A program made the translations under genes and the position numbers. A stretch of DNA of 64,000 bases from Arenimonas oryziterrae DSM 21050 = YC6267 (lineage in GTDB: Bacteria; Pseudomonadota; Gammaproteobacteria; Xanthomonadales; Xanthomonadaceae), in NCBI RefSeq assembly GCF_000420545.1, contig NZ_ATVD01000002.1, forward strand, positions 310,001-374,000, in the 5' to 3' direction. The notes beneath the pieces are model-generated. The model was not told the origin of the DNA and made no database searches. It saw only the letters and a program-made list of their open reading frames with translations. Shown here one piece after another: positions 1 through 64,000 of this stretch; within the stretch, counting starts at the first letter, position 1; each line of letters starts with the position of its first letter.

Positions 1-511
1 CGGCGTGCTCGGCATCGATGCGCGCCAACAACACGTCGACGATGCTCGTCTGATGCTGCACACGCTCGGTCGCACGCAGGCGCGCTTCGAACAAGCGGAC
101 GTGCATGCGCTTGCGACGGACGTCATGGGCGAATTCGACCTCGTGCTGTGCCTGGGCCTGATCTATCACCTGGAAAATCCCGTCGGCGCCCTACGCCAGG
201 CACGCCGACTGTGCCGCGGCATGTGCCTGATCGAAACCCAGATCGCGCCCGGACAGAACGGCTGGATGGATTTCGGGCATCACCAGTACGTCCGGCCGAT
301 CCAGGGCAGCTTCGCGATCATCGACGAGACCGAAGAAACCCATGGCCCGGAAACTTCGACCCTGGGCATTTGCCTGGTGCCGAGCCTGGATGCGCTGCTG
401 TGGATCCTGCGCAAGGTCGGCTTCGCGCGCGTGGAAGTACTACCAGTGCCGGAAGACGGTTACGAACAGCTCGTGCATCACAAGCGGGTCATGGTCGCGG
501 CCTACGTCTGA
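1..511 (+). CDS. Class I SAM-dependent methyltransferase, C-terminal part (5' end outside window)
   Basis: The reading frame is open from the first base, so the N terminus with the glycine-rich SAM loop is mostly outside the window. What remains starts near the acidic residue that follows motif I (GVLGIDARQQ) and holds a clear methyltransferase post-I/motif IV region, FDLVLCLGLIYHLENP, followed by ALRQARRLC and IETQI. The YHLENP signature resembles the CmoB/DUF1698-like branch and other small-molecule methyltransferases. The substrate cannot be inferred. It ends about 100 bases before the next gene on the same strand and no terminator is evident. Confidence 0.75.
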   Translation, partial: GVLGIDARQQHVDDARLMLHTLGRTQARFEQADVHALATDVMGEFDLVLCLGLIYHLENPVGALRQARRLCRGMCLIETQIAPGQNGWMDFGHHQYVRPIQGSFAIIDETEETHGPETSTLGICLVPSLDALLWILRKVGFARVEVLPVPEDGYEQLVHHKRVMVAAYV

Positions 512-610
512 GCGCCGCCACGCGAATGTGACGGTGTTCGCGGGATCGCTTGAGCCCTAGCTCTAGGGAAGTTTGTGAAGGTCGTCGTGGACCCACCACG
601 GAGATCTGCC

Positions 611-1396
611 ATGCGCCCCACCCCACTGCTGTTCATCGCGATCGCACTGCTCTCCCTGACCGGCTGCGCCCAGCAGACCGCCATCGCCAACCACGACAGC
701 GCCGCTCTGGTGCAAGCCATCCGCGCCGCCAACCAGACCCCGGGCAAAGACGTGATCCGCCTGGCCCATCGCGGCCTGTACGTCATCGGTGGACCCGCCG
801 AACCCGGCTTGCTGCTACCGGCGATCCGCGGTGAACTGCAGATCATCGGCGACGGTGCCGAGATTCGCGGCTACACCGGCGACAAGCTTGCCCTGCTGCA
901 GATCGACAAAGGCAGCACGCTTGCGCTCGACAACCTCAGTCTCGCCGAAGGCAGCGAAGGCGCGGTACGCAATTTCGGCGCACTCAGGATGACCGCCGTA
1001 CGCATCATCGACAGCACCGGCTCGCGCAGTTCGGCGATCGTACTCAACCATGGCGACATCGACGCCGTCGACAGCGAAATCGCCTACAACACGCTGGCCG
1101 GTGCGCATCGTGATGCCGGCACGGTGCTCAACTTCGGGCGCATCGTGCTGGACCGCACGACGATCCACGACAACCGTGCGATCGGCGGCTCGCCCAATCT
1201 CGCCGTCGCCGGCGGCGTGCTGAACTACGGCAGCCTGCGCGTCGACGGCTTGGTCATGCAGGACAACGATGCCGAACAAGGCGCGGCCGCGCTGCAGGCC
1301 GACGGCATCCTCAATCTGGGCAATGGCGAAGTCGAAGGCGCCACCGCACGCGGTGCGATCCGCAACGGCGGTGGTCTGGCGATCCTCAATCCCTGA
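611..1396 (+). CDS. Predicted lipoprotein with parallel beta-helix repeats
   Basis: A 261-residue protein. The start at 611 is preferred over an upstream in-frame start at 575 because GGAG lies 7-8 bases before it and it gives a clean lipoprotein signal peptide ending in the lipobox LTGC (Cys about residue 19). The mature part resembles the opening of polymorphic or right-handed beta-helix proteins. It has an ALVQAIRAAN segment, then many short strands alternating with NFG, NHG, NYG or NLG turns (NFGALRM, NHGDIDA, NFGRIVL, NYGSLRV). Such repeats usually form a solenoid that binds carbohydrate or serves as a surface scaffold. No catalytic residues are recognisable, so only membrane anchoring and fold are inferred. 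Confidence 0.75.
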   Translation: MRPTPLLFIAIALLSLTGCAQQTAIANHDSAALVQAIRAANQTPGKDVIRLAHRGLYVIGGPAEPGLLLPAIRGELQIIGDGAEIRGYTGDKLALLQIDKGSTLALDNLSLAEGSEGAVRNFGALRMTAVRIIDSTGSRSSAIVLNHGDIDAVDSEIAYNTLAGAHRDAGTVLNFGRIVLDRTTIHDNRAIGGSPNLAVAGGVLNYGSLRVDGLVMQDNDAEQGAAALQADGILNLGNGEVEGATARGAIRNGGGLAILNP

Positions 1397-1439
1397 TTCG
1401 CCGGCGGCGGGTCGGTTCGACGCGGAACCTCGCAAAAAG

Positions 1440-1463
1440 AAAAGCCGGCGCAAGCCGGCTTTT
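1440..1463. terminator. Bidirectional Rho-independent terminator between convergent genes
   Basis: A perfect stem AAAAGCCGGC / GCCGGCTTTT around a GCAA loop, with A-tract and T-tract built into both sides. It can serve both the beta-helix lipoprotein (plus) and the CsgG-like gene (minus). Confidence 0.85.
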
Positions 1464-1486
1464 CCATAGACGAAGACGCCGAACGA

Positions 1487-2209
1487 TCAGTCCAGATCGA
1501 TCGAGCCGCTGGTGCGTTCGCGGCGACGCTGTTCCTGCGCGTCGAACTTCGCCTTGCAGCTGTTCTGCTGGACCATCACGCAGTCCAGGTAGTCGCTGAT
1601 CAGCACGACAGCGGCGCGGATCGCCTTGCCGGCCGGTTTGTTTTCCTGGTTGGCGAGGTTGCCGCCGACGCCGCCGCGATAGAAGTCGAGCTTCATGCCG
1701 CCGCCCTTGGACGTGCCCTCGATCGTGCGCGAATAGGCGATCTCGCCGGTGGTCGTGTCGACCACGCGCAGATCCACAGCGATGTAGGCATTCTGCGAAT
1801 TGCCGCCGAGCGACACGCCACCGAAGCTCAGGCCGCTGTTGGACTTCTTGGTTTCCTCTTCGTACGAGGTCACGGTACCCATGACCAGGTACTGCGCGCC
1901 CGCGAGCTTGCCCATCTGCGCGGCCGTGCTGGCCTTGGCGCGGCCGGAGGCCATCAGGTTCTGCTCTTCGAGCACGGCCTTGAGTTTGGTGCGTTCGACA
2001 ACGCGGAAGGAACCGGTGTTGGACAGTTCGTTGCTGAGCAGGCCGGCGAGGTCCCAGCCGACGCTGCTGCTCCACCAGCCGGCGCTGGTTTCGTTCTTGA
2101 ATTCGGCGACGGCCACGACGGGCTTGCCTTCGGGTTCCTTGGCCTGCGCCGCGATCGGCAGCAACAGGGACACGAGGAAGAAACTGGCGAGGATGGAACG
2201 GGTCTTCAT
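1487..2209 (-). CDS. CsgG/HfaB-family secreted protein
   Basis: A 240-residue protein. The ATG at 2209 is chosen because GGAG lies just upstream and a signal peptide follows (MKTRSILASFF to AQA|KEP, about residues 1-23). The region VVAVAEFKNETS, then SNTGSFRVVERTKLKAVLEEQ, is the conserved front of the CsgG curli-transport fold, followed by GAQYLVMGTVTSYEEE, DLRVVDTTTGEIAYS and a C-terminal helix. True CsgG is an outer-membrane lipoprotein. Here the signal peptide ends in a type I site without a lipobox cysteine. No csgA, csgB, csgE or csgF homologue is nearby. It may be a general assembly or adhesin-related protein rather than a curli secretin. Confidence 0.8.
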   Translation of the reverse strand: MKTRSILASFFLVSLLLPIAAQAKEPEGKPVVAVAEFKNETSAGWWSSSVGWDLAGLLSNELSNTGSFRVVERTKLKAVLEEQNLMASGRAKASTAAQMGKLAGAQYLVMGTVTSYEEETKKSNSGLSFGGVSLGGNSQNAYIAVDLRVVDTTTGEIAYSRTIEGTSKGGGMKLDFYRGGVGGNLANQENKPAGKAIRAAVVLISDYLDCVMVQQNSCKAKFDAQEQRRRERTSGSIDLD

Positions 2210-2342
2210 GGGGGTCTCCAGCAGAATCGTGCTTGATACGGGATAGCTTCGAGAACGCCACGGGAGGCGCAATCAGGCCATTCCGGAGCCGATCATACCC
2301 CGATCCCCGGACGGCGGAACCGTGCCGGAAGGCGCGTGAACG

Positions 2343-3149
2343 CTAGTCCAACAGCTGGAACCGATCGGCGTCGCGCTGCGCCGGAAAGCGCTCGCGGTAG
2401 TGCGCCAGGGCGCTGGCCGAAAACGCCGAAGTGACCACTTGCGGGCGGTCGTCGCATTCGACCAAGGGCTCGCCGATGAAATCCAGCAGCACGCTGTCGC
2501 CGGCATAGTCGTGCTCGTTGCCGTCGCGTCCCACGCGGTTGACCGCCGCCACGCAGGCCAGGTTTTCCATCGCGCGCGCACGCAACAGGGTGCGCCAGGC
2601 GTTGCGCCGCGCGCTCGGCCAGTTGGCGACAAATACCAGCAGGTCGTAGTCGAACCGGCCCGGCGCATCGACGTCGAAACGGTTGCGGATGAACACCGGA
2701 AAACGCAGGTCGTAGCAGACCAGCGGGCAGATCCGCCAGCCTTTCCATTCGAAGATCCGGCGCTCACTGCCCGCGGCATAACGCTCGTGTTCGTTGGCCA
2801 TGCGGAACAGGTGGCGCTTGTCGTAATGCGCCAGCTGCCCGTCGGGCGTCGCCCACAGCAACCGGTTGTAGACGCCGCCGGCGTCGCGGATCTGCACGCT
2901 GCCGGTGACCACGGCACCGAGCTTTCCGGCCTGCTCGCGGATCCAGGCGACGGTCGGCCCGTCCATGTCTTCGGCGCGGTGGATCGCCTCGTTGCTGAAG
3001 CCGGAGGTGAAGGTTTCCGGCAATACGACCAGGTCGGTCGCCCCAGCGAGCGGCGCGAGCAAGCCCTCGTACATCGCGCGGTTGCCGGCCGGGTCGTGCC
3101 AGCGCGTGTCGCCCTGGACCAGGCTGACGCGCAGATCGTGCGCGTTCAT
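2343..3149 (-). CDS. yafV: Nitrilase-superfamily omega-amidase (YafV-like)
   Basis: A 268-residue carbon-nitrogen hydrolase. The Glu-Lys-Cys triad is visible as LPETF, YDKRHLF and VCYDLRFP. Family members of this length and motif set hydrolyse 2-oxoglutaramate and 2-oxosuccinamate, the keto acids made when glutamine or asparagine donates an amino group. The start at 3149 overlaps the stop of the upstream aminotransferase as ATGA, which implies translational coupling. The pairing supports the glutamine transaminase/omega-amidase route, in which the amidase pulls the transamination forward. A longer in-frame start at 3206 lies inside the aminotransferase gene and is not needed. Confidence 0.88.
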   Translation of the reverse strand: MNAHDLRVSLVQGDTRWHDPAGNRAMYEGLLAPLAGATDLVVLPETFTSGFSNEAIHRAEDMDGPTVAWIREQAGKLGAVVTGSVQIRDAGGVYNRLLWATPDGQLAHYDKRHLFRMANEHERYAAGSERRIFEWKGWRICPLVCYDLRFPVFIRNRFDVDAPGRFDYDLLVFVANWPSARRNAWRTLLRARAMENLACVAAVNRVGRDGNEHDYAGDSVLLDFIGEPLVECDDRPQVVTSAFSASALAHYRERFPAQRDADRFQLLD

Positions 3150-4294
3150 GCTTTTTGCAGCCGCTCGATCGCCGCGTCGAGCGTCGCCTGGTTCTTGGCG
3201 AAGCACAGACGGGCCAGACGCTGGCCCGGCGGCGGCGTTTCGTAGAACGGCGACAGCGGAATCGCCGCCACGCCCTTCTCCGTAGTCAGCCAGCGGCAGA
3301 ATTCGGTATCGGGCAAGTCGCTGATCGCGGAGTAGTCGACCAGCTGGAAGTAGCCGCCCGGCACCGGCAGGGTGCGCAGGCGCGTGCTGGCGAGCTGGCG
3401 GGCGAAGTGGTCGCGTTTTTCCTGGTAGAACGCGCCGAGCTCGTCGTAGTGCGCCGGCTGCGCGTCAATCATCGCCGCGAACGCCCACTGCGCCGGCGCG
3501 AAGCTGCAGAACGTGTTGTATTGATGGACCTTGCGCAATTCGGCGGTCAGGGCTGCCGGCGCGATGCAGTAGCCGATCTTCCAACCCGTGCAGTGGTAGG
3601 TCTTGCCGAACGAGGACACCACGAAGCTGCGCTCGGCGAGTTCGGGATAGCGCAACACGCTTTCGTGGCGGCGGCCGTCGAACACGATGTGCTCGTAGAC
3701 CTCGTCGGCGAGCACGAGAATGCGCGTATCGCGCACGATGTCGGCCAGCGCGGCCAGGTCGGACGCATCGAGCATCGCACCCGACGGGTTGTGCGGCGTG
3801 TTGATGAAAATCATGCGCGTGCGCGGGCTGACCGCGTCGCGCACCTTCTGCCAGTCGACCGAGAAATCGACCGGATCGAGCGCGACATGCACCGCGCGCG
3901 CGCCGGCGAGGTTGATCGCGGGCTCGTAGCAGTCGTAGCACGGGTCGAGGACGATGACCTCCTCGTCCGCGCGCACCACCGCCAGCACCGCGTCGAAGAT
4001 CGCCTCGCTGGCACCGCTGGTGACGGTGATCTCGGCATCGGCGTCGACCTTGCGGCCATAGCAGCGCTGCGTTTTCGCCGCGATCGCCTGGCGCAGCGCC
4101 GGGATGCCGGTCATCGGGGCGTACTGGTTCTTGCCGTCGCGCATCGCGCGAGAAAGTTCGTCGACGAGAAAATCGGGCACCGGAAAATCCGGAAAGCCCT
4201 GCCCCAGGTTGACCGCGCCGTGTTCGACGGCCAGTTGCGACATGACGGTGAAAATCGTGGTGCCGACATTCGGCAACTTGCTGGGCGGATACAT
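3146..4294 (-). CDS. ybdL: Methionine (glutamine) aminotransferase, class I PLP-dependent
   Basis: A 382-residue fold-type I aminotransferase. It shows the N-terminal NLGQGFPDFPVPDF and GKNQYAPMTGIPALR segments typical of the YbdL/KAT subfamily, INTPHNPSGA, LADEVYEHIVFD, and the PLP-binding lysine in SSFGKTYHCTGWKIGY. Enzymes of this branch transaminate methionine, aromatic amino acids or glutamine with 2-oxo acids, including the last step of methionine salvage (4-methylthio-2-oxobutyrate to methionine). It is the first gene of a two-gene operon with the omega-amidase. Transcription presumably starts in the about 100 bases below the subtilase terminator. Confidence 0.9.
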   Translation of the reverse strand: MYPPSKLPNVGTTIFTVMSQLAVEHGAVNLGQGFPDFPVPDFLVDELSRAMRDGKNQYAPMTGIPALRQAIAAKTQRCYGRKVDADAEITVTSGASEAIFDAVLAVVRADEEVIVLDPCYDCYEPAINLAGARAVHVALDPVDFSVDWQKVRDAVSPRTRMIFINTPHNPSGAMLDASDLAALADIVRDTRILVLADEVYEHIVFDGRRHESVLRYPELAERSFVVSSFGKTYHCTGWKIGYCIAPAALTAELRKVHQYNTFCSFAPAQWAFAAMIDAQPAHYDELGAFYQEKRDHFARQLASTRLRTLPVPGGYFQLVDYSAISDLPDTEFCRWLTTEKGVAAIPLSPFYETPPPGQRLARLCFAKNQATLDAAIERLQKA

Positions 4295-4351
4295 TTCGGC
4301 AACCTGGGCGGACTGCGCCGATTATGCAATGCGGGTCCGACGAGCACAAAA

Positions 4352-4378
4352 AAACCGGCCCCACGAGGGGGCCGGTTT
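4352..4378 (-). terminator. Rho-independent terminator of the subtilase gene
   Basis: The stem AAACCGGCCCC / GGGGCCGGTTT with an ACGA-type loop. Read on the minus strand it is followed by a run of T residues. It lies 21 bases after the subtilase stop codon. Confidence 0.85.
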
Positions 4379-4399
4379 CGTCTAGCAGTGACGCGTCGC

Positions 4400-7300
4400 T
4401 TACTGGCAGTTCTTGCGCGAGGTCAGCAGGGCCGTCGGACGGTTCTGCGACCAGGTGCCCGGCACGCCGTTGATGAAGGTCACATTGGTGCTCATGTTGG
4501 TCACGTCGTTCGTGGCCAGCGTGCGCGTACCCGTACCGATGACCGTGCTGCTCGGCGCCGCGTAGGTGCAGGTCGGGCAGAAGCCGGTGTACTGCTCCAT
4601 GTTGAAGGTGTTCACGCCGCTGTTGAACGCCTTCTCACCGTACAGCCAGCGCGGGAAGCCCTGGCCGTCGTAGGTGTAGGCCGCCATCACTTCGACCGTC
4701 GGTTCCGTGATCAGGCTGTAGCCGAAGCCGGACAGGTCGGGCGAGTACCACAGGCCCGAGGTGTCGAGCGGCTGCGCGTTGAACACCGGGCAACCACCGC
4801 CGCCGAGGCGGTCCATGTGCTCGGAACCAGTATCGCCGTCGATGTTGTAGCTCACCGTCATTGTGCTCACGCCGGTCGGCGTGATCATCACGTCACCGAC
4901 CTTGGTCTGCGACGGCGCGCTGCCGTTCCAGACCGTGCGCAGCAGGTCCGCGTGCCAGGTGCCGTTCGCGCCGATGACCGGAGCGTCGGTGTAGAGCCAG
5001 GTCGGCTTGTTGTCCTGACCGTAGGTGTACCAGACCAAGGTCCACTGGTCGGTCGGACCGGCGACCGGGCCAGCGAAGTCCACGAACATGCCGTGGCCGC
5101 TGCGCGAGGTGTTGTAGTAGGCACCCGAGCGGAAGGCCGGCGCCGCGCCGACCGAGTTGACGGTCGCCGTGACGTTCACCACCGCCGTCGTGCCGCCGGT
5201 GTTCTGCGGCTTGAGGTACCAGCGTCCCGGGCTCAGCGTGGCGCCGGCCGTGGTCAGCGTGATCGACTGGTTTGCACCGGCCACTGCCGCGCTGGCGTTG
5301 TTGGCCACCGGGGCGGCGATGATCGCCGACACGGTTTCATCGAACGTGGTCTGGCGCGAGAGATCCAGACGCACCGAGCCCGACGCACCCGCCGTGGTGA
5401 AGGTCACCGACGTCGCCTGGTTCGGAATGTCGATGTAGAGCTTGTTGTGCGTCGCACCGGCCGGCAGCGTGACGCTGCGCGGCACGCCGGAAGCCAGGGC
5501 ATACGGCGCGAAGCCGGCCGCCGTGCGGATCAGGCGGACCGGAACGGTGCCGATGGTGTTGCCGGCCACGCTCTGCACCATGAGGTAGGCGACGCGAATC
5601 TCGCCGTTGATCATGGTGGCGTCATCCCAGCCGACGCGCGTCTTGAACGCTTCCAGCGCGGCGGTGTGGCCCGGGCCGGTGGCGACCAGGCTGCCGTCGG
5701 TGGCGGCCGTCAACGGAACCGCGGAGGTTTCGATGTTGATGATCGCATTCGTCGTCGGGCTACTGTCGCCCGCGTAACGATCGACCAGCACCCACAGCGT
5801 CTGCGCCGCGGCCGTGGTCTGGATGTCGAACAGGCAGGTTTCGAACGCGCTGCCGGTCGCACCCTGGCAGACCAGTTCCGCAGACTCGGGAACGCCGTCG
5901 CCGTCATCGAGACCGATGTAGATGTCAACGTCGTTGGACTGCGCCGAACCCGTGGTCGCCTTGACGCGATACGAGACCGGGCCGCCGACCGGGCTGGCCG
6001 GGATCACGATATTGGACTGCACTTTGCAAACGCCGACGCCGCAGGCGTTGAACGGATCCGCATCGTTGTCCTTGCGCAGCAAGGGAGCACTGATGACGGG
6101 CTTGACCAGGCCGGTAGCGACGAAGCGCGCATCCGGCAGGGCCACGAGACCGCTCATCGACACGTCAACGAAACCGCGTTCCAGCGGCAGTGCTTCGTCG
6201 TCTCCGAGGATCACCGGGTTCGGCAGCGTGCCGGGGGTCGAGAAGATCGCGACCGGCAGGGTGAGGCTCGGGCGGCCGGCACCGGTGGTATCGGTCAGCG
6301 TGACGCTGCCGTACACCCAGTTGCTGACCAGGCTCGGCGCACCGGTGAGGTCGATGTTGAAGGTAATCGCCTGGCTCGCCGCATTGCCGACCGTGAAGCT
6401 GGCGAGCGACGGGGTGATGGTGACGCCGGCCGGCAGGCTCGAGCTGATCGCCCAGGTACCGCCGCCGACCATGTCGGTGAAGGTGCGGGTCAGCGCGCAG
6501 GTCTGGAAGCACTTGTCGTAGCCGAGGCTCGGCAGATTCAGCGTGTGCGCGTTGGTGGCGTTTGCCGCGCGGAACTGCGCGTCGGTCGCGTTGAGGAACA
6601 GACCGGCCTTGACCGCACGCGACAGGTCGATGGTGCCGGCGCCGCGATCGTGCGGGGTGGCGGCGGAACCGTCGTAGTCGAGGATCGTGCTGCTGCGCGC
6701 GGTGAGCATCAGCGCAGAGATGATCTGGCTCGGCGTCCACGTGGTCTTGACCGACTTGAGCAGTGCCGCCGCACCGGCGACATGCGGCGTCGCCATCGAG
6801 GTGCCGCTCATGTACTGGTAGCAGTTGGTCGGGTTCGTGGTGCAGCTCGGATTGACCTTGTTCGCCGCGATGATCGCCACGCCCGGGGCGGTGACGTCGG
6901 GCTTGACCACGCCGTACGGAATGACCGGACCGCGACCGCTGAAGTCGGCCATGATGTCGGCCACGCCAGCATTGGCACCGATCGCGGTGCCTTCCAGGCG
7001 CGCCACATGACCGCTACCCGCGCTCAGCCAGGCCATCAGCGCCTGGCCGTCGGTGTAGTTGAGGTGCGTGCTCGGAATCGGATGGTTGTCGTTGACCACG
7101 CTCGGGCCTTCGGCGGCCGAGTTGATCAGCACCATGCCGCTGCCGCCGGCGAGGCTGACGTTCGTGCTCTTGGCGACGCGCGCATAGGTGCCGCGCAGAC
7201 AGGTCACGATCTTGCCGCTGAACGTGGAGGCATTCCAGGTCGCGGGCTTGCTCTGGCCGGTCGGCGGATTCGCCGCGTCGACGGGGCCGTCGCCGCAAAG

Positions 7301-8647
7301 CGGGTAGTCGGTCGCGGCCACGATCGGCAGCAGGCCGGTCGAGGTCGGCGCGCTGGTGTCGCCGGCGCCGATCAGGATGCCGCCCCCCGGGGGTGCCGTG
7401 GCACCGCCGGCCATGTCGACGAGACGGTTGGAAATCGCGCGGTCGTGGGTGACGGCGCCAACGCCCAGAACCCACGGCGAGTTCGCCGGGTTGCCGTGCG
7501 TGCCCGGCGCCGGGCCGTCATTGCCAGCCGCCGCTGCGACGGTGACGCCGGCGTTGCGCGCCGCGAGGAAAGCCTCGGAGTCGTCGTCGGTGCCGGCGCT
7601 GACGTTGAAATTCGCCCACGGGTCGGTCGGACCGCCGCCGATGGAGTAGTTGATGACGTCGACGCCATCGGCCGTGGCCTGCTGGATCGCCGCAAGGATC
7701 CAGGAGCCCTGGCAGCTCGCGGTCGCTTCGCAGGCCTTGTACGTGATGATGTTGGCGTGCGGAGCGACGCCGGACATCTGCACGTTGCTGGTCAGCGCGC
7801 CGGAGGTGATGGTGATGTTGAGCGTATTGCCCGCCGTGGTGCTGGCCGTGTGCGTGCCGTGGCCGGTACCGGCCGGGTTGTCGAGGCCGTTGTTGGCTTC
7901 GCCATCATTGGCGCCGGTGGTGAGATCCCAAACGCCGATGAGCTTGGTGGTGCACAGGCCCGGCGTGGTCGGGCACAGACCGTACGTGGTCGCGCCGCGC
8001 GGATTGATGTGGGTGTAGCCGTCGACGGGGCCGACGCTCTTGAACGAGTCATGCGCCGCATGCACGCCGGTGTCGATGACGCCGACGATCATGCCCTCGC
8101 CCTTCTTGGAGATGCCGCCGGTGGCGGTGCCGTCCCAGATGGTGGTGGCCTTGATCCAGCGCGGACCGCGATCGGTCAGCGGATGACGGACGAAGTCGAG
8201 GCGGACGCGGCGGACGCCGTCGACCGTCTTGAGTTTTTCGGCTTCGGCCGCGGTCAGGTCGATTGCGATGCCGTTGTTGACGACGTCGTAGACGAAGTTC
8301 GGCGTCAGCGGACGACCGAGCAGCACGGCCGCGTCACCGAGGCGCTTGTTGCGCAGCTCGGCGAGATAGGAGCGATAGGCGCGGGCTTCGAGGCTCGCGA
8401 CATTGAGTTTGTGCGCACCGGTGGCTTCCGGGCTGGTCGCGGCGAGGCGACGCGGCGCGGACGTGCCGCGCGTCATGCCACCTTTGAAGGTCGCCAACGG
8501 ATCTTCGTTGAACATGACCAGGTAGGTCTGACGCTGGTCGGGACTGACGGCGCGGGTACCCGCCGTGGCGGAAGCCGCTTCTGCTACATGGTTCGCCGGC
8601 AGGCCGAGGCCCAGGGCGATGGCGATCATCAAGGGTGAAACACGCAT
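4400..8647 (-). CDS. Secreted subtilisin-like serine protease (S8) with PA insert and duplicated C-terminal domain
   Basis: A 1415-residue secreted protease. An N-terminal signal peptide (residues 1-25, ending AEA|AS) is followed by an inhibitor-like propeptide (about 40-155). The S8 domain has catalytic Asp192 (IDTGV), His263 (GHGTHTAS), oxyanion Asn376 (AAGNDG) and Ser617 (SGTSMATPHVAG). A protease-associated domain is inserted at about 440-555. A fibronectin-like region (about 700-800) and further beta-rich modules follow. The last 240 residues hold two related modules at about 1175-1294 and 1295-1415, each starting with an aromatic G-x-W/Y-Y-x-P-like box and carrying W/Y-LY. The gene has its own terminator and stands alone between divergent neighbours. 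The likely role is extracellular protein degradation. Confidence 0.93.
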   Translation of the reverse strand: MRVSPLMIAIALGLGLPANHVAEAASATAGTRAVSPDQRQTYLVMFNEDPLATFKGGMTRGTSAPRRLAATSPEATGAHKLNVASLEARAYRSYLAELRNKRLGDAAVLLGRPLTPNFVYDVVNNGIAIDLTAAEAEKLKTVDGVRRVRLDFVRHPLTDRGPRWIKATTIWDGTATGGISKKGEGMIVGVIDTGVHAAHDSFKSVGPVDGYTHINPRGATTYGLCPTTPGLCTTKLIGVWDLTTGANDGEANNGLDNPAGTGHGTHTASTTAGNTLNITITSGALTSNVQMSGVAPHANIITYKACEATASCQGSWILAAIQQATADGVDVINYSIGGGPTDPWANFNVSAGTDDDSEAFLAARNAGVTVAAAAGNDGPAPGTHGNPANSPWVLGVGAVTHDRAISNRLVDMAGGATAPPGGGILIGAGDTSAPTSTGLLPIVAATDYPLCGDGPVDAANPPTGQSKPATWNASTFSGKIVTCLRGTYARVAKSTNVSLAGGSGMVLINSAAEGPSVVNDNHPIPSTHLNYTDGQALMAWLSAGSGHVARLEGTAIGANAGVADIMADFSGRGPVIPYGVVKPDVTAPGVAIIAANKVNPSCTTNPTNCYQYMSGTSMATPHVAGAAALLKSVKTTWTPSQIISALMLTARSSTILDYDGSAATPHDRGAGTIDLSRAVKAGLFLNATDAQFRAANATNAHTLNLPSLGYDKCFQTCALTRTFTDMVGGGTWAISSSLPAGVTITPSLASFTVGNAASQAITFNIDLTGAPSLVSNWVYGSVTLTDTTGAGRPSLTLPVAIFSTPGTLPNPVILGDDEALPLERGFVDVSMSGLVALPDARFVATGLVKPVISAPLLRKDNDADPFNACGVGVCKVQSNIVIPASPVGGPVSYRVKATTGSAQSNDVDIYIGLDDGDGVPESAELVCQGATGSAFETCLFDIQTTAAAQTLWVLVDRYAGDSSPTTNAIINIETSAVPLTAATDGSLVATGPGHTAALEAFKTRVGWDDATMINGEIRVAYLMVQSVAGNTIGTVPVRLIRTAAGFAPYALASGVPRSVTLPAGATHNKLYIDIPNQATSVTFTTAGASGSVRLDLSRQTTFDETVSAIIAAPVANNASAAVAGANQSITLTTAGATLSPGRWYLKPQNTGGTTAVVNVTATVNSVGAAPAFRSGAYYNTSRSGHGMFVDFAGPVAGPTDQWTLVWYTYGQDNKPTWLYTDAPVIGANGTWHADLLRTVWNGSAPSQTKVGDVMITPTGVSTMTVSYNIDGDTGSEHMDRLGGGGCPVFNAQPLDTSGLWYSPDLSGFGYSLITEPTVEVMAAYTYDGQGFPRWLYGEKAFNSGVNTFNMEQYTGFCPTCTYAAPSSTVIGTGTRTLATNDVTNMSTNVTFINGVPGTWSQNRPTALLTSRKNCQ

Positions 8648-8774
8648 TGGGTGAGTTTCCGCAGATGAATAACGCCTTAATTCTCATCCACGGCCGCGGG
8701 AAGCACAAGCACCACGTTTCGTCGCGTTCGCTGTAAAGAATATGACACGGCAAAAATGCGCCAAACCCGCGCCG

Positions 8775-8791
8775 TTGCTGCTTTGCAGCAA
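8775..8791. repeat. Short perfect inverted repeat between divergent genes
   Basis: TTGCTGC and GCAGCAA flank a three-base spacer in the 247-base region between the subtilase (minus) and ccmA (plus). It could be an operator or a leader hairpin for either gene. Nothing else in this intergenic region is recognisable to me; clear -10/-35 pairs are lacking. Confidence 0.35.
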
Positions 8792-8894
8792 GTTGCCGGC
8801 ACCTGCGCCAGGCATCGCTTTGCGTGGTGTCGACACGATTGTGAGCGGTCGTTCATGGACAGCAATTCACGCAAGTCGGTAGCATGCGGCCGGC

Positions 8895-9527
8895 ATGAAC
8901 ACCCCCTCCTCCGCTTCGTTCCCGCTGCTTGAATGCCGGGGGCTGTGCTTTTCGCGCAACGAGGAGGCGATTTTCGGTCCGTTGGACTTCCGACTCGAGC
9001 CCGGACTCGCCCTGCAGGTGCTCGGCGGCAACGGCGCGGGCAAGACCACCCTGCTGCGCGTTCTCGCCGGCCTGCTGTCGGCAAGCCAGGGCGAAGTGTG
9101 GTTCGAAGGGCAGGCCGTCGACCAGGCGCATCTGGCGCGCGGCTGTGCTTTCCTCGGTCATCTGCCCGGCCACAAGGCCGATTTGACGGCGTTGGAAAAT
9201 CTGGCGTTCACGGCGGCGACGCATGCCTCGTCGCTGCGCCCGGAAGCGGCGCTGGCCGAAGTGGGACTCGCGGGCTTCGACGACAGTCTTGCGCGGCGTT
9301 TGTCGGCCGGACAGAACAAGCGCCTGGCCCTCGCCCGCCTGCGCCTGTCGGCGGCGCGGCTGTGGCTGCTCGACGAGCCGTACGCCAATCTCGATCTGGA
9401 TGGCATCGCCCTGGTCAATCGCCTGATCGCGGCGCATGTCGGCGGCGGCGGCGCGGTCCTGCTGACCACGCACGGCGCCTATGCCGCCCCTCCCGTGCCT
9501 CTGCAGACGCTGGAGCTGCGCGCGTGA
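8895..9527 (+). CDS. ccmA: Heme exporter ATPase CcmA
   Basis: A 210-residue ABC ATPase, the usual CcmA size. Walker A is [11 protein letters not shown] (about residues 50-60), the ABC signature is [14 protein letters not shown] and Walker B is [12 protein letters not shown]. CcmA pairs with CcmB in the complex that releases holo-CcmE from CcmC/D at the inner membrane during cytochrome c biogenesis. It opens an operon of nine ccm genes, and its stop overlaps the ccmB start (GTGA). Confidence 0.95.
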
Positions 9528-10207
9528 CCGGCCCGGGCCTGATCGCGGCGGCGCGCGCGCAAATCACACGCGACCTGCGCCTGGTCTGGCGTCGACGCGG
9601 CGATGCGGCGCAGCCGGTGCTGTTCGCGCTGATGGTGCTCGCCCTGTTCCCGCTGGCCCTGGGCGCGAATCCGGCCGCGCTGGCGAAAATCGCGCCCGGC
9701 GTGCTCTGGGTCGCTGTGCTTCTGGCGGGACTGCTCACGCTCGATGCGCTGTTTCGCAGCGATGTCGAAGACGGCAGCATCGAACAACTCCTGCTCAGCC
9801 CCGTGCCGCTGGCCTGGCTGATCGCGATGCGGGTGCTGGTGCACTGGGTCGTCACCGGGCTGCCGTTGTTGCTGCTGACGCCGTTTTTCGCGGAACTGCT
9901 GTTCCTGCCGCGCGCCCTGCTGATGCCGCTGATGTTGTCGCTGGCCCTGGGCACGCCACTGCTGAGCCTGATCGGCGCGACCGTGGCCGCGCTGACCGTC
10001 GGGATACGCCGGTCTGGTATGCTTTTGGCGGTGTTGGCGTTGCCGCTTTATGTCCCGGTGCTGGTGTTCGGCGCGGGCGCGGTGATCGCCGCAGCTCAAG
10101 GCCTTCCCTGGATCGGCGCGATCTATCTGCTCGCCGCCGGGCTGGTTCTGGCTCTCGTGCTGGCTCCCCTCGCCGCCGCCACCGCCCTTCGCATTGCCCT
10201 GAGCTGA
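9524..10207 (+). CDS. ccmB: Heme exporter permease CcmB
   Basis: A 227-residue hydrophobic protein with about six transmembrane helices. The front [19 protein letters not shown] and the [15 protein letters not shown] motif are hallmarks of CcmB. The start is the GTG at 9524, which overlaps the ccmA stop. The open frame extends far upstream through ccmA, but that part is a shadow. CcmB is the membrane partner of CcmA. Confidence 0.93.
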
Positions 10208-10215
10208 TCGTCCCC

Positions 10216-10965
10216 GTGAATCGCCTGCTCCTGTGGTTCCACCAAACCGGCTCGCCGCCGAATTTCGACCGCTATGCCGCGCGCTGGACGCCCGTCGCGT
10301 TCGCACTGGCTTTCCTGTCGCTGGCGATCGGCATTTACGGCGCCTTGTTCTCGGTGCCGGCCGACTACGCCCAGGGCGACAACTTCCGCATTCTCTATAT
10401 CCATGTGCCCAGCGCGTGGATGAGTCTTTTCATCTTCGTGGCGATGGCGATCCAGAGCTTCATCGCCCTGGTGTGGCGCATCAAGATCTGCGAAATCCTC
10501 GCGATGGCCTGCGCGCCGATCGGCGCGGCCTTCACGCTGATCACGCTGCTGACCGGTTCGATCTGGGGCAAACCGACCTGGGGCACGTGGTGGACCTGGG
10601 ATGCACGCCTGACGTCCGAGCTGGTGCTGCTGTTCCTGTACATCGGCGTGATCGGTCTCAACGGCGCGATCGAGGATCGTCGCGCCGCCGCGCGCGCTGC
10701 CGGCTTTCTGGCCCTGATCGGCGTCATCAACGTGCCGATCGTGCACTACGCGGTGCATTGGTGGAACACGCTGCACCAGGGCGAGACGATCCGTCTGATC
10801 GGCGAATCGAAAATGGATTCGAGCATGCTGTGGCCGTTGATCGCGACGATGATCGGAACCAAGGCCTGGTTCGTCGGCTCGTTGCTGCAACGCGCGCGTG
10901 CTCTGAATCTGGAACAGGAAGCCAACAAGGACTGGGCACGCACCGCCTACGGAGCCAAGCCATGA
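10216..10965 (+). CDS. ccmC: Heme-handling protein CcmC
   Basis: A 249-residue six-helix membrane protein. It carries the tryptophan-rich WWD-type periplasmic motif (WGTWWTWDARLT, about residues 118-129) that holds heme, and the flanking histidines in YIHVPSAW and VPIVHYAVHWWNTLH. It loads heme covalently onto CcmE. A GTG at 10216 fits the known N terminus and leaves an 8-base gap after ccmB. The stop overlaps the ccmD start (ATGA). Confidence 0.95.
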   Translation: MNRLLLWFHQTGSPPNFDRYAARWTPVAFALAFLSLAIGIYGALFSVPADYAQGDNFRILYIHVPSAWMSLFIFVAMAIQSFIALVWRIKICEILAMACAPIGAAFTLITLLTGSIWGKPTWGTWWTWDARLTSELVLLFLYIGVIGLNGAIEDRRAAARAAGFLALIGVINVPIVHYAVHWWNTLHQGETIRLIGESKMDSSMLWPLIATMIGTKAWFVGSLLQRARALNLEQEANKDWARTAYGAKP

Positions 10966-11126
10966 ACCGCTTCGACTACGTCAAGGTCGCGTACGCCGTC
11001 TTCGCCGTCGTCTTGGCCTGGGACTACGCGGCACCGCGCGTGCGATTCGCGCAGGTGCGCAAGGCGATCGCGCTGCGTCTGCGCCGCGACGCCGCCAAGA
11101 AAACCACGCAGGAACCGCAGGCATGA
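10962..11126 (+). CDS. ccmD: Heme exporter subunit CcmD
   Basis: A 54-residue protein with one membrane helix near the N terminus (VKVAYAVFAVVLAWDYAAP) followed by a basic cytoplasmic tail. This is the classical CcmD layout. It stabilises the CcmC-CcmE interaction. Both ends overlap neighbours as ATGA, so the call rests on operon position as well as topology. Confidence 0.9.
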   Translation: MNRFDYVKVAYAVFAVVLAWDYAAPRVRFAQVRKAIALRLRRDAAKKTTQEPQA

Positions 11127-11575
11127 ATCCGATCCGCCAACGCCGCATCGCCCTCATCGGCGTGCTGCTCGCCGCCGCGGCCGGCGCCGGTTTCCTGATC
11201 GTGAAAGCGCTGCAGGAAAACCTCACCTACCTGCATACGCCGACCGAAGTGAAAACCGGCGCGGCGCCGAAGGACGCGCGTTTCCGTCTCGGCGGCGTCG
11301 TCTGCGAAGGCAGCGTGCATCGCAAGGACGGCACGCTGGAAGTCGATTTCGTGATCACCGACCGCGTGCGCCAGGTACGCGTCACCCACGACGGCATCCT
11401 TCCCGACATGTTCAAGGAAGGCACCAGCGTGATCGCCACCGGCCGCATGCAGGGCGATGCCTTCGTCGCCAGCGAAGTGCTGGCCAAGCACGACGAGACC
11501 TATATGCCCAAGGAAGTGAAGGACGCGATGGCCAAGGGCGCCGCCCTGCACACGCATAGCTGCGGAGCGAACTGA
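11123..11575 (+). CDS. ccmE: Heme chaperone CcmE
   Basis: A 150-residue protein with an N-terminal membrane anchor (IALIGVLLAAAAGAGFLIV) and a periplasmic OB-fold. The heme-binding histidine sits in LAKHDETYMPKEV, with the adjacent tyrosine that co-ordinates heme iron. The tail ends HTHSCGAN. It carries heme from CcmC to CcmF/H. The start overlaps the ccmD stop; ccmF begins immediately after the stop. Confidence 0.95.
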   Translation: MNPIRQRRIALIGVLLAAAAGAGFLIVKALQENLTYLHTPTEVKTGAAPKDARFRLGGVVCEGSVHRKDGTLEVDFVITDRVRQVRVTHDGILPDMFKEGTSVIATGRMQGDAFVASEVLAKHDETYMPKEVKDAMAKGAALHTHSCGAN

Positions 11576-13504
11576 GTGCTGCCCGAACTCGGCCATGTCG
11601 CACTGGTTCTTTCCCTGTTGCTGTCCTTGCTCTTGGGTGTCCTGCCGCTGATCGGCGCACATCGGCAGCAGGCCGCCTGGATGGCCACCGCCCGGCCGCT
11701 GGCTTACGGGCAACTGCTGTTCGTCGGCCTGGCGTATGCGGCCTTGACCTGGGCTTTCCTGACGCATGATTTTTCGGTCGCGTACGTCGCGACCAATTCC
11801 AATTCCCTGCTGCCACAGATCTACCAGATTCCCGCCGTCTGGGGCGCGCACGAAGGGTCGCTGCTGTTGTGGACCTTGATCCTGGCGTTGTGGATCGCGG
11901 CCGTCGCAGTGTTCTCCCGCTCCTTGCCGATCACCGTGCTCGCGCGCGTGCTCGCGGTGATGGGCTGGATCAGCTTCGGTTTTCTCGCGTTCCTCATCTT
12001 CACCTCCAATCCCTTCGAGCGCTTGCTGCCGGCCGCTGCGGAAGGACGCGATCTCAATCCGCTGCTGCAGGATCCGGGCCTGATCATCCATCCGCCGATG
12101 CTGTATGTCGGTTACGTGGGTTTCTCGGTCGCGTTCGCGTTCGCGGTCGCGGCGCTGATCGGTGGCAAGGTCGATGCGCAGTGGGTGCGCTGGTCGCGTC
12201 CGTGGACGAATGTCGCCTGGGCTTTCCTGACCATCGGCATCGCGCTCGGCAGCTGGTGGGCTTACTACGAATTGGGTTGGGGCGGCTGGTGGTTCTGGGA
12301 TCCGGTCGAGAACGCGAGCTTCATGCCCTGGCTGGTCGGTGCGGCGCTGATCCATTCGCAGGCCGTAACGGAAAAACGCGGCAGCTTCCGCGGCTGGACC
12401 TTGCTGCTGGCGATCGCGGCGTTTTCGTTGTCCCTGCTCGGCACCTTCCTCGTGCGCTCGGGCGTGCTGACGTCGGTGCATGCCTTCGCTTCCGACCCCG
12501 AACGCGGACTGTTCATCCTCGTGTTCCTGGGACTCGTCGTCGGCGGCTCGCTGCTGTTGTATGCCTTGCGCGCACCGCGCGAGGAACACGGCCAGCCCTT
12601 CGCCGCGTTCTCGCGCGAAACGCTGTTGCTCGGCAACAACCTCTTGCTGACCGCCGCCGCGGCGATGGTGCTGCTGGGCACGCTGTATCCGCTGCTCGCT
12701 GAAGCCCTGGACCTGGGCAAGATTTCGGTCGGCCCGCCGTACTTCGGCCTGCTGTTCGCGCTGTTGATGGCGCCGCTGATCGCCCTCGTGCCTTTCGGTC
12801 CGTTGACCCGCTGGCAGCGCGAAGAATGGCGCCTGCCGCTGCGTCTGCTTGCACCCTGGATCGTGCTGGCGCTGGTCGCCGGTGCGCTCGGTTTCTTCCT
12901 GCTGCCACACGGCACGATGAAAACCGCCGGCGCAATCATCGCAGGCGTGTGGCTGGCCGCGGGCATCCTGCGTTTCGTGCGTCAGCGTTTCGTACAGGGC
13001 AAAGGTCGGTTCACCGCCGAGATGGTCGGCATGTGCTTTGCGCATGCGGGCCTGGCAGTGTTTTTCTTCGGCGTGCTGATGACGGAAAGCCTGAGCCAGG
13101 AAAAAGACGTCGCCGCCCAGCCCGGCCAGAGTTTCGAATTGCGCGGCTACGATTTCCGCTTCGATGGCGTCGTGCGCGTGGAAGGCCCGAACTACCAGGC
13201 CGATCGCGGCACGCTCGTCGTCTCGCGCGGCGGCCGGCCCGTCGCCACCCTGCAACCGGAACGGCGCGCGTATGTCAGCGGCGGCAACATCCTGACGGAA
13301 GCCGCCCTGCAGCCCGGATTCACCCGCGATCTGTATGTCGCCCTCGGTGATTCGCTCGACGATCAAGGCACCTGGGCCCTGCGTCTGCATGTGAAGCCGT
13401 TCATCCGCTGGATCTGGCTTGGCGCGCTGATGATGGCGCTGGGCGGCTTCACTGTCGCCTTCGACAAACGTTTCCGGCGTCCGGTCGACGGAGCCTCGGC
13501 ATGA
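11576..13504 (+). CDS. ccmF: Cytochrome c heme lyase subunit CcmF
   Basis: A 642-residue polytopic membrane protein starting with GTG directly after the ccmE stop. The WWD heme-binding motif is GWGGWWFWDPVENASF, and periplasmic histidines occur in AVWGAHEGSLLLW and IIHPPMLYVGY. CcmF with CcmH/I ligates heme to apocytochrome. The stop overlaps the ccmG start (ATGA). Confidence 0.95.
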   Translation: MLPELGHVALVLSLLLSLLLGVLPLIGAHRQQAAWMATARPLAYGQLLFVGLAYAALTWAFLTHDFSVAYVATNSNSLLPQIYQIPAVWGAHEGSLLLWTLILALWIAAVAVFSRSLPITVLARVLAVMGWISFGFLAFLIFTSNPFERLLPAAAEGRDLNPLLQDPGLIIHPPMLYVGYVGFSVAFAFAVAALIGGKVDAQWVRWSRPWTNVAWAFLTIGIALGSWWAYYELGWGGWWFWDPVENASFMPWLVGAALIHSQAVTEKRGSFRGWTLLLAIAAFSLSLLGTFLVRSGVLTSVHAFASDPERGLFILVFLGLVVGGSLLLYALRAPREEHGQPFAAFSRETLLLGNNLLLTAAAAMVLLGTLYPLLAEALDLGKISVGPPYFGLLFALLMAPLIALVPFGPLTRWQREEWRLPLRLLAPWIVLALVAGALGFFLLPHGTMKTAGAIIAGVWLAAGILRFVRQRFVQGKGRFTAEMVGMCFAHAGLAVFFFGVLMTESLSQEKDVAAQPGQSFELRGYDFRFDGVVRVEGPNYQADRGTLVVSRGGRPVATLQPERRAYVSGGNILTEAALQPGFTRDLYVALGDSLDDQGTWALRLHVKPFIRWIWLGALMMALGGFTVAFDKRFRRPVDGASA

Positions 13505-14043
13505 TGCGCCGCCTGCTGCCCCTGATCGCTTTCGCCCTGCTCGCCGGATTGCTGTATGCCGGCGTGCGCATGAATTCGGGCAAGGACACCAGCGCGATTC
13601 CTTCGCCGCTGATCGGCAAGCCGGTACCGGCGTTCAACCTGCCCACGCTCGACGATCCGACCCGGAAGATCAGCGACCGCGACCTGCGCGGCACGCCCTA
13701 CCTGCTCAATGTCTGGGGCAGCTGGTGCCCGAACTGTCGCGTCGAACATCCGGTCATCAGCGATCTGTCGCGCAGCGGCAAGCTGCGCGTAGTCGGTTAC
13801 AACTACAAGGACGAAGCGGCGGACGCGAAGCAATGGCTGCAACAGTTCGGCAATCCGTATGCGCTGATCATCGTCGACGAAGAAGGCCGCGCGGCGCTGG
13901 ACTGGGGCATTTACGGCGCACCGGAAAGCTTCCTGGTCGACGCCCGCGGCATCGTGCGCTGGAAGTTCGTCGGCCCGATCGATGAGACGGTCGTGCGCGA
14001 ACAGATCGAACCTCTGCTGGCGACCATGGCGGGCGAGCAATGA
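13501..14043 (+). CDS. ccmG: Thiol:disulfide interchange protein CcmG (DsbE)
   Basis: A 180-residue membrane-anchored thioredoxin-like protein. The anchor spans residues 5-22 and the redox motif is WGSWCPNCRVEHP. It also has the YGAPESFLVD cis-Pro region. It keeps the apocytochrome CXXCH thiols reduced. Overlaps on both sides place it in the ccm operon. Confidence 0.95.
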   Translation: MMRRLLPLIAFALLAGLLYAGVRMNSGKDTSAIPSPLIGKPVPAFNLPTLDDPTRKISDRDLRGTPYLLNVWGSWCPNCRVEHPVISDLSRSGKLRVVGYNYKDEAADAKQWLQQFGNPYALIIVDEEGRAALDWGIYGAPESFLVDARGIVRWKFVGPIDETVVREQIEPLLATMAGEQ

Positions 14044-14474
14044 AACGTCTTTTATTTGCTTTCCTGCTGCTGCTCGCGATGGCGCCGGCGTTCGCGGCCG
14101 TGGAAGCGCCGCCGCAATTCCGCGACGCCGCCGAAGAACAGCGCTTCCGTCAGCTGACCACCGAGCTTCGCTGCGTGATGTGCCAGAACCAGTCGCTCGC
14201 CGACTCCAACGCTCTGATCGCGCACGACCTGCGCAAGGAAGTGCTGCTGCTGATGCGCGAGGGCAAGAGCGATGCGCAGATCAAGCAGTTCCTGGTCGCG
14301 CGCTACACCGATTTCGTGCTGTACAAGCCCGAGGTCAAGCCGATGACCTGGCTGCTGTGGTTCGGCCCGGCGGTCCTGCTGCTGATCGGTGCCGGCGTGA
14401 TCGCAACGATCGTACGCAAGCGCAGCGCTTCGACGCCGGCCTTGCCGCTGCCCGATGACTCCCAGGAGTGGTGA
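14040..14474 (+). CDS. ccmH: Cytochrome c maturation protein CcmH
   Basis: A 144-residue protein with a cleavable signal peptide (to AFAAV) and the CcmH/CycL motif LRCVMCQNQSLADSNA. One membrane helix lies near residues 103-125. It is the short CcmH form, with the TPR part encoded separately downstream as ccmI. It reduces or presents apocytochrome to CcmF. Confidence 0.95.
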   Translation: MKRLLFAFLLLLAMAPAFAAVEAPPQFRDAAEEQRFRQLTTELRCVMCQNQSLADSNALIAHDLRKEVLLLMREGKSDAQIKQFLVARYTDFVLYKPEVKPMTWLLWFGPAVLLLIGAGVIATIVRKRSASTPALPLPDDSQEW

Positions 14475-15469
14475 TGACGTTCTATCTGCTCGCTGCCCTG
14501 CTCGTTGTCGTCGCGATCGCGTTCGCGACGCAGCCGCTGTGGCGGAATGCGCGTCCCTTGGCGATCGTCCTGGTGATCTTGCTGCCGCTTGCCGGTGGCG
14601 GCCTGTACGCGCTGAAGGGCAATCGTGACGCGCTCGATCCGGGCAATCTCGCGCAGCCCAAGACGATCGACGAAGCCGTTGCGATGCTGGAAAAACGCAT
14701 GGCCGCCGATCCGGAGAATGCCGAAGGCTGGCTGCTGCTCGCGCGCACCTACATGGAGCTGCAGAAGTTCGACCTGGCCAACAGCGCTTACGCGCGCGTG
14801 TTCGCGCTACAGCCGGAAGATCCGGACGTAGCCGTCGAATACGCCGAAGCCCAGATGCGCGCTGCCGCCGATCATCGCTTCCCGCCGCAGGCCGTCGCCC
14901 TGCTCGAAGCCACCCTCGTCAAGCAGCCCGATTCGCAGCGCGCCCTGTTCTTCCTGGGCATGCATCGCATGCAGTCCGGGCAGCCGGCCGAAGCCGCGGC
15001 GCTGTGGGAAAAAGTCCTGCCGACCTTGTCGCCGGATACCGCCGTCGTATTGCGCCAGCAGATCGACGCCGCCCGCGCGTCCGCACAGATGCCACCGCTG
15101 CCACCACCGGCGGTCGCCGAAGCGGCCACGCTGACGATCACGCTCGACATCGACCCGGCCTTGCGCGCGCAGGCTCAACCCGGCGATACCGTGTTCGTGT
15201 TCGCCCGCGGCATCGACGGCGCCGGCCCGCCGCTGGCGGTCAAACGTCTCGTGCTCGATCAACTGCCGGTGACGATCACGCTCAGCGATGCCGACAGCCC
15301 GATGCCCGCCGCGAAGCTGTCCGCGCAATCCCGGGTCCGGCTCATGGCGCGCTTGTCGAAGTCGGGCAATGCCCAGGTCGGCAGCGGCGATCTCGAAGCC
15401 AGCCCGGTCGAGGTCGCGGTCGGTGATAAAAAGACGGTCTCCCTGACCCTGTCGCGAGCGATTCCATGA
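14474..15469 (+). CDS. ccmI: Cytochrome c biogenesis TPR protein CcmI
   Basis: A 331-residue protein. The ATG at 14474 overlaps the ccmH stop as TGATG and has AGGAG five bases upstream, better than the two in-frame GTG codons just before it. Two membrane helices lie at the N terminus, then TPR repeats (PENAEGWLLLARTYMELQKFD onward, split by family heptads), then a beta-rich C-terminal domain (DIDPALRAQAQPGDTVFVFA). It acts as apocytochrome chaperone for the CcmF/H lyase. Its stop overlaps the metX start, so the acyltransferase is cotranscribed. Confidence 0.9.
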   Translation: MTFYLLAALLVVVAIAFATQPLWRNARPLAIVLVILLPLAGGGLYALKGNRDALDPGNLAQPKTIDEAVAMLEKRMAADPENAEGWLLLARTYMELQKFDLANSAYARVFALQPEDPDVAVEYAEAQMRAAADHRFPPQAVALLEATLVKQPDSQRALFFLGMHRMQSGQPAEAAALWEKVLPTLSPDTAVVLRQQIDAARASAQMPPLPPPAVAEAATLTITLDIDPALRAQAQPGDTVFVFARGIDGAGPPLAVKRLVLDQLPVTITLSDADSPMPAAKLSAQSRVRLMARLSKSGNAQVGSGDLEASPVEVAVGDKKTVSLTLSRAIP

Positions 15470-16578
15470 GCGAGTTCATTCCGCCCGGCACGAAGTTCGC
15501 TGCCCTGCCCTCGCCGTTCGCGATCAAGCGCGGCGGTAGTCTGCGCGGCGCGCGGGTGGCCTACGAAACCTGGGGCGAACTCGACGACGCGCGCGGTAAT
15601 GCCATCCTCATTCTCACCGGTCTGTCGCCGAACGCGCATGCCGCCAGCAACGCCGACAATCCGGAAGCGGGCTGGTGGGAAGCGATGCTCGGTCCGGGCA
15701 AGCCGATCGACACGAACCGCTGGTACGTGATCTGCGTGAATTCGCTGGGTAGCTGCAAGGGTTCGACCGGACCGGCCTCGATCGACCCGGACACGAACGA
15801 GATCTATCGCCTGTCCTTCCCCGAACTGTCGATCGAAGACATCGCCAACGCGGCGTTCGAGGTCGTGCGTTCGCTCGGCATCGCGCGCCTGGCCTGTGTG
15901 ATCGGCAATTCGATGGGCGGCATGAGCGCGCTCGCCTACCTGCTGCAGCATCCCGACAGCGCGCGTTCGCACATCAATGTCTCCGGCAGCGCACGCGCCT
16001 TGCCGTTCTCGATCGCGATCCGCTCGCTGCAGCGCGAAGCGATCCGCCTCGACCCGAACTGGGACATGGGCGAATACGACGACACCAACTATCCGGAAAA
16101 CGGCATGCGCATGGCGCGCAAGCTCGGCGTGGTGACCTATCGCTCGGCGATGGAATGGGACGGCCGTTTCGGCCGCGTGCGCTTCGACAGCGAATGCCGC
16201 GAGGACGACCCGTTCGGCCTCGAGTTCGAAGTCGAACGCTATCTCGAGGGCCACGCGCGCCGTTTCGTGCACCAGTTCGATCCCAACAGCTACCTGTACC
16301 TGTCGCGGTCGATGGACTGGTTCGACGCCGACGAGTACGGCCAGGGCGACGTGATCGCCGGGCTGGCGCGCATCAAGCTGGAGAAGGCGCTGGCGATCGG
16401 CGTGCGCACCGACATCCTGTTTCCCCTGCAGCAGCAGGAACAGGTCGCTGATGGCCTGCGTGCCGGCGGGGCCGAGGCACAGTTCCTGCCGCTGGATTCG
16501 CCCCAGGGCCACGACGCCTTCCTGGTTGATTTCGAGCGTTTCGGGCCGGCCATCGCAGGTTTCCTAGCGCAGTTGTAG
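15466..16578 (+). CDS. metX: MetX-family acyltransferase, probably L-serine O-succinyltransferase (alternatively homoserine O-acyltransferase)
   Basis: A 370-residue alpha/beta-hydrolase. Nucleophile Ser is in GNSMGGMSAL, Asp in VRTDILFP and His in QGHDAFLVD. The acceptor-pocket segment reads LSPNAHAAS, followed by PEAGWWEAMLGPGKPIDT and NSLGSCKGSTGPAS. From memory, Xanthomonadales members with this LSP-x-AHAAS segment were shown to succinylate L-serine for cysteine synthesis, whereas ordinary MetX enzymes acetylate homoserine. Substrate is therefore inferred, not proven. It is translationally coupled to ccmI and lies 9 bases before a thiol dioxygenase gene, which fits a role in cysteine metabolism. 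Confidence 0.85.
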   Translation: MSEFIPPGTKFAALPSPFAIKRGGSLRGARVAYETWGELDDARGNAILILTGLSPNAHAASNADNPEAGWWEAMLGPGKPIDTNRWYVICVNSLGSCKGSTGPASIDPDTNEIYRLSFPELSIEDIANAAFEVVRSLGIARLACVIGNSMGGMSALAYLLQHPDSARSHINVSGSARALPFSIAIRSLQREAIRLDPNWDMGEYDDTNYPENGMRMARKLGVVTYRSAMEWDGRFGRVRFDSECREDDPFGLEFEVERYLEGHARRFVHQFDPNSYLYLSRSMDWFDADEYGQGDVIAGLARIKLEKALAIGVRTDILFPLQQQEQVADGLRAGGAEAQFLPLDSPQGHDAFLVDFERFGPAIAGFLAQL

Positions 16579-16587
16579 ACTTCGCCC

Positions 16588-17184
16588 ATGAACACTCTCA
16601 CCTTCACCGGTCGCGACGCCCTGCTCCAGGTCATCGACGAGGCCTACGCCCAGCCCGATCACGAGGGCCTGACCCACGTGCTGCGCGACGGCTTGTGCCG
16701 TCTGATCCGCGACAAGGTGGTGTTCCTGCCCGAATGCGTGTTCGAACCCGTCGAGGGCCACTACGCGCGCCGTGAGCTGTACGCCTGCCCCGAACGCGGC
16801 ACCACGGTCGTGGCGATGACCTGGGCGCCGGGCCAGGGCACGCCGATCCACGACCATTGCGGGCTGTGGTGCGTCGAGGGCGTCTGGCAGGGCCAGCTGG
16901 AAATCACCCGCTACGAGCTCGAGGAAGATGCCGGCACCCGCTGCCGCTTCGCGCGCTACGAGACCCTGGTCGCCGGCACCGGCACCGCCGGCAGCCTGCT
17001 GCCGCCGCACGAATACCACACGATCCGCAATCCCGATCCGGCCCGCATCGCGATCTCGCTGCACATCTACCAGAAGGAGATGGGCACCTGCGCCACGTTC
17101 GAGCCCGAAGGCGGCGACTGGTACCGGCGCGGCTCGCGCGAACTGTGCCTGGACCAGGTGGAATGCGGTCCGGACGAAGCTTGA
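16588..17184 (+). CDS. Cysteine dioxygenase-family thiol dioxygenase (cupin)
   Basis: A 198-residue cupin of the cysteine dioxygenase type. Iron ligands are expected in PIHDHCGLWCVEG (two His) and LHIYQKE (third His). LLPPHEYHTIRN is the second conserved block. The family oxidises cysteine to cysteine sulfinate or 3-mercaptopropionate to its sulfinate. The residues seen do not separate the two. It starts 9 bases after the MetX-family gene and ends in the promoter of tRNA-Leu. Confidence 0.85.
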   Translation: MNTLTFTGRDALLQVIDEAYAQPDHEGLTHVLRDGLCRLIRDKVVFLPECVFEPVEGHYARRELYACPERGTTVVAMTWAPGQGTPIHDHCGLWCVEGVWQGQLEITRYELEEDAGTRCRFARYETLVAGTGTAGSLLPPHEYHTIRNPDPARIAISLHIYQKEMGTCATFEPEGGDWYRRGSRELCLDQVECGPDEA

Positions 17185-17192
17185 GCTATAAT
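17164..17192 (+). promoter_or_regulatory. Promoter of tRNA-Leu(CAA)
   Basis: A perfect TATAAT at 17187-17192, 12 bases before the mature tRNA, with a poor -35 (TGCGGT) 17 bases upstream. It overlaps the stop codon of the dioxygenase gene. Confidence 0.6.
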
Positions 17193-17204
17193 CGCCCTGG
17201 CAAT

Positions 17205-17290
17205 GCCGGTGTGGCGGAATGGTAGACGCGGCGGACTCAAAATCCGCTGGCAGAGATGTCGTGTAGGTTCGAGTCCTATCACCGGTACCA
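17205..17290 (+). tRNA. tRNA-Leu(CAA)
   Basis: An 86-base class II tRNA with encoded CCA. The acceptor GCCGGTG pairs with CACCGGT (G1-U72 wobble). The anticodon stem GCGGA/TCCGC encloses a loop with anticodon CAA at 17238-17240. A long variable arm is present and the T arm carries GGTTCGAGTCC. It reads UUG leucine codons. Confidence 0.95.
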
Positions 17291-17296
17291 AACAAG

Positions 17297-17322
17297 AAAA
17301 AGCCCGCGAAAGCGGGCTTTTT
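17297..17322. terminator. Bidirectional terminator after tRNA-Leu
   Basis: The stem AAAAAGCCCGC / GCGGGCTTTTT with GAAA loop. It serves the tRNA on the plus strand and can also serve the minus-strand gene that ends at 17347. Confidence 0.9.
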
Positions 17323-17346
17323 CGTGTCCGGTCGCCGGGCGCGGGA

Positions 17347-17931
17347 TCAGCCGCGCATGCGCTCTAGCAACAGCATCATGAACACGCTCAACAGGGCCGT
17401 TTCCTGCTCGTCTTCGTTCATCGGCGCGGTCGAATCGATCTGGTAGCGGCCTTCCATGAACGCCGACAGCTTGTGCACGCGCAGCACCTGGGTGCCGTCG
17501 GCACGCGTCACGCGATAGGCCGGATGGAACAGGTAACCCGAGAACAGACCGACCAGCGGGATGTCGGAGAAAATCGCGTCGGCGACCTTGATCCAGGGAT
17601 TTTCCTCATTGATGTGCAGCATCTGGCCGCCCGACACGAGGATGTCGTACTTCGCGCTCCACAACGAACGCATGCCCTTGCGGCGCAGGGAACCCAAAGT
17701 GCGGCCGTCGCGTGCGGTGAACTTGTACTGCGCGTTGAAATCGAGCACACGGTCGGCGTCGATCGCGTACAGCTCGCGCGTCTGCGCCGTGTCGGCGAAT
17801 ACCTTCACCGATTCCTTGAGTTTGAAGGCTTTCTGCTTGACGTAGAACTTCAGCGCGCCCGCGGCATCGGTGACGGAAATCTGCGGCGCGATGGCGATGA
17901 TCTTGAACGAGAGTTGCAGCGGGAATTTCAT
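17347..17931 (-). CDS. LURP-one-related (tubby-like) protein
   Basis: A 194-residue protein from the ATG at 17931. A TTG at 17955 is the only longer option. The pattern FYVKQKAFKLKESVKVFAD, then ARDGRTLGSLRRKG and SAKYDILVSGG, is that of the LURP-one/scramblase-like beta-barrel family. The C terminus is a hydrophobic helix (ALLSVFMMLLLERMR). Function in bacteria is not established. It follows a REP element and an HExxH membrane protein gene on the same strand. Confidence 0.65.
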   Translation of the reverse strand: MKFPLQLSFKIIAIAPQISVTDAAGALKFYVKQKAFKLKESVKVFADTAQTRELYAIDADRVLDFNAQYKFTARDGRTLGSLRRKGMRSLWSAKYDILVSGGQMLHINEENPWIKVADAIFSDIPLVGLFSGYLFHPAYRVTRADGTQVLRVHKLSAFMEGRYQIDSTAPMNEDEQETALLSVFMMLLLERMRG

Positions 17932-18023
17932 CAGGGGATCCGTGGTTTGGGGCAATTCGCCGCGTAGCTTAGCGGGTTGTGATGGCAGCTTGCAGTCGGG
18001 GGCGGTGCGCGTCAGTGGCTGCG

Positions 18024-18046
18024 GTCGCGGGCAAACCCGCTCCTAC
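18024..18046 (-). repeat. GTAG-headed REP element overlapping a stop codon
   Basis: On the minus strand it reads GTAGGAGCGGG, then TTT, then GCCCGCGAC: a GTAG head followed by an imperfect palindrome. This is the form of the REP/BIME units mobilised by RAYT transposases that are common in Pseudomonas and Xanthomonadales. The TAG inside the head is the stop codon of the gene ending at 18043. No RAYT gene is in the window. Confidence 0.8.
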
Positions 18047-18501
18047 GGCTGCGGTGCGCGCGGCCAGGGCCACCAGCCCTGCCCGGTCTGGGCGTAACGA
18101 TCGGCCGCCTGTTCGAACCGGTTGCGGTGACTGATGCCGCCGCAAGCGAAATACAGCGGCAGGAACAAGGCGCCGAGCGCGAGGTACTGGTAGACATGCG
18201 CGCGCTCGTGGTCGCCGATGCGCACGCAGTCGTCGCCGCCATGCGCCTGGCAGTGATAGGTGCGCGCCGGCTGGTCGAGACTGGTGCCGGTGAACAGGAT
18301 TACATTGCCCAGGGTCAGCGCGCCGCCGCCGGCGCGGCCCCAGGGATAGCGCAGAAACACCAGCGCGGCATCGGAGAAACGCGCGCGCGCGCCGAACGGC
18401 AGCGCCACCAAACCGGCGATCGCGCCGGCCAGGCTCATCGGGCTGGCCCAGATCAGTCCCAGGGTCTGCGCGAGCCGAAGCAGAAAGCGTCGCGCCGACA
18501 T
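18043..18501 (-). CDS. Small membrane protein with an HExxH motif
   Basis: A 152-residue protein from the ATG at 18501, which lies 5 bases after the upstream stop. A longer open frame to 18597 overlaps the upstream gene and is unlikely. Two hydrophobic helices lie at about residues 5-38 and 100-125. Between them GDHERAHVYQYLALG carries HERAH, a zinc-protease-like HExxH, and AYRWG-style glycine turns precede it (YPWGRAGGGAL). I cannot tell whether it is an active peptidase; a distal metal ligand is not obvious. Its stop codon is supplied by the REP element. Confidence 0.55.
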   Translation of the reverse strand: MSARRFLLRLAQTLGLIWASPMSLAGAIAGLVALPFGARARFSDAALVFLRYPWGRAGGGALTLGNVILFTGTSLDQPARTYHCQAHGGDDCVRIGDHERAHVYQYLALGALFLPLYFACGGISHRNRFEQAADRYAQTGQGWWPWPRAPQP

Positions 18502-18506
18502 CGTGC

Positions 18507-19217
18507 TCAGCCGCCGAAGGCCTTGCGCAGCAACGCCTCGGAGTGGCTCGGGCTCAGTTGCGCGGAGGTCGTGATCAGGCTGTTGACGGCCCAGCACGCG
18601 TCCTCGGGGCTCGCTGCCGCCGGATTGCTGAAAACACGCATGAGGCGTTCGCCGTATTCGCCGGGGTAGCTCTGCGCCAGATCGATGAACGCGCCCTTGA
18701 GCGCCTCTTCATCGACCGGAATCGCCGGCGCATTGTCGATCTCGGCAAGCAGGGCGTCGTAGAAGGTGTCGGTAACGATCCGGTGGTGTCGCGCGGGCAG
18801 GCGCTCAATCGCGTCCTGGATGTCCTTGCCCAGCGCCTGGTCGAAGTCGTCCTGGGGCACGGCGAGTTTCGCGCAGCTGGCCTCGGGCAGACGCGGCAGG
18901 ATCGCGGCCTGGGTCTTGGCCATCTCGATCAGGCGCTCGCGCGGAAACGAGCGCGCGCCGCGGCTGAAGGCCTGGTCCCAGGCGGCGTACAGGCCCTTGC
19001 TGGTCAGGTCGCCGGAATAGCGCGCCTTGAGTTTGGCATTGCTGTTGAACTTGTCGACGAAGGCCTGATGGTCGGCATACAGCGGCGAACTCGGCGGATA
19101 GGGATTGACCAACTCGACGCCCCCCGAACTGGGCAGGACCGAGCCGCCGTTCTTGAGCATGTTCTTGGCGCCCATGAGGACGGCGATGACGATAAGGACC
19201 AGGAAAATCTTTTTCAT
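18507..19217 (-). CDS. Membrane-anchored protein of unknown function
   Basis: A 236-residue protein starting MKKIFLVLIVIAVLMG, a single N-terminal membrane anchor or uncleaved signal. The rest is soluble and helical, with two cysteines (EASCAKL and EDACWAV) that could form a periplasmic disulfide. No family is recognised. The open frame continues upstream to 20573, but that extension is antisense to the membrane gene at 19332 and is rejected. It lies 5 bases before the HExxH membrane protein, so the two are probably one operon. Confidence 0.6.
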   Translation of the reverse strand: MKKIFLVLIVIAVLMGAKNMLKNGGSVLPSSGGVELVNPYPPSSPLYADHQAFVDKFNSNAKLKARYSGDLTSKGLYAAWDQAFSRGARSFPRERLIEMAKTQAAILPRLPEASCAKLAVPQDDFDQALGKDIQDAIERLPARHHRIVTDTFYDALLAEIDNAPAIPVDEEALKGAFIDLAQSYPGEYGERLMRVFSNPAAASPEDACWAVNSLITTSAQLSPSHSEALLRKAFGG

Positions 19218-19331
19218 GACAGGCTCGGCGGGATCTCCGGCCCATGATAGCGAGCCCCCCTGACCGCAGCCAGTGCGGCAGCGCAGCAGTAGTGGCATTC
19301 TTCCGTCACCTTCCAAGCCCAAGCCGCGACG

Positions 19332-20657
19332 ATGACCGACCAGGCCACAGACTCCGCTGACAACGTCTTGTCCAAACGTACGACGCCTACCTGGGACATG
19401 GAGCTGCTGATCTCCGGCGCTACCACCATCGGTCTGTTGCAATTGCCGGGGCTGATGGACGAAGTTTTCCTCGATGCGATCAACCGCAGTGCCGACGAAA
19501 TCCTGCGGGTGATCATGCCCTTGTGGACCTACGCGAAGTTCGCGTTGTTCACCTTGATCGCGACCTTTGTCATGCACCTGTGCCTGCGCGGCTACTGGAT
19601 CGCGCTGGTCGGCATGAACTCGGTGTATCCCGGCGGGGTGCGTTGGAACAACCTGAAGATGGGCCCGCATTCGCGTGCGATCAGCGAAAAGGAATCGCCG
19701 GCGATGGCCGAGGTCATCGAAGCCGCCGACAACCGCGCGACGCGCGTGTTCGGGCTGGGATTCGGCATGGCGATGGTCATGCTGATGCCCGTGGCGATAG
19801 CGCTGCTGGTCCTGACCTCGGCCTTGCTGGCACGTCATTTCTTTCACATCAACATCGATGCGCTGAAAGTTTTCGCCATCGTCCTGGCGGTCGTGATCCT
19901 GCCCTGGGCGCTGCTGAGCTTCGTCGACCGCCAATATGGAGACCGCTTCGCGCCAGACCATTGGCTGTCGCGGGCGATGCGCCGGCTGCTGGCGATGTAC
20001 AGCCGCGTCGGCATCGGACGGCGCAACAACTTGTTGCTGACGCTGTACACCAGCCACGAAGGCGCGCAGCGCGCCAGCCTGGTCATCGTGCTGGCGATGG
20101 TGCCGATCTTCGCCGTGGTCTTCGTGCAGTCGGTGATGGCTTCCGTCGGATTTTCCTACGGCGACTTCGACGGCCTGCCGGACGACACGATGTACGCTGC
20201 CAACAGCGCGCAACCGGAGTTCTACGACAGTTCGCGCAATGGCGACGCCGCCCTGGGCCTGCTCGCGCCGTTCATTCCCAATCGCGTGGTGCGCGGGCCG
20301 TATCTGGAATTGTTCGTCCCCTACCTGCCGCGCCGGCATACGCCGGCGATGCAGCGCGCCTGCCCGGATGCACTCGCGGAAATGATCGCGGCCAATGAAG
20401 ACAACACCGATGTCGGTTCGCGTGCGGCGTTCGATTGCCTGGCGCGGCTGCACGACATCCAGTTGGACGGCTTGCCGGTCGCCGTGACTTTCGACGCCAG
20501 CGCCGACCCGAAGACCGGCCAGCGCGGCATGCTGGCGATGATCCCGGTGCGCGATCTCGCCGCAGGCCGGCACGAACTGAGCGTTGCCGCGATCACGCGC
20601 ACGAGTGCGAAGAAAGAACTGCCCGTGCGCCGCTATCGGATCATTTTCTGGAAATGA
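19332..20657 (+). CDS. Four-helix membrane protein of unknown function
   Basis: A 441-residue protein with four probable membrane helices at about residues 68-94, 140-167, 178-199 and 249-272. The C-terminal about 170 residues are soluble (QPEFYDSSRNGDAAL onward) and end in a short beta-rich tail, RYRIIFWK. No catalytic motif or family is recognised. It is divergent from the 18507 gene with 114 bases between, and convergent with the oligomer hydrolase 16 bases downstream. Confidence 0.65.
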   Translation: MTDQATDSADNVLSKRTTPTWDMELLISGATTIGLLQLPGLMDEVFLDAINRSADEILRVIMPLWTYAKFALFTLIATFVMHLCLRGYWIALVGMNSVYPGGVRWNNLKMGPHSRAISEKESPAMAEVIEAADNRATRVFGLGFGMAMVMLMPVAIALLVLTSALLARHFFHINIDALKVFAIVLAVVILPWALLSFVDRQYGDRFAPDHWLSRAMRRLLAMYSRVGIGRRNNLLLTLYTSHEGAQRASLVIVLAMVPIFAVVFVQSVMASVGFSYGDFDGLPDDTMYAANSAQPEFYDSSRNGDAALGLLAPFIPNRVVRGPYLELFVPYLPRRHTPAMQRACPDALAEMIAANEDNTDVGSRAAFDCLARLHDIQLDGLPVAVTFDASADPKTGQRGMLAMIPVRDLAAGRHELSVAAITRTSAKKELPVRRYRIIFWK

Positions 20658-20673
20658 GGATCTCGCGCCGGAG

Positions 20674-22521
20674 CTAAGGCATCCGGCCGAGATGATCCGC
20701 GCTCAGCGGAGCCAGCACGCCGTTGACGAACGCGCGGGGCGTGGTCGCGATGTCGGCATCGCCCGGCAAGGGTTTTCCTTCGGCGACATGCGCCCACATC
20801 GCATCGAGACCGCGGTAGGCATAGGGCAGCATCGGCAGGTAGCGCGCACCGAGCACCGGCAAGCCCAGGAACGCATCGAAATGCTGCGCGTTGTGCACGC
20901 GCCAGTAGCGGACATCGCGGCCACGGGCACTCGCCCAACGCGCGTAGGCGGCGCCGCTGAAAGCTTCCGGAATCAATCCGTCGTCGACGCCGTGCATGAC
21001 CAGCACCGGCAGATTCTTTCGCGGCAAGCGCGCGCGGGTGGCGGCCACCGATGCACGCACGGTGTCGGCCGGCGCCGACTTGTCGGTCCATAGCGCGCGC
21101 AGGCACTGCAGGCCAGGCAAGGCATCGCTGGTGTCGCCCGCCTTCGCATCGAGCAAGGTCACGCCGGCACCCGGCGGAATGCCGGAGCTGTCGCTCCACC
21201 AGGCGGCGCGTTCCTTGTCGGCGTTGGCAGAACGCAACCCGTCCTTGCCGAGCGCAGTGAAACGATAGCCGCAGGGCATGGTGCCGGCGTCCGCGCGCGC
21301 ATAAGCGGAGGCGTAGGTGACTGCCACCGTGCGCCACAGATCGAAACTCGTACTGATCGCGCCGGCGGCGAGCGCCTCGTCGGTCCAGCCCTGCGCGTGC
21401 AGGATTTGCCGCGCCTGCTCGGCCTGCGCCATCGGCGTGTCGCCGGTCAGCCGTCCCTGTGCCTTCAATGCTGCGCAGCGTGCGATCCCAGCCGGCGCGG
21501 GCTGGCCACCGGGCCGGGCCATCGCCACGCCATCGAAGGTCGGCGCGGCGAGCGCGCAGGACATCCAGATCGCCGCCTCCGTCGTGTAGTCAAACAGCGG
21601 TCGCCCGCCCTCGCCCGGGAACACGTTCGGCGAGATCGCGACCACGCCGTCGAGCCAGTCGCCATCGAGTTCCGCCGCGCGCAACACCGCGCCGCCGCCA
21701 TTAGAAACGCCGACCGCGATCACGCGCGTATTCGCGAAGGTGTATGGGCCGCCGTCGGGGAAACCGCTCTGCAGCACGCCCAAGGCGAACTCGGCGGCTT
21801 GCTTCACATGCCGGCCCCAATCGGCCTCGGGATTGTCGCCCGAATGGGCATGCTTGACCGCGACCGGCGCGAGACCGGCGCCGGTGTATTTGGCGATGTC
21901 GAATTCGACGGCGTCGCCCGGTTCGGCCCGCGTGCCGTCCAGACGTGTTCCCACGCCGTCTGCCGTGTCGACGAACCCGGTGCCAGTACCCTTGTCGGTG
22001 TAGGCGACTGCACAGCCATGGCTCAAGCCCCAGGCGCCGGCGAGCGCGATGCCCCCGTAGATGCCGCGCGACCCGGACGAGGCGTTGACGACGATGCAGC
22101 GTTTGCCGGCGTCGAACGCATCAGGCAATTGCACCATCACCCGATGCGGTTGCTTCGCGCCGGGCAGGCGCACCAGCGCCTGATACTCGCGACCAGGCAC
22201 CGGCGCGAGCGATCCGTACAGCTCGCCATAGCCGCCACCGGGCGCGAGATCGGCGATGCCGCGCCAGTTCGACCAGATCGCGCGACGGCGCAGTTCCTGC
22301 GGCGTGGGATGCGCAGCGTCGGCGAACGCTGGCGGCAGCGGACTGCGCAATCCCGCCGTGCCCAGTCCGGCAGTAAGAAGGTCGTCGCCCTCGCGGTGCG
22401 ACTGCAGGGCGATGCCGGCGACGAGTTTCATTTCCTTGGCCTTTGCCGGCGCGGTAGCGACGGAAACCAGTGCGGCGAGGGCCGCGAGCGGGAACAGCAG
22501 ACGCGAGGCGATCGGGTTCAT
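20674..22521 (-). CDS. D-(-)-3-hydroxybutyrate oligomer hydrolase
   Basis: A 615-residue exported hydrolase with signal peptide (residues 1-28, ending AKA|KE). The blocks VVNASSGSRGIYG, LSHGCAVAYTDKGTGTG and the nucleophile elbow GVSNGGGAVL (Ser273) are those of the 3HB-oligomer hydrolase family. An acid residue and histidine are expected in VMHGVDDGLIP and VHNAQHFDAF. It cleaves oligomers released from poly-3-hydroxybutyrate to 3-hydroxybutyrate. The length is a little below the usual about 690 residues. It is divergent from the 3HB dehydrogenase gene, with a dyad operator candidate between them. Confidence 0.88.
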   Translation of the reverse strand: MNPIASRLLFPLAALAALVSVATAPAKAKEMKLVAGIALQSHREGDDLLTAGLGTAGLRSPLPPAFADAAHPTPQELRRRAIWSNWRGIADLAPGGGYGELYGSLAPVPGREYQALVRLPGAKQPHRVMVQLPDAFDAGKRCIVVNASSGSRGIYGGIALAGAWGLSHGCAVAYTDKGTGTGFVDTADGVGTRLDGTRAEPGDAVEFDIAKYTGAGLAPVAVKHAHSGDNPEADWGRHVKQAAEFALGVLQSGFPDGGPYTFANTRVIAVGVSNGGGAVLRAAELDGDWLDGVVAISPNVFPGEGGRPLFDYTTEAAIWMSCALAAPTFDGVAMARPGGQPAPAGIARCAALKAQGRLTGDTPMAQAEQARQILHAQGWTDEALAAGAISTSFDLWRTVAVTYASAYARADAGTMPCGYRFTALGKDGLRSANADKERAAWWSDSSGIPPGAGVTLLDAKAGDTSDALPGLQCLRALWTDKSAPADTVRASVAATRARLPRKNLPVLVMHGVDDGLIPEAFSGAAYARWASARGRDVRYWRVHNAQHFDAFLGLPVLGARYLPMLPYAYRGLDAMWAHVAEGKPLPGDADIATTPRAFVNGVLAPLSADHLGRMP

Positions 22522-22556
22522 CGCCGCAAGATAGCAACCGTCGCACGGTCCGGCAT

Positions 22557-22571
22557 CGTACTTTGGTACAG
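22557..22571 (+). promoter_or_regulatory. Candidate operator, GTAC-N4-GTAC dyad, copy 1
   Basis: The sequence CGTACTTTGGTACAG lies 57 bases upstream of the dehydrogenase ATG and 35 bases from the divergent hydrolase ATG. It shares 12 of 15 positions with copy 2 at 30021-30035, in the same orientation. The best guess is a binding site for the adjacent CrbR-like regulator; this is inference. Confidence 0.6.
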
Positions 22572-22628
22572 GCGTCGCGCCCGGATGCCCTTGTTAGTGT
22601 GCGCAATCGGCTTCATCGGGTCCCGCGC

Positions 22629-23438
22629 ATGTCCGAAAACTTCCTCATCGGCCGAAACGCCCTGGTCACCGGCGGCACGTCGGGCATCGGCCTGGCGATC
22701 GCCACGGCCCTGGGACGCGCCGGCGCACGCGTGGCGATCAACGGCCTGGGCGACGGCGCGCAGATCCTCGCCGCCTTGACCGACATCCTCGCCGAGGGCG
22801 CGACCGATGCGCGACATTTCCCCGCCGATCTGCGCGACGCCGCGGCGATCGAAGCGATGGTCACCGATTGCACGGCCTGGGGCGCCCCGGACATCGTCGT
22901 CAACTGCGCAGGCATTCAGCACACCGCCGCGCTCGCCGACATGCCGGCAGCAACCTGGGACGCGATGATCGCGGTGAACCTGAGCGCGGCCTTCCACACG
23001 CTGCGCCTCACCCTGCCCGGCATGGCCGCCCGCGGTTTCGGTCGCGTGGTCAACATCGCTTCGGTGCACGGGCTCGTCGCTTCGCTGAACAAGGCGCCGT
23101 ATGTCGCCAGCAAGTTCGGACTGATCGGACTGAGCAAGGTCGCGGCGCTGGAATACGCGGCGGCCGGCACGCGCAGCAGCGGCGGCGTGACGATCAACTG
23201 CCTGTGCCCGGGCTGGGTGGAGACGCCGCTGATCGAACCGCAGATCGCCGCACGCGCCGCCGCGGTCGGCGGCGGCCGCGACGAGGGCGTGCGCGAACTG
23301 CTGCGCGAAAAACAGCCGAGCCAACGCACCTCGCTGCCGGAGGAAATCGCGCAGGCGGTGCTGTGGCTGTGCCGCGCCGAATCGCACAATCTGACCGGTG
23401 CGGCGATTCCGATCGACGGCGGCTGGACGGCGCAATAG
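22629..23438 (+). CDS. bdhA: 3-hydroxybutyrate dehydrogenase (SDR family)
   Basis: A 269-residue classical short-chain dehydrogenase from the ATG at 22629. The cofactor motif is TGGTSGIG, then NCAGIQHTA. The catalytic Ser is in NIASVHG and Tyr-Lys in YVASKFG. NCAGIQH, GWVETPLIEPQ and LLREKQPS are characteristic of D-3-hydroxybutyrate dehydrogenases. It oxidises 3-hydroxybutyrate to acetoacetate with NAD. It sits divergent to the oligomer hydrolase and 69 bases before a response regulator on the same strand. Confidence 0.9.
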   Translation: MSENFLIGRNALVTGGTSGIGLAIATALGRAGARVAINGLGDGAQILAALTDILAEGATDARHFPADLRDAAAIEAMVTDCTAWGAPDIVVNCAGIQHTAALADMPAATWDAMIAVNLSAAFHTLRLTLPGMAARGFGRVVNIASVHGLVASLNKAPYVASKFGLIGLSKVAALEYAAAGTRSSGGVTINCLCPGWVETPLIEPQIAARAAAVGGGRDEGVRELLREKQPSQRTSLPEEIAQAVLWLCRAESHNLTGAAIPIDGGWTAQ

Positions 23439-23507
23439 TCTGCGAACAGCCGTGTTCCGCATGCGCCGATCCGCCTGCCGATGCCGTCCACGCATTAGAC
23501 TCGGCTC

Positions 23508-24176
23508 ATGACCCGCCTGCTCGTCGCCGACGACCATCCCCTGTATCGCCTCGCGTTGACGCAGGCCGTGCACGGCATCCTGCCCGACGCCGATATTCGT
23601 GAGGCCGGCGATCTCGCGGGCGCGCAGGCCGCGCTCGCGGCGCATCCCGATACCGATCTGGTCCTGCTCGACCTGCACATGCCCGGCAGTCATGGCCTCA
23701 TGGGGCTGGCGACCTTGCGCGCCGAACATCCTGGCGTCGCCGTGGTGATGATTTCCGCGCACGACGATCCGCTCACGATCCGGCGTGCGCTCGCGCACGG
23801 CGCGGCCGGCTATCTGACCAAACGCGCGAACCTCGAGGACTTGCAGCAGGGCTTACGCGCCGTGCTCGCCTGCGAGGAATGGCTGCCCCCGGGCGTACGC
23901 GAGGCCGTCGCCGCGATCGCGATCGATCCGCAGGACGCCCACATTGCTGCTCGCCTGGCGTCGCTGAGTCCGCAACAGTTCAAGGTGCTCGCACGCGTCG
24001 CCGAGGGCCGCCTCAACAAGCAGATCGCCGACGAACTCGGCATCCAGGAACGCACGGTCAAGGCCCATATGAGTGCGATCTTCGAAAAACTCGCGGTGCG
24101 CAATCGCACGCAGGCCGGTGTGTTGCTGCGCTCGCTCGAACTCGGCGACCCGAGCAAGTCCGTCGCGCCGGACTGA
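23508..24176 (+). CDS. crbR: NarL/LuxR-type response regulator (CrbR-like)
   Basis: A 222-residue regulator. The receiver domain (1-120) has the acidic pair in VADDHP, phosphoacceptor Asp in LVLLDLHMPG and Lys in YLTKRA. The C-terminal LuxR helix-turn-helix reads GRLNKQIADELGIQERTVKAH. It is convergent with, and 12 bases from, a hybrid kinase of CrbS architecture. CrbS/CrbR pairs in Pseudomonas and Vibrio control acetate and related carbon use. Here the pair is embedded among 3-hydroxybutyrate genes. The symbol rests on that pairing and is not certain. Confidence 0.85.
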   Translation: MTRLLVADDHPLYRLALTQAVHGILPDADIREAGDLAGAQAALAAHPDTDLVLLDLHMPGSHGLMGLATLRAEHPGVAVVMISAHDDPLTIRRALAHGAAGYLTKRANLEDLQQGLRAVLACEEWLPPGVREAVAAIAIDPQDAHIAARLASLSPQQFKVLARVAEGRLNKQIADELGIQERTVKAHMSAIFEKLAVRNRTQAGVLLRSLELGDPSKSVAPD

Positions 24177-24188
24177 TCGTCCGCAGAC

Positions 24189-27100
24189 TCAGGACGTCAC
24201 CGCCAGCAGGCGCGCCATCATCGACTTCAACGCGAGCGGCTTGAGCGGCTTGTAGAGCAGTTGCGCGCCCGCCGCCGCCACGGCCAGGCGCACCGCTTCG
24301 CTGTGATCGGCGGTGATGACCACGCAGGGACGCGAAGGCATCAGGCCCTGCAGGCGCTCGCGCAATTGCAGGCCGGTGTGGTCGCGGTCGAGGTGATAGT
24401 CGAGCAGCAGCAGATCGGGCGTGGCTGCGCGCACGGCGTCCTCGGCCTCGTCGGCGTCGCGTGCGGCGAGCACTTCGCACTGCCAGCCCGACAGCAGGGC
24501 CTGCATCGCACGCAGCACATCCAGATCGTTGTCGACGACCAGCACGCGGCTGCGCGGCGCTTCCGGCGGCGCGGCGGACGTGCCGGGAACCGCGACCGGC
24601 TGCGCTGCCGCACGCGGCACATCGACGCAGAACATCGCCCCGTGCCCGAGACGCGAACGCAGGCCCAGCCGATGGCCGAGCAGGCGCGCGATGCGTTCGG
24701 AAATCGCCAGGCCCAGACCGAGTCCCTGGCCGCCGCGATCGAGCCGGCGGAATTCCTCGAAGATCACCTGCTGGTCGGCCTCGGCGATGCCCGGACCGGT
24801 GTCGTGCACTTCGATCGACAACTGCGCGCCGTGACGACGGCAGCCGATCAGGATGCGACCCTGCGCGGTATAGCGCACGGCATTGGCGAGAAAATTCTGC
24901 AGCACGCGACGCAGCAACTGCGGATCGCTGCGCACCCAGGCGCGCGTCGGCACGCAGTCCAGACGCAGGCCCTTCTCGTGCGCAAGTACGCCGAATTCGG
25001 CCGCGAGGTGCTGCAGGACTTCGTCGAGGCGGAACACCTGGATGCTCGGCGCCATGCCGCCGGCGTCGAGGCGCGAGATGTCGAGCAGCCCCGACAACAG
25101 GCTCTCGGCGGACCCGAGCGCGCCGTCGATATTGGCCACGCCAGCGCGGTACTGCGGATGCTCGAGCTGCTGCGCGAGCGCATGGGTGAACAGATGCGCG
25201 GCATTCAGCGGCTGTGCGAGGTCATGGCTGACGGCGGCCAGAAAGCGCGTCTTCGCGCGATTGGCACGCTCGGCTTCGGCTTTCGCACCTTCAAGTTCGG
25301 CGGTACGCGCGACTACGCGCTGTTCCAGGGTTTCGGCGACGCGCTTGAGTTCGTCCTCGCTGCGCCGGAAATCGGTGACGTCGGTGAAGGTGGCGACGAA
25401 GCCGCCGCCGGGCATCGGATTGCCGCGGATCTCGACCATCGCTTCGCCAAAGCGCCGCTCGGTGACATAAGGCGTGCCCGCGCGCATGTGCGCGATGCGC
25501 TTGCGTACTTCCCGATCATCGAGGCGATCGTCGAAGCGATCGTCGAGGCGATTGCCCGCCAGCCCACGACGCACGTTGTAGGCGAGCAGATCGACCACCG
25601 GCACGCCGACGCGCAGCAACTCGCCCGGATAGCCGAACAGTTCGGCGTAGCGACGGTTCCAGGCGACCAGACGCAGCTCGGCATCGACCACGCTGATGCC
25701 CTGGCTCATGTTTTCCAACGCTGCTTCCAGCACGCGCTGGTTGAAGCGCAGCGCCTGCGAGGCCTCGCCGACGATGGTGGCGACGGTATCGAGATCGCGG
25801 CCCTGCTCGCGGCGCGCGGCGTCGAGCAGCAGGCGGGCCGACGCGGCACCGAGCACCGCGGCCAGTTCACGTTCGATGCGTTGTTCGACGAGCAGCGGCA
25901 CCGCACCCTCGCCGGGCGCGTCGTTCAAGGCCAGGCGCACGCGCTCTTCGGGCAGGAAGCGCGCCGCGACCTCGTGCAAGGTCACCCGCGCGAAGCCCGC
26001 TTCGGCGATCACTTCCGGCGAGGTGCCGCGCCGGCTCGCATCGAGCCAGGTCACCGCCGCACCGGCGATCAGACTTAGCGTGACGCCGCGACCGAGCCGG
26101 CTCCAGGTGTCGAGACCGAGCAAGCCGTCGGGCGCAAGCCAGGTCAACCCCATCGGGCCGGCCCGCAGCCAGTGCGTCGATGCGCCGAAGCCCTCCACGA
26201 GCACGGGCACGAGCAACGCCCAAGCCCAGACGAGCACGGCGACGAATACGCCGAGCATGACTGACCTCGGTGGCGTCTGCGGGCGCCACACGGCGAACGC
26301 CACCGCCGGCGCCAGCGTCGCGAGACCGGAGAACGACACCGCACCGATGTCAGCCAGCGCGTCGCTGCCGGCAATCGCGCGACTGTAGAGCCAGGCGAGC
26401 AGTACGACCGCGAGAATGCCGACGCGACGCTGCATCAGCACCGCGCCGCGCAGATCGCCGCCCTCGCCCACGCCGCGCGAGGTCCAGCGCCCGCGCACGA
26501 GCAAGGGCGTCAGCCAGTGGTTGCCGATCATCACACTCAGCGCCAGCGTCGCCAGGATCACCATGCCTGTGGCGGCGCTGAGACCGCCGAGGAAGGCGAG
26601 CAAGGCGAGACCCTCGTGGCCCTGCGACAGCGGCAAGGCGAGCACGTACAGATCCGAGGGCACGCCCTGGGGTGCCAGCAAGGCATCGCCGGCGCGCGCG
26701 AGCGGCAGGATCGGCAACGCGATCAGCAACATGTACAGCGGGAACAACCAGCGCGCGGTGCGCAAATGGCGATCGTCCCGGCACTCGACCACGCCGACGT
26801 GGAATTGGTGCGGCAAGGTGAACATCGCCAGGGCGCCGAGCAGGATCAGTGCGGGAAAGCCGCTCGCATCGTTCGGCGGAAGCTGTGCGGGATCGATCGC
26901 CGGCAGCGTCGGCCCGGTCCAGACGAAGAAGCCCAGCGCCAGCATCGCACCGAGTTTGAGCAGCGATTCCACGGCCATCGCCAGCACGAGGCCACGGTTG
27001 TGTTCGATCGCCGACGCGCGCCGCGTGCCGAACAGCATCGCGAACAAGGCCATCGCCAACGCGACGTAAAGAGCGCTGTCTTGCCAGGGTGCGGGCGAGA

Positions 27101-27548
27101 TCGCCGCCGTGCGCGTGAGCAGGCCGAAGCTCATCGCCACGGCTTTGAGCTGCAGCGCGATGTAGGGAATGATGCCCATCACTGCGACGAAGGTCACCAG
27201 CGCGGCCAGTCCGGAGCTCTTGCCCAGGCGCGTGGCGATGAGGTCGGCAATCGACGTGGAATTCTGTTCGTGCGCGATGCGTTGCAGGCGACGCAGGAAA
27301 CCGAAGCCGAACAGGTACAACAGGATCGTGCCGATAAAGGTCGGCGGAATCGGCCAGCCGGAACGCTGTGCCTGGGTGACGGTGCCGTAGAAGGTCCACG
27401 ACGTGCAATAGACGGCGAGCGAGAGGCTGTAGACCACCGGCCAGCGCGAACCGAGCAGGCCGGCGCGGCGTTCGGCCCACAGCGCGGTGCCGAACAACAG
27501 GCCCAGCCAGGCCAGGGACGCGAGGACGACGAGGAGATTGCTCAGCAT
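24189..27548 (-). CDS. crbS: Hybrid sensor histidine kinase with N-terminal sodium/solute symporter domain (CrbS-like)
   Basis: A 1119-residue protein. Residues 1-500 form a solute:sodium symporter-like domain with about 12-13 membrane helices. A linker follows, then a PAS domain at about 605-735 (LENMSQGISVVDAELRL), a histidine kinase domain with His775 in AAVSHDLAQPLN, the ATPase N box (NFLANAVRYT) and G boxes (DTGPGIA, GLGLGLAIS), then a receiver domain with Asp1050 (LLLLDYHLDRD) and Lys1100. This is the CrbS/MxtR arrangement, with transport or sensing fused to phosphorelay. A tandem RxDD-type repeat lies in the PAS region. Confidence 0.92.
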   Translation of the reverse strand: MLSNLLVVLASLAWLGLLFGTALWAERRAGLLGSRWPVVYSLSLAVYCTSWTFYGTVTQAQRSGWPIPPTFIGTILLYLFGFGFLRRLQRIAHEQNSTSIADLIATRLGKSSGLAALVTFVAVMGIIPYIALQLKAVAMSFGLLTRTAAISPAPWQDSALYVALAMALFAMLFGTRRASAIEHNRGLVLAMAVESLLKLGAMLALGFFVWTGPTLPAIDPAQLPPNDASGFPALILLGALAMFTLPHQFHVGVVECRDDRHLRTARWLFPLYMLLIALPILPLARAGDALLAPQGVPSDLYVLALPLSQGHEGLALLAFLGGLSAATGMVILATLALSVMIGNHWLTPLLVRGRWTSRGVGEGGDLRGAVLMQRRVGILAVVLLAWLYSRAIAGSDALADIGAVSFSGLATLAPAVAFAVWRPQTPPRSVMLGVFVAVLVWAWALLVPVLVEGFGASTHWLRAGPMGLTWLAPDGLLGLDTWSRLGRGVTLSLIAGAAVTWLDASRRGTSPEVIAEAGFARVTLHEVAARFLPEERVRLALNDAPGEGAVPLLVEQRIERELAAVLGAASARLLLDAARREQGRDLDTVATIVGEASQALRFNQRVLEAALENMSQGISVVDAELRLVAWNRRYAELFGYPGELLRVGVPVVDLLAYNVRRGLAGNRLDDRFDDRLDDREVRKRIAHMRAGTPYVTERRFGEAMVEIRGNPMPGGGFVATFTDVTDFRRSEDELKRVAETLEQRVVARTAELEGAKAEAERANRAKTRFLAAVSHDLAQPLNAAHLFTHALAQQLEHPQYRAGVANIDGALGSAESLLSGLLDISRLDAGGMAPSIQVFRLDEVLQHLAAEFGVLAHEKGLRLDCVPTRAWVRSDPQLLRRVLQNFLANAVRYTAQGRILIGCRRHGAQLSIEVHDTGPGIAEADQQVIFEEFRRLDRGGQGLGLGLAISERIARLLGHRLGLRSRLGHGAMFCVDVPRAAAQPVAVPGTSAAPPEAPRSRVLVVDNDLDVLRAMQALLSGWQCEVLAARDADEAEDAVRAATPDLLLLDYHLDRDHTGLQLRERLQGLMPSRPCVVITADHSEAVRLAVAAAGAQLLYKPLKPLALKSMMARLLAVTS
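25514..25549. repeat. Three-copy 12-base tandem repeat inside the sensor kinase gene
   Basis: Units GATCATCGAGGC, GATCGTCGAAGC and GATCGTCGAGGC. In frame on the minus strand they encode a charged repeat within the PAS domain (about residues 667-680, RLDDRFDDRLDDRE). Length change in multiples of four residues would keep the frame. Confidence 0.75.
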
Positions 27549-27606
27549 GCGTTTGCTTCAACCGCGCGATGCGTGTTCGATCCCGAGAATAGCGCAACCC
27601 GCGGGC

Positions 27607-27633
27607 AAAAAAGACGGGCCGCCGAAGCGGCCC
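27607..27633 (-). terminator. Terminator of the TonB receptor gene
   Basis: GGGCCGC / GCGGCCC stem with a four-base loop. On the minus strand it is followed by GTCTTTTTT. It lies about 30 bases after the receptor stop codon and separates the receptor from the kinase gene. Confidence 0.85.
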
Positions 27634-27661
27634 GGGGGAAAGTGATCGCCCGTTACTGCCC

Positions 27662-29932
27662 TTAGAACTCGTAACGCGCCGACAAGGTCACCTGGCGTGG
27701 GTTGCCATAGAAGCCGGTGCGCACACCGGTCGACGGAATGACGTAGCCCGTGGTCAGGTACTGTTTGTCGCGCAGGTTGCTGCCTTGCAGGGAGAAGCTC
27801 CAGGGCGTGGCGGTTTTCCACTGAATGCCGGCGCTCAGCAAGCCGTAGCCGTCCTGATGGATGGGCTTGGTGGTGGCGCCGGTGATCGGATCGCGCACGA
27901 CTTCGGTCGTCGCGGTGACCTCGCTCTGGTAGCTGTAGCCCACGCGGAAGCTCAGCTTGCCGCCGTCATGCAGCGGCTGGATGTATTCGACGTTCAAGGC
28001 GCCGGACAGATCCGGGGCATTGGTGAATTCCTGCTGGTCGGCGATGTTGACGGCCTTGAACATGTATTCGTCGAACTTTGCATTGAGGGTCGCGACATTG
28101 CCGCTGATCGACCAGTGCTCGGTCGGACGCACCTGCAGCTCGACCTCGACGCCCGAAACGGTGCCCTTGCCGGCATTGGTGAAGTCGGCGCAGAAGGTCG
28201 GCACGCTGCTCACGATGCAGGAAGTGAACACCGACAGCTGGATGTCCTTGTACTTGTTGTGGAAGTAGGCGACGTTGAGGAACATGCGCTGGTCGAGGAA
28301 GGCCATCTTGCTGCCGACTTCGAGGCTGTCGACCTGCTCGTCGTCGTAAGGCTCCTGCGAATTGGGCAGCACGCTGGCGCGGATGTTGTAGCCGCCGGAT
28401 TTGAAGCCGCGCGCGAACAGGCCGTAGAACAGCACGTCGTCGGTCGCCTGATAGTCGAGCGAGATTTTCGGCGACAGATTGATGAAGGTCTTGGACTTGT
28501 CGAAACCGACCGTGAGCGTCGGCACGCTGAAGCTGTCGTTGGCATAGCTGCGGTTGAGCACGTGCGCAGATTTTTCTTCCTTCGTCCAGCGCAGGCCACC
28601 GCTGATGCTGAACTTGTCGGTGAAGTCGTAGCTCCAGTCGCCGTAGACCGCGATGCTGCGGGTATCGACTTCGCCGCGTGTGTCGCCGAACTGGCCGCCA
28701 AAACCCGGTCCCGGCGGCGCCGGGAAGAACGGCGGGATGTCGGCGCCCTTGAGGAAGATGTTCTGCACCAGGCCGCCGGCCGTGCCCTTGAACCAGTAAA
28801 CGCCGAACACGCCGTGGCTCTTGCCGGCCGCGTCGTAGGACGCCTGCAGTTCCTGGCTGAGCTGGTCGTCGTTATAGAACGCCTTCACATCGGTGAGCTG
28901 CGCCTGCAGCGTGTCGAAATCGATGTAGGTCGCGGTGTCGGACTCGCGCCAGGCGGTGATCGACTTGAAGCTCCAGTTGTCGTTCGGGCGCCAGTTCATC
29001 GTCAGCGAGGAACCGCTGAGCGTGGTCTCGTTGACATTGGGCATGCCGTTGCGCACGTCGTAGCGGCTGCTCAGCGGCAGATTGTCGGGGTTGGCGGGGT
29101 CGCGCACGTTCGTGGTGAGCATCTGCGCGCCGCGCACGCCGGAGTCGTCCTTGGCGTAGTCGTAGCTCAGGCGCGCGTCGAAGCGGCCGCTATCGGAGAA
29201 ATAGCCGCCGGTGAAGCGCAGCGCCTGGATGTCCTTGTCGCTGACATCTTCGCCAGTGACGATGTTGTGGCCGAAGCCATCGCGATTGAGGCTGGCCACG
29301 GCCAGGCGCATGCGCACGTTGTCACCGACCGGTCCGCCGATGGCGCCCTTGAAATCGCGCTCGCTGAAGTTGCCGAGGCCGACTTCTGCGAAGCCCTCGA
29401 CTTCCTTGGGCAGGTCGCGGGAAATGTATTTGATGGCACCGCCGACGGTGTTCTTGCCGTACAGCGTGCCCTGCGGACCGCGCAGTACCTCGATGCGACC
29501 CACGTCGAACACGTCGAGCAGGCCGCCCTGCGGGCGCGCCACGTAGACGTCGTCCAGATAGATGCCCACACCCGGATCGACGCCCCAGAGCGGATCGGAC
29601 TGGCCGACGCCGCGAATGTAGGCGGTGATCGTGCTGTTGGAACCACGCGCGGCGTACAGCGTCAGGTTCGGCACCTGCGCGTCGAGATCGCCCAGGTCGC
29701 GGATATTGAGCTTATCGAGCAGTTCGGGTGTGAAGGCAGTGACCGCGACCGGCACCTCCTGCAGCGTTTCTTCGCGACGACGCGCGGTGACCTTGACGCT
29801 TTCGAGCGTGGTCGCGGTGTCGGTCGGCTTGTCGCCCGCCGCGGTCGGCGACGAGGCGCCGTCCTGGGCTTGCACGGTGCCGGACATCGCCAGAACCAGG
29901 CCGATCGCGAGGCTGAGGTGGTTGCGCTTCAT
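27662..29932 (-). CDS. TonB-dependent outer-membrane receptor
   Basis: A 756-residue protein from the ATG at 29932, which has GGGAG just upstream. Signal peptide 1-22 (VQA|QD). A TonB-box-like segment, ESVKVTARRREE, leads into the plug domain (about 50-170; PVAVTAFTPE, GVGIYLDDVYVARPQG, RIEVLRGPQGTLYGKN). The beta-barrel ends in LSARYEF with a terminal Phe. Substrate is unknown. Position between the kinase and a GntP permease, with the shared dyad in its upstream region, suggests a link to 3-hydroxybutyrate oligomer uptake, though siderophore-type cargo cannot be excluded. Confidence 0.92.
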   Translation of the reverse strand: MKRNHLSLAIGLVLAMSGTVQAQDGASSPTAAGDKPTDTATTLESVKVTARRREETLQEVPVAVTAFTPELLDKLNIRDLGDLDAQVPNLTLYAARGSNSTITAYIRGVGQSDPLWGVDPGVGIYLDDVYVARPQGGLLDVFDVGRIEVLRGPQGTLYGKNTVGGAIKYISRDLPKEVEGFAEVGLGNFSERDFKGAIGGPVGDNVRMRLAVASLNRDGFGHNIVTGEDVSDKDIQALRFTGGYFSDSGRFDARLSYDYAKDDSGVRGAQMLTTNVRDPANPDNLPLSSRYDVRNGMPNVNETTLSGSSLTMNWRPNDNWSFKSITAWRESDTATYIDFDTLQAQLTDVKAFYNDDQLSQELQASYDAAGKSHGVFGVYWFKGTAGGLVQNIFLKGADIPPFFPAPPGPGFGGQFGDTRGEVDTRSIAVYGDWSYDFTDKFSISGGLRWTKEEKSAHVLNRSYANDSFSVPTLTVGFDKSKTFINLSPKISLDYQATDDVLFYGLFARGFKSGGYNIRASVLPNSQEPYDDEQVDSLEVGSKMAFLDQRMFLNVAYFHNKYKDIQLSVFTSCIVSSVPTFCADFTNAGKGTVSGVEVELQVRPTEHWSISGNVATLNAKFDEYMFKAVNIADQQEFTNAPDLSGALNVEYIQPLHDGGKLSFRVGYSYQSEVTATTEVVRDPITGATTKPIHQDGYGLLSAGIQWKTATPWSFSLQGSNLRDKQYLTTGYVIPSTGVRTGFYGNPRQVTLSARYEF

Positions 29933-30020
29933 GGACTCCCCTTTGTTTCTTATGGATAGCTGCGGACGGCCGGTCGGCCGGTTACAGCGCAGCCTAGGTT
30001 CGTGCCACCGCGGACGCACT

Positions 30021-30035
30021 TGTACCTTCGTACAG
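30021..30035 (+). promoter_or_regulatory. Candidate operator, GTAC-N4-GTAC dyad, copy 2
   Basis: The sequence TGTACCTTCGTACAG forms a perfect TGTAC/GTACA dyad. It lies 56 bases upstream of the permease ATG at 30092 and 88 bases from the divergent TonB receptor ATG. Orientation and distance match copy 1 at 22557-22571 upstream of the dehydrogenase. Confidence 0.6.
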
Positions 30036-30091
30036 TGTGCCCGCCCACCGCCAATGCCGACACTCCACGCCATGCATGCAGGGAGCGGATG

Positions 30092-31489
30092 ATGGATTTT
30101 GTGATCGTGTTGGCGGCGCTGTGCTTCCTGATGTTCGTCGCCTATCGCGGCTACAGCGTGATCCTGTTCGCTCCCGTCGCTGCGCTAGGCGCGGTGCTGC
30201 TCACCGATCCGGGCCTGGTCGCGCCGATGTTCACCGGCCTGTTCATGGACAAGATGGTCGGCTTCCTAAAGCTGTACTTTCCGGTGTTCGTGCTCGGCGC
30301 GATATTCGGCAAGCTGATCGAGCTCGCCGGTTTCTCGCAAGCGATCGTCGGCGCCACCATTCGCGTGCTCGGGCGTAGCCGGGCGATGCTGTCTATCGTG
30401 GCGGTCTGCGCCCTGCTCACCTACGGCGGTGTTTCGTTGTTCGTGGTGGTGTTCGCGGTCTATCCCTTCGCTGCAGAGATGTTCCGCCAGAGCGATATCC
30501 CCAAGCGCCTGATTCCCGCGACGATCGCGCTCGGTGCGTTTACCTTCACGATGGATGCCCTGCCGGGCACACCGCAGATCCAGAACATCATCCCGACCTC
30601 GTTCTTCGGCACGACCGCCTGGGCCGCGCCCTGGTTGGGCACGATCGGCGCGTTGTTCATCCTGGCGGTCGGCTTGAGCTATCTGGAATGGCGTCGGCGT
30701 TCGGCCCTCGCGGCGGGCGAAGGCTATGGCGGCGATCTGGTCAACGAACCGGCGCCGTTCTCCGGCGAACGCCTGGTCAACCCCTTGATCGCCCTGTTGC
30801 CGCTGGTGCTGGTAGGCGTGAGCAACAAGGCGTTCACCACGCTGATTCCGCAGTTCTACGGCGCCAGCCACGAATTTCTTCCCGCCGTCATCGGTGATGC
30901 GAAACCGGTCGTGCAGGAGGTCGCGAAGGTCGCGGCGATCTGGGCGGTCGAAGGCGCCTTGCTGATCGGCATCCTCACGGTCCTGGCATTCGCCTGGAAA
31001 CCGGTCATGAAAAGCTTTGCAGAAGGCTCGAAAGCCGCGATCGGTGGCGCGTTGCTCGCATCGATGAATACCGCTTCCGAATACGGCTTCGGCGCGGTGA
31101 TCGCGTCCCTGCCCGGCTTCCTGGTCGTTGCGAACGCGTTGAAGGCGATTCCCGATCCACTGGTCAACGAAGCGATCAGCGTGACCGCGCTTGCCGGCAT
31201 CACCGGTTCGGCCTCGGGCGGCATGAGCATTGCGCTGGCCGCCATGTCCGAAACTTTCATCGCCAACGCCCAGGCGGCGCATATTCCGATGGAGGTGCTG
31301 CATCGCGTGGCTGCGATGGCCTCCGGCGGCATGGACACGTTGCCGCACAACGGCGCGGTGATCACCCTGCTCGCCGTCACCGGTTTGACCCACCGGCAGA
31401 GCTACAAGGACATCTTCGCGATCACCCTGGTCAAGACGATGGCGGTGTTCGTGGTCATCGTGGCGTTCTACCTGACCGGCCTGGTGTAG
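30092..31489 (+). CDS. GntP-family permease, probably 3-hydroxybutyrate transporter
   Basis: A 465-residue polytopic carrier of the gluconate/H+ symporter (GntP) family. The ATG at 30092 has GGGAG six bases upstream; an overlapping ATG at 30089 is only three bases from it. Family features are the many helices, FTMDALPGTPQIQNIIPT, the NTASEYGFGAVIAS segment and GGMDTLPHNGAVITLL. GntP carriers move small hydroxy-acids. A D-beta-hydroxybutyrate permease function fits the surrounding hydrolase and dehydrogenase genes but is inferred from context. Confidence 0.85.
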   Translation: MDFVIVLAALCFLMFVAYRGYSVILFAPVAALGAVLLTDPGLVAPMFTGLFMDKMVGFLKLYFPVFVLGAIFGKLIELAGFSQAIVGATIRVLGRSRAMLSIVAVCALLTYGGVSLFVVVFAVYPFAAEMFRQSDIPKRLIPATIALGAFTFTMDALPGTPQIQNIIPTSFFGTTAWAAPWLGTIGALFILAVGLSYLEWRRRSALAAGEGYGGDLVNEPAPFSGERLVNPLIALLPLVLVGVSNKAFTTLIPQFYGASHEFLPAVIGDAKPVVQEVAKVAAIWAVEGALLIGILTVLAFAWKPVMKSFAEGSKAAIGGALLASMNTASEYGFGAVIASLPGFLVVANALKAIPDPLVNEAISVTALAGITGSASGGMSIALAAMSETFIANAQAAHIPMEVLHRVAAMASGGMDTLPHNGAVITLLAVTGLTHRQSYKDIFAITLVKTMAVFVVIVAFYLTGLV

Positions 31490-31511
31490 ACGCCGTCGAA
31501 TCGGGACAAAC

Positions 31512-31537
31512 AAAAAGCCGCCCGAAGGCGGCTTTTT
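31512..31537. terminator. Bidirectional terminator between the permease and pnp
   Basis: A perfect AAAAAGCCGCC / GGCGGCTTTTT stem with CGAA loop between convergent genes, 22 bases from each stop. Confidence 0.92.
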
Positions 31538-31560
31538 GATGGCAGCGAAGCAGCGAGGGC

Positions 31561-33663
<2,103 letters not shown>

Positions 33664-33745
33664 GAGTTTTATTCCTTCAGTCGTATCTTCCGCGACGAGC
33701 ACCCCGCTCGCCGGGTGTGGCGCCCTTGCGGACGCCCAAAATAAA

Positions 33746-33767
33746 CGCGGCGCATTTCTGCGCCGCG
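33746..33767 (-). terminator. rpsO-pnp intergenic hairpin
   Basis: CGCGGCGCA / TGCGCCGCG stem with TTTC loop, followed on the minus strand by TTTATTTT. It probably acts as the partial terminator after rpsO, and may take part in pnp autoregulation by RNase III as in E. coli. Confidence 0.75.
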
Positions 33768-33780
33768 TGGTGTTCGTTGC

Positions 33781-34041
33781 TTAGCGGCGCAGGCCCAAAC
33801 GCTCGATGAGGGTCTGGTAGCGCGTGACGTCCTTTTTCTTCAGGTACGCCAGCAGGCTGCGGCGCTGGTTGACCATCTTGAGCAGGCCGCGGCGGGAATG
33901 GTGATCCTGCTTGTGGGCCTTGAAGTGCTCGCTGAGCTGGTCGATGCGCGCGGACAGCAGGGCAACCTGGACTTCCGGCGAACCGGTGTCATTGGCGACG
34001 CGACCGAATTCGGAAATGATCTTGCTGGAATCAACGGACAT
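33781..34041 (-). CDS. rpsO: 30S ribosomal protein S15
   Basis: An 86-residue protein from the ATG at 34041. It carries the S15 signature: [32 protein letters not shown] and a C-terminal [13 protein letters not shown]. It binds 16S rRNA helix 22 early in 30S assembly. It is between truB and pnp as in most gammaproteobacteria, with its own promoter upstream. Confidence 0.97.
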
Positions 34042-34142
34042 GATGCTTTCTCTCTGTGATGCGTGGCTGGCAGGAACGCCGTCGGCATGACGGTGCACCG
34101 CGTGGCCCGCCGGTTGGTAAATGTGCTGGGATCAGCCCCGTA

Positions 34143-34172
34143 ATTGTAGACCGCAGGGGTCTTTCGGGACAA
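34143..34172 (-). promoter_or_regulatory. Probable rpsO promoter
   Basis: On the minus strand TTGTCC (34167-34172), an 18-base spacer and TACAAT (34143-34148), about 100 bases before the rpsO start in the truB-rpsO gap. Confidence 0.55.
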
Positions 34173-34210
34173 GGGTTTGCGTGCCCCGAAACCGGGCGAC
34201 GCGGCCCGTT

Positions 34211-35140
34211 TCAGACCTGCGCGGCCCAGCGGAACAGCCGTTTGGGACGCAATTGTCCGTCCGCGTCGACTTCCGCCAGGCCCAGGGATCGCCCCTGGGC
34301 ATCGGTGACGTTCACGTCGCCGGCCGGGACAGGTTCGTGAAGACGCAACAGCTGGCCCTGCCCCAGGCGGCGCGCCTGGTCGGCATCGAGCACCAGACGG
34401 CGCCACTGGCTCAATCCCGCCTCGACCGGCAGCAGGCAGCCGTCCAGGACGTCCTCGCCCTGCCCCGCGAGTTCACGCAGGCTTTCGAGGGTATGCATCG
34501 GTCGATCGCGAAAGGGATCGACCCAGAGCCGGCGCAGTTCGGTCACGTGCGCGCCACAGCCCAGGGCCTCGCCGAGATCGCGGACCAGGCTGCGCACATA
34601 GGTGCCCGACCCGCAGGTGATGCGCAGCCGGAGCGTGGTGTCGGCGAGGTCCATGAGCTCGATCGCATCGACCAAGACCTCGCGCTCGGCGACCTCGATG
34701 ATTTCGCCGCGGCGCGCCTTGGCATACAGCGGTTCGCCGCCCTGCTTGAGCGCCGAATAAATCGGCGGGCGCTGGCGGATGCGGCCCTGCAGCGGCAACA
34801 GCAAACGTTCGACCCCTTCTCTCGACAAGGCGGGAATGGCGCGCTCGCGCAGCACGCTGCCGTCGGCATCGTCGGTATCGGTCGTCGCGCCCAGACGTGC
34901 CATGGTTTCGTAGGCCTTGTGATTGCCGAGCAGGTGTCCGGCGATCTTCGTCGCCTCGCCAAAGCACACGGGCAACAGGCCGGTCGCGAGCGGATCCAGA
35001 CTGCCGGTATGCCCGGCCTTCTCGGCACGAAACAAATGGCGCACGCGCTGCAGCGCCTGGTTCGAGCTGATGCCGGCGGGCTTGTCGAGCAGCAGGATGC
35101 CGTCCAGCGAGCGGAAGACGGTGCGCGGAAGTTTGTTCAT
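34211..35140 (-). CDS. truB: tRNA pseudouridine(55) synthase
   Basis: A 309-residue protein from the ATG at 35140. The catalytic Asp is in [16 protein letters not shown]. Other conserved blocks are [41 protein letters not shown] and a C-terminal PUA-like region ([13 protein letters not shown]). It makes pseudouridine 55 in the T loop of tRNAs. It starts 25 bases after rbfA in the nusA operon. Confidence 0.96.
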
Positions 35141-35165
35141 CACCGATCCGGACCGGAACGACGGA

Positions 35166-35549
35166 TCAGCTTTCTTCGTCGGACGGCGCGTCGGCATCGT
35201 CGCTGGGCGGATTCTCGCGCAGCAAGGCATCGATGCGCAGACCCTTGTCGACGGAATCGTCGTAATGGAAATGCAGTTCCGGCGTGTGCCGCATCTTCAC
35301 CGCCTGCGAGAGGCGGTAGCGGATTTCCGGCGATACGGCTTTCAAGCCCTTGACCGCCTCGAGCGAACGCTCGGGCTGCAGGGCGGTGACGAACACTTTC
35401 GCGTGCGCCATGTCGCGCGTGACTTCCACGTCCGAGACGCTCACTGATGGCAGGCCATGCTCGCGCACGGCCTGGTGCACCAGGATGCCCAGCTCGCGAC
35501 GGAGCTGGGCGGAAACGCGGTCGGTGCGATGGAAGCTCTTGCTCGGCAT
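35166..35549 (-). CDS. rbfA: 30S ribosome-binding factor A
   Basis: A 127-residue protein. The ATG at 35549 overlaps the infB stop by one base (TGATG). KH-like fold signatures include [28 protein letters not shown], and [13 protein letters not shown]. It helps mature the 16S 5' end and cold adaptation. The acidic tail ([12 protein letters not shown]) is typical for the family. Confidence 0.95.
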
Positions 35550-38179
35550 CAGAGCGTACGCTGCACTTCGATGCGCTCGAAGCACTCGATCTGGTCGCCC
35601 GGCTGCACGTCGTTGTAGGCCTTCACCGCGATACCGCACTCGGTACCGGACTTGACCTCTTCGACGATGTCCTTGAAGCGACGCAGCGATTCCAGCTCGC
35701 CTTCGAACACGACGACGCTGTTGCGCAGCACGCGGATCGGCTTGTTGCGCTTGACCGTGCCCTCGATGACCAGGGAGCCGGCGACCGCACCAAACTTGGA
35801 GCTGCGGAACACGTCGCGGACTTCGGCGATACCGATGATCTCTTCGCGGATCTCCTTGCCCAGCAGACCGGATGCGACCTGCTTCACCTGGTCGATGACG
35901 TCATAGATGATCGAGAAGTAGCGCAGATCCAGGCCGTTGCTCTCGATGATGCGGCGGGCGCTGGCGTCGGCACGGACATTGAAGCCGATGATCACGGCCT
36001 TGGCACCGGCCGCACGCGTCGCGTCGGACTCGGTGATGCCGCCCACGCCGGATTCGATCACATTGATGTTGATCAGGTTGTTGGACAGCGCGGTCAACGA
36101 CTCGCGCAACGCCTCCACCGAGCCCTGCACGTCGGCCTTGACCACGATGTTGAGCGTCTGCTGACCGTTCGCCTGGCCCATCTGGGCGATGACGTCTTCC
36201 ATGCGGCTGCCGGGCTGCTTGACCAGGCGCGATTCGCGGCGCTTGGTGTCGCGCTGCTGGGCGACGTCGCGCGCCAGGCGCTCGTCGGCCACCACCACGA
36301 AATCATCGCCGGCATCGGGCACGCCGGACAGGCCGAGCACCTGCACCGGGATCGACGGACCCGCCGATTCGGTCTGCTTGCCGTTCTCGTCGAACAGCGC
36401 GCGGACGCGGCCGTAGTGCACGCCGCACACCAGGTAGTCGCCCTTCTTGAGCGTGCCCTGCTGAACGAGCACGGTCGCGACCGGACCACGACCCTTGTCG
36501 AGCGAGGATTCGATGACCACGCCGGTGGCGCGGGCGTCGACTACCGCACGCAGCTCCATGACTTCGGCCTGGATCAGGATCGCGTCGAGCAAGGCGTCCA
36601 CGCCCATGCCGGTCTTCGCGGACACGGGAACGAACTGCACATCGCCGCCCCACTCTTCCGGCACCACTTCCAACTTCACCAGGCCCTGCTTGATGTTGTC
36701 GGGATTGGCTTCGGGTTTGTCCATCTTGTTCATCGCGACCAGCAGCGGCACCTTGGCGTCGCGTGCGTGCTTGACCGCTTCGATCGTCTGCGGCATCACG
36801 CCGTCATCGGCGGCCACCACGAGCACGACGATGTCGGTGAGCTTGGCGCCGCGTGCGCGCATCGAGGTGAAGGCCGAGTGACCCGGGGTATCGAGGAAGG
36901 AAATGACGCCCTTCTCGGTTTCCACGTGGTACGCGCCGATGTGCTGGGTAATGCCGCCGGCTTCGCCGGAGGCGACCTTGGTGCGACGGATGTAGTCGAG
37001 CAAGGACGTCTTGCCGTGATCGACGTGGCCCATGATCGTGACGACCGGCGGACGCACGGACTTGGCGCCCTGCACTTCATCGACATGCGCTTCGAGGGCG
37101 ACCTCGGCATCGTCGTCGTTGGCTTTCGTGGCCTTGTGACCCAGCTCCTCGACGACCAGCACCGCGGTGTCGTGGTCGATGACCTGGTTGATGGTGACCA
37201 TCATGCCCATCTTGAACAGGGCGCGGACCACTTCGCCGCCCTTCATCGCCAGCTTGTTGGCGAGTTCGGAGACGACGATGTTCTCGCCGATGAACACTTC
37301 ACGCACGATCGGTGCGGTCGGGCGCGAGAAGCCGTGCTGGCCCGAGCTCGTACGCGAGGGCTCGGCCATGCGCTGCTTGGGACGCTTGCGATTACCGGCG
37401 GCGCCACGACGAGCGCGTTCGTCGGCGGTGAGGTGCAACTGGCCGGCGACATACAGCGGCGTCGCGCCTTCTTCGCCTTCGTTGTCGACCATCGCGTGCG
37501 AACCGCGCGCCTTGTGCTTGGGCGCAGTCTTGCTGTTGTTGCTGACCGGCGCTTTCGGCGCAGGGGCCTTGTCGCGCGGCATGTCGACCTTGTGCGGACG
37601 CGGTGCGTGCTTGTCGTCGCGCGGCTTCGGCGCGACCACTGCAGCAGGAGCGACCTCGTCCTCGACGGTCTCGTCGTCGGCGACCACGGCCACTTCCTCG
37701 CGCGCCTTGCGGGCGGCTTCTTCGGCCTCGCGGCGGGCGATTTCCTCTTCGCGACGCTTGCGGTCGACTTCGCTCAGCGCGGCCAGTTCGGCGTCGTTGC
37801 GCGTCTTCGAGGCTTCGAGCTTGCGCAGCGCGTCTTCGCGCTCGTCGTTGACCGGCGTCTCGACGGCATCGCGCTTGACGTAGGTGCGCTTCTGTCGCAC
37901 TTCGACGGCGACGGTCGACTTGGTCTTGCCGGCGCTGACGGTCAGTTCCTCGACCTTGCGACGCTTGAGCGTGATCTGTTTCGGCGCAGCCGTCTCAGCC
38001 GGCTTTTCATCCTTGCCATGGGTACGGCGCAGGAAGCCGAGCAGCTTCATCTTCTCGGTGCTGCTGACCACCTGATCCGGCCCGCTGAAGGTCATGCCCG
38101 CGCCGGCCAGCTGCTCGAGCAGCTTTTCGGTGGGCATTCCCAGCACTTTGGCCAGCGAACCTACGGTGACTTCAGACAT
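35549..38179 (-). CDS. infB: Translation initiation factor IF-2
   Basis: An 876-residue protein. An N-terminal IF2 domain ([19 protein letters not shown]), a long charged Glu/Lys/Arg/Ala linker, then the G domain with [14 protein letters not shown] (P loop), DTPGHSAF (G3) and [12 protein letters not shown] (G4), then domains II-IV. It is a GTPase placing initiator tRNA in the 30S P site. It is in the rimP-nusA-infB-rbfA-truB order, 70 bases after nusA. Confidence 0.97.
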
Positions 38180-38249
38180 TTGGTTGCGATTCCTTGCGTT
38201 CGGCGCTTCGTGCGCCCGTGGTAATTCTTCGTGTCGAACCGGGCGAGGA

Positions 38250-39737
38250 TCAGGTGAACCAGTGCTGGCGCGCAGCCATGATCAGCTTGGCGGCGTGCTC
38301 GGCGTCCATGCCTTCGATGTCGAGGATTTCGTCGACCGCCAGCTCGGCGAGATCGTCGCGGCTGACCACGCCGCGCGACGCCAGGATGTAGGCGGTGTGC
38401 TCGTCCATGCCCGGCAGCGACAGCAATTCTTCCGACGGCTTGTGGTCTTCGATTTCTTCCTCGACGGCCAGCGCTTCGGTGAGCAAGGCGTCGCGGGCGC
38501 GGGCGCGCAGTTCCTCGACGATGTCCTCGTCGAAGCCTTCGACGGCAAGCAGCTCGGCGGCCGGCACGTAGGCGATTTCTTCGACCGTGCTGAACCCCTC
38601 GCTGACCAGGATGCCGGCGATTTCTTCGTCGACTTCCAGCTTGTCCATGAACAGCTGGCGGGCGGTGGCCTGCTCGGCCTCGCTCTTGGCGGTGACCTGG
38701 TCCTGCGTCATCACGTTGAGCTGCCAGCCGGTCAGGCGGCTGGCGAGGCGCACGTTCTGGCCGCCCTTGCCGATCGCCTGCGCGAGCTTGTCTTCGGCGA
38801 CCGCGAGGTCCATCGAGTGCTTTTCTTCATCGACGATGATCGACTGCACTTCCGCCGGCGCCATCGCATTGATGACGAACTGGGCGGGATTGTCGGACCA
38901 CAGCACGATGTCGACGCGTTCGCCGTTGAGCTCGTTCGACACCGCCTGCACGCGCGAACCGCGCATGCCGATGCAGGCGCCGATCGGATCGGTGCGGTGA
39001 TCGTGCGCGAGCACGGCGATCTTGGCGCGGTCGCCCGGATCGCGCGCGGCGGCCTTGATCTCGACCAAGCCCTGGCCGACTTCCGGCACTTCGAGCTTGA
39101 ACAGCTCCATCATGAATTCCGGTGCGGTGCGCGAAATGAACAGCTGCGGACCGCGCGCTTCGGCGCGCACGTCCAGCAGGTAGCCGCGCACGCGGTCGCC
39201 CGGACGCAGTACGTCGCGCGGGATGGCCTTGTCCTTGGGAATGAAGGCCTCGGCATTGCCGCCCAGGTCGACATAGACGTTGCCGCGCTCGACGCGCTTG
39301 ACGACGCCGTTGATCAGTTCGCCGACGCGATCCTTCCACGCTTCCAGCACCTGCGCGCGCTCGGCTTCGCGCACGCGCTGCACGATGACCTGCTTGGCGG
39401 CCTGGGCGGAAATGCGGCCGAACTCCGGATTCTCGATCTGCTCTTCGACGAATTCGCCGACCTGCGCATCGGGATTGTCGTCGATGACGTCCATGAGGCG
39501 GATCTGGTGATCCGGCGACTCCATCACGACGTCGTCGGCAACCACTTCCCAGCGGCGGAACGTCTCGTAGACGCCGTCCTTGGGATTGATGGCGACGCGG
39601 ACGTTCACGTCCTGGTCGTGATAGCGCTTCTTGGCAGCCGAGGCCAGCGCGGCCTCCATCGCTTCGATGATCACTCCGCGCGGCACGCCCTTTTCATTGG
39701 CGACCGCTTCCATGACCAGCAACAGTTCCTTGCTCAT
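38250..39737 (-). CDS. nusA: Transcription termination/antitermination factor NusA
   Basis: A 495-residue protein with GGAG before the ATG. N-terminal RNA polymerase-binding domain, S1 domain ([22 protein letters not shown]), two KH domains ([14 protein letters not shown] and [17 protein letters not shown]) and two C-terminal acidic helix-hairpin repeats ([20 protein letters not shown] and related). It modulates pausing, termination and antitermination. The two acidic repeats are the long form seen in gammaproteobacteria. Confidence 0.97.
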
Positions 39738-39768
39738 GATGCTTACTCCGTGCAGGCGCTCGCGCGCC

Positions 39769-40308
39769 TCAGCCCTTGTCAGATTCGTTGGTCTTGCGGC
39801 GTTTGCCGCGTTGTCCGCCCGGTTTTTCCGTGATCAGCCCGAGGGCGACCAGGTCCGGCACCAGGCGGGCCTTCTCGATATTGTCGTGGGCAACGGCGAA
39901 CTCGCCCTTGCCCTCTTCCGCGATGATCACGGTCTCGCCTTCGACGCGAACGATGCGTCCCTGCAACCGGCGACGTCCGTCCTGCGGCAGGCGCAGACTG
40001 ACCTTCGCTTCCTCGCCGACGAAACGCGCGAACTGTGCCGCGGTGAACAGCGGCCGGTCGATGCCCGGCGAAGACACTTCCAGCGTGTACTGCGACGCGA
40101 TCGGATCGTTCACGTCCAGCACGGCCGAGATTTCGCGACTGACCGCTTCGCAATCCTCGATCGCGACCGGCCGGCCCTCGACGTCGATGTACAGGCGAAG
40201 CAGGGAACTGTGGCTCGACGGCGCGAATTCCACGCCGAGCAATTCCAGCCCCAACGCAGCGACCGTGGGCGTGAGCAACTCGACGATTTCTTCCGCTTTT
40301 CCTGCCAT
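39769..40308 (-). CDS. rimP: Ribosome maturation factor RimP
   Basis: A 179-residue protein from the ATG at 40308 (MAGKAEEIVELL), although the open frame continues through the tRNA gene. Conserved RimP features: LGLELLGVEFAPSS, LRLYIDVEGRP, CEAVSREISAVLDV and LEVSSPGIDRPLF. It is needed for 30S assembly. The basic tail (KRRKTNESDKG) is family-typical. First protein gene of the nusA operon. Confidence 0.95.
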   Translation of the reverse strand: MAGKAEEIVELLTPTVAALGLELLGVEFAPSSHSSLLRLYIDVEGRPVAIEDCEAVSREISAVLDVNDPIASQYTLEVSSPGIDRPLFTAAQFARFVGEEAKVSLRLPQDGRRRLQGRIVRVEGETVIIAEEGKGEFAVAHDNIEKARLVPDLVALGLITEKPGGQRGKRRKTNESDKG

Positions 40309-40375
40309 GTTTCTGCTGTTCTCGATGCCTTGTGTTCGATGCCTGCCGTGGATGCCGGACGCAAATCCGGAAAAC

Positions 40376-40399
40376 AAAAAAGGGCCGTGAGGCCCTTTT
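40376..40399 (-). terminator. Terminator/attenuator between initiator tRNA and rimP
   Basis: AAAAGGGCC / GGCCCTTTT stem with a GTGA loop, followed on the minus strand by further T residues. It sits between tRNA-fMet and rimP, so readthrough would set the expression of the nusA operon relative to the tRNA. Confidence 0.8.
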
Positions 40400-40485
40400 C
40401 CGGTACATCCTGGTTCCGGTGTCTTCGGGTGCCGAGGCACCTTCCGACAAGACCGGGCGACTCCCGAGGGAGACCGCCTTGAAAC

Positions 40486-40562
40486 TGGTAGCGGGGGCAG
40501 GATTTGAACCTGCGACCTTCGGGTTATGAGCCCGACGAGCTGCCAGACTGCTCCACCCCGCA
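40486..40562 (-). tRNA. metY: Initiator tRNA-fMet(CAU)
   Basis: A 77-base tRNA with encoded CCA. The anticodon stem ends in three G-C pairs (GGG/CCC) around CTCATAA, the initiator hallmark. Position 1 is U and position 72 is U, so the 1-72 pair is mismatched as needed for formylation; E. coli has C1-A72. It precedes rimP-nusA-infB, as metY does in E. coli. Confidence 0.95.
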
Positions 40563-40575
40563 ACAGTGAACCGCG

Positions 40576-40605
40576 ATTATAGCCGCCTCCCCGTTTTCGG
40601 CGCAA
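40576..40605 (-). promoter_or_regulatory. Promoter of initiator tRNA / nusA operon
   Basis: On the minus strand TTGCGC, an 18-base spacer and a perfect TATAAT, ending 13 bases before the mature tRNA. It lies immediately downstream of the nuoN stop. Confidence 0.75.
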
Positions 40606-40612
40606 GCCTTGT

Positions 40613-42061
40613 TTATGCCGGGAACGCGAGGCGGCACCAGTTCACGATCGGTTCGGCGAAGATGCCCAGCACCAGCAAGGCCGAGGCATTGAGCACGAAA
40701 ACAGCGCGCAAGTGGCTGTCCGCGTTGATCTGCGGGCCGTCGCCCTCGGCTTCTTCGAAGAACATCGCGCGGATCACACGCAGGTAATAGAAGGCGCCGA
40801 TCACCGCACAGACCACCGAAAGCACCGCCAGCCAGGCCAGGTCGCCGGCCAGGGCCGCACGAATGACCTCCAGCTTGGCCCAGAAGCCCAGGAACGGCGG
40901 CACGCCGGCCAGGGACGCCATGATGAACAGAACCATCAGCGCGTACATCGGATTGCGCTGCCACAGGCCGCGGAAGTCGCTGATGCGGTCGGACTCGAAG
41001 CCGCGCCGCGACAGCAGGATGATCGCGGCGAAGCCCGCGGCGGCCATGATCGAATACGCGATGGCGTAGAACATCGCCGCCCCGTAGCCCGTGTTGGTCG
41101 CATTGGCCAAGCCCATGAACAGGAAGCCGACATGGGAAATGGTCGAGTACGCGAGCAGGCGCTTGAGATTGGTCTGCGCAAGCGCGATCAGGTTGCCGAT
41201 GATCAGCGACAGCGCCGCCAGCCAGGCCAGCATGAGCCGCCATTCGCCGTCGACCGGGCCCACGCCTGACTCGAGCAGGCGATAAGCCATGCCGAAAGCG
41301 GCGAGCTTGGGCACCGAGCCGATGAACAGGGTCACGGCGGTCGGCGCGCCCTGGTAAACGTCGGGCAGCCACATGTGGAACGGCGCCGCGCCGAACTTGA
41401 AGCCGATGCCTACCACCACGAATACGACGCCGAACATCAGCATCGTCTGTTCGCTGGAATTGGCGGCCGCCGCGTAGATCTCGTTCAACTGCAGGCTGCC
41501 GGTGGCGCCATAGATCATCGACATGCCGTACAGCAGCAGGCCCGAGGCCAGCGAGCCGAGGATGAAGTACTTCATCGCCGCTTCCGACGAAGCGTAGTTG
41601 TCGCGGTCCATCGCGACCAGGCCGTACGAGGTCAGCGCCAGCAGCTCCAGGCCCAGATACAGGGTCACCATGCCGCCGGCCGACACCATCAGCATCATGC
41701 CGAGCAGCGCGAACAGGATCAGTGCGTAGAACTCGCCCTTGAACAGGTCGCGATCAACCAGATAAGGCTTGGCGTAGATGAAGACCAGCGCGGTGACGCC
41801 GTACATGCCCATCTTGAGCACGTCGCTGGCGATGTCGCGCACGAAGAACTGGCTGAATGCGTAGGTCTGCCCCGTCGCCATGTCCCGGGCGGTGAGCACC
41901 GCCGCCGCGACCAGGATCAGCAGCGCGAGGAAGTGGGTCAGGCCCCGGCGCTGGGGCGAGATGAACAGGTCCACCATCAGCAGCGCGAAGGCGGCCGCGC
42001 AGACGAACAGCTCGGGAATGAGCGTGTGCAGGTCGGCGCTGGTAATGATCGTCGGCAGCAT
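40613..42061 (-). CDS. nuoN: NADH-quinone oxidoreductase subunit N
   Basis: A 482-residue antiporter-like membrane subunit of complex I with about 14 helices. Conserved parts are LGLELLALTSYGLVA, the lysine helix of GFKFGAAPFHMWLPDVYQGAPT and AQTNLKRLLAYSTISHVGF. It is the last gene of the nuo operon, 12 bases after nuoM. Confidence 0.97.
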   Translation of the reverse strand: MLPTIITSADLHTLIPELFVCAAAFALLMVDLFISPQRRGLTHFLALLILVAAAVLTARDMATGQTYAFSQFFVRDIASDVLKMGMYGVTALVFIYAKPYLVDRDLFKGEFYALILFALLGMMLMVSAGGMVTLYLGLELLALTSYGLVAMDRDNYASSEAAMKYFILGSLASGLLLYGMSMIYGATGSLQLNEIYAAAANSSEQTMLMFGVVFVVVGIGFKFGAAPFHMWLPDVYQGAPTAVTLFIGSVPKLAAFGMAYRLLESGVGPVDGEWRLMLAWLAALSLIIGNLIALAQTNLKRLLAYSTISHVGFLFMGLANATNTGYGAAMFYAIAYSIMAAAGFAAIILLSRRGFESDRISDFRGLWQRNPMYALMVLFIMASLAGVPPFLGFWAKLEVIRAALAGDLAWLAVLSVVCAVIGAFYYLRVIRAMFFEEAEGDGPQINADSHLRAVFVLNASALLVLGIFAEPIVNWCRLAFPA

Positions 42062-42073
42062 GTGCTAAGTCCC

Positions 42074-43588
42074 TTACAGCTTGGTCGCGGCGAGCTGGCT
42101 GACCAGCTGGCTGACGGAGGCGTCCATCAGATCGGTGAGCGGCTTCGGATAAACGCCGAGCGCCAGCGTGCCGATCGCGAAAATTCCCAGTACCCAGGCC
42201 TCGCGGCTGCCGATATCGGTCAACTCGGCGACGTGGTGGTTGGCCACGGGCCCGAAGATCACGCGCTTGACCATCCACAGCGTGTACGCGGCGCCCAGCA
42301 CCAAGGTGGTGGCCGCGGCGAATGCAACGAGCGGGCTTTGCTGGAACGCAGCGAGGATGACCATGAATTCGCCGACGAAACCCGAGGTGCCCGGCAAGCC
42401 GGCATTGGCCATCGCGAAAAACACGAAAAACGCGGCGAACCACGGCATCGTATTCACGACACCGCCGTAGTCCTTGATCATGCGGCTGTGCATGCGGTCG
42501 TACAGCACGCCCACGCAAGTGAACATCGCGCCGGACACGAAGCCGTGCGAGATCATCTGCACCATGGCGCCCTGCAGGCCCAGACGGGCCGCATCGAGAT
42601 TGCTGTACTCACGTACCAGCGCGAAGGCGATGAAGGTGCCGAGCGTGACGAAGCCCATGTGCGCGATCGACGAATACGCGATCAGCTTCTTCATGTCCTG
42701 CTGCACCAGGGCCACGAAGCCGATGTACACGACCGCGATCAGCGACAGCGCGATGACGACCCAGGCGTACTCATGGCTGGCATCGGGCGTGATCGGCAGC
42801 GAGAAGCGCACGAAGCCGTAACCGCCGATCTTCAGCATGATCGCCGCCAGCACGACCGAGCCGCCGGTCGGCGCCTCGACGTGCGCATCGGGCAACCAGG
42901 TGTGCACCGGCACCATCGGGACTTTCACCGCGAACGCCGCAAGGAAGGCGAAGAACAACCAGGCCTGCTCGGTCGCAGTGAGCGGCAACGCGGTCATGTC
43001 GCTGAGCTGCCAGCTGCCACCCTTCAGGTACAGATAGACCAGGCCGACCAGCATGAACACCGAGCCGAGGAAGGTGTACAGGAAGAACTTCACGCTCGCG
43101 TAAACGCGCTTCGGGCCGCCCCAGACGCCGATGATGATGAACATCGGGATCAGCATGGCTTCGAAGAACACGTAGAACAGCAGCCCATCCAGCGCGCAGA
43201 ACACGCCGATCATCAGGCCTTCGAGGATCAGGAAGCTGGCGAAGTACTGGTGCACGCGACGATCGATCGAATTCCACGAGCCCAGCAGCACGAGGATCGT
43301 GGTCAGCGTGGTCAACCCGATCAGCGCGACCGAGATGCCATCCACGCCGAGGTTGTAGCCGATGTGGAAACTCGGGATCCAGGCGTGGCTTTCGGCGAAC
43401 TGCATCGTCGGCACCGAGGTGTCGAGGCCGGTGAACAGCGGCAGGCACAGGGCGAAGCTCGCGATGGCGATCAGCAGCGCGAACGACTTCGCCTGCGCGG
43501 CCCGTTGGTCGCCGAAAAAGAGCGTCGCCGCGCCGCCGAGTATCGGCAGCCAGATCAGCAGGGTCAGCAGCGGCCAGGACGAAAGCAT
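42074..43588 (-). CDS. nuoM: NADH-quinone oxidoreductase subunit M
   Basis: A 504-residue antiporter-like proton-pumping subunit. Conserved motifs: FFEAMLIPMFIIIGVWGG with the key Glu, KVPMVPVHTWLPDAHVEAPT with Lys, and QQDMKKLIAYSSIAHMGFV. It lies between nuoL and nuoN with short gaps. Confidence 0.97.
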   Translation of the reverse strand: MLSSWPLLTLLIWLPILGGAATLFFGDQRAAQAKSFALLIAIASFALCLPLFTGLDTSVPTMQFAESHAWIPSFHIGYNLGVDGISVALIGLTTLTTILVLLGSWNSIDRRVHQYFASFLILEGLMIGVFCALDGLLFYVFFEAMLIPMFIIIGVWGGPKRVYASVKFFLYTFLGSVFMLVGLVYLYLKGGSWQLSDMTALPLTATEQAWLFFAFLAAFAVKVPMVPVHTWLPDAHVEAPTGGSVVLAAIMLKIGGYGFVRFSLPITPDASHEYAWVVIALSLIAVVYIGFVALVQQDMKKLIAYSSIAHMGFVTLGTFIAFALVREYSNLDAARLGLQGAMVQMISHGFVSGAMFTCVGVLYDRMHSRMIKDYGGVVNTMPWFAAFFVFFAMANAGLPGTSGFVGEFMVILAAFQQSPLVAFAAATTLVLGAAYTLWMVKRVIFGPVANHHVAELTDIGSREAWVLGIFAIGTLALGVYPKPLTDLMDASVSQLVSQLAATKL

Positions 43589-43612
43589 CAGTGCAATCCT
43601 TGAGTCTTGTAC

Positions 43613-45766
43613 TTAGTGGCCGATCATTCGCGGCAGCATCGCGAGCAGCGCGATGAGGCCGAGGATCATGGCGAAGGCATAGTGGTAGAGGTAGCCGGAC
43701 TGTACGTGGCGGACCAGCGCGGAAACGCGGTCGACCACCCAGGCCGTGCCATTGACGGCGACGCCGTCGATGAGGCCGGCATCGATGTACTTCCACGCTG
43801 CCTTGCCCAGCGCGACGCCGCCGGCAGCGAAACCGCCGATCCAGAGGTCGTCCATGCCGTATTTGTTGTCGAGGATGCGCGTGAAGAAGGCGCCGACGGG
43901 GCTGGTGCGCATCCGGGCGGGGATGGCGGGCTTCCAGAGGTAGAGGAAGGTCGCGAGAGCGAAGCCGATCGCCGCCAGGATGAAGGGCGGTTGGAGGATG
44001 CCGTGCAATGCCATGGCGGTCGCGCCGTGGAACTCTTCCGCAAGCGCCGACATCGCCTTGAGATGGCCTTCTGATTCGTTGACCTGAATCGCGCCGGTGA
44101 AGAAGTCGCCATACAACATGGGCTTGATCGTGAAGAAGCCGATCAGCACCGAAGGGATCGCAAGCAAAATAAGTGGGACCGTGACGACCCACGGCGACTC
44201 GTGCGGCTCGACCGGGCCATGGTGTGCGTGATCATCGTCTTCCGCATGAGCGTCATGGTGTGCGCTGGGCGCATCCACCGCATGCGCATCGTGCGCAACG
44301 ACCTCATGGGCATGATCGTCGTGACCATGCGCCTCGACGTCGCGGAAGCGCTCCTTGCCATGGAACGTGAGGTAGAGCAGGCGGAAGCTGTAGAAGCTGG
44401 TGACGAACACGCCGATCAGAACCGCCCAGTAACCGTAGGTTGCGATCCAGCCATGCGAGGTGTGCATGTGGTGCTGCGCCGCCTCGATGATCGTGTCTTT
44501 CGAGTAGAAGCCCGAAAAGAACGGCATGCCGGTCAGCGCCAACGTGCCGATCCACATCGTGTAGAAGGTGATCGGCATGTACTTGCGCAGACCGCCCATC
44601 TTGCGCATGTCCTGCTCGTGGTGCATCGCGATGATGACCGAGCCGGCGCCGAGGAACAGCAGCGCCTTGAAGAACGCATGCGTCATCAGGTGGAACACCG
44701 CCGCCGAATACGCCGATACGCCCAGCGCCACGGTCATGTAGCCCAGCTGCGACAGCGTCGAATACGCGACGACGCGCTTGATGTCGTTCTGCACGATACC
44801 GATCAGGCCGGTGAACAGGGCCGTGGTGGCGCCGATCACGAGCACGAAGTTCAGCGCCGTCTCGCTCAGCTCGAACAGCGGCGACATGCGCGCGACCATG
44901 AAGATGCCGGCGGTGACCATCGTCGCGGCATGGATCAGCGCGGAGATCGGCGTCGGACCTTCCATCGAGTCGGGCAGCCACACGTGCAGCGGCACCTGCG
45001 CCGACTTGCCCATGGCGCCGATGAACAGACAGATGCAGATGACGGTCATCGCCGGCCAGACGACCGGGCCCATCGGGTGCCAGACATGGCTGCCCAGGGT
45101 GATCGCACCGGACCAGATGAGCTGTGTGCCGCCCGCGGCGGTCGTGGAATCGGCGAACACCGTGCCGTAATCCAGCGTGCCGAACACGTAAAGCACGCCC
45201 GCGATGCCTAGCAGGAAGCCGAAGTCACCGACGCGGTTGACCAGGAACGCCTTCATGTTCGCGAAGATCGCGGTCGGCCGCTTGAACCAGAAACCGATCA
45301 GCAGGTACGAGACCAGACCCACCGCTTCCCAGCCGAAGAACAGCTGCAGGAAATTGTTGCTCATCACCAGCATCAGCATCGAGAAGGTGAACAGCGAGAT
45401 GTAGCTGAAGAAGCGCTGGTAACCCGGATCGTCCTTCATGTAGCCGATCGTGTACACATGCACGAGCAGCGAGACGAAGGTCACCACGACCATCATCATT
45501 GCGCTGAGCTTGTCGACCATGAAACCGATATGGGCGACGTACTTGCCGATTTCGAAGAAGGTGTAGACGTTCTGGTTGAACGGGTCGACCTCGCCGGTCG
45601 ACAGGCGGTACAGCACCTGGCAGGACAGCAGGCAGCTGATCGCAACGCCGGCGATGGTGACGGCATGCGCGCCGGTGCGCCCGACCTGCTTGCCGAAGAA
45701 GCCTGCCACGACGGCGCCGACGAGCGGCGCGAGCGCGATGATCAGGAGAATGGTCATCGAAAGCAT
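43613..45766 (-). CDS. nuoL: NADH-quinone oxidoreductase subunit L
   Basis: A 717-residue subunit, longer than the about 610 of E. coli. Antiporter core: FFGWEAVGLVSYLLIGFW, KSAQVPLHVWLPDSMEGPTP, and QNDIKRVVAYSTLSQLGYM. The long C-terminal amphipathic helix lies after about residue 600. The extra length includes a histidine-rich loop at about residues 480-522 (13 His) between membrane helices. The ATG at 45766 lies 6 bases after nuoK; a second ATG is three codons in. Confidence 0.96.
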   Translation of the reverse strand: MLSMTILLIIALAPLVGAVVAGFFGKQVGRTGAHAVTIAGVAISCLLSCQVLYRLSTGEVDPFNQNVYTFFEIGKYVAHIGFMVDKLSAMMMVVVTFVSLLVHVYTIGYMKDDPGYQRFFSYISLFTFSMLMLVMSNNFLQLFFGWEAVGLVSYLLIGFWFKRPTAIFANMKAFLVNRVGDFGFLLGIAGVLYVFGTLDYGTVFADSTTAAGGTQLIWSGAITLGSHVWHPMGPVVWPAMTVICICLFIGAMGKSAQVPLHVWLPDSMEGPTPISALIHAATMVTAGIFMVARMSPLFELSETALNFVLVIGATTALFTGLIGIVQNDIKRVVAYSTLSQLGYMTVALGVSAYSAAVFHLMTHAFFKALLFLGAGSVIIAMHHEQDMRKMGGLRKYMPITFYTMWIGTLALTGMPFFSGFYSKDTIIEAAQHHMHTSHGWIATYGYWAVLIGVFVTSFYSFRLLYLTFHGKERFRDVEAHGHDDHAHEVVAHDAHAVDAPSAHHDAHAEDDDHAHHGPVEPHESPWVVTVPLILLAIPSVLIGFFTIKPMLYGDFFTGAIQVNESEGHLKAMSALAEEFHGATAMALHGILQPPFILAAIGFALATFLYLWKPAIPARMRTSPVGAFFTRILDNKYGMDDLWIGGFAAGGVALGKAAWKYIDAGLIDGVAVNGTAWVVDRVSALVRHVQSGYLYHYAFAMILGLIALLAMLPRMIGH

Positions 45767-45772
45767 GCGCGG

Positions 45773-46078
45773 TCAGCCCTTCAGGGTGTCGAGTTCGGCG
45801 ACGTTGATCGTGCGCCGGTTGCGGTACAGCGTGACCAGGATGGCGAGGCCGATCGCCGCCTCCGCCGCCGCCACGGTCAGAATGAAGAACACGAACACCT
45901 GGCCGGATGCGTCGCCGAGGAAGCGCGAGAACGCGATGAAGTTCATGTTCACGGCCAAGAGCATCAGTTCGATGCACATCAGCAGGACGATGAGGTTCTT
46001 GCGGTTGATGATGATGCCGGCGACGCTGATCGCGAACAGGATCGCGCCCAGGGCCAGATAGTGATTGAGCGTGATCAC
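45773..46078 (-). CDS. nuoK: NADH-quinone oxidoreductase subunit K
   Basis: A 101-residue three-helix subunit. It starts with GTG at 46078 ([11 protein letters not shown]), overlapping the nuoJ stop as GTGA. The helix Glu in [16 protein letters not shown] and the Glu of [12 protein letters not shown] are the conserved proton-path residues. Confidence 0.95.
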
Positions 46079-46713
46079 GGGTTGCCCTCCGCACGGCCAT
46101 CGGCCGGCCTGGTTTCGGCATTCATCTTGACCAGGCGCACGCGGTCTTCGCGGCGCACGGCGACCTGGCGGGCCGGGTCCTGCGTCTTGGTGCCGGTGCG
46201 GCGACGCAAGGTCAGCATCACGGCGATGACGATGGCGACCGTCAGGATCACCGCGGCAATCTCGAACGGCAGCATGAAGCGCGTAAACAGCGCCTGGCCG
46301 ATCCACTGGATATTGCTCATGTGCGCGGCCGCAGCCGGATCCGTCGCCGACAGCCCGACCGACTCCTTGCCGCCAAACACGCCGATGAGCCCGAGCATCT
46401 CGGCGAGCATGATCGCCGCGACGATGGCCGCAATGGGGAAATACCGGGCGAAACCCTCGCGCACCGGCGTCATGTTGATGTCGAGCATCATCACCACGAA
46501 CAGGAACAGGATCATCACCGCACCGACGTAGACCAGCACCAGGGTGATACCGAGGAATTCGGCCTGCAGCAGCAGCCACAGACAGGCCGCCGAGAAGAAG
46601 GTCAGCACCAGGCTCAACGCGGCATGCACCGGGTTGCGCATCAGGATGACCGAACAGGCTGCCGCCACCAGGACGGCAGCGAAGGCGAAGAAGGCGATCA
46701 GTTCGAACGACAT
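46075..46713 (-). CDS. nuoJ: NADH-quinone oxidoreductase subunit J
   Basis: A 212-residue membrane subunit with five helices. The conserved stretch is [20 protein letters not shown], which follows [13 protein letters not shown]. The C-terminal tail is hydrophilic. It lies between nuoI (15 bases) and nuoK (overlap). Confidence 0.95.
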
Positions 46714-46728
46714 GTCTGTGCCCTGCCC

Positions 46729-47217
46729 TCAGCGGTAGGCCGCGTCGGCGGCGCGACGTTCGGCGATTTCGGCTTCGAAGCGGTCGCCGATCGCGAGCAG
46801 CTGCGGCTTGGTGACGATGTTCTCGCCGCGATTTTCGAAGTGGTACTCGTGGATGTGCGTCTCGACGATCGAATCGACCGGGCAGCTTTCCTCGCAGAAA
46901 CCGCAATAGATGCACTTGAACAAGTCGATGTCGTAACGCGTCGTGCGGCGCGAACCGTCGGCGCGCGGCTCGGCATCGATGGTGATGGCTAGCGCCGGGC
47001 ACACGGCTTCGCACAGTTTGCAGGCGATGCAGCGCTCTTCGCCGTTCGGATAGCGGCGCAGCGCGTGCAGACCGCGAAAACGCGGCGACTGCGGGAACTT
47101 CTCGAACGGATAGTTCACCGTGTACTTGGGCTTGAACATGTACTTCAAGGTCAGCCACATGCCCTGGATGAATTCCAGGAGCATCAGGCTCTTGAGATAG
47201 CTGAGGATGCGGGTCAT
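46729..47217 (-). CDS. nuoI: NADH-quinone oxidoreductase subunit I
   Basis: A 162-residue ferredoxin-like subunit with two 4Fe-4S motifs, [12 protein letters not shown] and [16 protein letters not shown], holding clusters N6a and N6b that lead electrons to N2. An N-terminal amphipathic helix binds the membrane arm. It starts 6 bases after nuoH. Confidence 0.97.
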
Positions 47218-47223
47218 TTCGCC

Positions 47224-48294
47224 TTAGGCCCCAATGACAAACCAGTTGTTGTACGCGGCCACCGCGGTCACGAAGATCCAGACGATGGTGATCGGAATGA
47301 AGACCTTCCAGCCCAGACGCATGATCTGGTCATAGCGGTAGCGCGGAAAGCTGGCGCGGAACCACACGAAGGAGAAAGCGAAGAACAGCGCCTTGGCGAA
47401 CAGCCACCACCAGCCCGCGACACCGAGCCAGCCCCAGGTCGCCGGGAACGGCGACAGCCAGCCGCCCAGGAACAGCAGCGAGGCGAGGAAGCTCACGAGG
47501 ATCATGTTGGCGTATTCGGCCAGGAAGAAGATCGCGAACGCCGAGCCGGAGTATTCGACGTGGAACCCAGCCACGATTTCCGACTCGCCTTCGGCCACGT
47601 CGAACGGCGCGCGGTTGGTTTCGGCAACGCCCGAGATGAAATAGACCAGGAACAGCGGCAGCAGCGGCCACACGAACCACTCGCCTGCGCCCAGGTCACC
47701 GGCCTGCGCCTGCACGATCTCGGTGAGGTTCATGCTGCCTGCCGCCACGAGCACACCGACCAGGGCAAAGCCCATCGCGATTTCGTAGCTCACCACCTGC
47801 GCCGCGGAACGCAGCGCACCGAGCATTGCGTACTTGGAGTTAGACGCCCAGCCGCCGAGGATGATGCCGTACACGCCCATCGAGGTCAGTGCGAGCAGGG
47901 CCAGCAGACCGGCGTTGACGTTGGCCAGCACCAGGGGGCCCTGGTCGTTGGCATCGAACGGAATCAACGCCCACGCGGCAAAGGCCGGCGCCAGCGCGAG
48001 GATCGGCGCCAGACGATAGAGGAACGGGCTGGCGCTGCTGGGAACGATCAGTTCCTTGAACAGCATCTTGAACACGTCGGCGAAGGCCTGGATCACGCCG
48101 ATGCCGAACACGCCACCGACGTACTGCGGCCCCTGGCGGACATGCATCCAGCCGATGACCTTGCGCTCGAACAGCGTGTAGAACGCCACCGAGATGATCA
48201 ACGGCAAGGTGATCACCAGGACTTTGAGCAACATCCAGCCGAAAGCGCCGAACAGGCCGAACTGGAGCAGGAATTCGCGAATGGGATCGATCAC
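47224..48294 (-). CDS. nuoH: NADH-quinone oxidoreductase subunit H
   Basis: A 356-residue eight-helix subunit forming the quinone entry site. Characteristic segments: [37 protein letters not shown] and [17 protein letters not shown]. It starts 2 bases after nuoG. Confidence 0.97.
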
Positions 48295-48296
48295 GC

Positions 48297-50606
48297 TCAG
48301 GCCCTCACTACCGCGAGGCCGGCCGTCGGCGACATCGGCGCCGTGGCTTCATAGCCCGATTCGATCCAGATCGCGCCATGCGGCACGCGCGTGCTGACCA
48401 CGACCGGCAGCGAAGCGCTGCCCGTGCCGTCGCCGGCCTTGATGATCGCACCATCGGAAACGCCGCGTGCGAGCGCATCTTCCGGATTGAGCACCGCACG
48501 GGCACCCGTCGTCAGCGGATGGGCATTCAGCGCGGCGGCACGACGCAATACGGCGTCGGCGCGATAGATCGGCGTGGTGACGATGCGTTCGAGGCCCGGC
48601 TGCGAGGCCACGGCCGCCGCCAGACCATCGCCCGAGGCGACCATCTTGGGGGCGAGCTGCGATTGCAGGCCGGCGAGATCGGTGAAGTCGAAGCCGGACA
48701 GGGCGAGCTTGTCGGCCAAGGCCTTCAGCACGCGCCAGCCCGGACGGGCCTCGCCCGGCAATTTGGCGCCGGCTCGCGTGGCCTGGTCGACGCCGTCGAC
48801 ATTGGTCAAGGTCGCTTCCATTTCCGGCAGCATCGCGATCGGCAGGATCACGTGCGCGAGTTTCTTCAGTTCGTCCGAAGCAAACGCCGACAGCGCGATG
48901 ACCTTCGCCGAGGCAAGCGCCTTCAAGGCCTGCGCGCCGTGCGCGAAATCGAACTGCGGTTCGATGCCGTGCAGCACGAACGTTTTGATCGCGCCGTCGA
49001 GCATCGTCGCAGCCGTCTTGCCCTGCCCGCCCGGCAACACGCCGTGACGTGCAAGGCCGAGGGCATTCGCGCCCTGCGCAATGCGGTTGAGCTTGGCACC
49101 GGTCGCCTGCGCGAGCGCACGCGCGGCGGCATGCAGATGCGAGGCTTGCACGTGGTTCTCAGCCAGTTCGCCGAGCACGATGACGGCATTGCCTTCGGCC
49201 TTCTTCAACGCGTCGGCGATCGTGCGCAGGTTGTCGCCAGTACCGACGGCCAGGGCCGCCGGCAGCGAGGCACCGGCCGCCTGGGCCAGACCCGCGAGCG
49301 CCGCCGGCAACGCCGACGGCAACACGAGGTGTTTGCCGGCGAGCGCGAAGGTGACTTCGAAGTCGACCGGATTGACGGTGTAGATCTTCGCGCCGCGCTT
49401 GGCGGCCTTGTGCAGGCGCTGGTGCAGCAGCGGAATCTCATGGCGGATATGGCTACCCACCAGCACGACCACGGCGGCTTTTTCGAGATCGGCCACCGGC
49501 ATCTGGAACGGCTCGGCGACTGCCGCATCGGCGAAGTCGAGCTGCTTGAGGCGATGATCAAGATGGTTCGTGCCGAGCGCTTTCGCCATCGCGGCGAGCA
49601 GGGTGCCCTCTTCGTTCGAGGTGGCCGGATGCGCGAGGACGCCAAGATCGGCCGCTGCGGTCGCCTTGATGAGATCGGCGGCGGCGTTCAGCGCCTCGTC
49701 CCAACTCGCTTCGCGCCAGGCATCGCCATCGCGAAGCAGCGGGCGCTGGACACGGTCCGCGGCCTGCAGGCCCTGATGCGAATAGCGATCGCGGTCCGAC
49801 AACCAGCATTCGTTGACCGCTTCGTTGTCGCGCGGCACGGTGCGCGCGACATCGCCGCGGTGCACGTGCAGGAACAGGTTGGAGCCCAGGGCGTCGTGAT
49901 AGCCGATGCTTTCGCGCGCAGTGAGTTCCCAGGCGCGGGCCTTGAAGCGGAACACCTTGTTGGTCAGCGCGCCGACCGGGCAGACGTCGATGACGTTGCC
50001 CGACAGTTCGGTCGTCAGCGGCTTGCCGTCGTAGGTACCGATCTGCAGGTTCTCGCCGCGGCTCATGCCGCCGAGTTCATAGGTGCCAGCGATGTCGGCG
50101 GTGAAACGGACGCAGCGCGTGCACTGGATGCAGCGCGTCATGTCGGTCGCGACCAGCGGCCCCATGTCCTCGTCCACGACCACGCGCTTGCGGTCGACGT
50201 AGCGGCTGACCGAACGGCCATAGCCCATCGACACGTCCTGCAGTTCGCACTCGCCGCCCTGATCGCAGATCGGGCAGTCCAGCGGATGATTGACCAGCAG
50301 GAATTCCATGACGTTGCGCTGCGCATCGAGCGCGCGCTTGGTCTGCGTGGTGACCTTCATGCCTTCCATGACCGGCGTGGCGCAGGCCGGCGCGGGCTTG
50401 GGCATCTTCTCGACGTCGACCAGGCACATGCGGCAATTCGCCGCGATCGGCAGTTTCTCGTGATAGCAGAAACGCGGGATCGGAATGCCGGCCTTGTCGG
50501 ACGCGTGGATGATCATCGAACCCTTCGGCGCCTGCATCGGCACGCCGTCGATTTCGATGTTCACCACGTCGGGCGCGGTGTTGGGGGCGACGGGCGCGGC
50601 GCTCAT
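48297..50606 (-). CDS. nuoG: NADH-quinone oxidoreductase subunit G
   Basis: A 769-residue peripheral subunit. The 2Fe-2S motif is [18 protein letters not shown] with a further Cys in PACATPV. The His/Cys3 4Fe-4S is [18 protein letters not shown]. The next 4Fe-4S is [10 protein letters not shown] with [10 protein letters not shown]. The additional N7 site of E. coli NuoG (four Cys after this) is absent. The C-terminal molybdopterin-like fold lacks catalytic residues. Its stop site neighbours nuoH; the start overlaps nuoF. Confidence 0.97.
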
Positions 50607-51955
50607 GCGGCCTGCTCCACGGTGATCAAACCTTGAGCCAGGTCGTCGACATAGAAACGCTTGTTGACGATGGCGTACTCGAATTCATGCCAGTAGTGGC
50701 GAAGCATGCCCTGCACCGGCCACGCGGCGGCTTCGCCGAACGCGCAGATGGTGTGGCCTTCGATCTGACCGGCGGCAGCCTTGAGCATGTGCAGATCGTC
50801 CATGGTCGCCTCACCGGCGACGATGCGACCCAGCACGCGATACATCCAGCCCGTGCCTTCGCGGCAGGGCGTGCACTGACCGCAACTCTCGGCGTAGTAG
50901 AAACGCGAGATGCGATGGCAGGCCCGCACCATGCAGGTGGTTTCGTCCATGACGATCACCGCGCCCGAGCCCAGGCCGGAACCGGCCTTCTGGATCGAGT
51001 CGTAGTCCATGGTGCAGGCCATCATCGTGTCGGCGGGCAACACCGGCATCGACGAGCCGCCCGGAATCACGGCCTTTAGCTTGCGGCCGTCCTTCACGCC
51101 GCCGGCAAGCGCCAGCAGGTCGGCAAAGCTCGTACCGAGGCGGATTTCGAAATTGCCCGGATTGTTGACATGCCCGGACACGGAAAAGACCTTCGGGCCG
51201 CCGTTGTTGGGCTTGCCCAGATTCAGGAACCACTCCGCGCCGTTGCGGATGATCGCCGGCACCGAGGCATAGGTCTCGGTGTTGTTGATCGTGGTCGGAC
51301 GGCCGAACAGACCGTAGTTCGCGGGGAACGGTGGCTTGTAGCGCGGCTGGCCTTTTTTGCCCTCGAGCGATTCCATCAGCGCGGTTTCTTCGCCGCAGAT
51401 GTAGGCGCCCGCGCCGAGCGCGGAATACATGTCGACATCGACGCCGGAACCGAGCAGGTCCTTGCCGAGCCAGCCATTGGCGTACGCTTCCTTCAGCGCC
51501 TCTTCGAAATGTTCGAAGGGCTCGTGATGGAATTCGCCGCGCATGTAGTTGTAGGCAACCGTGCAGCCGGTCGCATAGCACGCGATGGCCATGCCTTCGA
51601 TCACCGAATGCGGGTTGTAGCGCAGGATGTCGCGATCTTTGCAGGTTCCCGGCTCGGATTCGTCGGAATTGCACAGGATGTATTTCTGGCCGGGCGCCGT
51701 GCGCGGCATGAAGCTCCACTTCAGGCCGGTCGGGAAGCCCGCGCCGCCGCGGCCGCGCAGGCCGCTTTGCTTGACCATCTCGATGACCTGGGCGGGATCC
51801 ATCTTTTCGGAGAGGATCTTGCGCCAGGCGGCATAACCGCCGGTCTTGAGGTAATTCTCGTACGACCAGGGCTTGTCGAAATGCAGGGTCGTGAGAACGA
51901 CGCTGTGTTCCTGCGGAGCCGGGCCGACGGGGCCGTGGGTTTCGGAGTGAGCCAT
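50603..51955 (-). CDS. nuoF: NADH-quinone oxidoreductase subunit F
   Basis: A 450-residue flavoprotein. FMN/NADH site: GLRGRGGAGFPTGLKWSFM and GAGAYICGEETALMES. The N3 4Fe-4S ligands are in AESCGQCTPCREGTGWM, with a distal Cys in HTICAFG. It is the NADH-dehydrogenase entry point of complex I. The stop overlaps nuoG (ATGA). Confidence 0.97.
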   Translation of the reverse strand: MAHSETHGPVGPAPQEHSVVLTTLHFDKPWSYENYLKTGGYAAWRKILSEKMDPAQVIEMVKQSGLRGRGGAGFPTGLKWSFMPRTAPGQKYILCNSDESEPGTCKDRDILRYNPHSVIEGMAIACYATGCTVAYNYMRGEFHHEPFEHFEEALKEAYANGWLGKDLLGSGVDVDMYSALGAGAYICGEETALMESLEGKKGQPRYKPPFPANYGLFGRPTTINNTETYASVPAIIRNGAEWFLNLGKPNNGGPKVFSVSGHVNNPGNFEIRLGTSFADLLALAGGVKDGRKLKAVIPGGSSMPVLPADTMMACTMDYDSIQKAGSGLGSGAVIVMDETTCMVRACHRISRFYYAESCGQCTPCREGTGWMYRVLGRIVAGEATMDDLHMLKAAAGQIEGHTICAFGEAAAWPVQGMLRHYWHEFEYAIVNKRFYVDDLAQGLITVEQAA

Positions 51956-51965
51956 GGTCGCTTCC

Positions 51966-52493
51966 TTACTCCAGACCGTCGAAGAGTTGGTCGAGCTTCG
52001 CCGGTGTCAGGCGCTCGTGATAGTGGCCATCGATGACCATCATCGGCGCACCGGCACAGGCCGCCAGGCATTCTTCTTCGATCTTCAAGGTGATGCGGCC
52101 GTCCGGGCTGGTACCGCCGTGCTTGCAGCCGAGTTTCTTCTCGGCATGCTTGACGAGGTCTTCGGCGCCGTTGAGCCAGCAGCTGATGTTGGTGCAGATG
52201 GCGACCTTGTGCTTGCCGACGGGCTGCAGGTCGAACATCGAATAGAACGTCGCGACTTCATACGCCCAGACCGGCGGCAGCCCGAGGTATTTGGCGACGG
52301 CGGCAATGATCTCGTCGGTGAGCCAGCCGCCGTTCTGCTCCTGCGCGGCCATCAGGCCCTGGATCACGGCCGAGCGCTTGCGATCGGGCGGGAACTTGGC
52401 GACCCAGTGATCGATATGCTCGCGGGTGTGCGCCGTCAGCGCGACCATCGGGTCGACGTTCTGGCAGGCTTCGAAATTGCCGGTGGCTTTCAT
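51966..52493 (-). CDS. nuoE: NADH-quinone oxidoreductase subunit E
   Basis: A 175-residue thioredoxin-like subunit with a 2Fe-2S cluster. Ligands are in [11 protein letters not shown] (C-x4-C) and [11 protein letters not shown] (C-x3-C). It is partner of NuoF. The start overlaps nuoD and it lies 10 bases before nuoF. Confidence 0.96.
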
Positions 52494-53749
52494 CGGTCTA
52501 CTTCACCAAAAACGATATCGTACGTGCCGATCATCGCGACCACGTCGGGCAGCATGTGGCCGCGCACGATCGCGTCCATCGAGGACAGATGGGCGAATCC
52601 GGGGGCGCGCAGCTTGAGGCGGAACGGCTTGTTGGCACCGTCCGACAGCAGGTACACGCCGAACTCGCCTTTCGGCGCTTCCACCGCCGAATACACTTCG
52701 CCCGCGGGCACCGAATAGCCTTCGGTGAACAGCTTGAAGTGATGGATCAGGGCTTCCATGTCGTCCTTCATCTCCTCGCGGGACGGCGGCGACACCTTGA
52801 AATTCTTGGTCATGACCGGGCCGGGATTGCGGCGCAGCCATTCGATGCATTGCTTGATGATGCGGTTGGACTGGCGCATCTCTTCGACACGCACCAGATA
52901 GCGGTCGTAGCAGTCACCCTGGACGCCGACGGGAATGTCGAAATCGACTTTGTCGTAGGCTGCGTACGGCTGCTTCTTGCGCAGATCCCAGGCGATGCCG
53001 GAACCACGCAGCATCGGGCCGCTCATGCCCCAGGCCAACGCCATGTCCGGCGGCACGACGCCGATGCCGACGGTGCGCTGTTTCCAGATGCGGTTGTCGG
53101 TGAGCAGGGTTTCGTATTCGTCGACGCGGCGCGGGAAATCGTCGGTGAACGCTTCGAGGAAATCGAGCAGCGAGCCTTCGCGCCATTCGTTCAGGCGCTT
53201 GAGCTCGGCACCCTTGCGCCAGGGCGATTCTTTGTACTGCGGCATGCGATCGGGCAGATCGCGGTAGACGCCGCCGGGGCGGTAGTACGTTGCGTGCAGG
53301 CGCGCGCCCGACACCGCTTCGTACACGTCCATCAGTTCTTCGCGCTCGCGGAACGCGTACAGGAACACCGCCATCGCACCGAGATCGAGGCCGTTGGAGC
53401 CGATCCACATCAGGTGGTTGAGGATGCGCGTGACTTCATCGAGCATCGTGCGGATGTACTGTGCACGCTCGGGCACTTCCAGGCCCATCAGCGTTTCGAT
53501 GGCGCGCACATAGGCGTGCTCGTTGCACATCATCGACACGTAGTCGAGGCGATCCATGTAGCCGATCGACTGGTTGAACGGCTTGGATTCGGCGAGTTTC
53601 TCGGTGCCGCGATGCAGCAGGCCGATATGCGGATCAGCACGCTGCACGACTTCGCCGTCCATCTCCAGCACCAGGCGCAATACGCCGTGCGCGGCCGGAT
53701 GCTGCGGACCAAAGTTCAGGGTGTAGTTGCGGATCTCTTGCGCGCTCAT
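52490..53749 (-). CDS. nuoD: NADH-quinone oxidoreductase subunit D
   Basis: A 419-residue 49-kDa subunit related to hydrogenase large subunits. It has [18 protein letters not shown] (quinone-site His), [15 protein letters not shown] and [11 protein letters not shown]. The Cys ligands of hydrogenases are absent, as expected. It is separate from NuoC and overlaps it by 4 bases. Confidence 0.97.
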
Positions 53750-54468
53750 TTTTTCACCTGCGACGATTCCGCCGCCGATTGCTGCCAGCGCGAGTCTTCG
53801 CGCACCACGCGCGGCACGCCGACGCGCGGATCGATCGACACGGGTTCGTAGACCACGCGCTTCTTGTCGGCGTCGTAGCGCACTTCGACGTTGCCGATCA
53901 GCGGGAAATCCTTGCGGAACGGATGGCCGACGAAACCGTAGTCGGTCAGGATGCGGCGCAGGTCCGGGTGACCCTCGAAGATGATGCCCATCAGGTCGAA
54001 CGCTTCGCGCTCGAACCAGTTGGCGACCGGATACACCGGTACCAGCGACGGCACCAACGGCAGGCTATTGTCGAGTGCGAAACAGCGCAGACGCAGGCGG
54101 CGGTTGTGCTGCACGGACAACAGGTGCGCGACAGCCGCGAAGCGACGATCCGGACCGCGGCCGCGCGGGCGGCTTTCCCAGGTGAAACGACCCGGGCCCT
54201 GCCCTTCCACGCCGCGCGAGAAACCTTCGGACGACACGTCCGAGGTATCCCATTCGTCGTCGCCGAAACTCAGGTAGTCGACACCGCAGACGTCGATGAG
54301 CTGCTCGAAACGGAATTCGGCATCGTCCCGCAGAGCCAGCGCGACATCGCGCCAGGCCTCGGCCGGTACTTCCAGGGTGGTTTCACCGCGGGCTTCGACG
54401 ACGGACACGACCTTGTCGCCGAAGCGGGCCTTGAGTCGGTCGGAAAGTGTCTGGGTCTGTTCGGGCAT
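53746..54468 (-). CDS. nuoC: NADH-quinone oxidoreductase subunit C
   Basis: A 240-residue 30-kDa subunit. The family signature is [20 protein letters not shown] followed by [20 protein letters not shown] 30-40-residue Gly/Arg-rich insert ([15 protein letters not shown] onward) sits before the core; it does not disturb the frame. It lies between nuoB (24 bases) and nuoD (overlap). Confidence 0.96.
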
Positions 54469-54492
54469 GGCGTTGGGCTGTGCCTGGTCTGA

Positions 54493-55037
<545 letters not shown>

Positions 55038-55047
<10 letters not shown>

Positions 55048-55394
55048 TCGAGCGCTCCTTTTTTCCAGACGTAGACGAAGCCCAGCACGAGCAGGCCCAG
55101 GAAGATGCCCATCTCGTACAGGCCGGCGACGCCGAGCGTGCGGAAGATCACCGCCCACGGAAACACGAAGGCGATTTCCAGGTCGAAGGCGATGAACAGG
55201 ATGGCGATCAGGTAGTAGCGCACGTCGAACTGCATGCGCGCGTCTTCGAAGGCTTCGAAGCCGCATTCGTACGGAGAAAGTTTTTCCGCTTCCGGACGCT
55301 GCGGTCCGAGTAGGTTGCCGAGCACCAGAAGTGCGACGCCAACGGCGGTCGAGACCGCAAGGAACAACAGGATCGGCAGATATTCGCCCAGCAT
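55038..55394 (-). CDS. nuoA: NADH-quinone oxidoreductase subunit A
   Basis: A 118-residue three-helix subunit. The ATG at 55394 has AAGGAG eight bases upstream and is preferred to an upstream start at 55427. The family motif is [20 protein letters not shown], followed by [17 protein letters not shown]. It is the first gene of the nuo operon, downstream of tRNA-Leu. Confidence 0.97.
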
Positions 55395-55473
55395 GCGCGA
55401 CTCCTTTGCCAGCGCCTTTGGGCGCATTACTGCCGTCGCGCCGCATTGCGGGCGACGGCCGATTCTGAAAAGT

Positions 55474-55558
55474 TGGTGCCCAAAGGGGGACTCGAACCCC
55501 CACGACCTAAGTCGCTACCACCTCAAGGTAGTGCGTCTACCAATTCCGCCATCTGGGC
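55474..55558 (-). tRNA. leuU: tRNA-Leu(GAG)
   Basis: An 85-base class II tRNA with encoded CCA. The acceptor GCCCAGA pairs with TTTGGGC. The anticodon stem CTACC/GGTAG encloses TTGAGGT, anticodon GAG, and a long variable arm follows. It reads CUC/CUU. It lies between secG and nuoA, as in Xanthomonas; a TACAAT at 55593-55598 may be its -10 but lacks a good -35. Confidence 0.95.
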
Positions 55559-55606
55559 ATGTGTTCGACCCGTTGCCGGACCGAGCTTGAAGATTGTACC
55601 AGCGGA

Positions 55607-56095
55607 TCAACCGCCCTTGCTGCCCTCAACCGGTGCCGGAGCGGGTTTTTCGTCGCTCGTCGCGGGGGCCGGAGCCGCCGTCGGTGCCGGTGCGATGACC
55701 GGCGTGACCGGTGCCGTGGACGGCGACAATGCCGGCGCCGTCGTGGACGCCGAAGGCAGTGCCGGAGCCGCGGGAGCGGCCGGCGTCGCGGCCTTGTCGG
55801 CGGGAGCCGCCGGCAGGTCGGACATCACGCCGAGGTCGGCCTTCGCCTGCTCCACCTTCACGCCATGGCTGGCCTGCCAAGCCATGAACAGGCTCAGCGC
55901 GAAGAACAGACCGGCCAGCACCTTGGTCGAGGTGGAAAGGAAGTTGCCTGAGCCGCGCGAGCCGAACACCGTGGCCGAGGCACCGGCACCGAAGCCGGAA
56001 CCGGCCTGGGCACCCGCGCCGCGCTGCAGCAGGATGAGCACGATCATGGCGATCGCAATCAGCACGTAAACAACATTGAGCAGGGTATGGATCAT
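55607..56095 (-). CDS. secG: Preprotein translocase subunit SecG
   Basis: A 162-residue protein. Two membrane helices (LLNVVYVLIAIAMIVLILLQ, and FFALSLFMAW) enclose the conserved GSGFGAGASATVFGSRGSGNFL. The C-terminal about 70 residues are an Ala/Pro/Thr-rich low-complexity tail, longer than in E. coli SecG (110 residues). It is the accessory SecYEG subunit. It lies 9 bases after tpiA on the same strand. Confidence 0.95.
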   Translation of the reverse strand: MIHTLLNVVYVLIAIAMIVLILLQRGAGAQAGSGFGAGASATVFGSRGSGNFLSTSTKVLAGLFFALSLFMAWQASHGVKVEQAKADLGVMSDLPAAPADKAATPAAPAAPALPSASTTAPALSPSTAPVTPVIAPAPTAAPAPATSDEKPAPAPVEGSKGG

Positions 56096-56104
56096 GGTTC
56101 TAGT

Positions 56105-56860
56105 CTAGCGAGCCGCCGCGTTGGCGATGGCAAGGAAATCCTGGGCGACCAAGGAGGCTCCCCCGATCAGGCCACCATCGACATCGGGCTGTGCGAACAG
56201 CTCGACCGCGTTGGCGGGTTTCACGCTTCCGCCATAAATGATCGGGAGCGAGCCGGCGATTCTAGCATCCTGTGCGCGCAATTCGCCACGCAGGAATGCA
56301 TGGACCTCCTGGGCCTGGGCCGGACTGGCGGTCCGGCCGGTACCGATGGCCCAGACCGGCTCGTAGGCCAGCACCGCATTTTCGAAGGCCTGCGCGCCGC
56401 CCAACTCGAACACCGGCTCCAGCTGGCGCTGGATCGCCCACTCGGTCTGACCGGCTTCGCGCTGGTGCAAGGTCTCGCCCACGCACAGGATCGGCACCAG
56501 GCCGGCCTGCTTGGCGGCGAGGAATTTCCGGGCGACCAGCTCGTTCGATTCCTCGTGATATTCGCGGCGCTCGGAGTGTCCGGCCAGTACATAACGGCAG
56601 CCGATGTCGCCGAGCATCGCGCCGGCGACCTCGCCGGTGTAGGCGCCCTGCACGTTGACGTCGAGGTCCTGCGCGCCGAAGCGCAGACCGGCCTGGCCGT
56701 ACTGGCCGATCAGCTCGGCGAGATACGGCAGGGGCGGCAGGATGGCGAGCTCGACACCGTCCGGACGCGCGGCCGCGACCACGGCATCGAGCAGCGTGCG
56801 CGCGAACGCGCGGTCGCCATGCAGTTTCCAGTTACCGGCCACGATCCTCTGGCGCATCAC
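56105..56860 (-). CDS. tpiA: Triose-phosphate isomerase
   Basis: A 251-residue TIM barrel. Catalytic residues: Lys in NWKLHGD, His in LAGHSERR, and Glu in LAYEPVWAIGTGRTAS. Phosphate loop IIYGGSVKPANA. It interconverts dihydroxyacetone phosphate and glyceraldehyde 3-phosphate. In Xanthomonadales tpiA usually lies next to glmM; here six genes intervene. Confidence 0.97.
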   Translation of the reverse strand: MMRQRIVAGNWKLHGDRAFARTLLDAVVAAARPDGVELAILPPLPYLAELIGQYGQAGLRFGAQDLDVNVQGAYTGEVAGAMLGDIGCRYVLAGHSERREYHEESNELVARKFLAAKQAGLVPILCVGETLHQREAGQTEWAIQRQLEPVFELGGAQAFENAVLAYEPVWAIGTGRTASPAQAQEVHAFLRGELRAQDARIAGSLPIIYGGSVKPANAVELFAQPDVDGGLIGGASLVAQDFLAIANAAAR

Positions 56861-56926
56861 CCGCTCCCGTGCTGACAGGGCGACAAGGATACCGCCTGCG
56901 GCCAGGCTTTGCCCTGCGGCCCGGGC

Positions 56927-59290
56927 TCAGACACGCAGGTCGTGCATCGCTGCCGCCGGTGTTCCTGCCGAAAAATCCCGGGCCCAGGCCGAGAGCGCGT
57001 CCCCGGCCAGCGGCGGACTGAGGAAATACCCTTGCGCCATGTCGCAACCCAGCCGCGCGAGCAGGGCCAGACTGTCCTCGGTCTCCACGCCCTCCGCGAT
57101 CACGCGCAGGCCCATGTTATGCCCGAGTTCGATCGTCGAACGCACGATCACGGCGTCATCGCTGTCCTCGGTCATCTGCATGACAAAACTCTTGTCGATC
57201 TTGAGTTCATCTACCGGCATGCGCTTGAGCTGGGCGAGAGAGGAATAGCCGGTACCGAAATCGTCGATCGCCAGGCGCATGCCGATCGCGCGCAGGCGAT
57301 GGAGCATGCGCACGGCGTAGTTGACGTCGCGCATCAGGGCGCTTTCGGTCAACTCCAGAATCAGTCGCTGCGGCGGGACGTCGTGCCGTTGCAGGCAGGC
57401 CAGGATGAAATCCGGCAGGTCGGCGTCCATGAGATCGATCGCCGACAAGTTCACCGCGATGCCCAGATCCAGCCCCTGCTCGCCCCATTTTTTCTGCTGC
57501 GCCAAAGACCGATCCAGCACATACCGGGTGAGCTCGTGGATGAAGCCGGAACGCTCGGCCAGCGGCACGAATTCGTCGGGACGCACCGGACCGAGCTGCG
57601 CATGCGTCCAGCGCACCAGCGCCTCGGCATGCAGTACGCGACGGCTGCCGATCTCGACCTTGGGCTGGAATTGCAGGCTCAATTCGTCGCGTTCGATCGC
57701 GTGGCGCAAGTCGCCCATGAGCGCGAGCTGGCGCAGGTGCACCTCGTCGCGGCCGCTCTCGTACAGGGCAACGCCCTGGCGCGTTTCCTTGGCGTCGTAC
57801 AGCGCGATGTCGGCGCGACGCAGCAGCGTTTCCGCCTCTTCGCCGTGGTCGGGGTACAGCGCCAGGCCGATGCTGGCGTCCAGATTGATGCGGGTGCTGG
57901 TGAGGTCGAGCGGCTGACGCAGCGAATGCAGCAGCAAGGTCGCACGCTCCGGCGCCTGCCCGCGCTCGACGTTTTCCATGAGCACCAGAAACTCGTCGCC
58001 GCCCAGACGCGCGACGAAATCCCCGGCGCGCACGGCCTGGCGCAAGCGCTTCGCCGCTTCGACCAGCACGCGATCGCCGAAGCCGTGGCCGAGGGTGTCG
58101 TTGATTTCCTTGAAGCGGTCCAGATCGATCATCAGCACGGCGCTGCATTCGCGATCATCGCGATGACGGGCGATCGCCGCTTCCAGCTCATCGCGTGCCC
58201 GCGCCCGGTTGGGCAGACCGGTGAGGCTGTCGTGGCCGGCCTGGTGCAGGATTTTTTCCTCGCGCCGGGCGATGCCTTCCTGCATTTGCCCGAACGCATT
58301 GGCGAGATGGGCGATCTCGTCCTTGCCGGCGATCGCCACGGGCCGTGAATAGTCGCCCTCGGCGATGCGCTGGGCCGCCTCCGCCAGTTCGCCCACCGGC
58401 CGGCTGACGCCGCGCGCGATGACCATGGCCACGGCCAGCGCCAGCAGTCCGGCAAGCGCGGACAGCATCAGCACGCGGAACTTGAGCGCGGCATAGGGCG
58501 CCATCGCTTCGTCGAGCGAGCCTTGCAGCAGCACGCGCAGATCGCCCTGCGCGGCCTGCCCCAAGGGCTGCGCGGCAGTGAAGTACTGGCGACCGTCCAG
58601 GCTCATTTCCCGCACGCCCGCGCCCGATGCCGGCAGGACGGAGGAACGTAGCGCGCGCAGCGGCGCCGGCGCGAGGCTGGACGCGAACACCTGCACGCCG
58701 TCCGGCGCGGTCTGCACGAAACTGGCATCGAGGCCGGTCAGCGCGCGAAAGTCGCGCGCATAGTCGTCGGTGAGCACGGAGCCCACCGCCACCCAGGCGA
58801 TCAAGGACGGTGCCCGGATCGGCACCAGGGCCACTTGGCAAAGCTTGCCATCGAGCATCAGCACCGATTGCGCGTAACCGTCCGCTTCGGCCTGCCGCAG
58901 CAGGGGCGCGAGCGCCGCGGCGGTCGCGGCGCCATCGCCCTGCCCGGCCTGCCAACGACCGTCCGGCGACAGCACCACGGCCACATCTGCGCCGATGCGG
59001 CTGCCCTGATTCGCGAGTGCCGATGCCACCGTGCCGGGATCGCCGGAAGCGATGGCGGCCTTGAATCCGAAATCGTCGGCCAGCACCACGACCGAATCGA
59101 GCAACTGGCTGCTGCGGTTGTCGTTAAAGCGCTGCCAGACGCGCTGGCCCACATGGATCTCTTCACCGAGCTGCGAGCGAACGCTGCGCTCCGTCGCGAC
59201 CTGCACGACCGCGAACGTCGCCAGCTGTGCCGCCAGCACCACCAGGATCAGCAGCGCGATGATCTTGTCGCGGAAGCGACGGCGGCCCAT
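56927..59290 (-). CDS. Membrane sensor with GGDEF and EAL domains (cyclic-di-GMP turnover)
   Basis: A 787-residue protein. Membrane helices at 9-31 and 273-293 enclose a periplasmic sensor domain (about 35-270). HAMP region (294-346), GGDEF domain with intact GGDEF at 430-434 and an inhibitory-site RxxD (RAGD) five residues upstream, then EAL domain (about 530-780) with EAL at 556-558, LELTESALM, IDDFGTGYSSL and the DELKIDKSFV block. Both activities look possible. It starts 10 bases after a cupredoxin-like gene, so the periplasmic protein may feed the sensor domain. Confidence 0.93.
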   Translation of the reverse strand: MGRRRFRDKIIALLILVVLAAQLATFAVVQVATERSVRSQLGEEIHVGQRVWQRFNDNRSSQLLDSVVVLADDFGFKAAIASGDPGTVASALANQGSRIGADVAVVLSPDGRWQAGQGDGAATAAALAPLLRQAEADGYAQSVLMLDGKLCQVALVPIRAPSLIAWVAVGSVLTDDYARDFRALTGLDASFVQTAPDGVQVFASSLAPAPLRALRSSVLPASGAGVREMSLDGRQYFTAAQPLGQAAQGDLRVLLQGSLDEAMAPYAALKFRVLMLSALAGLLALAVAMVIARGVSRPVGELAEAAQRIAEGDYSRPVAIAGKDEIAHLANAFGQMQEGIARREEKILHQAGHDSLTGLPNRARARDELEAAIARHRDDRECSAVLMIDLDRFKEINDTLGHGFGDRVLVEAAKRLRQAVRAGDFVARLGGDEFLVLMENVERGQAPERATLLLHSLRQPLDLTSTRINLDASIGLALYPDHGEEAETLLRRADIALYDAKETRQGVALYESGRDEVHLRQLALMGDLRHAIERDELSLQFQPKVEIGSRRVLHAEALVRWTHAQLGPVRPDEFVPLAERSGFIHELTRYVLDRSLAQQKKWGEQGLDLGIAVNLSAIDLMDADLPDFILACLQRHDVPPQRLILELTESALMRDVNYAVRMLHRLRAIGMRLAIDDFGTGYSSLAQLKRMPVDELKIDKSFVMQMTEDSDDAVIVRSTIELGHNMGLRVIAEGVETEDSLALLARLGCDMAQGYFLSPPLAGDALSAWARDFSAGTPAAAMHDLRV

Positions 59291-59300
59291 GGTCGCGGCC

Positions 59301-59996
59301 TCAGCGCGCCGGGACCGGAGACACGGCGGGGGCCGGTTTCAGACGCCGGTTGCCGCGCCGCGGTGGCGGTGGCGGCGTCAGCTGCAGATGCACGCGGCGC
59401 GGGGCCGAGGTGCCTAGGCCCACAACAAGTTCCTCACGCACGGGCTCGCCGGCCAAACGCGGATGCCAGGTTTCCAGGCGATACCGGCCGGGCGGCAGGC
59501 TCAGCACGGCCTGGCCCGCAGCGTCGGTCTTGGCGAAATACGGGGTATCGAGCACGACGATGTAGCCGATCATCCAGTCGTGGATGTTGCAACCGACCAC
59601 GACGACGCCGGGTTTTTCGAAACGCAGGGGCGCGGCCGGCGTTCCGGCATAAAGCGGCAGGTCGAAGGGCTTGGCCGGAGAGAACGAATAGACCTGGTGA
59701 CGGATGTTGTCGCTGTTGGGGAAGGTCACGATGCTGCCGACGGCGATCGCCAGCACGCCGGGCACGAACTGCGAACTGTGCTGATCCATGATGCCTTTGC
59801 CGGCGCTGACGGCCGGATGCGCGTCCAGTGCGATCGCACTGACCACGGCGTCGGCCAGCGGCTTCCGGTGACCGTCGTCGACACCGACCTGCAATTCAGC
59901 GGCGCCGGCCAGGCCGCAGAACAGGCCCAGCGCGACCACCATGCCCACGGCGCGCCGCGGCGTCGCGCTCCCTTTTCCCGCCTGTCGGATCGGCAT
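59301..59996 (-). CDS. Cupredoxin-like exported protein (methylamine-utilization-type)
   Basis: A 231-residue protein from the ATG at 59996, with a GGGG purine run upstream; the open frame extends to 60113. A signal peptide follows a basic start (to GLAGAAEL). The cupredoxin fold is shown by SIVTFPNSDNIRHQVYSFS and GVVVVGCNIHDWMIGYIVV, which place a His and a Cys-x2-His typical of a mononuclear copper site. The tail is Pro/Arg-rich. It is first in an operon with the GGDEF/EAL sensor and divergent from the SDR gene. Confidence 0.8.
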   Translation of the reverse strand: MPIRQAGKGSATPRRAVGMVVALGLFCGLAGAAELQVGVDDGHRKPLADAVVSAIALDAHPAVSAGKGIMDQHSSQFVPGVLAIAVGSIVTFPNSDNIRHQVYSFSPAKPFDLPLYAGTPAAPLRFEKPGVVVVGCNIHDWMIGYIVVLDTPYFAKTDAAGQAVLSLPPGRYRLETWHPRLAGEPVREELVVGLGTSAPRRVHLQLTPPPPPRRGNRRLKPAPAVSPVPAR

Positions 59997-60084
59997 CGCT
60001 TTCCCCTTGTCGGGCGGCAGGCGGTCGGGCTGGTGGGCCGCAGGGCCCAGGCCGCACAATCGAGCACCTTCCCGGAATGACTCC

Positions 60085-60903
60085 ATGTCCAGCACGACTC
60101 CCCTCGCGAACAACCCCGGCTACGTCCTGATCACCGGCGCCTCTAGCGGCATCGGCGCGGAAATAGCCCGGGAATATTCCCGGCGCGGCAGGTCGCTCAT
60201 CCTGACGGCCCGACGCACGGATCGATTGGAAGCACTGGCGCGCGAACTCGGCGTGAATGCGCCCTGTGTGGTCATTACGTCCGACCTGTCGCAAGCGGAT
60301 GCGCCGCGACGCCTGTTCGCCGAAACGCAGGCGCGCGGACTGCATGTCGACACCCTGGTCAACAACGCCGGATACGGTGTGCCGGGTCGCTATCTGTCCA
60401 GCGACTGGCGGGTGCACGCCGATTTCCTGCAGGTGATGATCACCGCCGTCGGCGAACTGACCCATTTGTATCTGCCCGCCATGGAGCAGGCCGGGCGCGG
60501 TCGCATTCTCAACATCGCCTCGCTGGCCGGACTCGTTCCCGCCTCGGCCGGGCATACGATGTATGGCGCGACCAAGGCCTGGCTGATCCGCTTCTCCGAA
60601 TGCCTCGCGCTGGAGACCGCCCCGCGCGGCGTGTTGGTCACCGCGTTGTGCCCGGGTTTCACCTATTCCGAATTCCACGACGTCAACGGCATGCGCGAGA
60701 AGATCTCGAAAATGCCGAAATTCCTGTGGCTCACCAGCGAACAAGTCGCCCGCATCGGCGTCGACGCGGTCGAAGCGGGCAAGACGCGCGTGATCACCGG
60801 CGCGCCCAACAAGCTGGTCGCTTTCCTGTGCAAATATCTGCCCGATGCCCTGGCGCGCGCGCTGGTGGCGAGCAAGACCAAAGACTTCCGGGATGCCGAA
60901 TAA
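60085..60903 (+). CDS. Short-chain dehydrogenase/reductase
   Basis: A 272-residue SDR from the ATG at 60085; the longer open frame is antisense to the cupredoxin gene. The cofactor motif is TGASSGIG, then NNAGYG, with catalytic Ser in NIASLAGL and Tyr-Lys in MYGATKAW. The ARR after the second strand (LTARRTDRLEAL) favours NADPH. The region PGFTYSEFHD is that of the DltE/YqjQ-like SDR group. Substrate unknown. It ends 4 bases before an oxygenase-like gene. Confidence 0.85.
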   Translation: MSSTTPLANNPGYVLITGASSGIGAEIAREYSRRGRSLILTARRTDRLEALARELGVNAPCVVITSDLSQADAPRRLFAETQARGLHVDTLVNNAGYGVPGRYLSSDWRVHADFLQVMITAVGELTHLYLPAMEQAGRGRILNIASLAGLVPASAGHTMYGATKAWLIRFSECLALETAPRGVLVTALCPGFTYSEFHDVNGMREKISKMPKFLWLTSEQVARIGVDAVEAGKTRVITGAPNKLVAFLCKYLPDALARALVASKTKDFRDAE

Positions 60904-60907
60904 TCCG

Positions 60908-61588
60908 ATGAACATGAACCGGCCCGCGCCACCGCGCATCGCGATGCTGCCCTATCGCAAACCCACCGAGGGTCGCGACTACTGGGTGCTCGACGACGCC
61001 CTGCCCAATGCGCTCGCCGTGCGCGAACGCTGCCTGGCCAAGACCGACTGGATCGAGGGCTATCCGCACAAGCCGGAAAGCTGGCCGGGACTGCGCGCGA
61101 TTCCCGCGCTGGAACCGGAAGAACTCGCACCGCTCGAAGCCTGGGTGCGCAAGGCCACCGGCGCCGACAAGCTCTGGGAAGAAACCACGGCCGACGGTCA
61201 GCGCCTGAATCACAACTGCGTGCAGGTCGTGGGCGAAGGCGAATGCGAATCGCGCCCGCATACCGACTCGCGCAAGCTGTGCCGGTACGCGGCCGTGCTG
61301 TATCTCAATCCCGACGTCCCCGACGACTGCGGCACGAGTTTCTACCGGCAGCGTCTGCCCAACGGGCAGCTCGGCGGCAATATGGTATCGCCGCCGCACG
61401 CCAATCTCGTCGAGGCCCTGGGCACGCGTTTCGTGCCGCCCAACTCCTTCGCCGAGGATGTGCGGATCGCGCACCGGTTCAATCGCCTGCTGGTGTATCG
61501 CAGCAATCTCATCCACAGTGCGACCGAGTACTGGGGCCACACGCTGGCGGAGAAACGCATGGCGGCCGTGTTCTTCTGGATGGCCTGA
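60908..61588 (+). CDS. Fe(II)/2-oxoglutarate-oxygenase-like protein (DUF6445-type)
   Basis: A 226-residue protein from the ATG at 60908. The segment RPHTDSRKLCRYAAVLYLNP supplies a His-x-Asp pair and YRSNLIHSATEYWG a distal His, as in small 2-oxoglutarate oxygenases of the 2OG-FeII/prolyl hydroxylase-like fold. Function unknown. It is close behind the SDR gene and ahead of the glycosylase gene, probably one transcript. Confidence 0.6.
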   Translation: MNMNRPAPPRIAMLPYRKPTEGRDYWVLDDALPNALAVRERCLAKTDWIEGYPHKPESWPGLRAIPALEPEELAPLEAWVRKATGADKLWEETTADGQRLNHNCVQVVGEGECESRPHTDSRKLCRYAAVLYLNPDVPDDCGTSFYRQRLPNGQLGGNMVSPPHANLVEALGTRFVPPNSFAEDVRIAHRFNRLLVYRSNLIHSATEYWGHTLAEKRMAAVFFWMA

Positions 61589-61619
61589 GCAGCGCGCGGC
61601 CCTCGCCTTGAAAAGACCC

Positions 61620-62129
61620 GTGCCCACTGAGCCAGGTCGCGTCCGCAGCTTCGCCCCGATCGCCGACGCCAACGCCCGCCTGCTGATCCTGGGCAGCATG
61701 CCGGGCGAGGCCTCGCTGCAGGCGCAGCAGTACTACGCCCATCCGCACAATCTGTTCTGGCCGATTCTCGGCGAAGCGGTCGGCGCCCTGCCCTCGCTGC
61801 CCTATGAGGAGCGCACGCAACGTCTGCGTGATTCAGGCATCGCGGTCTGGGACGTACTCGCGCATTGCCGGCGCCCCGGCAGTCTCGACGCGGCGATCGA
61901 CCTGCGCTCGGCGCAGGCCAACGATTTCGCTGCGTTCTTCGACGGACATCCGCAGCTGCGACGCGTGTTGTTCAACGGCGCCACGGCAGAAGCGATCTTC
62001 CGCCGGCAGGTCGCGCCCGCACTGCCGACTCGGGCCCTGGAATGGCGGCGCCTGCCCTCGACCAGCCCAGCGAATGCCTCGATACCGCGTGCGGAAAAAT
62101 TCGCCGCCTGGCTCGAGGCCCTGCGCTGA
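61620..62129 (+). CDS. DNA-deoxyinosine glycosylase (uracil-DNA glycosylase superfamily)
   Basis: A 169-residue protein. No in-frame ATG fits; GTG at 61620 or TTG at 61608 are candidate starts. The motif SFAPIADANARLLILGSMPG, then QYYAHPHNLFWPILGEA and LPSTSPANASIP, are those of hypoxanthine/G-U mismatch-type DNA glycosylases. It removes deaminated bases. It begins about 30 bases after the oxygenase-like gene and is convergent, 6 bases apart, with the 2-oxoglutarate oxygenase. Confidence 0.8.
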   Translation: MPTEPGRVRSFAPIADANARLLILGSMPGEASLQAQQYYAHPHNLFWPILGEAVGALPSLPYEERTQRLRDSGIAVWDVLAHCRRPGSLDAAIDLRSAQANDFAAFFDGHPQLRRVLFNGATAEAIFRRQVAPALPTRALEWRRLPSTSPANASIPRAEKFAAWLEALR

Positions 62130-62135
62130 TCCGGC

Positions 62136-63071
62136 TCAGACCAGCTTGATCTCGCGCAGCCGCTCCATCAGGTACTCGTGCGAGGTGATCGGCGTCGGGT
62201 AGCGGTTGGGATTGTCCGCGCTGATGCAGCCCGGCAGCGTCTCGATGAGGAAATCGGGATTGGGATGCAGGAAGTACGGCGTCGAATAGCGCGGCTTGCG
62301 CGCGGCCTCGCCCGGCGGATTGACCACGCGATGCGTGGTCGACGGATACACGTGGTTGCTCAGGCGCTGCAGCATGTCGCCGATGTTGACGACGATCGTG
62401 TCGGCTTCGGAAGTGAACGGCACCCAGTCGCCTTTCTGCGATTTGACTTCCAGACCGGCCGCGCTCGCGCCGACCAGCAAGGTGATGAAGTTGATGTCCT
62501 CATGCGCGCCGGCGCGCACGTTCGGAATATTGTCGGCGGTGATCGGCGGGTAGTGGATCGGCCGCAGGATCGAATTGCCGTTATTGGTCTTGTCGGCGAA
62601 GTAGTCCGCGGACAGACCGATGTGCAAGGCCAGCGCCGAGAGCACGCGCGAACCGAGCGCATCGAGTGCCTCGTAAAGTTCGTAGGCGTAATGCTTGAAC
62701 GACGGCACTTCCTCCGGCCACAGGTTCGGCGGCATCACGACGGCGTACTTCGAGCCCGCCGGCAGTTCGCGACCGACGTGATAGAACTCCTTGAGATCGG
62801 CGTACTTGGAGTCCTTCGCCGTTTCGATGCCGAACGGCGTGTAGCCGCGCGCGCCGCCGCTGCCCGGCACGTGGTATTTGCGTTTGGTCGCTTCGGGCAA
62901 GGCGAAGAAAGCCTTGAACGCCTCGTAGGCGCCGTCGATGAGCGCGGGCGAGATGCCATGACCGCTGATGCCGCAGAAACCCCATTCGCGATACGCGGCG
63001 CCGAGTTCGGCGACGAAGGCGTCACGGTCGCTGTCGAAGCGGCGGATGTCTAGGGAAGGAATCTGGCTCAT
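62136..63071 (-). CDS. Isopenicillin-N-synthase-family 2-oxoglutarate/Fe(II) oxygenase
   Basis: A 311-residue protein from the ATG at 63071. An N-terminal DIOX_N domain (PSLDIRRFDSDRDAFVAEL, GFCGISGHGI) leads into the double-stranded beta-helix with iron ligands His/Asp in GAHEDINFITLL, His in TTHRVVNPP, and the 2-oxoglutarate Arg/Ser in RKPRYSTPYFLHP. Substrate unknown. It is on the minus strand just downstream of glmM (46-base gap), so may be transcribed with it. Confidence 0.88.
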   Translation of the reverse strand: MSQIPSLDIRRFDSDRDAFVAELGAAYREWGFCGISGHGISPALIDGAYEAFKAFFALPEATKRKYHVPGSGGARGYTPFGIETAKDSKYADLKEFYHVGRELPAGSKYAVVMPPNLWPEEVPSFKHYAYELYEALDALGSRVLSALALHIGLSADYFADKTNNGNSILRPIHYPPITADNIPNVRAGAHEDINFITLLVGASAAGLEVKSQKGDWVPFTSEADTIVVNIGDMLQRLSNHVYPSTTHRVVNPPGEAARKPRYSTPYFLHPNPDFLIETLPGCISADNPNRYPTPITSHEYLMERLREIKLV

Positions 63072-63117
63072 GGCGGGTCTCGATGGCAAAAGGAATTCAG
63101 TGAAGATCGGGCACGCG

Positions 63118-64000
63118 TCACACCGACTCGCGCACCACCGCGGAAAGACGGTCGAGCACGTGCTGCATCAGCGTCGCGTCGGCAGCTTCGACCGTGACAC
63201 GCACGACCGGTTCGGTGCCCGAGGGTCGCAGGACGAGCCGGCCCTTGCCGTCCAGGGCCGACTCGGCTTCGGCACGCGCCGATTGCACCGCCGGCGCGTC
63301 CAGCGGCCGGGCGCCGGGCGCGATGCGCACGTTGACCGTTTTCTGCGGCAATGGCTGATAGGCAGCGAGTGCGTCCTTGAGCGAGATCCGGCGACGCTGC
63401 AGCACGTCCAGCACCTGCAACGCAGCGACGATCGCGTCGCCGGTGCTTGCGCGGTCCAGGCACAGCAGGTGCCCGGAGGCTTCGCCACCGAGCATGCCGC
63501 CGCCCTCGACCAGGGCCTGATGCACGAAACGGTCGCCGACTTTGGCACGCACGAAGGCGATGCCGAGATCACCCAGCGCTTTTTCCATCGCGTAGTTGGT
63601 CATCAGCGTGCCGACGACCGGACCGCGCAGGCGACCTTGCTGTTTCCAATCGGTAGCGAGCAGGTAGATCAGCGCGTCGCCGTCGAGCAGACGACCATCA
63701 CCATCGACCATCAGCACGCGGTCGCCGTCGCCGTCGAACGCGATACCGAGATCGGCACCGGTCTGGCGCACGTGCGCGATCAGGGCTTCCGGGTGCGTGG
63801 AGCCGACGCCGCGATTGATGTTGAGGCCGTCGGGCTGCACGCCGATCGCCGAGACCGTTGCGCCCAGTTCCGCGAACACCTTCGGCGCCACCTGGTAGGT
63901 CGCGCCATGGGCGCAGTCGAGCGCGATCGTCATGCCACGCAGGGACAGGGACCCGGGCACGCTGGCCTTGCAGAACTCGCCGTAGCGGGTCAGCGCATCG
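63118..64000 (-). CDS. glmM: Phosphoglucosamine mutase, C-terminal part (5' end outside window)
   Basis: The frame is open to the window end, where it reads [19 protein letters not shown], so the N-terminal phosphoserine domain is outside. Visible parts are the metal-binding [15 protein letters not shown] loop, [16 protein letters not shown] (substrate loop) and the phosphate-binding [15 protein letters not shown]. It converts glucosamine 6-phosphate to glucosamine 1-phosphate for peptidoglycan and LPS precursors. Confidence 0.96.

Follow-up and report, generated by a model that had tools for sequence, protein, structure and literature searches.

A likely scavenging regulon for 3-hydroxybutyrate and its oligomers run by a CrbS/CrbR paralogue in Arenimonas oryziterrae

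The stretch of 64,000 nucleotides of Arenimonas oryziterrae DSM 21050 analyzed here, referred to as the window, contains a gene cluster that likely serves as a regulon for scavenging 3-hydroxybutyrate (3HB) and 3HB oligomers under the control of a dedicated paralogue of the acetate-switch pair CrbS/CrbR. Since the pair sits in a gene set that looks suited to using PHB fragments and has its own apparent control site, the switch probably answers to PHB fragments and is distinct from the one for acetate. All six genes proposed for the cluster by a first-pass annotation are present where it had put them (Table 1).

Table 1. Positions of genes and candidate control elements in the window
Feature	Position	Strand	Remarks
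Possible accessory gene, 441-aa membrane protein	19332..20657	+	relatives in same cluster
3HB-oligomer hydrolase	20674..22521	-	PF10605; GxSxG serine nucleophile motif (GVSNG) in the translation
Palindrome GTACTTTGGTAC	22558..22569	.	hydrolase / dehydrogenase-regulator divergent promoter, proposed CrbR operator
SDR family 3-hydroxybutyrate dehydrogenase	22629..23438	+	NF009093
CrbR-like NarL/LuxR response regulator	23508..24176	+	likely phospho-acceptor D55
CrbS-like SLC5-STAC-PAS-HisKA-HATPase-REC hybrid kinase	24189..27548	-	H775, REC D1050 by motif
Terminator-like hairpin between receptor and kinase genes	27615..27634	-	8 G-C pairs, T tract
TonB-dependent receptor, plug and barrel	27662..29932	-	
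Palindrome GTACCTTCGTAC	30022..30033	.	receptor / permease divergent promoter, proposed CrbR operator
GntP-like inner-membrane permease	30089..31489	+	family by relatives only

The hydrolase scores 431 bits against PF10605, far over the cut-off of 27. Its signal peptide was judged by eye only, and it has no lipobox, whereas the hydrolases of relatives usually have one, with a lipobox-like Cys in 59 of 72 N-termini compared (second-copy loci of the same species remain in this count, as in those of pocket positions and start-upstream boxes below). The dehydrogenase passes NF009093 (263.4 bits, cut-off 258) and stays below TIGR01963 (264.5, cut-off 307) and NF009931 (227.6, cut-off 340); the regulator gene follows 69 bp downstream on the same strand. 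The assignment of the permease to the GntP family stands only by way of a 34% identical relative at locus L172, which passes PF02447 (44.5 bits, cut-off 22.5), whereas the window protein itself has no Pfam match even at E<=10; a 35% relative at locus L045 has no PF02447 match. A scan for sigma-70 promoters found nothing. The hairpin separating the receptor and kinase genes is a hint that transcription from the boxed receptor promoter does not simply continue into crbS; the region has 12 terminator-like patterns against 6.3 in shuffles.

The linkage, whose absence from relatives had been named beforehand as one result that would speak against the proposal, is kept in relatives. Among 77 distinct loci with this type of CrbS (80 were collected, three being second copies of the same species), the hydrolase is found in 59, the regulator in 60, the receptor in 63 and the permease in 62, and all four in 47, many of the remaining loci being cut by contig ends or split. 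They occur in Arenimonas, Lysobacter, Luteimonas, Rhodanobacter, Dyella and others. PF10605 is present in 41/41 genomes chosen for a CrbS orthologue, and among 17 chosen for lacking one there are one full-strength and two partial matches (Fisher 2e-13, with partial matches counted as absent and kinship ignored; shared ancestry inflates such counts over relatives).

The kinase passes NF041832 with 414 bits (cut-off 400) and has the order of an SLC5 fold, then STAC, then the kinase. Its symporter domain has no Pfam match, but its profile matches the solved SLC5-STAC chain of CbrA (10ed_A, E 4.8e-104), and the best fold matches of a predicted structure are SLC5 transporters. In the annotated built-in sodium/solute symporter domain the label "sodium" may be wrong, because K198 is the counterpart in the alignment of CbrA K196, the residue that occupies the sodium (Na2) site. 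The window CrbS is about 41-43% identical to Pseudomonas CrbS. It is possible, though on the doubtful side, that the kinase directly binds 3HB or a short oligomer, that it derives from a copied acs-crbR-crbS locus in which pocket, helix and operator changed together, that it drives a TonB receptor for PHB oligomers and that this system has spread order-wide. A serious possibility, although we hold it to be less than even, is that the system is dedicated to its gene set but responds to a cue other than 3HB or an oligomer, such as acetate, acetoacetate, a different hydroxy acid or a signal from inside the cell that acts through PAS. Chimera work reportedly found that signalling needs no transport through SLC5 (PMC5715377), and K198 as well as pocket positions 49, 51, and 52 are common to 3HB-type and Pseudomonas-type CrbS. 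However, positions 56, 58, 70, and 71 tell the two types apart, and position 67 is unlike that in the 13 rows from Pseudomonas and others used for comparison. In CbrA, the equivalents of 67 and 71 are residues of the pocket or gate, and the gene content of the cluster points to 3HB.

Both divergent promoters of the cluster carry one palindrome, GTAC-YTTS-GTAC, which is new here. It was first noticed while reading the two intergenic stretches, hence not blind, and the scans of the genome and of relatives came later. The center of GTACTTTGGTAC lies ~43 bp from the hydrolase start and ~66 bp from the dehydrogenase start, that of GTACCTTCGTAC ~96 bp from the receptor start and ~62 bp from the permease start. 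In 58 genomes scanned, 44 of 56 copies of the box are located at these two junctions and 12 elsewhere, and four other GTACN4GTAC sites in the genome of the window have unlike spacers. Shared by both promoters and rare elsewhere in the genomes, the palindrome ties them to a single regulator, for which the linked CrbR is the simplest candidate. Published ACTU sites were also tried as the operator of the cluster, but the window scan gave weak matches only, none of them in the two divergent promoters; GACN4GTC occurs 25 times in the window, as expected by chance.

That the box is real and belongs to another, unlinked regulator, with CrbR acting elsewhere, we consider unlikely. The GTAC box keeps the AC-N4-GT frame of the ACTU site that was tested for CrbR of Pseudomonas (PMC5715377), and between the two CrbR paralogues a change of recognition helix goes along with a change of box. 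In eight genomes the hydrolase gene is detached from crbS, at a distance of 11 kb to 2.2 Mb or on another contig, and GTAC-N4-GTAC is still found 5' of it in six of them (L127-L130, L164, L165). Genome G028 (L167) has a full hydrolase, no 3HB-type CrbS and no box at the hydrolase; yet the box is also absent in the other two detached cases (L163, L166) despite such a CrbS, and the exact box is missing at 9/42 and 7/26 hydrolase starts, these two among them.

Judged by sequence comparison, the window CrbS/CrbR is a separate paralogue of acetate CrbS/CrbR. The first-pass annotation of a CrbS/CrbR-like pair holds for the architecture, including the NarL/LuxR-type partner encoded beside the kinase, but missed this separate status, along with the pair's distinct recognition helix and proposed operator. 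In a kinase tree built by a quick method, 45 3HB-type rows lie on one side of a branch (SH-aLRT 100). The window regulator stays under the curated ErdR model NF041830 (210 bits, cut-off 390). Its recognition helix QERTVKAH (residues 180-187) is that of the 3HB type, with every residue conserved in at least 41 of the 42 rows (one regulator gene is counted twice, L075 = L130), whereas acetate-type regulators have SEATxKAH (22/22) and those from other families S/T-EATxKAH (10/10). The promoters divide likewise: GAC-N4-GTC is present in 22/22 acs promoters adjoining an acetate-type regulator and at 7/137 3HB-side starts, and the GTAC box in 0/34 acs promoters (counts exclude one contig-cut upstream stretch, matches starting past residue 60 and acs matches under 70%). 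Of the other 57 genomes compared, 38 have an acetate-type or second-tier kinase, additionally or instead (39 in the tally over all 58), and genome searches found no acetate-type pair in the genome of the window. It is highly improbable that an ordinary acetate-switch CrbS/R merely adjoins the 3HB genes: the pair shares domain order and the convergent crbR><crbS layout with acs-linked systems, searches of its genome turned up no further pair of this kind, and the acs-linked kinase L184 (other family, long branch) adjoins the 3HB clade, but the other acs-linked kinases fall outside that clade, a second, acs-linked CrbS type exists in many relatives, the genome's own acs (L010) has neither box, with no GAC-N4-GTC within 260 bp, and in genomes without detected acetate-type CrbS the GAC box is missing from 11/12 acs promoters and the GTAC box from all 12.

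Taken as a working model, the TonB receptor would bring oligomers into the periplasm, the exported hydrolase would by its family function cut them to 3HB, the GntP-like permease would import 3HB, and the dehydrogenase would, likewise by family, convert it to acetoacetate, from which a SCOT-like CoA transferase would, again by family, make acetoacetyl-CoA. Since this transferase, represented by two PF01144 subunits, is encoded on another contig, calling the cluster self-contained was too strong. CrbS, as a SLC5-STAC transceptor kinase, would report the ligand and, like its family, phosphorylate CrbR, which would bind the palindrome at both divergent promoters and switch on hydrolase, dehydrogenase-crbR, receptor, and permease. 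As crbR lies behind a box, positive feedback on it is expected. Other compounds are also conceivable as substrates of receptor and permease.

The acetate switch CrbS/CrbR (MxtR/ErdR) of Pseudomonas and Vibrio has the same hybrid SLC5-STAC-PAS-HK-REC kinase with a NarL-type partner and the AC-N4-GT operator frame a short way 5' of the genes it controls. In the family's acs-linked loci (20 compared) crbR lies behind acs, as it does behind the dehydrogenase here, and the window locus is laid out like an acs-crbR><crbS locus in which the dehydrogenase takes the position of acs. It differs in the operator, GTAC-N4-GTAC and not GAC-N4-GTC, in the recognition helix, in its separate clade and in that the boxed genes are 3HB genes while acs is unboxed. 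CbrA/CbrB (histidine/carbon balance) shares the SLC5-STAC transceptor architecture and the Na2-site Lys but has different targets; unlike the window kinase, CbrA to our knowledge has no hybrid receiver. The transceptor architecture is also that of RpuS/RpuR (pyruvate), with different targets. The 3HB-oligomer hydrolase family PF10605, to which the window enzyme belongs, was first described in Ralstonia; here the enzyme is apparently exported, belongs to a two-component operon and occurs in a genome in which a search found no PHB synthase (PhaC). A link between CrbS/MxtR/ErdR and 3HB control was not found in the open-licence literature searched: "hydroxybutyrate" is absent from PMC5715377, PMC9927547, PMC5436829, and PMC9100948, and where papers have both CrbS-type and 3HB words, these are unconnected in the passages checked.

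If true, much of Lysobacterales carries a dedicated system for sensing and uptake of PHB fragments, its readable operator predicts the target genes, and the hydrolase family gains a role in extracellular scavenging in bacteria without PHB synthase. With both paralogues in many genomes, one could test within one cell how SLC5-STAC sensors choose their ligands and how two sister two-component systems stay insulated from each other.

Further genes accompany the cluster. Relatives of the 441-aa membrane protein occur in 9/77 loci of this type and in 0/106 other loci compared. The genes between regulator and kinase are non-recurrent except for one short two-member group. A PHB-depolymerase-like gene is present in 19/77 loci versus 0/106 other loci and recurs between the kinase and receptor genes.

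The six genes of the 3-hydroxybutyrate (3HB) cluster claimed by the first-pass annotation are present in the sequence as described there. They are arranged in the order hydrolase (-), dehydrogenase (+), regulator (+), kinase (-), receptor (-) and permease (+), followed by pnp (-), with the regulator and kinase genes convergent, a terminator-like hairpin between the receptor and kinase genes, and two divergent promoter regions. The permease had no match in the Pfam search of the window protein.

Divergent promoter regions of the 3HB cluster in the window
Feature	Position
Hydrolase / dehydrogenase	22522-22628
Receptor / permease	29933-30088

The linkage, for which a gene-neighbourhood comparison had been proposed, is kept in relatives. 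SLC5-kinase matches occur in 225 of the 247 family genomes sampled, and those listed form two main tiers of about 60–78% (the type of the window) and about 42–47% identity, with one row of 49% in between. Forty first-tier loci were fetched, mostly one per genus with better scores preferred, so that this sample is biased to good matches; most have the gene order of the window, and the hydrolase is absent from the fetched stretch in eight. Once 38 loci of a named collection and two non-family loci had been added and three second copies removed, 77 distinct loci were searched by tblastn (1e-20, anywhere in the fetched stretch). The hydrolase was found in 59, the regulator in 60, the receptor in 63, the permease in 62 and a dehydrogenase-like SDR in 30 of them. 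The first four occur jointly in 47/77 loci, among others in Arenimonas donghaensis, A. caeni, Lysobacter prati, L. aestuarii, L. tolerans, Luteimonas arsenica, Pseudoxanthomonas winnipegensis, Rhodanobacter panaciterrae and Dyella marensis. Within the fetched stretch, Aquimonas voraii and Wenzhouxiangella limi have the kinase-receptor-permease half alone and two further Wenzhouxiangella records the kinase alone. pnp, which adjoins the permease in the window, is present within the fetched stretch in 8/77 loci; as it lies beside the permease in several loci, the chromosomal site of the cluster may be old.

The second-tier kinase was found in 39 of 58 compared genomes, in 30 of these at most 25 kb away from a PF16177 (acetyl-CoA-synthetase-type) match. 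In all 20 acs-crbS loci fetched the regulator gene follows acs on the same strand and is convergent with crbS, and this acs-crbR><crbS plan equals the dehydrogenase-regulator><kinase plan of the window. In a kinase tree (quick method) 43 rows of the 3HB-type and two diverged rows of a third type stand on one side of a branch (SH-aLRT 100) and the 22 acs-linked family rows form another group; L184, an acs-linked locus of another family with a long branch, adjoins the 3HB clade. The acetate-type family rows are also a single group in the regulator tree (100/97), where the third-type rows are nested among the 3HB rows, in a region of converging long branches and with bootstrap values that had not stabilised. 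The A. oryziterrae genome yielded one SLC5-kinase and one CrbR, the next-best regulator being 35% identical. The 3HB-type pair has a conserved gene set, a clade, a putative operator and a recognition helix of its own; it probably works like CrbS/R, yet not as the acetate switch. The third CrbS paralogue (loci L173 and L174, about 47% identical) has a regulator and a receptor gene beside it and an AMP-binding ligase gene in the vicinity; among the searched genes the hydrolase is found in L173 only, not in L174, the palindromes are GTACCTAGGTAC and GGACCTAGGTCC, and the regulator helix reads QLRTVKAH.

The proposed operator is a GTAC-N4-GTAC box. GTACNNNNGTAC has three copies in the window against a shuffle mean of 0.07 and occurs at six places in the 3.09 Mb genome, two of which are the cluster's divergent promoters. 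A GTACTCACGTAC palindrome also lies at 42605-42616 of the window, with a spacer different from those of the cluster's boxes. Over the 58 genomes, GTACYTTSGTAC has 56 copies in 38 genomes, of which 31 belong to the hydrolase/dehydrogenase/regulator junction, 13 to the receptor/permease one and 12 to other places (read in context, gene start at most 450 bp away); the reversed pattern used as control, a rough yardstick owing to its letter order, sums to 25 in these genomes. A graded box score of at least 16 is reached at 36/37 hydrolase junctions versus 5% of shuffled ones, and of at least 17 at 38/39 receptor/permease junctions, where the site is often GTAC-N4-GGAC, versus 1.7%; the exceptions are L043 (contig end) and L077. 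The box is absent at 9/42 and 7/26 hydrolase starts, and at 3/41 and 1/28 permease starts even with GTAC-N4-GKAC allowed. Eight of 40 genomes have the hydrolase gene away from crbS, at about 11 kb (G123), 15 kb (G012), 29 kb (G011), 67 kb (G048), 148 kb (G040) and 2.2 Mb (G022) or on a different contig (G041, G088), and GTAC-N4-GTAC precedes it in six, being absent in G012 and G088. No box precedes the hydrolase of G028 (locus L167), which is without a 3HB-type kinase. CrbR would bind the box and activate the boxed genes.

Upstream of acs the GTAC box occurs in 0/34 regions and GAC-N4-GTC in 23/34, namely in 22/22 with an adjoining acetate-type regulator versus 1/12 in genomes where the acetate-type kinase was not found (Fisher 4e-8, kinship not corrected). 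In the latter one (L152, genome G036) no acetate-type CrbS was found in an assembly that is 94% complete. On the 3HB side GAC-N4-GTC is present at 7/137 starts. The site at acs corresponds to the ACTU motif published for Pseudomonas CrbR, and the same paper reports this motif at acs of 4/5 Xanthomonas too (PMC5715377). Helix residue 180 is Q in 41/42 and residue 182 R in 42/42 3HB-type regulators; they are S and A in 22/22 acetate-type ones, and A182 is found in 10/10 regulators from other families as well. Any assignment of a helix residue to a base is tentative.

The SLC5-STAC part of the kinase has a match to chain 10ed_A of the solved CbrA structure (E 4.8e-104), while its SLC5 part had no match in the Pfam search. 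Human SMCT1 carries 3HB. The predicted model of the SLC5-STAC part (mean pLDDT 85.6) has SLC5 transporters as best fold matches, SMCT1 (7sl9, TM 0.59/0.70) among them. At 29 positions the 3HB-type kinases (81 compared) differ from those of acetate-type (22) and of Pseudomonas (36) at the 90% level in each set. In a mapping onto CbrA, with its histidine pocket as given in a preprint (PMC13022988), F71 of the window corresponds to pocket residue Y75, a Tyr in acetate-type and Pseudomonas kinases, and I67 to gate residue F71; position 67 is L/I/V in 26/27 3HB-type rows and F/Y in 13/13 Pseudomonas and other rows. T56 and T58 are close to the break in TM2, and pocket positions 49, 51 and 52 are the same in the types compared. 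K198 corresponds to CbrA K196, which occupies the Na2 site, and therefore coupling to protons instead of sodium is possible; the mapping is unsure past about residue 240 (601 versus 603 profile columns). CrbS would report 3HB or an oligomer, and the substrates of receptor and permease are putative.

The genome has no PhaC_N match, and its one PHB-esterase match elsewhere is barely above the cut-off (23.9 versus 23 bits). The CoA-activating step had been placed outside the window, and the likely candidate is a pair of adjacent CoA-transferase subunits on contig 6, beside an AACS-like gene. The latter (L011:7882-9417), which both subunits adjoin, is open for 511 residues only; relatives are usually longer, and it is possibly decayed. 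A lipobox-like Cys in 59/72 hydrolase N-termini (simple rule) suggests that the hydrolase likely acts in the periplasm or membrane-held. A PHB-depolymerase-like gene is found within the cluster stretch in 19/77 loci versus 0/106 other loci, between kinase and receptor where read; among four checked with Pfam, three are above the cut-off and one just below. A 441-aa membrane protein (19332-20657) without Pfam match has relatives in 0/106 other loci and near the cluster in 9/77, in tandem in L126.
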